Positions 1-45,013 of a stretch of 45,013 nucleotides of DNA are shown here, one piece after another. The stretch is taken from NCBI RefSeq assembly GCF_019683595.1, contig NZ_JADGHZ010000011.1:1-45013 (forward strand), written 5' to 3'. Position numbers and translations under genes: made by a program. Source of the DNA: Sphaerobacter sp. GTDB lineage: Bacteria; Chloroflexota; Chloroflexia; Thermomicrobiales; Thermomicrobiaceae. How positions within the stretch are numbered: position 1 is the stretch's first letter; the number at the start of each line of letters is the position of its first letter. The notes under the pieces are model-generated. The model searched no databases, was not told the DNA's origin, and worked only from the letters and a program-made list of their open reading frames with translations.

Positions 1-27
1 GCTCGTAGTTGTTTTTAATAGACTGGT

Positions 28-438
28 ATGGCGACGCTGAAGATGGTGCCGGAGGAGAATGCCCCGGAGGAGGTGCGGGCGGCGTACGAGCTGATCAAGG
101 CGGGCTTCGGGGCCGGGCGGGTGCCGGCGGTCTACCGGGTGCTGGCGAACAATCCCCGTTTGCTGGCGGCGGCAGTGGTCAACCGGGCGCGAATCATGGA
201 CGAGGGGGAGTTGGATCCGGTCCTGAAGGAGTGGCTGGCCTGGGCCACGGTCACGCTCGCGAACAACGTCTTCGGGGTGAAGGTGCACACCGCACGGTTG
301 AAGAAGCTCGGGGTGACCGACGCGCAGATCATCGAGGGGCTGTCGGTGCTCCAGTATTTCACGGGCATCAGCGCTGTGATCAACGGGTTGGCGATGGATG
401 ATGACGTGGACCCGGAGGTGCTGGCGGCACTGGGGTAG
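28..438 (+). CDS. Carboxymuconolactone decarboxylase/AhpD-like family protein
   Basis: 136-aa ORF with CMD-like helical composition (PAVYRVLANNPRLL...LKEWLAWATVTLANNVFGVKVHTARLKKLGVTDAQIIE). The expected catalytic CxxC is not evident. Confidence 0.65.
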   Translation: MATLKMVPEENAPEEVRAAYELIKAGFGAGRVPAVYRVLANNPRLLAAAVVNRARIMDEGELDPVLKEWLAWATVTLANNVFGVKVHTARLKKLGVTDAQIIEGLSVLQYFTGISAVINGLAMDDDVDPEVLAALG

Positions 439-492
439 GGAACCGGATTCGTCATCGCCCGCGTGCATGCAGCGGTGTCACCGGCGTCGGGG

Positions 493-3381
493 TCAGTCGC
501 CTGGGTCGATCACGGTCTCGTCGGCGGCGATGTCGTCGTCGACCGATCCGGACATCGACTGCGAAAGCGGCAGGAAGCCGATCGCAAGCGACTGCTCGAC
601 GATGTCGCGCTTGACCAGCGCCTCGGCTCGCTGCAGCACGTCGCGCAGCGGGTGCTCGGGCATGGCGTGGGCGAGCATCTCCCGGACCTGTCGCATCAGG
701 TCGAGCGTCTTGTTGAAGGTGAGCACGAGGTCGCCCTCGCTGAGCTCGATCTGCTCCAGGATGCGCGAGACCGTGGCGCCATGGCACCAGGCGCGAACCG
801 CTCCGTAAAAGCCGTCGTTGTGACCGGTCGTGATGAAGAGGTTGTTCTGGCGCTCGGCCATCAGGATCTCGCGCTCGAGGTCGTCCAGGCGGCGCCGGAG
901 CAGGACCAGGCGGTTCGGCAGCGAGTAGGTATTGGCGAAGCGGAAATCGCGGTCGTAGGCGAACCAGGAGAAGACCTCGGCGACGTCGGCCGGGTTGAGC
1001 TTGTCGAGGAAGCCGCGGTCGATCATCTCGCAAATGACCAGGCCGTTGGTGTCGAAGACGTTCGCGAGCGTGTCGGCCTTGGCTGTCGGGTAGCCGCGGT
1101 AGAGGTAGCCGAACCGGTGGAGCACGTCGCGGATGCCGCGGATGAGCCGGCGAACCCGCTCTTCCTCGTTGGTCAACTCGCGACCGAGATCGGCCTGAAG
1201 CGCTGCGCGTTCACGTTCGAGGTGCGCCACGCGCTTGAGGTTGTTCTGGTGCTCCTTGCGGCGCGGGCAGGTGTGGCACGGATGGTTGCGGCGCTCGGTG
1301 TTGATCGCCTGGAGCTGTTCGCGGTGGGCGCGTAGCTCCTGCTCCAGGCGGTTGCGCTCGGAAGCGAGCCGTGCCTCCTGCTGGGCGCGATGCTCGGCGA
1401 GCAGCGCGTCCAGGTCGGGAAGATCGAGGTCTCTGACCTGGCGCCAGATCTCGTCGAGGGCCGCCTGACCGATCAGCGGCCGAACATCCTCAACCGGCTC
1501 TTCGAGCTCAGTCAACTGGGAGGGCACCTCGACAGCCGGCTCTCCCGCCGCGAGGTAGTCGATCTGGCGGTACTCGGCGAGGAGTACCACCTCGTGGCCG
1601 GTGAGGAAGAGACCCACGCCGCCGCTCGCGGCGCGGCCGAGGTAGACGGCCCAGCCGCCTCGGCGGAGGTGAACGACGACCCCGGCCGGCAGTTCACGGA
1701 AAGCGCGGCGCAGGGCCTGCCGCCCCGGCTCGGGCCAGGGGCGCTGATCCAGGTTGAGCCGCAGCGCGTGCATATCGCGCTGGAGGCGCCGCTCGCGCCC
1801 ACGAAGGGCGTTTATCGTGGCGTTGAGACCGCGGTATTCGTCGAGGAGCTCGTCCCCGCCGTCGAGGCCGATGAGGCAGCCCTGGGGCACTGCCTCGATC
1901 TCGCGGCCCACGTCGATGATGAGGTCTTCGATCTCGCGTACCCGCCGCGCCGTCTGGAACTGCGAGAGGCTCTGCTGGAGCATGTGCCGCACGCGGCTGC
2001 CGTGGGGCGGGTCCCACAGGTTGAGGACCGTGTTGTAGCGGATGGCGAACGCGCTCCGCACCGGCTCGAGCTCGCCGGTGGCGATCTCCAGCATCTCGCG
2101 GAAGCTCATCCAGGGACTGTAGGGAACGACGACCGAGCCGCGCTCGTCCATGCCACGGCGACCTGCGCGCCCCGCCATCTGCTGGAACTCGTTCGGGGTG
2201 AGCGGGCGGCGACGACGGCCGTCCCACTTGGTCATCCGGCCGATGACCACGCTGCGGGCCGGCATGTTGACGCCGAGGGCCAGGGTGTCCGTGGCGAAGA
2301 CGACCTGCATCAATCCCCGGCTGAAGAGCACCTCGACGAGCTGCTTCAGGATCGGCAAGAGCCCGGCGTGGTGAAAGCCGATCCCGAGCTGCGCCAGCGA
2401 TGCGATTTGCTGGACCTGCGCCAGCTCGCGGTCCTCCAGGCGCATCTGGCTGAGATAGTTCTCGACGACCGTGTTGATCTCCTGCCGGATCTTGTCGTCC
2501 TTGACGAGGTTCGGGCGCATCAAGGCGAAGCGCTGGGCATAGTCCTCGCAGTCACGCCGGCTGAAGAGGAAGTAGATCGCCGGAAGCATGTCCTCGGCCT
2601 GGAGCGCCCGGATGATCTCCCAGGGCGGCGGTTCGGCTTGTTCGGCCTGACGCCGCTGCTCAGAGGAGAGCCCCCCGCGCATCATCTGCCGCCGCACCTC
2701 GCCGCCGGTGTTGGGGAAGTCCGCCACCTGACGCCCGTGCTCGTCGATGACCAGATGCAACTTCTTGTCGAGGAAGTAGTAGAGCGAGAGCGGCACCGCG
2801 CGCTCGTAGTGGGTCACCAGGTGGATCGGGCGGTGGGTGCGGCTGATCCACTGGGCGATCTCGTCGGCGTTGGAGACGGTGGCGGAGAGGCAGATGAGCT
2901 GAATGTGCTCCGGGCAGAGGATGATCGCCTCTTCCCAGGTGGTGCCCCGTTCCGGGTCGGCGATGTAGTGGACCTCGTCGAAGATGATGCAGTCGACCGC
3001 GTCGAGCTCCCACGGGGTCTGCAGCAGCATGTTGCGCAGGACCTCGGTCGTCATCACAACGATCGGCGCGTCGGCGTTCTCGGTGATGTCGCCGGTGAGC
3101 AGCCCGACGTTGTCGCCGTAGATCACCCGGAGGTCGCGGAACTTCTGGTTGCTGAGCGCCTTGATGGGCGTGGTGTACATCACCCGGCCGCCGCGGCGGA
3201 ACGCCTCGTAGACACCGAACTCCGCCACGACCGTCTTGCCGGTGCCGGTCGGGGCGGCGACCATCACGGAGTCGCCGGCCAGGAAGGTCTCGATGGCCTC
3301 GCGCTGGAAGGGGTCGAGCGTAAACGGGTAGAAGACGGAGAACTGCTCGATGATGGCGTCGACGTCGCTGGTTTGATGCAT
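493..3381 (-). CDS. DEAD/DEAH-box superfamily II helicase, Ski2/Mtr4/HelY-like
   Basis: Walker A APTGTGKT, DEVH box (IIFDEVHYIADPERGTTWEE), SAT motif (LSATVSNADEI), QMAGRAGRRG motif VI. Start placed at internal MHQTSDVD (3381); the ORF is open to 3441. Confidence 0.9.
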   Translation of the reverse strand: MHQTSDVDAIIEQFSVFYPFTLDPFQREAIETFLAGDSVMVAAPTGTGKTVVAEFGVYEAFRRGGRVMYTTPIKALSNQKFRDLRVIYGDNVGLLTGDITENADAPIVVMTTEVLRNMLLQTPWELDAVDCIIFDEVHYIADPERGTTWEEAIILCPEHIQLICLSATVSNADEIAQWISRTHRPIHLVTHYERAVPLSLYYFLDKKLHLVIDEHGRQVADFPNTGGEVRRQMMRGGLSSEQRRQAEQAEPPPWEIIRALQAEDMLPAIYFLFSRRDCEDYAQRFALMRPNLVKDDKIRQEINTVVENYLSQMRLEDRELAQVQQIASLAQLGIGFHHAGLLPILKQLVEVLFSRGLMQVVFATDTLALGVNMPARSVVIGRMTKWDGRRRRPLTPNEFQQMAGRAGRRGMDERGSVVVPYSPWMSFREMLEIATGELEPVRSAFAIRYNTVLNLWDPPHGSRVRHMLQQSLSQFQTARRVREIEDLIIDVGREIEAVPQGCLIGLDGGDELLDEYRGLNATINALRGRERRLQRDMHALRLNLDQRPWPEPGRQALRRAFRELPAGVVVHLRRGGWAVYLGRAASGGVGLFLTGHEVVLLAEYRQIDYLAAGEPAVEVPSQLTELEEPVEDVRPLIGQAALDEIWRQVRDLDLPDLDALLAEHRAQQEARLASERNRLEQELRAHREQLQAINTERRNHPCHTCPRRKEHQNNLKRVAHLERERAALQADLGRELTNEEERVRRLIRGIRDVLHRFGYLYRGYPTAKADTLANVFDTNGLVICEMIDRGFLDKLNPADVAEVFSWFAYDRDFRFANTYSLPNRLVLLRRRLDDLEREILMAERQNNLFITTGHNDGFYGAVRAWCHGATVSRILEQIELSEGDLVLTFNKTLDLMRQVREMLAHAMPEHPLRDVLQRAEALVKRDIVEQSLAIGFLPLSQSMSGSVDDDIAADETVIDPGD

Positions 3382-3440
3382 GCAGGTCCTGTCCTCGGTC
3401 CTTTCCCGCGTGCTGACAGCGCCTCTCCGAGACGCGGCCA

Positions 3441-3461
3441 CCGGGTGATTATAACACCCGG
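3441..3461. promoter_or_regulatory. Perfect 7-bp-arm palindrome CCGGGTG-ATTATAA-CACCCGG with a minus-strand TATAAT in its centre
   Basis: Direct reading; the TATAAT (minus, 3448-3453) faces the HelY-like gene. Confidence 0.6.
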
Positions 3462-3594
3462 CCTGCCCGTCCCAGCCGGGGAAAGCCGCGTGGGACCCGG
3501 CCCTGTGCTACGATTGCCGCGCGCCGGGCGGTCGGGCGAGACGACCACGGGGGACCGAGCAGAGTGGCGGGGACCGCCACCGTGGAGGCGCGGA

Positions 3595-4758
3595 GTGCGG
3601 GTTGGAGTCCTTGGACACCTCCTCTCGTTCGCCCCGGGTTACCGGCAGGCGGGCGTGAGCCGCTACATCGAGTTCCTGCTGCGAGCGCTTCCGGCCGCCG
3701 CGCCGGACATCGAGGCGGTGGTGTTCACCGGGCCGCAGGCGGGAGAATGCGGCGCGGACTTTCCCACGTCCTTACAGTGGAGACGGAGCCGTGTCCCGAC
3801 CGGGCGGCCGGAGGTGCGTATCCTCTGGGAGCAGGTGGCCGGGCCGGTGGCGCTGCGGCGTGCGGGTGTCGATCTGGTGCACGGGCCGGTGAACGTGATG
3901 CCGTTGCTGGACGGTCTGCCGGGCGTGGTGACGGTGCACGACCTGGCATTCCGCATCTACCCGGAGCAGTACCCGCGGGCCAAGCAACGGTACCTTGACC
4001 TGCTCACCGGCCTGTCGGTGCGGCGAGCAGCGCGGGTCATCACCGTCTCTGAGAGCACCCGCCGCGATGTGCTGCGCTTCTACCGCGTGGATCCGGAGCG
4101 GGTCGTGACGGTTCCCAACGGCGTCGACCCGTCGCTCGCGCCGGTGACCGACCGGGAGCGGCTGGCCGCCTTCCGCAAGGAACATGGCCTGCCCGACGAC
4201 TTCATCCTGTTTGTGGGCACACTCCAGCCGCGCAAGAATCTGGTGGGCCTGCTGCGTGCCTACGCGCGGATGGGCGCGCGGGTCGACGCGCCGCTGGTGG
4301 TGGCCGGCGGCAAGGGCTGGATGTACGAGCCGGTGTTCAACGAGGTCCGGGCGCTGGGCGTCGAAGATCGCGTGATCTTTGCCGGATACGCCGATCCGGA
4401 GGATCTGGCGCTCTGGTACAGCGCCGCCACGGTCTTCGTTTACCCTTCGCTGTATGAGGGCTTCGGACTGCCGGTGCTGGAGGCCATGGCCTGCGGCACA
4501 CCGGTGATCACGTCGGACACGTCGTCGCTCCCCGAAGTGGCGGGGGACGCGGCCCTTCTGGTGAATCCGCGCGATGTCGATGCGATGGCGGCGGCCATCG
4601 CGCGGCTCATGGGCGACCCGGCGCTGCGGGCCGACCTGCGGGAGCGCGGACTGGCGCGGGCGCGGGCGTTTTCCTGGGAGCGGACGGCGCGGGAGACCGC
4701 GGCAGTGTACCGCGCCGCGTGCGACGCTGGTCGGGTGGAGGAGAGGAGCGAGGAGTAG
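3595..4758 (+). CDS. Glycosyltransferase family 4 (GT-B)
   Basis: GTG start at 3595 in frame with the long ORF. Motifs: [89 protein letters not shown]. Confidence 0.9.
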
Positions 4759-4760
4759 GG

Positions 4761-5789
4761 ATGCGCGTGCCGTCCGGCGGCCGGCCGGTCAAGGAGGTCG
4801 GCGAGTTTCCCCTCATCGACATGATCGACGGTGTCGTAGGCGCCGCGCTGCCGCGGCGGCTCCGGCTAGGCATCGGTGACGACGCCGCCGTCTGGCGCCC
4901 ACGGCCGGGCCGCGACCTCGTCTTCACCACCGACGTGCTGGTGCAGAACGTTCACTTCCGCCTCGACTGGATGGACTGGCAGGCGCTTGGGCACAAGGCG
5001 CTGGCGGTCAACCTGAGTGATGTGGCGGCCATGGGTGCTCAGCCGCGGCTGGCGCTCGTCTCGCTCGCCCTGACCGGTTCGGAGCGCGACCGCGAGGTGA
5101 CGGACCTGTTCCGGGGCATGAACGCGCTCGGACGGCGTTACGGCGTCGTGGTAGCGGGCGGTGACTTGAGCGCGTCACCCAACGGCGTGGTCGTGTCCGT
5201 CACCGTCGTCGGGGAGACCTTGGCGGGCCGTCGCGCGGTCATGACACGCGCCGCGGCGAAGCCCGGAGACGTGATTGGCGTGACCGGCCCGCTGGGAATG
5301 GCCGCGGCCGGGCTGCGGGTGTTCCAGCAGCAACTCCTCACGCTCGACGGTAGTCCGGCCATGCGTGAGGCGTACAGCCGTCCCCGCCCGCGCGTGCGTG
5401 AAGGGCGCCTTCTGACCCGCGCCGGTGTGCGCGCCGCGATGGACCTCAGCGACGGGCTGCTGGGCGACCTGCCGAAGATGTGCCAGGCGAGCGGCGTCTC
5501 GGCCGTGATCGACATCGCGCGCGTGCCCATCCCGAACTCGATCAAGTGGAACTTCGAGGATTGGTTCGACCTGGCCCTGCGCGGCGGAGAGGACTACGAG
5601 CTGCTCTTCACTGCGCCGCCGGCCGTGTTTGCGCGCGTTTGCCGGGCGTTCCGCCTCGCCGGGCTGCACGGACCGTGGCGCATCGGCGAGATCGTCAAGG
5701 CCGGGGCGAAGGGCCCCGAGGTAAAGATCCGCGAGGCGAGCGGCAAGCTCACCGAGGTTGAAACCGGGGCGTACACCCACTGGGGATAG
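4761..5789 (+). CDS. thiL: Thiamine-monophosphate kinase
   Basis: [77 protein letters not shown]; characteristic of ThiL. Confidence 0.93.
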
Positions 5790-5796
5790 CGGATGT

Positions 5797-5814
5797 CGGC
5801 CGTCTGATCGGCCG
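5797..5814. terminator. Small GC hairpin between convergent genes (possible bidirectional terminator)
   Basis: cggccg-tctgat-cggccg, no clear T-tract. Confidence 0.3.
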
Positions 5815-5849
5815 GCACCGCACCGGAACGACGATGCTGTCGCCTGTTA

Positions 5850-6089
5850 CTACGGGGTAGTGGATTCGTCTTCCCGGCGGCGCATGACGAGCGCCACGAC
5901 GATCTCTGCCACCGCGATCACGAGGATAAACAGGCCGATGCTGGGGAGCGCCGGGATCGCGAAGACGAACGCCAGCATGCCGGCGATCAGCATCATCGGC
6001 CAGGAGCGCTGGGCCGCCGCGACGAGGGCAAGCAAGATCGATACTCCCAGGATGGTCCAGAGGACCCCGGCGATCAACTCATCGGACAC
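5850..6089 (-). CDS. Small integral membrane protein (79 aa)
   Basis: Two or three hydrophobic segments (VLWTILGVSILLALVAAA; MMLIAGMLAFVFAIPALPSIGLFILVIAVAEIVVALV) and a basic tail; free-standing ORF. Confidence 0.6.
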   Translation of the reverse strand: MSDELIAGVLWTILGVSILLALVAAAQRSWPMMLIAGMLAFVFAIPALPSIGLFILVIAVAEIVVALVMRRREDESTTP

Positions 6090-6288
6090 CCGCTGCCTCC
6101 CTCCACAGTGGGGATGACTTCACGCAGCTTCAACGCATGATGCCGATCGTAGCACAGATTCGTCGAATTCCGTGTTCGGCGTTCGAGAGCGTCAGCGGGG
6201 AGCGCGCCCGGGTGTGCTACCATGCCTCCAAGATCACAGAAGAACAAGCCAGTCGGCGCGCGGTGGCGCGTGGAAGGGATGTGCGACG

Positions 6289-7698
6289 GTGGATGCGATC
6301 GACCTGTGTTACCTGCCGGCCACGGAACTGCGACGGCTGTATGCGGAGCGGACGCTGTCACCGGTCGAGGTCACCCGAGCGGTGCTGGAGCGCATCGAAC
6401 GACTCAACCCGACGCTCAACGCGTTCATAACCGTCACGGCCGATCTGGCGATGGATCAGGCACTGTCGGCCGAGCGAGACTACGCCGCCGGGCGGGCCGA
6501 CCGGCCGCTCCTCGGCGTGCCGGTGTCGATCAAGGACCTTTCCGTCACCCGTGGGATCCGGACCACGCGCGGGTCCCTGATCTGGAAAGACTGGGTGCCC
6601 GACTTCGATGCCCCCTTCGTCGAGCGGCTCTACGCAGCCGGGTGCGTGATGCTTGGCAAGACCAACACGCCGGAGCTGGGATGGAAGGGAGACTCGGGGA
6701 ACCGGGTCGTCGGCCCGACGCATAACCCGTGGCAGCACGGCCGGACGGCGGGAGGCTCGAGCGGCGGTGCCGGGGCGGCCGTCGCGGCAGGGATGGGTCC
6801 GCTGGCGCAGGGCAGCGACGGCGCCGGGTCGATCCGCATCCCCTCGGCGTTCTGCGGCATCTTCGGCTTCAAGCCATCGTTTGGGCTGGTTCCCTCCTAC
6901 CCGCCCAGCGCGGTCGAGTCGCTGTCGCACGTCGGACCGATGACGCGCACCGTGCGCGACGCCGCGTTGATGCTCGACGTGATGGCGGGCTTCGATCCGC
7001 GTGACCGGCTGTCGCTCGATCCCACCACGCCCAGCTTCGTCGCGGCCTGCGACGGAGGTGTGGCCGGCCTGCGCGTCGCCTGGAGCCGGGATCTCGGGTA
7101 CGCGGTAGTCGACCCAGAGGTCGGCGATATCGCTGCCCGCGCGGCGGCTGCCTTCGCGGACCTCGGCTGCGAGGTGGAGGAAGTCACACCCGGCTGGGAG
7201 GATCCATTCCAGATTCTCGACGCGATCTGGAGCACAGCCATGGCGGGCGTCTTCCGTGACAACTTCGAGCAGGTGCGCGACCAGCTAGACCCCGGTCTGG
7301 TACGGGTGATCGAAGATGGGCGCCAGATCAGCGGGGTCGATCTTGCCGCGGCGATGCAGCGGCGTAGCCAGTTCGCGGATCAGGTGCGGCAATTCATGGA
7401 GCGCTACGACCTGCTCCTGACGCCGACCATGCCGCTCGCCGCGTTCCGGGCCGGAGACGATCATCCGGGCGAGATCGCCGGCCAGCCGGTGACTCGTTTG
7501 AGCTGGACGCCGTTCACCTACCCCTTCAATCTCACGGGTCAGCCCGCGGCGACGGTGCCCGCCGGGTTTACCGACGCGGGGCTTCCGGTCGGGCTCCAGA
7601 TCGTCGGTCGCCTGCGCGACGATGCGACCGTGCTGCGCGCGGCCGCGGCGTTCGAGGAGGCGCGCCCGTGGGCGGACCGGCGCCCGCCGGTGGACTGA
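6289..7698 (+). CDS. Amidase (amidase signature family)
   Basis: GTG start 6289; LLGVPVSIKDLSVTRGIRTTRGS, GKTNTPELGWKG, GRTAGGSSGGAGAAVAAGMGPLAQGSDGAGSIRIPSAFCGIFGFKPSFG. Confidence 0.92.
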   Translation: MDAIDLCYLPATELRRLYAERTLSPVEVTRAVLERIERLNPTLNAFITVTADLAMDQALSAERDYAAGRADRPLLGVPVSIKDLSVTRGIRTTRGSLIWKDWVPDFDAPFVERLYAAGCVMLGKTNTPELGWKGDSGNRVVGPTHNPWQHGRTAGGSSGGAGAAVAAGMGPLAQGSDGAGSIRIPSAFCGIFGFKPSFGLVPSYPPSAVESLSHVGPMTRTVRDAALMLDVMAGFDPRDRLSLDPTTPSFVAACDGGVAGLRVAWSRDLGYAVVDPEVGDIAARAAAAFADLGCEVEEVTPGWEDPFQILDAIWSTAMAGVFRDNFEQVRDQLDPGLVRVIEDGRQISGVDLAAAMQRRSQFADQVRQFMERYDLLLTPTMPLAAFRAGDDHPGEIAGQPVTRLSWTPFTYPFNLTGQPAATVPAGFTDAGLPVGLQIVGRLRDDATVLRAAAAFEEARPWADRRPPVD

Positions 7699-7723
7699 GA
7701 CCTAGCTTGTCGATCAAGAGCAA

Positions 7724-7760
7724 CCCTGGTCGTCGCCGTCCCTCGCGACGACGACCAGGG
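7724..7760. terminator. Perfect 12-bp stem hairpin downstream of the amidase gene
   Basis: ccctggtcgtcg (7724-7735) / cgacgaccaggg (7749-7760); no strong T-tract. Confidence 0.45.
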
Positions 7761-7991
7761 CTCGCGTCTTGACCCATCCCCGTCATGCCCCGTGTTCCTG
7801 CTGAGCGGAATGTCCGTCTCGCGCAGAGTGGTCCCGTGTCGGCGGGTCCGGTGAGGACGGTTGCACCGTTCACATTTCCGTGACATTCCCGTCAAAGCTT
7901 CGTAGCGGCCTCCCCGTACCCTCGTGATGGTGGCTGGAGTCAGGGGTGCTCCGGCCCGCACGTTACGACGGTCTATCGGGGAGGTTCATCT

Positions 7992-8966
7992 ATGGTGCAA
8001 GCAGTTGCGCCGACCCGCACGCACAGCCCGGCAACCGTTGCCGAGCGCCCCCCGGTGCTGCGCGCTGTTGGCCTCCGCAAGCGCTACGGGAATCACGACG
8101 CAGTGCGCGGCGTGAGCTTCACGGTTCATGCCGGAGAGGTCTACGGCTTCCTGGGACCGAACGGCTCGGGGAAGTCGACCACGATCGCGATGATCTTGGG
8201 GCTGGTCGAGCCGACCGAGGGCAGGATCGAACTGTTCGGTCTCGGGCCGGAGCGACGCGGCGAGGCGCTGTCGCGCGTCGGGGCGATCATCGAGCGGCCG
8301 ACCTTCTATCCGTACCTGTCCGGGTTCGACAACCTGTCGGTGCTGGCTGCGCTGCGGGGCGGGATCCCGTCGAGGCGGATCCATGAGGTGCTGGAGCTCG
8401 TCGGCCTGGCGGAGGCGGGCAAGAAGCCGTTCGGGAAGTATTCCCTGGGCATGAAGCAGCGGCTCGGGATCGCCTGGACGCTGATTCACGATCCGGAGCT
8501 GATCATCCTCGACGAGCCGACCAACGGCCTCGATCCGGCCGGGATGATGGAGGTGCGTCACCTCATTCTCCGGCTCTCCGAGGCGGGGAAGACGATCTTC
8601 CTGTCGTCCCACCTGCTGAACGAAGTCGAGCAGGTGTGCGACCGCGTGGCGATTCTCCGCCGCGGCGAGGTGGTGCTGGAAGGCTCGGTGGCCGAGTTGA
8701 CCGCACGGGGCCAGCAGACGCTGGTGCGGGTGGACGACATGCTGCGGGCAACGGAGATCCTGCGGAGCCTCCCCATGGTGCAACAGGTGGAGGAGCGGGA
8801 TAGTGCGCTGATCGTGCAGGCGACGGATGGCGAGCGGGCCGCGTTGACGGCCGCGTTGGTGCAGGCCGGTGTCGCGGTTGAGGAGGTCCGGCCGGTCGGA
8901 AATACCCTCGAGGAAGCGTTCCTGGAGATTACAGGAGAACTGGGGAGCGAGGTGCGGCGTGACTAG
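7992..8966 (+). CDS. ABC transporter ATP-binding protein (export/drug-resistance type)
   Basis: GFLGPNGSGKSTTIAMILGL, GKYSLGMKQRLGIAWTLIHDPELIILDEPTNGLDP, SSHLLNEVEQVCDRVAIL. Confidence 0.93.
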   Translation: MVQAVAPTRTHSPATVAERPPVLRAVGLRKRYGNHDAVRGVSFTVHAGEVYGFLGPNGSGKSTTIAMILGLVEPTEGRIELFGLGPERRGEALSRVGAIIERPTFYPYLSGFDNLSVLAALRGGIPSRRIHEVLELVGLAEAGKKPFGKYSLGMKQRLGIAWTLIHDPELIILDEPTNGLDPAGMMEVRHLILRLSEAGKTIFLSSHLLNEVEQVCDRVAILRRGEVVLEGSVAELTARGQQTLVRVDDMLRATEILRSLPMVQQVEERDSALIVQATDGERAALTAALVQAGVAVEEVRPVGNTLEEAFLEITGELGSEVRRD

Positions 8967-9843
8967 TGGAACCAATACCCTGACCGCGGCGACGCTGAGC
9001 GCAAGCGACGCGATGCGAGCCCGGCCGGGCGTCGCCGCACTGACGCGGATGGAGCTAGGGAAGCTCCGGAAGCGTCCCATGACCAAGGTAACGTTCGGTC
9101 TCGGGATCCTGGCGGCGGTAGGCTTTATGGTGCTCGTGCTCGTCGCCGGGACCGACGGCTCGCGTGAGGCGTTCGTCTTCCCCAACATCGTTGAGGACAG
9201 CTTCCAACTGATTCAGCTCATGGGGAACATGACCCTCCCGGTGATCGGAGCAGCCATTGCCGGGTCCGAGTACGGCTGGGGCACGATGCGCCTTCTCCTG
9301 GCGACGGGCGTCGGACGCAGCACTCTGTTCACGGCGAAGTTGCTGGCGCTCCTGGTGGTCGACCTGCTCTTCGTCCTGATGATGGCGGTGCTCATTTCCG
9401 TGGAAGCCGCGTGCAGTGGGTGGCTCAGCGGCCAAGAGCAGGATCTGAGCGTCATCGACGGTGCCTGGGTGGCGGATGCCGTGCAACTTTACGCGACGAC
9501 CGCCGGGCTGCTCTTCTTCCTCGTCATCGTGGCGTTTGGTGTGGCTATGCTCGGACGCTCCATGGCGGCCGGAATCGCGGTCGGAATCGGTTTGCCGATC
9601 GCGCAGCAGATCGCTGCGGTGATCGCCCCGGCGGTCTTCGGCCGATTGGGCGAGCTGATGGTCGACTTCTTTCCGAACACGAGCTTCCAGGCGCTAGCGA
9701 TGCGGGCCGGATTTGATCCCGCGCCGGCGGAAGGCTTGCTCAGCCCCGAGCGGGCCATCGCGACGCTCGTCGGCTACAGCGTGTTGCTCCTCGGTGTTGC
9801 GGCACTCGTGTTCTGGCGGCGTGATGTCCCCTCCGGTGACTAG
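8959..9843 (+). CDS. ABC transporter permease (ABC-2 type)
   Basis: GTG start at 8959 overlapping the upstream ATPase by 8 nt; multiple TM segments; GSEYGWGTMRLLLATGVGRSTLFTAKLLALLVVDL. Confidence 0.85.
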   Translation: MTSGTNTLTAATLSASDAMRARPGVAALTRMELGKLRKRPMTKVTFGLGILAAVGFMVLVLVAGTDGSREAFVFPNIVEDSFQLIQLMGNMTLPVIGAAIAGSEYGWGTMRLLLATGVGRSTLFTAKLLALLVVDLLFVLMMAVLISVEAACSGWLSGQEQDLSVIDGAWVADAVQLYATTAGLLFFLVIVAFGVAMLGRSMAAGIAVGIGLPIAQQIAAVIAPAVFGRLGELMVDFFPNTSFQALAMRAGFDPAPAEGLLSPERAIATLVGYSVLLLGVAALVFWRRDVPSGD

Positions 9844-9862
9844 GGACGCGCGTTCGCGCGGG

Positions 9863-9890
9863 CGGGCCGGCACGCGACGACGCCGGCCCG
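9863..9890. terminator. GC-rich hairpin after the ABC permease gene
   Basis: cgggccggc ... gccggcccg, 9-bp stem; weak T-tract. Confidence 0.4.
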
Positions 9891-9985
9891 TCTCATCGCC
9901 TCGGGGCGGGAGGGGCGTTGGTATACTGGCTCGGATGCGTTGTTTGCGCGTTGCACGGTTGTGAGATGCGAGGTTCTGAGGGGAC

Positions 9986-10708
9986 GTGGCGGATATTGTC
10001 GTCGTCGAGGACGAGCGGGAGTTGGCGACCCTGGTTGAACAGGCGCTGCGCGAGGAGGGACACCGGGTCGAGGTCATCCGCGACGGGGCTGCGGCGCTCG
10101 AGCGGCTGACCGGTCCGGGCCAGCCGGAGCCGGACCTGATCGTGCTCGATCTGATGCTCCCTAACGTTGACGGGCTGGAGATTTGTCGCCGCGTGCGGCA
10201 ATCCAAGATCACGCCGATCCTGATGCTCACGGCCCGGTCGACGGAGCTGGATCGCGTGCTCGGGCTGGAGCTGGGCGCGGACGACTATCTGACCAAGCCC
10301 TTCTCGCTGCGAGAACTCCAGGCGCGGGTCTCGGCGATCTTGCGGCGGGTGGAGATGATGCGGGCGCGCTCGCGCACCGAAGACGATACGACACCGATCG
10401 ACCACGGCGACCTGACGATCGATCCGCTGTCGCGGGAAGTGACCTCGCGCGGGCAACCGGTGCACCTGACCGCCAAGGAGTTCGACCTGCTGCACCTTCT
10501 GGCGGCTAACCCCGGGCGGGTCTTCAGCCGGGATTATCTCCTGCACCGGGTGTGGGGCGAGGACTACGTCGGCGTGGATCGAACGGTGGACACGCACATC
10601 CTCCGGCTGCGCAAGAAGCTGGGTGGACCGGGCAGCCCGGCGGAGAGGATCGTGACCTTGTGGGGCATCGGATACAAGTACGAACGACCGCGTGACGGAG
10701 GGGCGTGA
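9986..10708 (+). CDS. OmpR/PhoB-family response regulator
   Basis: Receiver (VVVEDERELATLVEQAL, LIVLDLMLPNVDGLEICRRVR, GADDYLTKPFSLREL) and winged-helix C-terminus (RTVDTHILRLRKKLG). Confidence 0.93.
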   Translation: MADIVVVEDERELATLVEQALREEGHRVEVIRDGAAALERLTGPGQPEPDLIVLDLMLPNVDGLEICRRVRQSKITPILMLTARSTELDRVLGLELGADDYLTKPFSLRELQARVSAILRRVEMMRARSRTEDDTTPIDHGDLTIDPLSREVTSRGQPVHLTAKEFDLLHLLAANPGRVFSRDYLLHRVWGEDYVGVDRTVDTHILRLRKKLGGPGSPAERIVTLWGIGYKYERPRDGGA

Positions 10709-12339
10709 TGCGGCGGGTGTTCACCGCGCCGTGGCGGGCGGTGCGGTGGTTCTTCCGAGCCTATCGCCGGCGGCTGAGCGTCCAGCTCATCGTCTCGCAC
10801 GTCCTGGTGGTGTTGCTGACGGCGTTGGTGATCGAGCTTGCCGTGGCCGGGGTCTTCCTCGGTGCCTACAACGCCGGCTGGCTCCCCCTGAGCACCGGCA
10901 TCGACTCGTTCGCGATCAACACCACCGTGATGGTGGCTCAGACGGCGGGTCCCGACGCGGTCAGCGCTGCGGCGCTCGGCGACACCGAACGCTTGAATTC
11001 CGTCCAGCAGCGGCTCGCGCTCGTAGCCGGCCAATACGACGTCGGCAGCCCCAAGCGCGGTGAGCGCCGGATCGCGATCACGGACGCTGGCGGCCGGATC
11101 GTGGCGACTTCGGACCCCACCTGGGCGCCGCCTGGGCAGACCGTCGACGTAATCCCGAACCCGCTCACGGTGCGCATCGCGCGACGTGGTCTGGAACTGG
11201 CGGGCGCCCCGTCGGGTCACGGGAACCTCTGGGTCACGGACGGCGATGAGAACGAGACGGTCGTGGTCCACCCCATTCTGTCGGTGGATGACGTCTTCCA
11301 GGGGCTGGTCGTGCTCGAGCGATTCGACCCGTCGTCGGGCCCGACGTCGTTGCCGGCGCCGACGGTCGCGGCAGGGCTGGTCTACATCATCGTCACGACG
11401 CTGGCGGTCCTCATTGCCCCCGCCCTCGTCGTGGCGGTGCCGGTTGGGATCCTCCGGGCCCGGCGCGTGTCGAAGCGCGTGTCGCACCTGGCCGAGGCGG
11501 CCGACGCCATGGCGGAGGGCGACCTCGGGCGCCGTGTCGCCGTCAAGGGGGAAGACGAGATCGCGCGGCTGGCCGAGCGCTTCAACGAGATGATCGCCAG
11601 CGTGGATCGGACCGACCGGGCGCGGAAGGCGTTCGTAGCCAATGTGTCGCACGACCTGCGAACGCCGGTCGCGATCGTGCGGGGCCACATCGAGCGGCTG
11701 CTGGCGAGGCGGGGCGCCGACCCGCTCTCCGGTTCGCTGGGGGAGCTGGACGACGAGGAGACGCGGTCGCTCGCGGTGATGCATCAGGAAGTGCTCACGC
11801 TGGAGCGCCTCATCAACGACCTGTTCACGCTGGCCCGAATCGAGGAAGCCGCGCTGCAGATCGAACCGGCTCCGGTGGCGATCGAGGAGGTGGCACGGGC
11901 CGCGGTCGAGGGCATCCGGCCCATGGCGTGGGACCAGCGGAAGGTCGCCGTCGAGGCGATGCTGCCGCCGGACCTGCCGCCGGTGCTGGCGGACCGCACT
12001 CGCCTGCAGCAGATCTTCGGCAATCTCCTCTACAACGCGCTGCGTCACACGCCGGAGGGAGGCCTGATCGTCGTCGGCGCCGAGCAGCGGGATGGGGTGG
12101 TCGAGGTGTCGGTCCGTGACACCGGCGGCGGCATCCCGGAGGAGGAGCTGGAGGCCGTGTTCCAGCGCCATTACCGATTGGGCGACGGTGCGGGTTTCGG
12201 CGAGTCGAGCGGGCTGGGACTCGCCATCGTCAAGCAACTGGTCGAGGCGCAGGACGGGTCGATCTGCGTGGAGAGCGTGCCCGGAGAGGGAACGGTGTTC
12301 CGCTTCACGTTGCCGGTGGCGACCAAGGGGCGCGGTTGA
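10705..12339 (+). CDS. Membrane sensor histidine kinase (HAMP, HisKA, HATPase_c)
   Basis: Two TM segments, HAMP-like RRVSKRVSHLAEAADAMAEGDLGRRV, H-box NVSHDLRTPVAIVRGHIE, N-box NLLYNALRHTPEGG, G-boxes DTGGGIPEEEL, GLGLAIVKQLVEAQDGSI. 4-nt overlap with the response regulator. Confidence 0.93.
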   Translation: MMRRVFTAPWRAVRWFFRAYRRRLSVQLIVSHVLVVLLTALVIELAVAGVFLGAYNAGWLPLSTGIDSFAINTTVMVAQTAGPDAVSAAALGDTERLNSVQQRLALVAGQYDVGSPKRGERRIAITDAGGRIVATSDPTWAPPGQTVDVIPNPLTVRIARRGLELAGAPSGHGNLWVTDGDENETVVVHPILSVDDVFQGLVVLERFDPSSGPTSLPAPTVAAGLVYIIVTTLAVLIAPALVVAVPVGILRARRVSKRVSHLAEAADAMAEGDLGRRVAVKGEDEIARLAERFNEMIASVDRTDRARKAFVANVSHDLRTPVAIVRGHIERLLARRGADPLSGSLGELDDEETRSLAVMHQEVLTLERLINDLFTLARIEEAALQIEPAPVAIEEVARAAVEGIRPMAWDQRKVAVEAMLPPDLPPVLADRTRLQQIFGNLLYNALRHTPEGGLIVVGAEQRDGVVEVSVRDTGGGIPEEELEAVFQRHYRLGDGAGFGESSGLGLAIVKQLVEAQDGSICVESVPGEGTVFRFTLPVATKGRG

Positions 12340-12348
12340 CGACGGCGC

Positions 12349-12378
12349 TTGCCGGTTTCATTGAGCGCTGGCTATGAT
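12349..12378 (+). promoter_or_regulatory. Putative sigma70-like promoter for tsaE cluster
   Basis: TTGCCG (12349-12354), 18-nt spacer, TATGAT (12373-12378). Confidence 0.5.
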
Positions 12379-12451
12379 GGGGCCACGCCACAGCGACTCC
12401 GGCGCAGGCCTGCACGCTGCGGCGCGCACCATAACGGAGGACACGACCTCG

Positions 12452-12988
12452 ATGCTGACCCAGCGCCCAGCGCTCGACGTGATCAGTCACAGCCCGGAAC
12501 AGACGCGGTGGCTTGGCTCGCGGCTCGGCCGGCTCGCCCGGCCTGGCGACGTCATCCTGCTCACCGGCATCATTGGCTCGGGCAAGACGACGCTGGTGCA
12601 GGGCATTGCACGGGGATTGGGCGTGACCGGCTACGTGCAGAGCCCGACCTTCACCCTGGTCCACGAGCACCCTGGGCGAACCGCCGACGGCCGGCCGGTG
12701 ACGCTCTACCACCTCGACCTCTACCGCCTGGAGGGAGATGAGGAGCTGGTCACGGTCGGCTACGAGGACTACTTCGCGGACCCGGCGGGGATCACGGTGG
12801 TGGAGTGGCCGGAGCGGCTCAGCGCCGAGCTGCCCGAGGAGTACCTGCTCGTAAACCTCGAATATATTGCCGATGCGAAGCGCCGGCTCGCCCTCTATCC
12901 ACGGGGCGAGCGCTACGAGGCGCTGGTGGAGGCCTTTCGCGTGGAGGTGTTTGGTGCCCGCCGAGGACCGGCTGCTTCTGGCCATTGA
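12452..12988 (+). CDS. tsaE: tRNA t6A biosynthesis ATPase TsaE
   Basis: LTGIIGSGKTTLVQGIARGLG, VQSPTFTLVHEH, LYHLDLYRLEGDEEL, ITVVEWPERL. ATG at 12452 chosen within the longer ORF. Confidence 0.92.
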   Translation: MLTQRPALDVISHSPEQTRWLGSRLGRLARPGDVILLTGIIGSGKTTLVQGIARGLGVTGYVQSPTFTLVHEHPGRTADGRPVTLYHLDLYRLEGDEELVTVGYEDYFADPAGITVVEWPERLSAELPEEYLLVNLEYIADAKRRLALYPRGERYEALVEAFRVEVFGARRGPAASGH

Positions 12989-13661
12989 CACGTCGACCGA
13001 GGTCGCGGGGCTGGCGCTCTACGACGGCGCGACGGTCAGCGAGCTGACCTGGAATGCCGGGCGGAACCAAACCGCGTCCCTCCTCACCCAGATCCGGCAC
13101 CTGCTAGATATCAACGGACGTGACCTGACGGAGGTCGGCGCCGTGGCCGTGGCGATCGGGCCGGGCACCTTCAACGGCCTGCGCGTGGGGATGAGCGTGG
13201 CCAAGGGCCTGTGCTACGGGCTGGGTTTGCCGCTCATCGGCATCGGCACACTGGATACCATTGCCTACCCGCATGTGCGGTCGCGCCACCCGATCCGCGC
13301 GGTTGTCCCGGCCGGTCGGGGACGGGTGGTGTACGCTGACTACCGGTACCGGAACGGACGGTGGGTGCGGCTGAGCGACCTGCGCAATGAGCGGATGGAC
13401 CAGTTGGCGGACGAGCTGGTCGAGAAGACTATCATTGCGGGAGAGTTGCCGGCGGAGTTGGCGGCTCGCCTGGAGGAGTCCCCGCTCGTCATCGTGCCGC
13501 CGCCGGCTCTGCGGGTGCGGCGCCCGGCGTACCTGGCGGAGGTTGCGCACCGACGCTGGCTTGAAGGGGATACCGACCCCCTGGAGACGTTGGAGCCGGT
13601 CTACGTGCACGGCAGTGCGAGCACGGCCGCGGCGCCCGAGCCGCGCGCGTCCACGGGGTAA
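12954..13661 (+). CDS. tsaB: tRNA t6A biosynthesis protein TsaB
   Basis: LLAIDTSTEVAGLALYDG, AVAIGPGTFNGLRVGMSVAKGLCYGLGLPLIGIGTLDTIA; overlaps tsaE by 35 nt. Confidence 0.9.
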   Translation: MPAEDRLLLAIDTSTEVAGLALYDGATVSELTWNAGRNQTASLLTQIRHLLDINGRDLTEVGAVAVAIGPGTFNGLRVGMSVAKGLCYGLGLPLIGIGTLDTIAYPHVRSRHPIRAVVPAGRGRVVYADYRYRNGRWVRLSDLRNERMDQLADELVEKTIIAGELPAELAARLEESPLVIVPPPALRVRRPAYLAEVAHRRWLEGDTDPLETLEPVYVHGSASTAAAPEPRASTG

Positions 13662-13717
13662 TGCAGCGGGCGGGCTGGAGACGGTGTCCCGGGCACCGGT
13701 GGAGAGAGACAGGCATC

Positions 13718-14407
13718 GTGAACAACGAGATGACCGCTGGGCCTCGCCGGTACTATGTGCAGCCGATGCGCGTCGAGGACGTGCCCGAGGTGTCCCGGGT
13801 CGAGCGGCGCTGCTTCACCAACCCGTGGCCGGAGTCGGCCTACCGGCGTGAGTTGCGCAACCCGGCCAACAACTACTACATCGTGTTGCGCTGGCAGCGC
13901 GGTGACCAGGTGGAGGGTTCCGGAGCGCCCGAGCCGCGCGGGCGGCTGGCGCTGCTGCCCTTGATCCGGCGTTCGGAGCCGCAGGTGTCCGACCCGATCG
14001 TCGGGTTTGCGGGGATGTGGATCCTCTACGATGAGGCGCACATCACCACGATCGGGGTGGATCCCGACCATCGGGGCCGCGGGCTCGGTGAGTTGCTGCT
14101 CGTCAGCCTGTTCGACGAGGCGATCCGGCGGAGCGCCGAGTGGGTGACGCTTGAAGTCCGAGTCTCGAACCACACCGCGCAGGCGCTGTATGAGAAATAC
14201 GGCTTCACGCGCCAGGGGCTGCGGAAACGCTACTACAGCGACAACGGCGAGGACGCCTACATCATGTGGTCACCGTCACTGCGTGACCAGGCGTCACGGC
14301 AGCGCTATGACGAACTCCGCGAGCGATTGTTCGCGCGCTTTGCGGCAGAAGGGATCGTGACAGGTCAGCATGGCGACGAGCACGGGCACCGTTATTCTGG
14401 GTATTGA
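13718..14407 (+). CDS. rimI: Ribosomal-protein-S18-alanine N-acetyltransferase (GNAT)
   Basis: [96 protein letters not shown] start 13718. Confidence 0.9.
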
Positions 14408-15485
14408 AACCTCGTGCGACGAGACCTCCGCTGCCGTCGTTCGTGGCGGACGGGAGGTGCTCTCCAACGTCATCCACTCACAGATCGACCTGCACCAGCG
14501 CTACGGCGGGGTGGTGCCGGAGTTGGCATCGCGCCGGCACATCACGACGATCATCCCGGCCATCGACCTGGCGCTGGAGCAGGCGGGGGTGACGCGGGAC
14601 GACATCGACGCCATCGCGGTGACCGAAGGCCCGGGTCTGGCAGGGGCGCTCCTCGTGGGAGTCAACGTGGCGAAGACGCTGGCGCTCACGTGGGGCCTGC
14701 CGGTGGTGCCGGTCAATCATCTCGAAGGCCATATCTACGCCAACTGGTTGTCGCTGCCTGGCGAGGATCCGGTTCCGCCGCCCGCCTTCCCGCTGGTGTG
14801 CCTGATCGTGTCGGGCGGGCACACGGAGCTCGTCTTCATGCGTGGACACGGGGAGTATGAGCTGCTGGGCCGCACGATCGACGACGCCGCCGGCGAGGCG
14901 TTCGACAAGGGCGCGCGCATCCTGGGTTTGGGTTACCCGGGCGGCCCGGCGATCCAGCGGGCGGCGGAGCAAGGGCGTATTGGACGATTCCACTTCCCGC
15001 GGGCGTGGCTCGGCGACAGCTACGACTTCAGCTTCAGCGGTCTCAAGACCGCGCTCCTGCGGGAGGTGGAGAAGTACCGGCGACCCGGCCCGCGCAAGCG
15101 CCGGCCGAAGGGTGACCAGCCGTTCCTCACCCACGAGCCGCCGGAGTACGCGCCCAACATGCCGGTCAACGACCTGGCGGCCGACTATCAGGATGCCATC
15201 GTCGACGTCCTGGCCGAAAAGACGATCCGCGCCGCCCGCGAGACGGGCGCGGCGACGGTGTTGATCGCCGGCGGCGTGGCCGCCAACAGCCTCCTGCGGC
15301 GCCGGCTTGCCGGTGCGCTCGACATCCCGGTCCGCTATCCGCCTCCAATCCTCTGCACCGACAACGCGGCGATGATCGCGGGCGCGGCCTACTATGTGCA
15401 GCGGCGCGGGGTGCAGGCGGGGTTGGACCTCGATGCCCACCCGCAGTTGCCGCTGGTCACCGCGACCGCATTCACGGACGACTGA
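14370..15485 (+). CDS. tsaD: tRNA N6-adenosine threonylcarbamoyltransferase TsaD
   Basis: [92 protein letters not shown]. Confidence 0.96.
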
Positions 15486-15529
15486 GCGCAGTCCCGCCGC
15501 ACGGCGGGGCGGGCGATGAGGAGCGCAGG

Positions 15530-16336
15530 GTGACAACAAAGACGTTGGAAGCGGCCCGGGCGGTAGCCACGGACGCGGCCCGTCGTGCCGGTGCGCTGCT
15601 GCGGAACATGGCCGGGCAGATCCACGACGTTCGTCACAAAGGTCCGGTCGACCTGGTCACCGAAGCCGACAAGGCCAGTGAGCGGCTGATTGTCGAGACG
15701 ATCCGCGACCGGTTTCCCGACCACGCCATCCTCGCTGAAGAGAGCGGTGCCCTCCGCGGCGCTGACGATGCGCCGCGCTGGTTGATCGACCCGCTCGATG
15801 GCACGACGAACTATGCGCACGGGTATCCGCTGTACGCCGTCTCCATCGCCCTTGAGGTTGGGGCGGAGGTTGTCCTCGGGGTCGTCTACGTTCCAACGCT
15901 CGACGAGCTGTATGTTGCTGAGCGTGGGCGGGGCTCCTGGCTCAATGGCCGGCGCCTGCGCGTCTCTCGAACCGACACCTTGCTCGCGTCGCTTCTTGCC
16001 ACGGGATTCCTGTATGATGTTGATACACGTGGGCGGAATCTTCCGCACTGGGAGAACTTCATTCATGCGACGCAGGGGGTGCGCCGCAGCGGTGCGGCCG
16101 CGATCGACCTGTGCCACGTCGCGGCGGGGCGGCTGGACGGCTACTGGGAAGAGGGACTGGCGCCCTGGGACTCGGCCGCCGGGTCGCTGATGGTCACAGA
16201 GGCGGGCGGTACCGTCACGGGCTACGGTGGCGAACCGTTCCGTGTGGACGGACCGAACTGCGTCGCGTCGAACGGACAGATTCACGCGGCGATGCTGCGG
16301 GTGTTGGCGCAGGGCATGGCGGCGCTGCCGGACTGA
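15530..16336 (+). CDS. Inositol monophosphatase family protein
   Basis: VDLVTEADKASERLI, AILAEESGA, WLIDPLDGTTNYAHGYPLYAVSIAL, YWEEGLAPWDSAAGSLMVTEAGGTVT. Confidence 0.92.
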   Translation: MTTKTLEAARAVATDAARRAGALLRNMAGQIHDVRHKGPVDLVTEADKASERLIVETIRDRFPDHAILAEESGALRGADDAPRWLIDPLDGTTNYAHGYPLYAVSIALEVGAEVVLGVVYVPTLDELYVAERGRGSWLNGRRLRVSRTDTLLASLLATGFLYDVDTRGRNLPHWENFIHATQGVRRSGAAAIDLCHVAAGRLDGYWEEGLAPWDSAAGSLMVTEAGGTVTGYGGEPFRVDGPNCVASNGQIHAAMLRVLAQGMAALPD

Positions 16337-16398
16337 CGGGCGCCGCTCGTGCGGTGGCATCGAGCTGGTTCGATGCCGGGCGTGGCCGGAGGTGCGTC

Positions 16399-16629
16399 GT
16401 GACCAAGGCGTATGTCCTTATCACCACCGAAATCGGCAAGGGCGACGACGTCTATGAGGCTCTGTCGCGCATCGAGGGCGTGACGGCGGTCAACATCGTG
16501 GCCGGTACCTACGATGTAGTCGCCGTCCTGGAGGCATCGGACGCGCGGGAGATCGGCCGGCTGGTCATGGGACCCATCCAAAAGGTCGACGGGGTCATGA
16601 GCACGGTCACACTGATGGCCATCCGCTAG
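16399..16629 (+). CDS. Stand-alone Lrp/AsnC ligand-binding (RAM) domain protein, 76 aa
   Basis: VTKAYVLITTEIGKGDDVYEALSRIEGVTAVNIVAGTYDVVAVLEASDAREIGRLVMGPIQKVDGVMSTVTLMAIR; no HTH. GTG start 16399. Confidence 0.85.
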   Translation: MTKAYVLITTEIGKGDDVYEALSRIEGVTAVNIVAGTYDVVAVLEASDAREIGRLVMGPIQKVDGVMSTVTLMAIR

Positions 16630-16648
16630 GGCGGGCCGGCGCGCGTCG

Positions 16649-16678
16649 TTGCCGTCGCCTTGCCGGGCGGCATATACT
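16649..16678 (+). promoter_or_regulatory. Putative promoter TTGCCG-18-TATACT directly before the HDAC-like gene
   Basis: -35 16649-16654, -10 16673-16678; start codon at 16686, only 7 nt after the -10. Confidence 0.5.
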
Positions 16679-16685
16679 GTGGCGC

Positions 16686-17651
16686 ATGGACATCCCGACC
16701 GCCCTGATCCTTTCGGATCGGTTTCGCCTCCACGACACCGGGGCACATCCGGAAAATGCCCAGCGCCTGGTGGCGATCGAGCGTCACCTGCACGAGCGCG
16801 GGCTGATCAACCCGCGGACCGTGCTCGATCCGGAGCCGGCTACCCCTGACGATATCGCGCTGGTCCACGACCCGGAGTACATCCGGTTCATCGAGCAGAT
16901 CTCCTACGCCGGCGGGGCCTACCTCGACAGCGACACCTACGTCTCCCCGCTGACCTACGAGACGGCGCTGCTCGCCGCCGGTGCCGCGAAGCAAGCGGTG
17001 GATGCCGTGCTCGACGGAGCGGCCTCGCGGGTGTTCGTCTTTCCCCGGCCGCCCGGCCACCACGCCCTGCGCCGGCAGGGCATGGGCTTCTGCATCTTCA
17101 ACAACATCGCGGTGGCGGCTCGCCACGCGCTCGATCGCCGTGGTTTGCGCCGCGTGGCGATCATCGACTGGGATGTCCACCATGGGAACGGGACGCAGGA
17201 GGCCTTCTACGATACCGACGAAGTCTTGTTCTTCTCGGTGCATCAGTGGCCGCTTTTCCCGGGCACCGGGCACCGAGACGAAGAGGGAGTTGGATTCGGG
17301 CAAAGCTACACCGTCAACCTCCCCCTGCCCCCCGGCTCGGACGATGCCGACTACACCCGCGTGTTCGACGAGGTGATCGGGCCACGCCTCGTCGAGTACG
17401 CACCCGAGCTGATTCTGGTCTCGGCCGGTTTCGACGCGCACCGGGACGACCCGCTCGCTCTCATGGAGGTGACGGAGCGTGGTTTCTACGAGATGGCGCG
17501 GCGGGTGCGCGAGTGGGCGGATCAATTGAGCGAGGGGCGTTTGGTCCTGCTGCTGGAGGGCGGTTACAATCAACGCGCGCTGGTCCGGAGCGTGGAAGCG
17601 ACGATCCGAGCGCTGGACGCGCTCCCAGCGCCGGAAGAGTGTGCAGAATGA
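16686..17651 (+). CDS. Histone deacetylase/acetoin utilization (AcuC-like) family protein
   Basis: RPPGHHALRRQGMGFCIFNNIAVAARHAL, IIDWDVHHGNGTQEAFYDTDEVLFFSVHQWPLFPGTG, LVSAGFDAHRDDPLALMEVTERGF, LLEGGYNQRAL. Confidence 0.94.
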   Translation: MDIPTALILSDRFRLHDTGAHPENAQRLVAIERHLHERGLINPRTVLDPEPATPDDIALVHDPEYIRFIEQISYAGGAYLDSDTYVSPLTYETALLAAGAAKQAVDAVLDGAASRVFVFPRPPGHHALRRQGMGFCIFNNIAVAARHALDRRGLRRVAIIDWDVHHGNGTQEAFYDTDEVLFFSVHQWPLFPGTGHRDEEGVGFGQSYTVNLPLPPGSDDADYTRVFDEVIGPRLVEYAPELILVSAGFDAHRDDPLALMEVTERGFYEMARRVREWADQLSEGRLVLLLEGGYNQRALVRSVEATIRALDALPAPEECAE

Positions 17652-18262
17652 TCGCAGTCGTCGACTACGGCGCTGGCAATATCGCCAGCGTCGTCAATGC
17701 AATGGGCCGCCTCGGGGCGGATGCGTGCATCACGCGCGACCCGGACGTGATTCGGACCGCCGCGGGTGTCATCGTGCCGGGCGTCGGTGCGGCTGCGGAC
17801 GTGATGGCGCACCTGTCGGCCAACGGACTGGTCGATGTGCTCCGGGAGACCATTGCCGCGGGCACCCCGTATCTCGGCATCTGCATGGGGATGCAGGTGC
17901 TCTTCAGCGTGAGCTACGAGGGTGGGGAGCATCCGTGCCTGGACGTGATCCCGGGGGCGGTGCGGCGCCTCCCCGGTGGTCAGCCGCTCCCACACGTCGG
18001 CTGGAACCAGGTGTCTCACCAGGGATCGAGCCCGCTCTTCGACGGCATCCCGGACGGCGCCGATTTCTACTTCGTCCACTCCTACTACGTCGACCCGGCG
18101 GTGGAGGGCTGGACCGCAGCGACCACGGACTACGGCGTGCGCTTCACCAGTGCGATCGCACGCGAAAACGTGATGGGAACACAGTTCCACCCCGAAAAGA
18201 GCGGCCGGTGGGGGCTGAAGCTGCTGCAGAACTTCACGCGGATGGCCGGCGCCGGTCGGTGA
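17648..18262 (+). CDS. hisH: Imidazole glycerol phosphate synthase subunit HisH
   Basis: IAVVDYGAGNIASVVNAMGRLG, VPGVGAAADVM, YLGICMGMQVLF, VGWNQVSH, YFVHSYYVDP, GTQFHPEKSGRWGLKLLQNF; 4-nt overlap with the HDAC-like gene. Confidence 0.95.
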   Translation: MIAVVDYGAGNIASVVNAMGRLGADACITRDPDVIRTAAGVIVPGVGAAADVMAHLSANGLVDVLRETIAAGTPYLGICMGMQVLFSVSYEGGEHPCLDVIPGAVRRLPGGQPLPHVGWNQVSHQGSSPLFDGIPDGADFYFVHSYYVDPAVEGWTAATTDYGVRFTSAIARENVMGTQFHPEKSGRWGLKLLQNFTRMAGAGR

Positions 18263-18275
18263 ACGGTGGCCAGAC

Positions 18276-19040
18276 ATGCTGATTATCCCCGCGATCGACC
18301 TGCGCGGTGGGCGGTGCGTCCGCCTGGTGCAGGGAGACTTCGATCGCGAGACCGCGTATGACGACGACCCGGTACGAGTGGCTTGGCGGTGGGCGGACCT
18401 GGGTGCGCGCTGGATCCATGTGGTGGACCTGGACGGCGCGCGGGCCGGCAAGCCGGTGCAGCTCGATCTGGTGCGTGCGATCGCGGAGGTGGGGGTGCCG
18501 GTCGAGCTGGGTGGCGGTCTGCGCAGCCTGGCTGACCTGGAGGCGGCGTTCGCGGCCGGTGTCAGCCGCGCGGTGCTGGGAACCGCCGCGGTCGAGCGCC
18601 CGGCGCTGCTGGGTGAGGCGGTCGCGCGGTTCGGCGCCGAGCGGGTGGTGCTCGGGGTGGACGCCCGCGGCGGCCGGGTGGCGGTACGCGGGTGGGAGGA
18701 GACGTCCGATCTGGCCGCCGAGGATGTGATCGCCCAGGCGCGGGATGCGGGGGTCCCGCGGGTGATTTACACGGACATCGAGCGAGACGGCACGCTGACC
18801 GCGCCGAACTTCGCGGCGATCGCAGCGATCGCGCGGGTCGGTCTGCCGGTCATCGCGTCGGGCGGCGTGGCCTGCCGTGACCATGTCGAGCGTCTGGCCG
18901 CCATCGCGGGGGTGGAGGCCGCTATCGTCGGGCAGGCCCTGTACACCGGGGCGTTGACGATCCGGAGTGCCGAGGACTGGTGGGTGGAGCCTGCCACGTC
19001 GTTGCCGGGTATGGGGGAGGACCATGAGCGCGCGCACTGA
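18276..19040 (+). CDS. hisA: ProFAR isomerase HisA
   Basis: IIPAIDLRGGRCVRLVQGDFDRETAYDDDPVRVA, VELGGGLRSL, GWEETSDLAAEDV, IYTDIERDGTLTAPNF, VIASGGVACRDHV. Confidence 0.95.
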   Translation: MLIIPAIDLRGGRCVRLVQGDFDRETAYDDDPVRVAWRWADLGARWIHVVDLDGARAGKPVQLDLVRAIAEVGVPVELGGGLRSLADLEAAFAAGVSRAVLGTAAVERPALLGEAVARFGAERVVLGVDARGGRVAVRGWEETSDLAAEDVIAQARDAGVPRVIYTDIERDGTLTAPNFAAIAAIARVGLPVIASGGVACRDHVERLAAIAGVEAAIVGQALYTGALTIRSAEDWWVEPATSLPGMGEDHERAH

Positions 19041-20151
19041 CCTGGCCGACAGCGTCCGCGAGGACGATCGGCGAAAGCGCGAAGAGGCCAAGATCCAGGG
19101 GCTGCAGGCACAGATCGACGAGTTGCGGCAGATCACCCGCGAGTTGCTGAGCCGCCAGCTCCGCGAGGAAGAGCAGATCAAGGCCACTGAGACCGCCCTG
19201 GCACAGCATCGTCTCGCCCTTGAGCAGCACCGCCACGAGGTCGCCCAGGCGGCCCAGGCGCGCCAGCTCGAGGAGGCGCGCTTCCGGCAGGCCCTGACTG
19301 ATCTTAACCAGCGGATCGACGATGTCGCCCGTCCGATCCGTTCACTCCAGGCCCACGTGAGCGAGCTTCTGGAGACGGTCCGCCGCCAGCGGGAGGACGT
19401 AGGGCACGACACCAAGCGCTACGACGAACTGCGTGCCCTGATCGACCACCTCAGCGCCCACGGCGAGCGGCAGGTGGCGGTCTCCCAGGGCCTGCGCGAC
19501 TCGCTGGACGCGCTGCGCACCGAGGTCGAACGGCTACAGCGAGACCTGATGCGCACGGACGACGCGGTCCGGATCGTCGAGCAAGAACTGCGGCGTCGGG
19601 TCGCGGAGATCGTTCAGGAGGTCTCCAATGTCGAAGCGCGGATCGAAGAGGAGGCGGCCGGGGTTGCCGCGGTGCAGGCGCAACTCCAGGAACTCCGCGA
19701 GGCGATGAAGGAGATCGACCCGCACTTCGAAGCGATCGGGCAGATCCTGGAGCGCCTGGAGAGCGAGATCGATCGGTTCCATACCCAGGCCGTGGAGCGC
19801 GACGAGCTCATGGCGGAGCGGATTGAAGAGCTTCGCCAGCAGTTCGACGCACAGGTCCGCGATCTCCAGCAGAGTAACGATATGCGCTTCGAGCGCGTCG
19901 TCCAGCGTGCCGACCAGATGGAGGAGGTCGACCGCGACCTGGCCTACCGGATGCAGATGATCGAGATCCGGCTGGAGGAGCTCCACCAGGTGGATCGCCG
20001 GCTGCGGCGCGAATTGTGGTACCTCCACGAACAGCGGGCGCGGATGCGGTTCGAGCAGGCGCAGCAGGAATTGGAAGCCGTCGTTGAGGCCCGGCGCGAT
20101 GTCGAGCGGGAGGACGCGGGCGGCCGACCGCAGGACCGGACCGGGGAGTAG
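19024..20151 (+). CDS. Long coiled-coil protein of unknown function
   Basis: ATG 19024 overlapping hisA by 17 nt; about 375 aa almost entirely Glu/Arg/Gln/Leu heptad-like sequence (ETALAQHRLALEQHRHEVAQAAQARQLEEARFRQALTDLNQRIDD ... VEARIEEEAAGVAAVQAQLQELREAMKEI). Confidence 0.8.
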   Translation: MSARTDLADSVREDDRRKREEAKIQGLQAQIDELRQITRELLSRQLREEEQIKATETALAQHRLALEQHRHEVAQAAQARQLEEARFRQALTDLNQRIDDVARPIRSLQAHVSELLETVRRQREDVGHDTKRYDELRALIDHLSAHGERQVAVSQGLRDSLDALRTEVERLQRDLMRTDDAVRIVEQELRRRVAEIVQEVSNVEARIEEEAAGVAAVQAQLQELREAMKEIDPHFEAIGQILERLESEIDRFHTQAVERDELMAERIEELRQQFDAQVRDLQQSNDMRFERVVQRADQMEEVDRDLAYRMQMIEIRLEELHQVDRRLRRELWYLHEQRARMRFEQAQQELEAVVEARRDVEREDAGGRPQDRTGE

Positions 20152-20157
20152 TTCCAG

Positions 20158-20922
20158 ATGCTCACGCGGCGCATTATTCCCTGCCTCGACGTGAAGGCGG
20201 GGCGGGTGGTCAAGGGCGTCCAGTTCCAGGGGCTGCGCGACGCAGGCGACCCGGTCGAGCTGGCACGGCGCTACGACGAGGCCGGGGCGGACGAACTGGT
20301 CTTTCTCGACATAACAGCCAGCAGCGAGGATCGTGACACCATCGTCGACGTGGTGCGGGAGACGGCGCGTCAGGTCTTCATCCCGCTCACCGTCGGGGGT
20401 GGGGTGCGCAGCGCGGACGACATGCACAGGCTGCTCCGCGCGGGCGCGGACAAGGTCAGCGTGAACAGCGCGGCGGTGGCCAACCCGGAGCTGATCGCCA
20501 CGTGCGCTCAGCGGTTCGGATGCCAGTGCGTGGTGCTGGCTATCGATGCCCGGCGGCGGCCGGACGGGGGCTGGGAGGTCTACACCCGGGGAGGTCAGGT
20601 TCCAACCGGCCTCGATGCCGTGGAATGGGCGCGGCGCGGCGTGGAGTTGGGCGCTGGCGAGATCCTGCTGACCAGTATGGACGCCGACGGCACCCAGGAC
20701 GGGTATGACCTCGAGCTGACCCGCGCGGTGGCCGAGGCGACCGGCGTGCCGGTGATCGCCTCGGGAGGAGCGGGAACCCTCGAGCACCTGTATCAAGCAT
20801 TGACGGAGGGCAAGGCGCAGGCCGTCCTTGCCGCGTCAATTTTTCATTACGGAACGTTCACGATCGCGGAGGCGAAAGCCTATCTGGCGGCTCGTGGCGT
20901 CCCGGTTCGACTGGGGCATTAA
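20158..20922 (+). CDS. hisF: Imidazole glycerol phosphate synthase subunit HisF
   Basis: [113 protein letters not shown]. Confidence 0.96.
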
Positions 20923-20986
20923 TCACGAACAGTGCGTACGTTCGCGCCATTCGTTGCGTATTCGGTGCTGACGCGCTGTCACATGA

Positions 20987-21015
20987 TTGACAGGAACAAG
21001 CGCATGTGCTAGCCT
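20987..21015 (+). promoter_or_regulatory. Putative promoter TTGACA-17-TAGCCT for the NlpC/P60 gene
   Basis: -35 20987-20992; -10 21010-21015; the -35 is embedded in the palindrome CTGTCA-catgat-TGACAG (20976-20993). Confidence 0.55.
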
Positions 21016-21025
21016 GCGACCTATA

Positions 21026-21240
21026 CGGCAGTCTGTTGGTGGCACTCGGGGGAGCGCAACCAGCAACGTGACTGCCGGCGCCGACGCACGACATCCTGTC
21101 TGCAATGCTAATCCGGGCCGGGGATCCGGAAGCGCAGGCCCGCAGCCAGCGGGCCGGGCGGGGTGAAGTGCGTGAGGCCTGTGGCGGCGCACCGGTCCGG
21201 GCGCAGCGGGCGCATCGAGAGGGGACCTCGATGCATGACC
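21026..21240 (+). promoter_or_regulatory. Structured 5' leader of the NlpC/P60 gene; candidate c-di-AMP (ydaO/yuaA-like) riboswitch, unconfirmed
   Basis: Long hairpin cggcagtc (21026-21033)/gactgccg (21070-21077), then aatccgggccggggatccgg and ggggtgaagtgcg, which resemble recalled ydaO elements, then an 8-bp hairpin gcatcgag/ctcgatgc (21212-21234). The conserved 3' GUCAGCUAACC-like segment was not clearly found. Confidence 0.3.
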
Positions 21241-21346
21241 ACCCGCGGCGCACCGCGAGATTGGAGGAGGGTTCAGGCACTGGTTTCCCACCTCCAGTGG
21301 GACAACTGGTATTGCCGGCCACACGGACTCCAGGAGGGAAGGACGA

Positions 21347-22627
21347 TTGGGTGTTCGAAAGAGACGCCACCTGCTCGGTGGTGTCGCTCTCGCTGCGGCG
21401 GTGGCTGTGACGGGGGTTTCGCCAGTCGCCGCGGATACCAACCTCGTCATCGGTGGACAGGCAATCGTAGCGAACACAGATGGTCTCGGCGTCAACCTGC
21501 GTGGCGCCGTCGGGTACGATGCCCCAATCCTGTTCACTGTCTCCGAATCCTCGACAATCAATGTCATCGGAGGGCCGAACACCGCACCGGACGGGTCCGT
21601 CTGGTACAACGTGGAAGTCAACGGCACTCTGGGCTGGATCGTCAGCGATTACCTGACCCTGCCGCCACTTTCGGCTGGCCAGGTCGTTGTCGTGTCCGGG
21701 ACCGAGGGGAACGGGCTCCGGCTGCGTGAGGCCCCGAGCCTGAGCGCAGCGACCCTCACCGTGATGCCCGAAGGGGCGCACGTGAATGTGGCAGGTCCGG
21801 AGCAGACGGACGATCAGGGCATGACGTGGGCCCAGGTGAGCTACGGCGGGCTGACGGGGTATGCGGCCCGCAGCTACCTGTCGCTGGGTAACACCGGTGC
21901 TGCTCCCCAGGCGGTGCAGGTGTCGAACCCGGCGCCGGCGGCTTCGTCGAGCATCGTGGTCGGCGGGAACGCCGAGGTCGTGAACACCGGTGGCGCCGGC
22001 CTGAACCTGCGGAACGACGTGGGTTACGGCGCGGGCATTCAAACGGTGGCCGCCGAGGGCGAAGTGGTCCATGTCATCGACGGACCGCGCTACGACGGCG
22101 CGGGTGACGCTTGGTGGGGCGTCGATTACAAGGGCATTCGCGGCTGGATGATGGGCGCGTACCTGGCGCCGACCGACCGCCAGCCGACGCAGGCCCCGGC
22201 CCCCGCGTTGGCAGGCGGTAACGAGGAGCCGGCGGCTTCGGCTCCGGCCAGCGACATCGGCGCGGCTATCGTCGCCGAGGCGATGAAGTACCTGGGCTAC
22301 CCGTACGTCTGGGGCGGCACGACGCCGGCCGGCTTCGACTGCTCCGGCTTCACCTACTACGTCGTCAACAAGGTACTGGGTGGCGGTTTCCCGCGGGCGA
22401 TGGAGAGCCAGGTGGTGTCGGGGAGCTACGTCGACCCGAGCGATCTGCGACCGGGCGACATCGTGTTCCAGCAGAACACCTACCAGTGGGGGCTGTCGCA
22501 TACCGGGATCTACATCGGCGACGGCAAGTTCATCCACGCGGCGGATGCCAGCACGGGCGTGATCATCAGCAACCTGTGGGACTCCTACTGGAGCCCCCGC
22601 TACTACACGGCGCGCCGCGTCGGCTAG
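21347..22627 (+). CDS. Secreted SH3-domain + NlpC/P60 peptidoglycan hydrolase
   Basis: TTG start with SD (ggagggaagg); signal peptide ending AAD; three SH3-like repeats (GLGVNLRGAVGYDAPIL / GNGLRLREAPSLSAATLTVMPEGAHVNV / GAGLNLRNDVGYGAGIQT); NlpC/P60 YPYVWGGTTPAGFDCSGFTYYV ... LRPGDIVF ... SHTGIYIGDGKFIHAA. Confidence 0.93.
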   Translation: MGVRKRRHLLGGVALAAAVAVTGVSPVAADTNLVIGGQAIVANTDGLGVNLRGAVGYDAPILFTVSESSTINVIGGPNTAPDGSVWYNVEVNGTLGWIVSDYLTLPPLSAGQVVVVSGTEGNGLRLREAPSLSAATLTVMPEGAHVNVAGPEQTDDQGMTWAQVSYGGLTGYAARSYLSLGNTGAAPQAVQVSNPAPAASSSIVVGGNAEVVNTGGAGLNLRNDVGYGAGIQTVAAEGEVVHVIDGPRYDGAGDAWWGVDYKGIRGWMMGAYLAPTDRQPTQAPAPALAGGNEEPAASAPASDIGAAIVAEAMKYLGYPYVWGGTTPAGFDCSGFTYYVVNKVLGGGFPRAMESQVVSGSYVDPSDLRPGDIVFQQNTYQWGLSHTGIYIGDGKFIHAADASTGVIISNLWDSYWSPRYYTARRVG

Positions 22628-22655
22628 CCGGAGCGACCATCCCAACGGAGAATGT

Positions 22656-22685
22656 AACGGACCCGCCCCGAGAGGCGGGTCCGTT
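22656..22685 (+). terminator. Strong hairpin terminator after the NlpC/P60 gene
   Basis: Perfect 12-bp stem aacggacccgcc / ggcgggtccgtt with 6-nt loop ccgaga. Confidence 0.7.
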
Positions 22686-23031
22686 CATGTCTGTGTGGAG
22701 TATGAAGGCTTCGCCCCCCGGGTGCCACCCGATTCAAGCATTCAGGTACACCTCTTGGTCTGACTCTGCTTGTGCTGTGGACGTCGGGGTGGGCGTGTCC
22801 GCGCTGGCCCGCACTGGTGGTCAGGACCCGGGGACGGACTCCTTTGGATGGGCGTGCTCGTGACCCTGGTGGGTGCGCTCTCTGGCCGTCCGGTGGCAGT
22901 CCTCCGGGGCACGACAGCGCCCGCCCGGGTAGCTACGGCTGAGCGGGAGTGTGCTCGCCATGATGGCTACCTGGGCGGGCGCTTGGACGGCCGCTCTTAC
23001 GGTTGAGAGCGTTAGACGTGCCCGGCGTGGG

Positions 23032-24090
23032 CTAGGAGAGGACCTCGTCCTCGGCCAGCTCCTCGGCTTCGGCGGATGCGCCGTCGTAGTTGATGCGGGA
23101 ACGCAGCTCCGGCGAGGCGGCCCGGATCTGCTGCTCGATGTCCCGCATGATGTCCGGGTTCGCCTTCAGGAACTCCTTGACGTTCTCACGGCCCTGGCCG
23201 AGTCGCTCCTCGCCCAGGTAGAACCAGGCGCCCGACTTCCGGATGATGCCGAGGTCGGTCCCGACGTCGATGATGCTGCCGATGGCCGAGATGCCCTCGT
23301 TGTACATGATGTCGAACTCGGCCTGGCGGAACGGGGGCGCGACCTTGTTCTTGACGACGCGGACCCGCGCCCGGATACCGATGCTCTCCTGACCCTGCTT
23401 GATCGTCTCGATCCGCCGGATGTCGAGCCGGACCGACGAATAGAACTTCAGCGCATTCCCGCCGGTCGTCGTCTCCGGGTTGCCGAACATCACGCCGATC
23501 TTCATCCGGAGCTGGTTGATGAAGATGACGGCGGTGCGCGACCGGCTGATGGCGCCGGTGAGCTTGCGCAGCGCCTGGCTCATGAGCCGAGCCTGCAGGC
23601 CGACGTGAGCGTCACCCATATCGCCGTCGATCTCCGCGCGCGGGACCAGGGCGGCGACCGAGTCGATGACGATCACGTCGAGGGCGCCGCTGCGCACCAG
23701 CGTCTCGCAGATCTCCAGCGCCTGCTCGCCGGTGTCGGGCTGAGAGATCAGGAGATCGTCGAGCTTGATGCCGCAGCGCTCGGCGTAGACCGGGTCGAAG
23801 GCATGCTCGGCGTCGATGTAGGCGGCGACACCACCCAGCTTTTGCGCCTCGGCGATGATGTGCTGTGCCAGCGTCGTCTTCCCGCTCGACTCTGGGCCAT
23901 AGATCTCGGTGATGCGGCCGCGCGGGATACCGCCGACTCCCAGCGCGAGGTCGAGGGCGATCGAGCCGGTCGGGATGGCCTCAATTTGGAGGCGCGATTC
24001 TGCCTCGCCCATGCGCATGATCGACCCCTTGCCGAACTGGCGCTCGATCTGCGCCATGGCGAGTTCAATCGCTCGGTCTCGTTCGGACAT
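23032..24090 (-). CDS. recA: Recombinase RecA
   Basis: [122 protein letters not shown]. Start at 24090 preferred over 24132 because of the SD-like aagagagg. Confidence 0.97.
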
Positions 24091-24134
24091 TCGCCGCTGC
24101 CTCTCTTCTGCGTCGGACTGTGTGCTCGCCATCC

Positions 24135-24150
24135 TAGAAAAAATGTTCTA
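24135..24150 (-). promoter_or_regulatory. SOS/LexA-like operator of recA (TAGAACATTTTTTCTA in the recA orientation)
   Basis: Inverted TAGAA...TTCTA, 11 nt downstream of the recA -10; matches the sequence before the DUF1998 helicase at 13/16 positions. Confidence 0.6.
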
Positions 24151-24161
24151 TTCCGGCCCTA

Positions 24162-24191
24162 ATCATACGAAACCGAAGGGACTCGCGTCAA
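24162..24191 (-). promoter_or_regulatory. recA promoter TTGACG-18-TATGAT
   Basis: Minus strand: -35 at 24186-24191, -10 at 24162-24167, 18-nt spacer. Confidence 0.65.
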
Positions 24192-24204
24192 CGTCCGTAC
24201 AGGG

Positions 24205-24534
24205 TCAGAGTCGCTCGAACCGCTCCACATCCAAGACGAAAACGACCGCGCCGCCGACCTCCACCTCGAAGCTGTCGCTGAGGAACAGGAGCCCCGGTTC
24301 CAGCGCAGGGGTGTACGGCACGGCGACCTGCGTGCGACGGCGACAGACCTGACTGATAATCCCCAGCACCCGCGGAACCTCGGCGTCCTCAACGCCGATC
24401 AGCAGGCTCGTATTTCCGGTGCGTAGCAGGCTGCCGGTACTGCTGATGCGGGTGACGCGATACTGGGACGCCACCAGTTCGCCGACGAGGTTGTCGGCGT
24501 CTTCGTCCTGGACGACCGCCACGATGAGCTTCAT
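24205..24534 (-). CDS. darA: PII-like cyclic-di-AMP receptor (DarA/PstA family)
   Basis: MKLIVAVVQDEDADNLVGELVASQYRVTRISSTGSLLRTGNTSLLIGVEDAEVPRVLGIISQVCRRR, family-typical motifs. Confidence 0.88.
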   Translation of the reverse strand: MKLIVAVVQDEDADNLVGELVASQYRVTRISSTGSLLRTGNTSLLIGVEDAEVPRVLGIISQVCRRRTQVAVPYTPALEPGLLFLSDSFEVEVGGAVVFVLDVERFERL

Positions 24535-24624
24535 CTCGGCTCCCCTCGATCGGGCTGCGGGAGATTCGCCCTCAGCACGGCCTGCATGTCTCGGGGGCCA
24601 ACTGCTCGCAGTATACGGGAGGCA

Positions 24625-26265
24625 TCAACCACCGGCAACAGGCGGCGCGATGCGCTCCGAGGCGCTTGTGGCGTCCTCGTGAATTACGACGCCGGGGATG
24701 TCCTCAAGGACCAACGCACGGCCGCCGAAGACCCGATTGACCTGGGTGGCGTAGGTCAGGGAGCCGGTCAGCACCTGGCGCGGCGGGCCGTCCGCCACGA
24801 CCTCCCCGTCGCCAAGGAGCAGCACGCGGTCGGCGCAGACAGCCGCCAGCTCCACATCGTGGGTGGCCATGACGATGCAGGTGCCGGTGCTGGCGAGGCG
24901 TCGCAGCAGCGCGATCAGGCGCTCCCGCGCCTCACCGTCGAGCCCGCGGGTTGGCTCGTCGAGCAGGAGAACCGCGGGCTTGGCGGCCAGCACAGCGGCC
25001 AGGGCCACACGCTGCCGTTCGCCGGTGCTGAGGTCGCGCGGGTTACGTGCGGCGAGGTGGGCTACCCCTGCCATCTCCAGGGCGGGGCCGACGTCTCCGG
25101 GCACACCGAGCGCCCGTAGGGTGAAGCGCACCTCGGCCGCAACGGTCTCGTTGAACAGCATCGCGCCGGGGTTCTGGGGCAGGTAGGCCACGGTGCGGGC
25201 CAGGTCGGGCGTGGCGGTGCCGGCGATGTCCTGAGCGCGCAAGAGGATGCGACCCGATTGCGGGCGCAGCAGGCCGTTCAGGTGCTTGAGCAGGGTGGTC
25301 TTCCCGGCGCCGTTCCGGCCCATCAGGGCGGTCACGGTTCCCTCGCGGAAGACGGTGGTGATGTCACGCAGCGTCGTTCTCTCGCCGTAGCGGAACGTGA
25401 CTCCCTGCATTTCCAGGACGACATCGCCACCCGCGGGTGGGTCGCCCTGCGGGGCGACCGGGCGCGGCATGCCCTGCGCCATGCGGCGCGCCTCCTGCAC
25501 CGTGAGCGGGAGCGGGTCCCAGCCGAGTGCCAGCCCCAGCCGCACGAGCGGGGGAGGATACGGCAGCGCAGCGGCCACAGCGCGAGGTGGGCCGCTCGTA
25601 ACGACGCTCCCCTCCGAGCCGAGCAGCAGGACGCGCTCGGCCGCCGGGAGGACACGCTCCAGGCGGTGCTCGGCGATGACGATCGTCGTCCCGAGGTCTG
25701 CGTGCAGGCGGTCGAGCACGGAGAGGACCGCTTCGGCGCCCCAGGGGTCGAGCTGCGACGTCGGCTCGTCCAGTGCGAGCACGGGAGGGCGCATTGCCAT
25801 CGCGGCGGCGATCACGACGCGCTGGCGCTCGCCGCCGGAGAGGGACGCGATTTCGCGGTCGCGGAGCGGCGCGATGCCGAGCAGGTCCAGCGCTTCCTCC
25901 ACGCGCAGGCGGATCTCCTGGCGTGGCAGCCCGTAGTTCTCCGGCCCGAAGGCGATCTCGTCTTCAACTCGGTCCATCACCGTCTGTCGCTCGGGGTCCT
26001 GGGCCACGAAGCCGACGATTCGGCCAAGATCGGCCGGCTGTGCCTCGCGGGTGTCGATGCCCTGAACCAGAACCCGGCCGCCGAAGGCGCCGCCGTAGAA
26101 GTGGGGCACCAGCCCGTTGAGCGTGCGCAGCAGGGTCGACTTCCCCGCGCCGGAAGGGCCGGCCACGACGGTGTAGGCGCCGGGGGCCACCTCTTCGGTG
26201 ATGGCGCTGAGCGCGGGCGTCGAGCGCCGTGGGTAGCGGTAGGTCAGCCGGTCGAGGTGGATCAT
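24625..26265 (-). CDS. ECF transporter energy-coupling ATPase, two fused ABC domains (EcfA-EcfA')
   Basis: Two Walker A motifs (GPSGAGKSTLLRTLNGLVPHFYGG; GRNGAGKTTLLKHLNGLLRP), two signature motifs (LSGGERQRVVIA; LSTGERQRVALA), Q-loops FVAQDPERQ and YLPQNPGAMLF. Confidence 0.93.
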   Translation of the reverse strand: MIHLDRLTYRYPRRSTPALSAITEEVAPGAYTVVAGPSGAGKSTLLRTLNGLVPHFYGGAFGGRVLVQGIDTREAQPADLGRIVGFVAQDPERQTVMDRVEDEIAFGPENYGLPRQEIRLRVEEALDLLGIAPLRDREIASLSGGERQRVVIAAAMAMRPPVLALDEPTSQLDPWGAEAVLSVLDRLHADLGTTIVIAEHRLERVLPAAERVLLLGSEGSVVTSGPPRAVAAALPYPPPLVRLGLALGWDPLPLTVQEARRMAQGMPRPVAPQGDPPAGGDVVLEMQGVTFRYGERTTLRDITTVFREGTVTALMGRNGAGKTTLLKHLNGLLRPQSGRILLRAQDIAGTATPDLARTVAYLPQNPGAMLFNETVAAEVRFTLRALGVPGDVGPALEMAGVAHLAARNPRDLSTGERQRVALAAVLAAKPAVLLLDEPTRGLDGEARERLIALLRRLASTGTCIVMATHDVELAAVCADRVLLLGDGEVVADGPPRQVLTGSLTYATQVNRVFGGRALVLEDIPGVVIHEDATSASERIAPPVAGG

Positions 26266-27269
26266 GCCGGCCGCCGTCCGTGTGGGAGCAGCGCGGGCGC
26301 TGCGATCAGGAGCCCTGCCACACCGGGGGCCGGCGCGAACGACGGCCAGGTGAGGCGCGGATAGGGTGAGTAGCTCAGGGCGGCGCTTGCGATGGAGGCC
26401 ACAACGAGGAGCGCGCCGAGCGTTGCCGTCGCCAGCACGGCGGCATCAGACCAGTCCCAGGTCAGGGCACGGTAGCGACTGCGCCCGTGTGCTCCCCGTC
26501 GCACTGCCACGATTAGCGCAACGACGGGGACGAGGAACACGGCGGCCGCGAACCGGTACCCCAGTCCGACCGCCACGGCTGCCACGGCGGCGACCGCAAC
26601 CCCAACGATGGCCCAACGGGCCGGAATGCGCGCCAGGCGTCCGGCACCGAACGCGCGGCTCTCCATCGCCTCGGCCAGGTCAAAGGCGTGCTCAAGGCCG
26701 AGGGTCAGGACAGGAACCAGGAGCGGCGGCACGTCGCGGATCGAGCGGATGCGGAAGCCTCGGGCCATCTGGGCCTCGCGTACCTCCCGGACGGCGCGGA
26801 GCGTCTGCGGGAAGATGCTCAGGCCGATGATGGCTGCGACCCCGACGGCCGCCAGTGGGCCAGGGACCAGCCGGAGCAACGCCGCCCGGTCGACCGCCGC
26901 GCTGAAGGCTGCGGCCAGCAGCAGGAGATCGAAGATCGCTAGCGCAGAAACGAGGCCGTAGACCAGGGCGTTGAGCGTCACCGGCCCACCCACGATGGGG
27001 ATCGCGTCGGGCAGGTGAGCGAGCACCCGGTCTCCGGTGTGGACGGTCAGCAGGTTGAACAGTACGCTGACCGCAGCGACTACCGCCCCGACGCGGAGCA
27101 CGGTCCCCCAAGCGGCCTGGGCCACCGAGCGGCGGTCCAGCGAGAGCAGGACCGCCGTCAGGGCCGCCGTGGCGAGCAGGAGGTAAAGCGGGTTGCGGGT
27201 GGTGACGACCAGCAGCGCCGCCGCACCCGCCCAGGCGACCCAGGCAACCGGGTTCACGCGCTGGCTCAT
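26262..27269 (-). CDS. ECF transporter transmembrane component EcfT (CbiQ-like)
   Basis: ATG at 27269 within a longer ORF; multiple TM segments; coupling-helix region REVREAQMARGFRIRSIRDVPPLLVPVLTLGLEHAFDLAEAMESRAFG (ARG and ESRAFG motifs of EcfT). Confidence 0.93.
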   Translation of the reverse strand: MSQRVNPVAWVAWAGAAALLVVTTRNPLYLLLATAALTAVLLSLDRRSVAQAAWGTVLRVGAVVAAVSVLFNLLTVHTGDRVLAHLPDAIPIVGGPVTLNALVYGLVSALAIFDLLLLAAAFSAAVDRAALLRLVPGPLAAVGVAAIIGLSIFPQTLRAVREVREAQMARGFRIRSIRDVPPLLVPVLTLGLEHAFDLAEAMESRAFGAGRLARIPARWAIVGVAVAAVAAVAVGLGYRFAAAVFLVPVVALIVAVRRGAHGRSRYRALTWDWSDAAVLATATLGALLVVASIASAALSYSPYPRLTWPSFAPAPGVAGLLIAAPALLPHGRRPA

Positions 27270-28009
27270 GACTCGCTCCCGCTTCGCCGCCGGAGCGCGG
27301 TGACCATCGCCACCCCTACAGCGGCTATCAGCAGCGCGCCGAAGGCCAGGTAGGACGTGGGCATCGACCCGTCGTCGTCCGGTGCTCCTGTGCGTGCGGT
27401 GACCTTGCCGCTCGGGTCCACCTCGACGGCCAGCACCGCCGGTGCGGCGCCGTCGCCACCCTGGCGGTCCGCGCCGGTGAGGCGAGCGATCTCGTCGAGC
27501 GTGATGGCTGGCAACTGGGGATCGTCCGCTGCCCAGGACCACCCATCCACATCGCGGTCGCGGACGACGCGGTTGTCCGGGCCGTTCATCTCGACGTTCC
27601 AATTGCCGTCCGGCGTCAGGCTGAGGTACTGCCAGTAGTTGGATGGGTTCTCGTCGCTGTGGCAGAAGCAATCGTCGGAGGGACAGCCCTCGCCGTCGAG
27701 TGAGCAGATGGCCGTGCCGAGCCCGCTGAAGGCGGTGACCTCCGTAGCCAGCCCGGATCGGTTCAGCAGCTCCGTACCAGTGATCTCCGGCTCGGTGAAC
27801 TCGACGTAGACGTAAACCAGGCGGCCATCGCCGTGGCGGACCACCAGTCCCGCCGCGTTGGTGTCGGCGGCTCGGGCGCTGGGGGAGAACGTGAGTGCGG
27901 CGAGTAGGGCGAGCGCCGCCAGCGCGCCGAACACGCGGGTCGCAAGCAACACAGCCGGGCGTCCCGACCCGGAGCGGCCGGGAGGCAGAATGGTGTCGTT
28001 CTTCATCAC
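27266..28009 (-). CDS. Membrane-anchored DUF4430-like (transcobalamin C-terminal-like) protein
   Basis: N-terminal signal/TM, extracellular AGLVVRHGDGRLVYVYVEFTEPEITGTELLNRSGL...SNYWQYLSLTPDGNWNVEMNGPDNRVVRDRDVDGWSWAADD, C-terminal TM SYLAFGALLIAAVGVAMVTALRRR. The YW-x-W-x-V-x-DGD-x-x-GWSW pattern is DUF4430-like. Confidence 0.7.
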   Translation of the reverse strand: MMKNDTILPPGRSGSGRPAVLLATRVFGALAALALLAALTFSPSARAADTNAAGLVVRHGDGRLVYVYVEFTEPEITGTELLNRSGLATEVTAFSGLGTAICSLDGEGCPSDDCFCHSDENPSNYWQYLSLTPDGNWNVEMNGPDNRVVRDRDVDGWSWAADDPQLPAITLDEIARLTGADRQGGDGAAPAVLAVEVDPSGKVTARTGAPDDDGSMPTSYLAFGALLIAAVGVAMVTALRRRSGSES

Positions 28010-29529
28010 TTCACCTCACGGGAGTGGGTCAGCAGCTCGTCACCCAGTCGCCCGACCAGAACGTCGTAGTGCGACCACGCGGTCCCTGGGTGCCACTCCA
28101 GCCGCGCCCGCTCGAAATACTGAACTGTGCGTCCGTTTTCGACGATTTCCTCGCTGATGGGATAGCCGTAGACCGAGAGCGCGCCGTAGCGCTGCCAGTA
28201 CTCGTTGAACCCGCCACAGAGGTTGTGGTGGGTCTGGGGGAAGTAGAGGCAGTCCGGTCGCTGGATCGGCTCGGCGGGAGCGAAGGACGGCGACCCGGCA
28301 CGGTCGGCCGCTTGCTCGGCGCCGATACGCCCGAGCAGCACGTCGAAGCGCTCCGGAGCCATACCGGGATACCACTCGAAGCGGGCGCGCTCGAAGTACT
28401 GGACCGTCCGGCCGTTTTCGACGAACTCCTCGGTGAGTGGATAGCCGTAGACGGCCAGACCGCCGTACGCGAGCCAGTACGAGAGGAACCCCGCGCATAG
28501 GTTGTGGCCCGTCGCCGCGTAGTAGGCACAACCCTCCTTGGGCGAGGCCGGCTGCATCGCGCGCTCCATGGCAGTGCGGCGCCCGAAATCCGGGCGCGCG
28601 GGTATCGGGAGCGGTTGGAGGGCCAGCGCCGGGACTGCCTGTGCCGTGGCGAGCAGGCTGTCGCTGGGCACGTCGTCCCGGGCCCGCAGCGCGCCGCTGT
28701 CGTTCTGCAGGCGCTCCAGCGCGGCGATTCCGGCCGCCACCGTGTCCGACGTGGCGCGCTCTCCCGCCGCGAGCATCGCCTGGGTTGCCAGCGCCGTCGA
28801 GGTCGCATCACCCACGGCCGGAACGTCGGCGCCGACCTGGGAGACGAATGAACCGTCGTCGGTCTGCGCAGCCAGGAGGTAGCCGATGCCGCGATCGACC
28901 GCGGTGGAGCCCCGTTTCCCGGCCGCGACAAGCGCCTGGATCGCGAGAGCCGTCGCGCGGCTGTCGCTCCGGCGAGCGGGTTGCTGTTGACCCGAGGACC
29001 AGCCGCCATCCATAGCCTGGGCCGCGATCAGCGCGTCGACCGCGGCGGCCGGGACCGGTTCCCGTGCAGCCTCCAGCGCCAGGATGGCAAAGGCATGGTT
29101 CGCAGGCTGCGGGTCGAACAGGCCGGTGGTCTGGTCCAGGTGCGCCAAGATGCGCGCGAGCAGGTCCACCCTGCCGAAGTCCCGCGGATTGACACCGCTG
29201 GCGACCGCAACCGGCGTCAACTTCGCGGCACCGACCACGGTACCGGCGTAGTCGCCGGCAGTGGTGCGCAGGTAGTCGATGATCGACGGACCGCCCGCAG
29301 CCACGAGGTCCGGGTCGATCCCGGACGCGGCGAAGGCGAGGGCGGCGTCGGCGGTGATCCCCGGCTCGCTGGCACCCGTCGCTCCGGCAAACCCGCCATC
29401 CGGCTGCTGCTGGGAACGCAGCCAGTCAACCGCGCGGGTCAACTCCGGGTTGGGGCTCCCGCGCGCGGCAGGCGCCATAACGAGCCAGAGCAGGCTCGCC
29501 AGCACCAGGGTCGTGATCGTTCGCTGCAT
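28006..29529 (-). CDS. Secreted alpha/alpha-toroid (prenyltransferase/squalene-cyclase/transcobalamin-like) protein with two C-terminal repeats
   Basis: Signal peptide (LVLASLLWLVMAPAARGS); repeats AVDWLRSQQQPDGGFAGATG, NHAFAILALEAAREPVPAAAVDALIAAQAMDGGWSSG, ATALAIQALVAAGKRGSTAVDRGIGYLLAAQTDDGSFVS; then two tandem repeats of about 73 aa. Confidence 0.8.
   Translation of the reverse strand: MQRTITTLVLASLLWLVMAPAARGSPNPELTRAVDWLRSQQQPDGGFAGATGASEPGITADAALAFAASGIDPDLVAAGGPSIIDYLRTTAGDYAGTVVGAAKLTPVAVASGVNPRDFGRVDLLARILAHLDQTTGLFDPQPANHAFAILALEAAREPVPAAAVDALIAAQAMDGGWSSGQQQPARRSDSRATALAIQALVAAGKRGSTAVDRGIGYLLAAQTDDGSFVSQVGADVPAVGDATSTALATQAMLAAGERATSDTVAAGIAALERLQNDSGALRARDDVPSDSLLATAQAVPALALQPLPIPARPDFGRRTAMERAMQPASPKEGCAYYAATGHNLCAGFLSYWLAYGGLAVYGYPLTEEFVENGRTVQYFERARFEWYPGMAPERFDVLLGRIGAEQAADRAGSPSFAPAEPIQRPDCLYFPQTHHNLCGGFNEYWQRYGALSVYGYPISEEIVENGRTVQYFERARLEWHPGTAWSHYDVLVGRLGDELLTHSREVK
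28033..28251 (-). repeat. Protein-coding repeat copy 2 (CLYFPQTHHNLCGGFNEYWQRYGALSVYGYPISEEIVENGRTVQYFERARLEWHPG...LVGRLGDE)
   Basis: Direct comparison with copy 1 at 28310-28528; boundaries approximate. Confidence 0.8.
28310..28528 (-). repeat. Protein-coding repeat copy 1 (CAYYAATGHNLCAGFLSYWLAYGGLAVYGYPLTEEFVENGRTVQYFERARFEWYPG...LLGRIGAE)
   Basis: Same domain repeated downstream at 28033-28251; boundaries approximate. Confidence 0.8.
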
Positions 29530-29610
29530 GGAAGTCCCCCCAGTGTACGGCAGACAAAGAACCGTCTGCGTCCTCGTAATGAGGCCGCTCAGAGGTGAGC
29601 GATTGGGGGG

Positions 29611-29634
29611 CTAGGTTCGGCGTAGCGTGGGCAC
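29611..29634 (-). other. Possible leader mini-ORF (VPTLRRT-stop) preceded by a strong Shine-Dalgarno
   Basis: AAGGAGGGAGG (29653-29643 on minus), 8-nt spacer, GTG at 29634, TAG at 29611-29613; in frame with but closed before the downstream CDS. Confidence 0.35.
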
Positions 29635-29673
29635 CTTGGTGTCCTCCCTCCTTGGCTCGAGGCGGTTCGGACA

Positions 29674-29798
29674 CGGCAGCGGCGGGTAATCTGGCTTCGC
29701 CGCGCCTCGGCGCGGCGTCACAGTTGCGGCACAGCCCCGGACTTGCACCGGTGTTCCCCCGGGTGGACCGGCCGCGCTTCGGCCGGTACCCGCTGCCG
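29674..29798 (-). promoter_or_regulatory. Cobalamin (adenosylcobalamin/B12) riboswitch
   Basis: Minus strand reads ...GGGGGAACACCGGTGCAAGTCCGGGGCTGTGCCGCAACTGTGACGCC...GAAGCCAGATTACCCGCCGCTGCCG, containing the B12-box and conserved core; closing stem cggcag/ctgccg. Confidence 0.94.
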
Positions 29799-29810
29799 TA
29801 GGGGATACTC

Positions 29811-29846
29811 CATTCCTGTCCACATTCCTGTCCACGGTGTGGACAA
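29811..29846. repeat. Tandem 12-mer (CATTCCTGTCCA x2) plus palindrome TGTCCAC-GGT-GTGGACA
   Basis: Repeats at 29811-29822 and 29823-29834; palindrome 29829-29845; three DnaA-box-like (T/C)TGTCCAC(A/G) 9-mers. Confidence 0.65.
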
Positions 29847-29848
29847 GC

Positions 29849-29879
29849 GTAATATGGCACCGTTTCGTGACCACGTCAA
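29849..29879 (-). promoter_or_regulatory. Putative promoter of the B12-riboswitch operon (TTGACG-19-TATTAC)
   Basis: Minus strand -35 at 29874-29879, -10 at 29849-29854. Confidence 0.45.
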
Positions 29880-29946
29880 GCACCGCGCGGCGCTGACGGA
29901 GCAGGCCACGCGGACGGCGCAAACGGGGGCGACGGGCACCCGGTGC

Positions 29947-29952
29947 TATAAT
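29947..29952 (+). promoter_or_regulatory. -10 element TATAAT for the DUF1998-type helicase gene
   Basis: Exact TATAAT; no good -35 identified. Confidence 0.5.
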
Positions 29953-29963
29953 CGCGGCGAGAA

Positions 29964-29979
29964 TAGAAAACATGTTCGT
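29964..29979 (+). promoter_or_regulatory. SOS/LexA-like operator (TAGAAAACATGTTCGT) before the DUF1998-type helicase gene
   Basis: 13/16 identical to TAGAAAAAATGTTCTA at recA; 11 nt downstream of the -10, as at recA. Confidence 0.55.
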
Positions 29980-30020
29980 GTGCCCGACGCGGGGCACACC
30001 TGGGCCGGGAGGGGAGGCCG

Positions 30021-32351
30021 GTGCAGCAGGAGAGCGGGCTGGAAGCCGTCATCAAGCGGTTGCGGTTCGAATCGCGGTTCGCCGAATGTCTCACGGCCTG
30101 GCGAACGATCCCCGAACGCCCGGCGGAGATGGTACCGCTTCCGGAGGATCTGGAACCCCGCCTCGTCGCGGCGCTGCGCGCGCGGGGAATCGAGCAGCTC
30201 TATTCCCACCAGGCTGAGGCGTTTGCCAGCGTGCGTCAGGGGCGGCATACCGCCGTGGTCACCGGGACGGCCTCGGGCAAGACGCTGTGCTACACGCTGC
30301 CGGTGCTCGACGCGATCCTGCGGGACGCGACGGCGCGTGCGCTTTACCTCTTCCCGACCAAGGCCCTCGCCCAGGACCAATACGCCAACCTCCACGCGCT
30401 GATCGAGGCCGCCGGAGCGGACATCAAGACCCACACCTACGACGGCGACACCCCGGCGAACATCCGGCGGATCATCCGCACGGCGGGCCACGTGGTCATC
30501 ACCAACCCCGACATGCTGCACTCCGGCATCCTGCCGCACCACACCAAGTGGCACAACCTCTTCGAGAACCTGCGATTTGTGGTGATCGACGAGATGCACG
30601 GCTACCGGGGTGTCTTCGGCTCGCACGTGGCCAACGTGATCCGGCGGCTGAAGCGCATCTGCCAGCACTACGGGTCAAGTCCGGTCTTCATCCTGGCGTC
30701 GGCGACGATCGCCAATCCGGAGGAGCTGGCGCGGCGGCTGATCGAGGAGGAGGTGCACGTCATCGATCGAGACGGTGCACCGCACGGTCCGCGGCACTTC
30801 GCCTTTTTCAACCCGCCGGTGGTGAACCAGCAGTTAGGCATCCGGCGGTCGGTCGTGCTCGAGGCGACGCGAATTGCCAGCGAGCTGGTGCGGGCTGGGG
30901 TCCCCACCATCGTCTTCGCCAGGGCGCGAGTGACGGCGGAGGTGTTGCTGACCTACCTGCGCCAGGCGCTGCCACCGGGGATCCGTAGCGAAGAGAGCGT
31001 GCGGGGCTACCGTGGCGGCTACCTGCCGCGTCAGCGGCGCGAGATCGAACGCGGCCTGCGGGAGGGGCGGGTCCGCGCCGTGGTGTCGACCAACGCACTC
31101 GAGCTGGGGGTCGACATCGGCTCGCTGGATGCCTGCGTCATGACCGGGTACCCCGGCACGGTGGCGAGCACCTGGCAGCAGGCCGGGCGCGCCGGGCGAC
31201 GCGATGGGCCGTCGCTGGCGGTGTTGGTCGCGTCGTCCAACCCATTGGACCAGTTCATCGTGCAGAACCCGAACTACTTCTTCGAGCGCCCGCCCGAGCA
31301 TGGGTTGATCAACCCGGACAACCTGCTGGTGCTGGTGGACCACCTCAAGTGCGCCGCGTTCGAGTTGCCGTTCAAGGACGGCCAGCAGTTTGGAACCGTT
31401 GACCCGACGGAGGTGCTGGAGTACCTCGAGGAGGAGCGGGTGCTCCACCACGCGGGCGATACCTGGTACTGGACGGCCGACACCTACCCCGCTGAAGAAG
31501 TGAGCCTACGCACGGCTGCGCGCGACAACGTCGTCATCATCGACACCGGGGAGCCGGGCAAGCCGCGGGTGATCGGCGAGGTCGACAGCTTCGCGGCGCC
31601 GATGCTTGTCCACACGGACGCCATCTACCTGCACGAGGGACAGCAGTATCACGTCGACCGCCTCGACTGGGACGAGAAGAAGGCCTACGTCCACCCCGTC
31701 GACGTGGACTACTACACCGACGCGAGCCTGTCGGTCCGGGTGCAGGTCATCGAGCAGTTCTCAGAGGGCGAGCCCTGGGCCGAGCGACACCACGGCGAGG
31801 TGCTGGTCGGCGCCATCGTGACCCAGTACAAGAAGATCAAGCTGTACACCCATGAGAACATCGGCTGGGGCCGGGTCCACCTGCCCGAACAGCAGATGCA
31901 CACCTCTGCCTACTGGTTCTCGCTACCGGAGCACTGGACCCGGCGCATGCGCTCGGCCGACCTCCAAGGCGCGTTGATCGGCCTGGCGAACGTGATCGGG
32001 AACGTCGCGCCGCTCTTCCTCATGTGCGACCCGCGCGACATCGGTGTTTACCCGCAGGTGCGCTCGCCCTTCACGCAGCGGTCGACCATCTTCGTCTACG
32101 ACCAGATCCCCGGCGGAATCGGCTTCAGCCAGAAGCTCTACGACCTGCATCATGAACTGCTCAGGGCAGCCTACGACCTGGTGCGTGCCTGCGGTTGCCC
32201 ATCGGGCTGCCCGTCGTGTGTCGGGCCGATGACGGAGGTCGGAGCTTCCGGAAAGGCCAACACGATGGCGCTCCTCCGCGTCATGCGCGATACGCCGTCC
32301 AGCGCCAACGGGCGCGGGCGTGGCATCGAGCACACGGGCGACTACCAGTAG
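30021..32351 (+). CDS. DEAD/DEAH-box helicase with C-terminal DUF1998 Zn-binding region (MrfA/YprA-like)
   Basis: VTGTASGKTLCYTLPVLDAIL, VVIDEMHGYRGVFGSHVANVIRRLKRI, LASATIANPEELA, QQAGRAGRRDGPSLAVLVASSNPLDQF, C-terminal QIPGGIGFSQKLYDL...CGCPSGCPSCVGP. Confidence 0.93.
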   Translation: MQQESGLEAVIKRLRFESRFAECLTAWRTIPERPAEMVPLPEDLEPRLVAALRARGIEQLYSHQAEAFASVRQGRHTAVVTGTASGKTLCYTLPVLDAILRDATARALYLFPTKALAQDQYANLHALIEAAGADIKTHTYDGDTPANIRRIIRTAGHVVITNPDMLHSGILPHHTKWHNLFENLRFVVIDEMHGYRGVFGSHVANVIRRLKRICQHYGSSPVFILASATIANPEELARRLIEEEVHVIDRDGAPHGPRHFAFFNPPVVNQQLGIRRSVVLEATRIASELVRAGVPTIVFARARVTAEVLLTYLRQALPPGIRSEESVRGYRGGYLPRQRREIERGLREGRVRAVVSTNALELGVDIGSLDACVMTGYPGTVASTWQQAGRAGRRDGPSLAVLVASSNPLDQFIVQNPNYFFERPPEHGLINPDNLLVLVDHLKCAAFELPFKDGQQFGTVDPTEVLEYLEEERVLHHAGDTWYWTADTYPAEEVSLRTAARDNVVIIDTGEPGKPRVIGEVDSFAAPMLVHTDAIYLHEGQQYHVDRLDWDEKKAYVHPVDVDYYTDASLSVRVQVIEQFSEGEPWAERHHGEVLVGAIVTQYKKIKLYTHENIGWGRVHLPEQQMHTSAYWFSLPEHWTRRMRSADLQGALIGLANVIGNVAPLFLMCDPRDIGVYPQVRSPFTQRSTIFVYDQIPGGIGFSQKLYDLHHELLRAAYDLVRACGCPSGCPSCVGPMTEVGASGKANTMALLRVMRDTPSSANGRGRGIEHTGDYQ

Positions 32352-33637
32352 CGCATCGCGTCCCGGAAGATGCCGGCCAATGCATCGGCGTCGACCGGTC
32401 GGGGCGAGCCGACCAACAAGCGCTGCTGCTTCATCGCGCCTTCGACGAGGCCGGGGATGTCGCCCTCATCGTAACCCAGCTCCTCCAGCCCGTTGGGGAT
32501 CCCTACGTCCCGCATCAGTTGCTGGATCGCGTCGGCGGCTGCCTCGGCGGCTTCCCGCACGGGCATTCCACTCGTGTCGACTCCGAGCAGCTCCGCCAAC
32601 TCGGCGTGGCGTTCCGGCCACGCCGCCGCAGTGTAGCGGAAGGCGGCCGGTGCATTGATGATGACCGACAGCCCGTGGGGCACCAGCGGCTCATCGACGT
32701 CATAGTCCGGCGGCCAGTACTCCTTGACCATCCCCGCGACCGGGTAGGCCATGGCGTGCGGGATGTGGACGCCGGCGTTGCCGAAGCCGATCCCGGCGAA
32801 GGTGCTGGCGAGCAGCATGTAGCTCCGCGCCTCGATGTCGAGCGGGTTGTAGGTCGCCCGCCGCAGGTAGGTGGCACACCAGCGGATCGCCTGCTGGCTC
32901 CAGAGGTCGGCAATCGGGTTCGAGCCGATGTAGGCCGGGCGTTCCGCCGGGTTGGGAATCCGCGGCCGGGTGTCGTAGGGGCGGGCCGTGAACGACTCTG
33001 CCGCGTGGCAGATCACGTCGCAGCCGACCGAGGCGGTGACCAGCGGCGGGCAGTGCAGCGTGTTGAGCGGGTCGATCACCGCCACGGTCGGGCGAATGTA
33101 GCGGTGCGAGATGCCCGTCTTGACCTTCTGGTCGAGCAGGTCGAGGACGATGACCGGCGTCGTCTCGCTGCCGGTCCCGGCCGTCGTCGGGAGCGCGATG
33201 TGGGGCTTGAGGGGGCCGGGGACCGGTTTGCCGGCCCCGATCGGCTTGTTGATGTAGTCGAGCAGCTCCCCCTCGTGGGTACTGAAGAGGTTCATCGCCT
33301 TGGCGGTGTCGATCGTGCTGCCGCCCCCGAGCGAGATGAACGCCTCCGGCCGGCTCTTGCGCGCCACGGCAATGGCCTCGCGCAGCGAGACATCGGTCGG
33401 TTCGACGTGAACGTGGTCGAAGACCTCCAGCTCCACGCCGGCGTCGCGGGCGATGCTCTCCACCTTGTCGACGAGACCGAACTGCCGCAGGTTCCGGTCG
33501 GTGACGAGCATGGCGCGGCGGATGCCGAACCGGTCGAGTTCGAATCCCAGCTCCTCGGTCGCGCCGAGGCCAAAGCGGATCGGGACCGTGTCGAGCGCGA
33601 TGATCGTCTCGGTGGGGATGAGACGCTCGGTCGCCAC
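32342..33637 (-). CDS. Iron-containing alcohol dehydrogenase, hydroxyacid-oxoacid transhydrogenase (ADHFE1/HOT)-like
   Basis: GTG start 33637; FISLGGGSTIDTAKAMNL, PTTAGTGSETTPVIVLDL, CHAAESFTARPYDTRPRIPNPAERPAYIGSNPIADLWS, FAGIGFGNAGVHIPHAMAYPVAGMV, PLVPHGLSVIINAPAAFRYTA. Confidence 0.92.
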   Translation of the reverse strand: MATERLIPTETIIALDTVPIRFGLGATEELGFELDRFGIRRAMLVTDRNLRQFGLVDKVESIARDAGVELEVFDHVHVEPTDVSLREAIAVARKSRPEAFISLGGGSTIDTAKAMNLFSTHEGELLDYINKPIGAGKPVPGPLKPHIALPTTAGTGSETTPVIVLDLLDQKVKTGISHRYIRPTVAVIDPLNTLHCPPLVTASVGCDVICHAAESFTARPYDTRPRIPNPAERPAYIGSNPIADLWSQQAIRWCATYLRRATYNPLDIEARSYMLLASTFAGIGFGNAGVHIPHAMAYPVAGMVKEYWPPDYDVDEPLVPHGLSVIINAPAAFRYTAAAWPERHAELAELLGVDTSGMPVREAAEAAADAIQQLMRDVGIPNGLEELGYDEGDIPGLVEGAMKQQRLLVGSPRPVDADALAGIFRDAMRYW

Positions 33638-33674
33638 GGCGTGCCTCCTCTCTTGTTTGGCGTGTGGCGGGCGG

Positions 33675-34490
33675 CTACTCGTAGTATTCGGGCGCCTTCT
33701 TGAGCCGCTGGAATGCCTCCATGTCGTGCCCGAAGCCCATTGTGGCCTCGTACTTCCGCGCGATCTGCTTGATGGCGTACATCGAACGATAGTAGGCAAC
33801 CGTGTCGTAGACGATACCCGACAGCCGCCACTCGTTGAGGTTGCGCTCCAGGTAGATGGCGTCCGAGGTGAAGATGAACGTGCCCGAGTGCTGCGTATGG
33901 GCGACCATGCCGATCAGGCCCGGCGTGTGGCCCGGCCAGTGGAACAGGTGCAGGTCCGGCGCCAGTTCGAGGTGGTTGCCCATCATGACGTCGTAGTTGA
34001 GGTTCGGCAGGTCAAACTCGATCTTGGCGTAGGCGCCGGCGAAGTCAAGTGGGCCGGTGTGGGTCACCTTCAAGGCGTGCGACAGTTCGTCCTCGTGGAC
34101 GATGATCCCCCGGCTGCCGGCCTTGGTCCCGCGGAAGAAGTCGAGGCAGCCGCAGTGATCCACGTGGAGATGGGAGATAACGACGATGTCGATATCGCTC
34201 ATTCGGAGACCGAGCTGTTCCAACTGCGCGGGCAGGAGCTGCTTGGGGTTGGCGCGGTACGGGAAGACGGGGCGCAGCGCCTCTGGCCAGCGCTGGTCCC
34301 ACTCGGGGTGGCAGGTCGCGTCGTAGAGAACCCACCCGAGCTTCGGGTGCTCGATCAGGACGGTGTAGGTCGGGATGGTTACCCATTCCGCGGGCGGATT
34401 GGGGTTGTCGACGGTGCCGGTGTGCGGATTGAGCACCAGCCAGGCGAGGTCGAGGTCGAGCGTGCCGTTGTCGAGGACGAAGAGTTTCAC
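33675..34490 (-). CDS. MBL-fold metallohydrolase, N-acyl-homoserine-lactonase-like family
   Basis: GTG start 34490; HxHxDH motif ISHLHVDHCGCLDFFRG, HWPGHTPGLIGMVAHTQHSGTFIFTSDAIYL, FGHDMEAFQRLKKAPEYYE. Confidence 0.9.
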   Translation of the reverse strand: MKLFVLDNGTLDLDLAWLVLNPHTGTVDNPNPPAEWVTIPTYTVLIEHPKLGWVLYDATCHPEWDQRWPEALRPVFPYRANPKQLLPAQLEQLGLRMSDIDIVVISHLHVDHCGCLDFFRGTKAGSRGIIVHEDELSHALKVTHTGPLDFAGAYAKIEFDLPNLNYDVMMGNHLELAPDLHLFHWPGHTPGLIGMVAHTQHSGTFIFTSDAIYLERNLNEWRLSGIVYDTVAYYRSMYAIKQIARKYEATMGFGHDMEAFQRLKKAPEYYE

Positions 34491-34598
34491 GGCCGAGCTC
34501 CTTCCTGCACGGGTGCGATGTAGCGACAAGCAGGCGAGGCTCACGCGGTGCCGGCCTTCCGCTCTGCCTCCTTGCTGTTGGGTTGTGGTGTTGATCCC

Positions 34599-34626
34599 AG
34601 TATACGCTCGCGACACGGAAAGTAAA
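34599..34626 (-). promoter_or_regulatory. Putative promoter TTTACT-16-TATACT for the lactonase/dehydrogenase pair
   Basis: Minus strand -35 at 34621-34626, -10 at 34599-34604. Confidence 0.4.
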
Positions 34627-34888
34627 GCCTCGATGGGAATGGGAAGGGCCAGATGTGCCTTTTCGTCAGCGCAGGTCGTGGAGTGTCATCATGGTGGGCA
34701 GCGGTCCGAGACCGCCGCGCCGAGGGGCAGACTGCCTCCACCATGGCTTCCCGGTGCAGGCAGCCGTGGTCGTGGTAGTCTCCCGCCGGGACGGTGAGGA
34801 GGCCGTCGAACTGGGTGCCTGACCGTGCTTCGGCCTGTGAGCTGGGTGTAGGCCAGGATCAGGTGGTGAACAGGGAAGCGGGACGACG

Positions 34889-36394
34889 GTGACGGGTCTG
34901 AAGGCGAGGCCGGAGGAGCGGCTTCACACGTCGACCGAGCGAACCTCGCGGCGACGGGTCGAGGTGCTCATCGCGGTGGCGCTCGCGTGCGTCTACTTCG
35001 CGGTCATGGGCGGGCGACTGTACAGCATGGACGGCCTGTTTATGTACCGGCAGGCGTGGGCCATCGCCTTCGACCATTCGATCCGCTTCGAGACCCCTGT
35101 CTGGATCTGGAAGCCGGACCCCGTCTGGAACAGCAAGTACGGCATCGGGCTGTCGCTGCTGTACCTCCCCGGCATCCTGCTCTTCCGTCGCTGGTTCGGC
35201 GAGAGCACACCCGTCTCGCTCACCCGGCCGGAGCCGCTCGATCAGTTCTACTGGAGCGAGCTCTACCTCGACCGGCTCTACACCGTGGGCGGGGCCTGGG
35301 TGCATGCCGTCGTCGTCGCCGTGACTGCCTACCTCGTGGCGCGACTGGTCGCGGAATTGGGCGGCTCGCGCTGTGCCGGGCTCTGGGCGATGCTCTTCTA
35401 TGGCCTGGGTTCTTCCGCGTTTGTCTACGCCAAGGGCGATTTCGCCCAGCCGCTGGAGGGGTTGTGCTGGGTTGCGGCGTTCCTAGCCGCGGCGCGGTTC
35501 AGGCGGACCGGGGCACGGCGGGACGTGTGGCTCGCGTCCCTTGCAGTCTGGTACGCGGTTCTGACGCGCCCCGTCGAGGGTAGCCTGCTGGTGCCGGCGG
35601 TGCTCGCCCTGGTTGCCCTGGACCGACGTCCGGGCGAGCGGCCTTCGATCCGCTTCCGGGCGGCACTGCCCGTAGTCGGGCTCTACGGCGTGGCGTTCGC
35701 CATCACCCTGCTGGTGAACTGGGCGCGCTTCGGCTCTCCCTTCGTGACTGGGTACGAGCCGCAGGAGGGCTGGCGGATGCCCGACCGGACGCGCGTCCTC
35801 GGGGTGCTGATTAGCCCGGCCCGAGGCATCATCTGGGAGTTCCCGGCGCTGGTGCTGGCCCCACTCGGATTCCGGGCTCTGTGGCGCACCCCTTCCCGGT
35901 GGGTTGCGCTGGCGATGGTCGCCCTGGCGGGCGTGCAGTTGGTCAACGTGGCGACCTGGCTGATGTGGTGGGGCGGTTGGAACTGGGGCCTGCGCCTCTT
36001 CGGCCCTGCCATTCCCCTGCTGGCCGTGCTCGCCGGGCTGGGCGCCTCAGAGCTCGGACCGCGGACGCGGCGGTGGCTCCCTGCGATCCTGTTATTCGCC
36101 GGGATCACCTGGGCGGCGCCCGGCGTCGTCACCGACCTATTGGGTGGCTACGGCCTGCTGGCCGACGGGCCGCAGGGGAGCTGGCGGCTTGACGCCTTCC
36201 CGCCCTACGGCGCCTGGCAGTTCCTGGAACGGTGGAGCCCGCGGGCTGAGATCGACTGGGGCTCCGTCGACATCCTCTGGGTGCGCCTGACCCGCACGCA
36301 CGGGGACGTCGTGCTGGTCGTCCCCGCGCTCCTCCTTGGAATTGCCGCGGTGCTGGCCGTCCGCGCGTGGCAGTTCGCGCGGCAGGAGGGGTGA
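34889..36394 (+). CDS. Polytopic membrane protein (possible GT-C/PMT-like glycosyltransferase family)
   Basis: 501 aa with many TM helices; periplasmic-type acidic/aromatic loops (SMDGLFMYRQAWAIAFDHS...KPDPVWNSKYGIGLSLLYLPGILLF; DRLYTVGGAWVHAVVVAVTAYLVARL). Confidence 0.65.
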   Translation: MTGLKARPEERLHTSTERTSRRRVEVLIAVALACVYFAVMGGRLYSMDGLFMYRQAWAIAFDHSIRFETPVWIWKPDPVWNSKYGIGLSLLYLPGILLFRRWFGESTPVSLTRPEPLDQFYWSELYLDRLYTVGGAWVHAVVVAVTAYLVARLVAELGGSRCAGLWAMLFYGLGSSAFVYAKGDFAQPLEGLCWVAAFLAAARFRRTGARRDVWLASLAVWYAVLTRPVEGSLLVPAVLALVALDRRPGERPSIRFRAALPVVGLYGVAFAITLLVNWARFGSPFVTGYEPQEGWRMPDRTRVLGVLISPARGIIWEFPALVLAPLGFRALWRTPSRWVALAMVALAGVQLVNVATWLMWWGGWNWGLRLFGPAIPLLAVLAGLGASELGPRTRRWLPAILLFAGITWAAPGVVTDLLGGYGLLADGPQGSWRLDAFPPYGAWQFLERWSPRAEIDWGSVDILWVRLTRTHGDVVLVVPALLLGIAAVLAVRAWQFARQEG

Positions 36395-36396
36395 GA

Positions 36397-36450
36397 CGTG
36401 ATGCGTGATGCGTGATGCGTGATGCGTCATACGTCATGCGTCATGCGTGA
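36397..36450. repeat. Short tandem repeat of 7-mer CGT(G/C)AT(G/A), 7 units plus a partial unit
   Basis: CGTGATG x4, CGTCATA, CGTCATG x2, CGTGA; begins 3 nt after the preceding stop codon. Confidence 0.9.
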
Positions 36451-36494
36451 AGCGGCTGTTGTCCGCTGGTAGGCCCGTGCCCGGGGCTAGAGCG

Positions 36495-36638
36495 GCCGGG
36501 CTGACAATACGCAGCCCCTTGACGGGGTTAGGCACGCAGTATCCGGTAGGTGGCCGAATTCGAATACGCCGGGTTGTAGCAATCGTAGCCCCTTCAGTGG
36601 GCTTACCCATGTTCAGCCCGGCGGCTTGAGGCCCGGGC
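36495..36638. repeat. Intergenic REP-like element with two imperfect ~37-nt units and terminal hairpins
   Basis: Unit 1 gccgggctgacaatacgcagccccttgacggggtta (36495-36530), unit 2 gccgggttgtagcaatcgtagccccttcagtgggctta (36568-36605), then hairpin gcccg/cgggc (36616-36638). Confidence 0.6.
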
Positions 36639-36735
36639 GCACGCCGCGACGCGGGATCCTCACGCCAACCATCTTGAATCGGTCGGCAGCCGCCCGAGCC
36701 GGCGGCGGGCGGGGACGTGCGGCTGCCGCCTGTGC

Positions 36736-36764
36736 TTGACCAGGGGTGTGGGGCGCGGTATACT
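36736..36764 (+). promoter_or_regulatory. Promoter of the pyr operon, TTGACC-17-TATACT
   Basis: -35 36736-36741, -10 36759-36764. Confidence 0.6.
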
Positions 36765-36873
36765 TCGCCGGATTGAGAACTGGCGGGGTTGTACGAACAC
36801 AGGGAACGGTCAGATTGCGCCAGTCGGCAGAACAATTCGAGGGCGTCCAGCCATCCAACGTTGATCAGTCAAG

Positions 36874-36908
36874 GCCTTTGGGTTCCGGCCGAACCCAAAG
36901 GCTTTTTT
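36874..36908 (+). terminator. Rho-independent terminator/attenuator in the pyr operon leader
   Basis: GCCTTTGGGTTC-cggcc-GAACCCAAAGGC followed by TTTTTT, immediately upstream of pyrC. Confidence 0.9.
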
Positions 36909-36913
36909 CGTAT

Positions 36914-38254
36914 GTGGAACACGGAGAACGTAGGAGCCGCCCGATCCTGATCCGGGGTGGCCGCGTGGTGGACCCCTCGCAGGGACTTGACGCGGTCGCG
37001 GACGTGCTGGTGATGGGCGATCAGGTCGCTGCGCTCGGGGTTGGTCTGCCTGAGCCGGAAGGCGCAGAGGTGGTCGATGCGAGCGGCCTGGTGGTGACGC
37101 CCGGCCTGGTCGACGTCCACGTTCACCTGCGCGATCCGGGTTTTCCCGAGAAGGAGACGCTGGAGACCGGAGCGGCCGCGGCGGTGCGGGGCGGTTTCAC
37201 CACGGTCTGCTGCATGCCCAACACCAACCCGGCACTCGATACGCCGGAGCGGGTCGCCGACGTCGTCGAGCGGGCGGCCGGCCTGCCGGTGCGCGTCTAT
37301 CCCATCGGCGCCATCTCGATCGGGCGTGCCGGGACGGAGCCGGCGGACTGGGCGGGCATGGCCGCGGCGGGGGCGATCGGGTTCTCCGACGACGGTGACA
37401 GCACACGGAGCAGTGCGGTCATGCGCCAGGCGCTGGCGTGGTCGGCCGAGTCCGGCTTGCCGATCATGGTGCACGCCGAGGACTGGACATTGGCGCCCGG
37501 CGGGGTGATGCACGAAGGCGACGTGTCGCGAGAGCTCGACCTGCCCGGTATCCCGGCCGCTGCCGAGGAGATCATCACCGGGCGCGACATCGAGATCGCG
37601 CGGCTGACCGGTGGCTGGCTGCACGTGCTCCATGTCAGCACCGCGAGGGCGCTCGGCATGGTTCGGGCGGCGAAGCGCGATGGGGTGCGGGTCACCGCTG
37701 AGGTGATGCCCCATCACTTGCTCTTGACCGACGAGTGGGTCGCCGGGCGGCGTCGCTTCGTCTGGGAGGACACTGTCGTGCCCGGTCCGCGTCCGGATCC
37801 GAACGCCAAGGTGAACCCGCCGCTCCGGCCGGAAGCCGATGCCCGGGCGCTGCTGGAGGGCGTGACCGATGGAACATTCGACGTGATCGCGACCGACCAC
37901 GCGCCGCACGCCGCACCGGACAAGCCGACCGATCTGCGGCGCGCGGCGTCAGGCATGATTGGTCTCGACGTGGCACTGCCGCTGCTGTGGCGTCTCGTCG
38001 AGGCTGGGCGGCTGCCACTGATGACGGTGATCGACCGCCTCTCGACGGCTCCGGCGCGGCTCTTCGGTCTGCCGGGCGGGAGTCTCCGCCCGGGCAGCGT
38101 GGCTGACCTCACCGTCTTCGACCCGGCTGCCGAGTGGGTTGTCAGTCCGGAGACCATCGCGTCGAAGAGCAAGAACACCCCGCTGCTCGGGATGACGCTG
38201 CGGGGTGCGGTTCGCTTGACCATGATCGCAGGGGAGGTGCGGTATCGTGGCTGA
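36914..38254 (+). CDS. pyrC: Dihydroorotase
   Basis: ILIRGGRVVDPSQGLDAVADVLV, VTPGLVDVHVHLRDPGFPEKETLETGAAAAVRGGFTTVCCMPNTNP, ATDHAPHAA. Exact start uncertain; GTG 36914 is the nearest canonical in-frame start after the terminator. Confidence 0.93.
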   Translation: MEHGERRSRPILIRGGRVVDPSQGLDAVADVLVMGDQVAALGVGLPEPEGAEVVDASGLVVTPGLVDVHVHLRDPGFPEKETLETGAAAAVRGGFTTVCCMPNTNPALDTPERVADVVERAAGLPVRVYPIGAISIGRAGTEPADWAGMAAAGAIGFSDDGDSTRSSAVMRQALAWSAESGLPIMVHAEDWTLAPGGVMHEGDVSRELDLPGIPAAAEEIITGRDIEIARLTGGWLHVLHVSTARALGMVRAAKRDGVRVTAEVMPHHLLLTDEWVAGRRRFVWEDTVVPGPRPDPNAKVNPPLRPEADARALLEGVTDGTFDVIATDHAPHAAPDKPTDLRRAASGMIGLDVALPLLWRLVEAGRLPLMTVIDRLSTAPARLFGLPGGSLRPGSVADLTVFDPAAEWVVSPETIASKSKNTPLLGMTLRGAVRLTMIAGEVRYRG

Positions 38255-39407
38255 GTTTCTCGCCTCCCGGGGGGCACTCGTGCTCGAAGACGGTCGGATC
38301 TTCCGTGGCGAGCCCTTCGGCGCCGAAGTCGACGCCGAGGGGGAGGCCGTCTTCACGACCAGCATGGTGGGGTACCAGGAGATCGCGACCGATCCGTCCT
38401 TCTACGGGCAGCTCGTCTGCCTCACGTACCCGCTCATCGGCAACTACGGCGTCAACGCGGAGGATGACCAATCGCGCCGGCCTTGGGTAGCCGGGCTCAT
38501 TGTGCGCGAGTACTGCGACGAGCCGAGTCACTGGCGCGCCACCGGGACGCTCGCGGAGTATCTGCGACGGCACGGTATCCCGGCGCTCCACTCGGTCGAC
38601 ACCCGTGCCCTCACCCGGCACATCCGTCGGCACGGGGCGATGCGCGCGTTGCTCGTCTCCGACCGAGCGGGGCGGAGCGATGAAGAGTTGATCGAGCGGG
38701 CACGCCGGGCGTGGACGCCGGGTGAGCATGAGGTCGTCTCGACCGTCACCACGCCTGAGCCACAGGTGATCGACGGCCCCGGCCCGCATGTCGTCGTGCT
38801 CGACTGCGGGCTGAAGGCGGGGATCATCTCGTCGCTGAAGCGGCGTGGTGCTCGCATCACCGTCGTTCCCGTGACAACACCGGCTTCCGAGATTCTGGCA
38901 CTGGCGCCGGACGGGGTGGTCACCTCGCCGGGGCCGGGCGATCCAGCACAGGCCGAGGCCGCGGTGGAGACGGTGCAGGGTATTCTTGCCGCGGGGGTCC
39001 CGTTCCTCGGGATCTGCCTGGGACACCAGTTGCTCGCCCGCGCGATCGGTGCCGAAACGCGGCGGCTCAAGTTCGGTCACCGGGGCGGCAACCACCCGGT
39101 GAAGGATCTCCAGACCGGAGCGGTGCGCATCACCTCGCAGAACCACGGCTACTACGTGGACGCCGCGAGCGTGCCGGTCGACTTGGGCTGGCGTGTGTCG
39201 CAGGTGAGCTTGAACGACGGGACAGTGGAGGGCCTGGAGCACGTCTCACAGCCGTTTTTCTCGATCCAGTACCATCCGGAGGGATCGCCCGGGCCGCTCG
39301 ATAGTCAGGATGTCTTTGATCGATTTCTCGACCGCGTTCGCGCAGCGGGTCCCAAAGCGGAGGCGCCGGTGACGACGGGGACGCGGATCAGCGGGGTGCA
39401 GGAGTAG
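38247..39407 (+). CDS. carA: Carbamoyl-phosphate synthase small subunit
   Basis: [118 protein letters not shown]. Confidence 0.97.
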
Positions 39408-39415
39408 CGGACGAC

Positions 39416-42400
39416 GTGCAATCGACCAAGCCAATCTCGAAGGTACTGGTGATCGGCTCCGGGCCGATCGTGATCGGCCAGGCGGCGGAGTTCGACTACG
39501 CCGGGACGCAGGCCTTGCGGGCGCTCCGCGAGGAGGGGATTCAATCCGTCCTGGTGAACTCCAACCCGGCCACGATCATGACCGACGAAGACGTAGCCGA
39601 CGTCGTCTACATCGAGCCGTTGACGCTCGACGTCCTGCGGCGTGTGATCATCCGGGAACAGCCCGACGGCCTCCTGCCGACGCTGGGTGGACAGACCGGC
39701 CTGAACCTCGCGGTGGAGCTGGCTGAGGCGGGGATCCTGGATCGGTACGGCGTGCGGCTGCTCGGGACGCCCCTCGACGCCATCCGCAAGGCCGAGGATC
39801 GGGAACTGTTCAAGAAGCTCCTGATCGACATCGGCGAGCCGGTGGTCGAAAGCACGATCGTCCATAGCCTCACCGAGGCGCGCGAGTTCGCGCGCGAGGT
39901 TCCGCTGCCCCTGATCATCCGTCCCGCCTATACGCTGGGTGGCACCGGCGGCGGCATCGCCACCACGCCCGAGGAGTTAGACCGCATCGTCGTCGCAGGG
40001 CTGGCTGCCAGCCCGATCAACCAGGTGCTGCTTGAGCGCTCCCTGCTCGGCTGGAAAGAGATCGAGTACGAGGTGATGCGGGACGCGAGCGACACCTGCA
40101 TCACCATCTGCAACATGGAGAACATGGACCCGATGGGGGTCCACACCGGCGACAGCATCGTCGTCGCGCCGAGCCAGACGCTCACCGACCGCGAGTACCA
40201 GATGCTCCGCAAGGCGGCGCTCAAGATCATCCGTGCCCTCGGGATCGAGGGCGGCTGCAACGTGCAGTTCGCGCTCGACCCGAACTCGGAGCAGTACTAC
40301 GTCATCGAGGTCAACCCGCGCGTGAGCCGCAGCTCGGCGCTCGCCTCCAAGGCGACCGGATATCCAATTGCCCGCGTTGCTGCCAAGATCGCGGTCGGCC
40401 GGCGGCTCGATGAGCTGATGAACTCGGTGACCCGGCAGACGACGGCGGCGTTCGAGCCGGCGTTGGACTACTGCGTGGTGAAGATCCCGCGCTGGCCGTT
40501 CGATAAGTTCCGCCGGGCCGAGCGCACCATCGGCACGCAGATGAAGGCCACCGGCGAGGTCATGGCCATCGATCGGTCGTTCGAGGGGGCGCTGCAGAAA
40601 GCGGTGCGCTCGCTGGAGACCGATCAGGAGGATCTGGGCTGGGAAGATCCGCTCTGGTCCGAAAATGAGAGCGCGCTCGAGGACCAGATCCAGCGGCCGA
40701 ACGACCTGCGCCTCTGGGCCATGATGGCAGCGCTGCGCCGCGGGTGGTCCCCAGAGAAGGTCAGCCGGTTGAGCGGCATCGACCCCTGGTTCACGCGGAA
40801 GCTGGCGGGTCTGGTGGAGATGGAGCGGCGCCTGGCTGAGGAGGAGTTGACTCCACAACTCCTCTGGACGGCCAAGCGGATGGCCTTCTCCGACGCGCGG
40901 ATCGCCGCGCTCGCCAACCTGTCCCCGGATGAGGTAACGGCCCGCCGTCGCGAGGCTGGGATCGAGCCGGTGTACAAGATGGTCGATACCTGCGCGGCAG
41001 AGTTCGAGGCTGCCACGCCCTACTTCTACGGCACCTATGAGGAAGAGGATGAGGCCGAGCCGCTCCCGGGCGCCAAGGCGGTCGTGGTCGGGTCCGGCCC
41101 GATCCGGATCGGGCAGGGGATCGAGTTTGACTATTGCAGCGTCCAGGCGGCGACCTCGCTCGGGGAGTCCGGTCACGCCTCGATCATGATCAACAGCAAC
41201 CCGGAGACGGTCTCGACTGACTTCGACACCTCGGACCGGCTCTACTTCGAGCCGTTGGACGAGGAGAGCGTCTTCGAGGTGCTGCGCCACGAGTCGGGCG
41301 GCAACGGGAGCGCTCCGGAGGTCCCGGTCATCCTCCAGTTCGGCGGGCAGACGGCGATCAACCTCTCCGAGCCGCTGGCCGCGCGTGGCGTGCCGATCCT
41401 CGGCAGCGCGCGGGAGGCCATCGACATCGCCGAGGACCGAAAACGGTTCGAGCGCTTCCTGTCCGACCTGGGGATCCCGCAGCCCCCGGGTGATGCCGTC
41501 ACGTCGATGGACGCCGCGATGGAGGTGGCGGAGCGGATCGGCTACCCGGTGCTGGTCCGGCCGTCGTACGTGCTGGGTGGGCGCGCCATGGAGGTGGTCC
41601 ACACCAGAGAGTACCTCGCTCGGTACCTGGAGACATCGGTCGCCTTCGACACCGGCCACCCCGTGCTGATCGACAAATACCTCCAGGGCAAGGAGGTCGA
41701 AGTCGACGCCATCTGCGACGGCAAGGAGGTCCTGATCCCCGGCATCATGGAGCACATCGAGCGCGCCGGGGTCCACTCGGGGGACAGCTTCGCTGTGTAC
41801 CCGGGCCTCAACCTCTACCCGCGCGAGGTGGACAAGATCGTGGAGCACACCACCCAGATCGCGCTCGCGCTCGGGGCGGTGGGTCTGATCAACATCCAGT
41901 ACGTGATCCATGCCGGGCGGATCTACGTGCTGGAGGTGAACCCGCGTGCGAGCCGCACGGTGCCGTTCCTGAGCAAGGCGACCGGTGTGCCGATGATCCG
42001 GCTGGCGACGAACGCGATGCTGGGCCGCAGCCTGCGCGAGCAGGGGTACGAGGGCGGGCTCTGGCCCCGACAGCCGCTGGTGGCCGTCAAGGCACCGGTT
42101 TTTTCAATGGCCAAGCTCCGCGGCGTCGAGGTGCACCTCGGCCCGGAGATGAAGTCCACCGGCGAGGCAATGGGAATCGACCGGTCGTTCGCCCCGGCGT
42201 TCTACAAGGCGTTGCTCGCTGCCGGGATGGCGCTGCCGCCGCGCGGGTCGATCCTGGTCAGCCTGGCCGACCAGGACAAGCCGGATTCGGTCGGGTGGCT
42301 GGAGGTGCTGGCGCGCCTGGGCTATCGCATCTACGCGACTGAGGGGACCGCAGCCATGATCGAGCGCAACGGCATTCCGGTCCAGATGGTCACCAAGCGC

Positions 42401-42658
42401 ATCGGCGCCGGCTCGCCCGATATGCTCGACGTGATCCTGAACGGGACGGTGGACGCGGTGATCAACACGCCCGGCCCCGCGCAGCGCGAGGTGCTCGACG
42501 GCTTCCAGATCCGGCGCGCGGCGGTGGAGCGCGGCATCCCGTGCATCACCTCGACCGACACGGCCCGCGCCATCGTCCAGACACTGGAGAGCGCGCCGAA
42601 CGGTTACGCCGTCCAGCCTCTAGGCACCTACCGGCAGCGGGTGCAAGTCGGGTACTGA
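39416..42658 (+). CDS. carB: Carbamoyl-phosphate synthase large subunit
   Basis: [32 protein letters not shown], two ATP-grasp halves ([26 protein letters not shown]), MGS-like C-terminus. Confidence 0.98.
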
Positions 42659-42685
42659 GAGCGGATCGCGACGGAGGGGGAGCGG

Positions 42686-43291
42686 GTGACTGAGGCAGAG
42701 TTCGAAACGCTGCTTCGCGAGGTCGGGGCACTGAAAGAGGGCCACTTCCTGCTGGCGTCGGGGCGACACAGTGGTCAGTACATCGAGAAGTTCGACCTGT
42801 TGCGCCAGCCCCGCATGACCGAGCAGGCTTGCCGCGAGTTCGTGCGCCAGGTGCAGGACTGGGGCGTCGAGGTGGTCGCCGGGCCGACCACCGGCGGCAT
42901 CCTGCTCGCCTTCGAGGTCGCGCGGCAGCTCGGCGTGGCGGCTGCCTACGCGGAGCGGGCAAGTGACGGCAGTTCGGCGCGGGAGTTCCGCCGCGGGACC
43001 CAGTTCCCGCCGGGGGCTCGGGTACTGGTGGTGGACGACATTCTCACGACCGGCGGGTCGGTCCGTGAGACGCTGGCTGCGCTGGAGCGGGAAGACGTCC
43101 AGGTGCTGGGAATCGCCGTGCTGGTGGATCGCAGCGGCGGTCGGGTGACCTTCGACGTGCCGCTTCTGGCACTGTCGCGCATGGATATCGCCACCTGGGA
43201 GCCGGACGACTGCCCCCTCTGCCGTGAAGGCGTGCCGCTGGTCAAGCCCGGGACCACGGCGTCCGGCGGGAGCGCGCCGACGTCCGCGTAG
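42686..43291 (+). CDS. pyrE: Orotate phosphoribosyltransferase
   Basis: GHFLLASGRHSGQYIEKFDLLRQP, VVAGPTTGGILLAFEVARQLG, RVLVVDDILTTGGSVRETLAALE. Confidence 0.95.
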   Translation: MTEAEFETLLREVGALKEGHFLLASGRHSGQYIEKFDLLRQPRMTEQACREFVRQVQDWGVEVVAGPTTGGILLAFEVARQLGVAAAYAERASDGSSAREFRRGTQFPPGARVLVVDDILTTGGSVRETLAALEREDVQVLGIAVLVDRSGGRVTFDVPLLALSRMDIATWEPDDCPLCREGVPLVKPGTTASGGSAPTSA

Positions 43292-43302
43292 CACGGCGGA
43301 GT

Positions 43303-44037
43303 GTGTCGATGCATGACCTCCAGGCACTACAGGCATTCCTCGATGGCGCTCACGTCGACGATGCGGTCTTCGCGCTCCGGCCCGACTACCGCGCGCTGCT
43401 GATCGCCGTCGACGGGCTCGTTCCCGGGCCGAGCGACGAGACGAGTGAGGCCTTGCTCCGGGAGGCTGAGGCCGCGGCCTGTGCGTTGCTCCGCGACCGG
43501 ACGGTGGCCGACATCCCGCACGTGGCCGCGTGGCGCGAGGCGTACCGGGCGTTCGGCGCCAAGCCGCAGCGCACCCGCAACAGCCTGGAAGCGCTGCTTC
43601 GCCGCGCGGCGTCGGGCCTGCCCCGGGTGAACCGGCTGACCGACGTTTACAATGCGGTGTCCATCCTGCATCAGGTTCCGGCCGGCGGCGAGGACCTCGA
43701 CTGCTACCGCGGCTCACCCCGGTTGATCCGCGCCACCGGCGAGGAGCCGTTCGACACCGTGGCGGATGGCGAGGTGGTAATCGAATACCCCGAACCCGGG
43801 GAAGTCGTGTGGTGCGACGACGCCGGTGTGACCTGCCGGCGCTGGAACTGGCGCCAGGCGCGCCGCACCCAACTCCGGGACGAAACCACCGCGGCGCTCT
43901 TCGTCCTCGACGTGCTCAAGCCCATGACCGACGAGGCACTCCATGCGGCGGCCGATGACCTGATCAACCACCTGTCACGGTTCGCCCCCGACCTCCGCGT
44001 CGCCCGCCGAGTGATCAGCCCTGATCGCCGCTCCTGA
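43303..44037 (+). CDS. B3/B4 tRNA-binding-domain protein (PheT-like editing fold)
   Basis: WREAYRAFGAKPQRTRNSLEALLRRAASGLPRVNRLTDVYNAVSILHQVPAGGEDLD, EVVWCDDAGVTCRRWNWRQARRT; typical of stand-alone B3/4 proteins. Confidence 0.87.
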   Translation: MSMHDLQALQAFLDGAHVDDAVFALRPDYRALLIAVDGLVPGPSDETSEALLREAEAAACALLRDRTVADIPHVAAWREAYRAFGAKPQRTRNSLEALLRRAASGLPRVNRLTDVYNAVSILHQVPAGGEDLDCYRGSPRLIRATGEEPFDTVADGEVVIEYPEPGEVVWCDDAGVTCRRWNWRQARRTQLRDETTAALFVLDVLKPMTDEALHAAADDLINHLSRFAPDLRVARRVISPDRRS

Positions 44038-44387
44038 AACCGGCCGTTGGGCGCCCCAGCCAGACGGGCAGACAGTCACACTCATACCGCGACATGGGAT
44101 CATCGCCGGGTCACTTTCTCTCGTGACCGGATCGAGCTCAGTCACGCCCACATTTCCCGGACGCAGCACATCCGCCGTGTATGACGCAGCGGTGTCCGCT
44201 CGCTGTGGTGCTTGGCGCCTTGCCGGTCGCTGCCGAACTCTTGTACCGCAGCCAGGCCATCGATGAGGTGCCCCCGGCCCGCCAGTTAGTGGTAGCCGGC
44301 ACGGGGCGTACTCAGCGCACTGCGCAAATGATCGTTCAAGTTTTTCCAGAAATAGGCATCAACACGATTGTTTGTCCGATACGTGGA

Positions 44388-44417
44388 TTGACACTCTTCT
44401 GACGGCACCCCTATAAT
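44388..44417 (+). promoter_or_regulatory. Consensus sigma70 promoter TTGACA-18-TATAAT
   Basis: -35 44388-44393; -10 44412-44417; exact hexamers. Confidence 0.75.
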
Positions 44418-44449
44418 GCCGTCGCTCCGTTCAATCGAAAGGAGGGTCT

Positions 44450-45013
44450 ATGTCCCGACTATCCCGGCGGGAACTGATCCGGCGCAGCGTACTGCTTACG
44501 GTTGGTACAGGGATCGGCAGTCTGCTGGCGGCCTGTGGCGGTGGAGGGGACCAGACACCGACTACGGCCCAGTCAACAACGCAGGCCGCGAGCGCAGCCA
44601 CGCCCACGCCACAGCCTCAAGTATCCCCCACGGCAGCGACGGAAGCGGCGGCGACTCCGGCGGCGTCGCCTGAGACCGGGGCGTGGGACGACGTCATTGC
44701 ACAGGCGAAACACGAGGGCGAGCTGGTCTTGTACGACGGCCATGGCGGTGCCTTGCCCAGCATTGGTTTCGCGGCCGAGGAGTTCAGCAAGGATTTCCAG
44801 ATCCGCGTTGATGTCTCAACGATGCGGGCCAGTGAAGCCCTGGAGCGCGTGCGGGTCGAGCAGCAGTCGGGGCAGGCGGTCGCGGACGTGCTGACGGTAG
44901 GGCCGACAACCGTCTATCAAATGCTTCAAGACGATTTCGTCCAGCCGGTTGGGGACCTGCCGGGCCTCGAACGCGTATCGCAGGACGTCTGGGTCCATGT
45001 TGATGCCTTGGGT
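44450..45013 (+). CDS. Extracellular solute-binding lipoprotein of an ABC transporter, truncated by window end
   Basis: SD aaaggagg; MSRLSRRELIRRSVLLTVGTGIGSLLAACGGGG (Tat-like RR motif plus lipobox), Ser/Thr/Ala/Pro linker, then WDDVIAQAKHEGELVLYDGHGGALPSIGFAAEEFSKDFQIRVDVSTMRASEALERVRVEQQSGQAVADVLTVG. Open to the window end. Confidence 0.9.
   Translation, partial: MSRLSRRELIRRSVLLTVGTGIGSLLAACGGGGDQTPTTAQSTTQAASAATPTPQPQVSPTAATEAAATPAASPETGAWDDVIAQAKHEGELVLYDGHGGALPSIGFAAEEFSKDFQIRVDVSTMRASEALERVRVEQQSGQAVADVLTVGPTTVYQMLQDDFVQPVGDLPGLERVSQDVWVHVDALG

Follow-up and report, generated by a model that had tools for sequence, protein, structure and literature searches.

Two promoters in the analysed window, a 45,013-nt stretch of DNA from Sphaerobacter sp., carry closely matching sites just downstream of the -10 element: that of recA and that of mrfA, a helicase gene. 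These sites are almost certainly SOS boxes, as judged from their sequence and conservation, and mrfA is probably a widespread member of the SOS regulon. Together, the sites themselves, their geometry, the box found at lexA, conservation among relatives, the orthology of LexA and MrfA, and the association between lexA and mrfA boxes across genomes make it highly probable that both serve LexA as operators in a standard SOS regulon. The features concerned are as follows.

23032..24132, minus strand: recA, longest frame (Pfam RecA, E 7e-140).
24135..24150: putative LexA operator of recA, TAGAAAAAATGTTCTA on the plus strand and TAGAACATTTTTTCTA on the recA strand (direct reading, pattern, matrix, conservation).
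24162..24167, minus strand: recA -10 hexamer TATGAT, 11 nt upstream of the operator.
24186..24191, minus strand: recA -35 hexamer TTGACG, separated from the -10 by an 18-nt spacer.
29947..29952, plus strand: mrfA -10 hexamer TATAAT, 11 nt upstream of the operator.
29964..29979, plus-strand reading: putative LexA operator of mrfA, TAGAAAACATGTTCGT (direct reading, pattern, matrix, conservation in relatives and other phyla).
30021..32351, plus strand: mrfA, SF2 helicase with WHD_HRQ1 and MZB (formerly DUF1998) domains (Pfam).

A sequence-only reading of this DNA had proposed that recA and the helicase share an operator at identical spacing from the -10. Both distances are indeed 11 nt, and the 16-mers at 24135-24150 and 29964-29979 are identical at 13 of 16 positions. 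The recA promoter it described, TTGACG-18-TATGAT followed by 11 nt, can likewise be read directly on the minus strand; no good -35 was seen upstream of the mrfA TATAAT. In each box, one AGAAC half is changed to AGAAA. In each of the three genomes of the genus, recA and mrfA share one distance from the -10 to the box: 12 nt if counted to the AGAA core, or 11 nt to the T that precedes it. Elsewhere in the family the distance is usually 11-12 nt and falls to 8 in some members, with the -10 of more distant relatives picked by best match and less certain. Being located just downstream of the -10, the box covers the stretch that follows the likely start of transcription, where a bound protein would be expected to repress.

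The recA site is conserved throughout the order: an upstream box with up to two mismatches is present in 30/30 loci (own genome and relatives). The window RecA is 99% identical to that of Sphaerobacter thermophilus DSM 20745. Its probable start codon is the ATG at 24090, because in most relatives the homology sets in only around residue 10-17 of the frame. The recA matches in five relatives (L057, L058, L060, L061 and L062) extend past an in-frame stop, probably an alignment continuing beyond the true C-terminus. The gene immediately upstream of recA, transcribed in the same direction, encodes a cyclic-di-AMP receptor (PF06153, 24205-24534, minus); the recA operator lies in between.

In Bacillus subtilis, MrfA and the exonuclease MrfB repair mitomycin adducts independently of UvrABC (PMC11194089); that work makes no mention of SOS control over mrfA. 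The window helicase combines a DEAD/Helicase_C core, a winged helix and an MZB zinc domain, and its residues 21-752 align with B. subtilis YprA/MrfA (PDB 6znp) at 919 bits. Judged by this full-length match, it is an ortholog of YprA/MrfA. The YprA-family helicases of defence systems (DISARM, Druantia, Dpd; PMC12458937) share the DEAD core and the MZB/DUF1998 domain, but the window gene matches the repair branch represented by B. subtilis YprA, and its annotated flanks hold no defence neighbours (the genes there are Fe-ADH, beta-lactamase fold and pyrimidine genes). A defence-system helicase was rejected on the full-length match to YprA. A cobalamin riboswitch (RF00174, 38 bits; 29664-29809, minus) was also detected in the window, upstream of a minus-strand prenyltransferase-fold gene (28006-29529) and CbiQ/ABC transporter genes.

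As in the B. subtilis pathway (PMC11194089), the genome encodes both a full-length MrfA ortholog and an RNase_H_2 exonuclease of the MrfB type. In Priestia mrfB directly follows mrfA, whereas here the two are unlinked, with mrfB on contig C127 and mrfA on contig C180; this adjacency is therefore absent, although linkage does not define MrfA itself. No LexA box was found within the 7 kb surrounding mrfB, and a co-regulated mrfB was rejected for want of a site around the unlinked copy.

The mrfA site is the less regular of the two, and it is conceivable, though unlikely, that LexA acts at the recA site alone, the mrfA site being a weak or non-functional look-alike that constraint on the promoter sequence has preserved. 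Its one poor half, which varies within the genus (AGAAAA, AGAATA, AGAAAG), fits such an origin, as does its loss or weakening in several order-level relatives: there is no box at mrfA in L035 and L036 and none in the stretch examined of L032, and the sites of L033 and L034 are weak. Against this, the genus and its closest family members keep the downstream half TGTTCG but differ in the flanks, and mrfA boxes recur well beyond the order. We took 80 mrfA loci from named genomes, and 23/79 upstream regions fell within one mismatch of NGAACANNTGTTCN, compared with 0.38 expected. A matrix trained solely on the lexA and recA sites of the order, without mrfA sites, was then scored against other windows of the same loci, a control that corrects for differences in base composition. 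The mrfA upstream region ranked in the top 2% of windows at 4/6 loci of Thermomicrobia, 18/20 of other Chloroflexota, 18/31 of Bacillota and 3/3 Armatimonadota or unplaced loci; with the same matrix, none of the nine loci from KSB1, Calditrichota, Acidobacteria and Caldiseric genomes did so. Palindromic mrfA boxes occur in Dormibacterota, Dehalococcoidia, Armatimonadota and Bacillota; in Bacillaceae the box is mostly CGAAC-N4-ATTCG and lies some 40 nt from the start. Moreover, hardly any mrfA box was found in genomes without a clear lexA box, which also argues against a look-alike. A clear lexA box was absent from four checked genomes of the KSB1/Calditrichia/Acidobacteria/Caldiseric set (best score at the Caldiseric lexA, 8.6); the genomes of these groups lack both boxes and most others have both. 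Across 31 genomes the two boxes co-occur with a Fisher p of 0.03-0.06 depending on the threshold, in a sample that includes related genomes and with thresholds set after the scores were seen; this marginally significant association is supporting, not conclusive.

The genome contains a single lexA (TIGR00498, E 6e-53), whose product has a LexA_DNA_bind (HTH) domain and a Peptidase_S24 domain, with the Ala-Gly bond, the Ser and the Lys aligned with those of solved LexA proteins. Its promoter carries AGAACAGATGTTCG between TTGACA and TATAAT, 62 nt upstream of the frame used. Upstream of lexA, (A/C)GAACANNTGTTC(G/T) or a one-mismatch form is present at 30/30 loci of the order, own genome included. 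With the motif at lexA and in all 30 recA loci, the earlier suggestion that the operator is probably the SOS box of this lineage is supported at the sequence level. The same reading had described the box as close to AGAAC-N4-GTTCT and akin to the Gram-positive form CGAAC-N4-GTTCG. The kinship stands, but the separate form does not, because the outer position of the order's lexA operators is C or A, and a distinct AGAAC-N4-GTTCT motif class was rejected on that ground. GAAC-N4-GTTC, the LexA box of Bacillus and Mycobacterium (PMC3323433), is exact at lexA and has one half changed at the window recA and mrfA. By this comparison the box is the ordinary Gram-positive (Cheo-type) GAAC-N4-GTTC, with one half degraded at recA and mrfA, and not a new motif.

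Binding of the dyads by some other repressor, damage-responsive or general, that shares the SOS targets appears very improbable: the box is located in the lexA promoter itself at 30/30 loci and matches the Gram-positive LexA box in sequence (PMC3323433). We also observed that the LexA recognition region reads SSTSVVDYNL in Thermomicrobia and Dehalococcoidia and SSSTVHxHL in Bacillaceae, Dormibacterota and Armatimonadota, and that both recognition-helix types go with the same GAAC-N4-GTTC operator at lexA. The LexA proteins of Calditrichia and KSB1 have different recognition-region sequences.

Within the window, the pattern AGAAMANNTGTTCK with at most one mismatch occurs only at the recA and mrfA places, and shuffled sequences gave a mean of 0.09 matches, with 0/100 shuffles reaching the observed count. 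A matrix built from the relatives' lexA and recA operators placed the recA and mrfA sites first and second in the 45 kb, at 18.4 and 17.6 (next best, 12.2), the mrfA score alone being independent since the window recA box was among the training sites. On 200 random windows, the best score had a mean of 11.6, a 95th percentile of 16.0 and a maximum of 19.9. Chance similarity between two AT-rich promoter regions is scarcely credible: random windows of this composition sometimes hold one high-scoring site, as the maximum of 19.9 illustrates, but shuffles lead one to expect only 0.09 pattern matches, and both position and sequence are conserved in relatives.

Similar boxes are spread over the genomes of the genus. 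With one mismatch allowed, the pattern gave 32 strand matches in this genome compared with 5 for the reversed control, 39 compared with 11 in the sister genome G001, and 27 compared with 0 in G002, palindromic sites being counted on both strands; these genome-level counts come from pattern searches, and the matrix scan was confined to the window and the loci. Boxes are located at lexA, recA, mrfA, a Y-family polymerase gene, ruvB and gyrB, and recur at orthologous loci in sister species. Further recurring sites include the intergenic region between an AlkZ-like glycosylase and a peptidase S58, a gene for a GGDEF protein, and others. The sequence-only reading had named lexA, uvr and imuB/dnaE2-type promoters as places where the motif should be sought. 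It is present in the promoters of lexA and of the Y-family polymerase gene; for uvr the support is weak, with a weaker conserved site, CGATCGTTTGTTCG, at uvrA but none found upstream of uvrB, which was rejected as a LexA target. This uvr result, like the changed half of each window box, speaks against the operator reading.

Several of the additional sites have features of their own. The gyrB box, CGAACATCAGTTCT (C177:4780-4793), lies 11 nt after a TATAAT, and the same box is found at the matching locus in the sister species. Another (C140:7298-7311) lies between dnaN and a divergent 202-codon gene that has its own TTGACA/TATCAT promoter; the 201-aa product matches solely phage families of unknown function. 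Two boxes 63 nt apart (C156:7251-7327), both kept in G001, precede a gene of the glyoxalase/bleomycin-resistance fold. In G001, at positions 3309 and 5963 of the stretch C1:2266000-2276000, one box precedes a DinB-like and another an ImuB-like Y-family polymerase gene; between the two lies a small gene for a sigma-factor-like protein of 228 aa.

From this arrangement we infer LexA occupancy, repression, induction by damage and a role in repair. A LexA dimer would bind the GAAC-N4-GTTC dyad just past the -10, at approximately +5 to +20 of the transcript, and would thereby block initiation at recA and mrfA. Upon DNA damage, RecA filaments would stimulate LexA self-cleavage at the Ala-Gly bond, and both genes would then be expressed, RecA acting in recombination and signalling and MrfA as a 3'-5' helicase in the repair of mitomycin-type adducts.

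The predicted regulon resembles the Gram-positive (Cheo-box) SOS regulon of Bacillus and Mycobacterium (PMC3323433) in its dyad and spacing, its autoregulated lexA, and the inclusion of recA and a Y-family polymerase. It differs in the LexA recognition region (ISSTSVVDYNL in Thermomicrobia, ASSSTVHGHL in Bacillaceae), in an outer position that may be A or C, in one half that is often degraded, and in its membership, since here gyrB, ruvB and mrfA carry boxes and uvrB has none. A comparative LexA study of 2012 considered only groups for which the LexA motif was well defined and at least two complete genomes existed, a selection that left Sphaerobacteraceae out. In the literature searched, a set with few subscription papers, on LexA in Sphaerobacter, Chloroflexi or Chloroflexota, and on mrfA, yprA or DUF1998 under LexA or SOS control, we found no report of these sites, no definition of a Sphaerobacteraceae LexA box and no mention of mrfA as an SOS member. 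RegPrecise 3.0 lists, at collection level, one set for Chloroflexi and one for LexA, and may already include a LexA motif for Chloroflexi. What may be new is the recurrence of mrfA among LexA targets in different phyla.

On balance, we lean towards the view that mrfA has long belonged to the LexA regulon and is widely shared among lineages whose LexA recognises the Gram-positive box, here Chloroflexota including Dormibacterota and Dehalococcoidia, Armatimonadota and many Bacillota. MrfA-type repair would then be an excision pathway that is SOS-inducible, not constitutive, and in Sphaerobacter it would be induced even though uvrB is not. For this lineage, the sites supply a motif and a first regulon list. 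More broadly, their distribution points to SOS control of the mitomycin repair helicase MrfA in several phyla.
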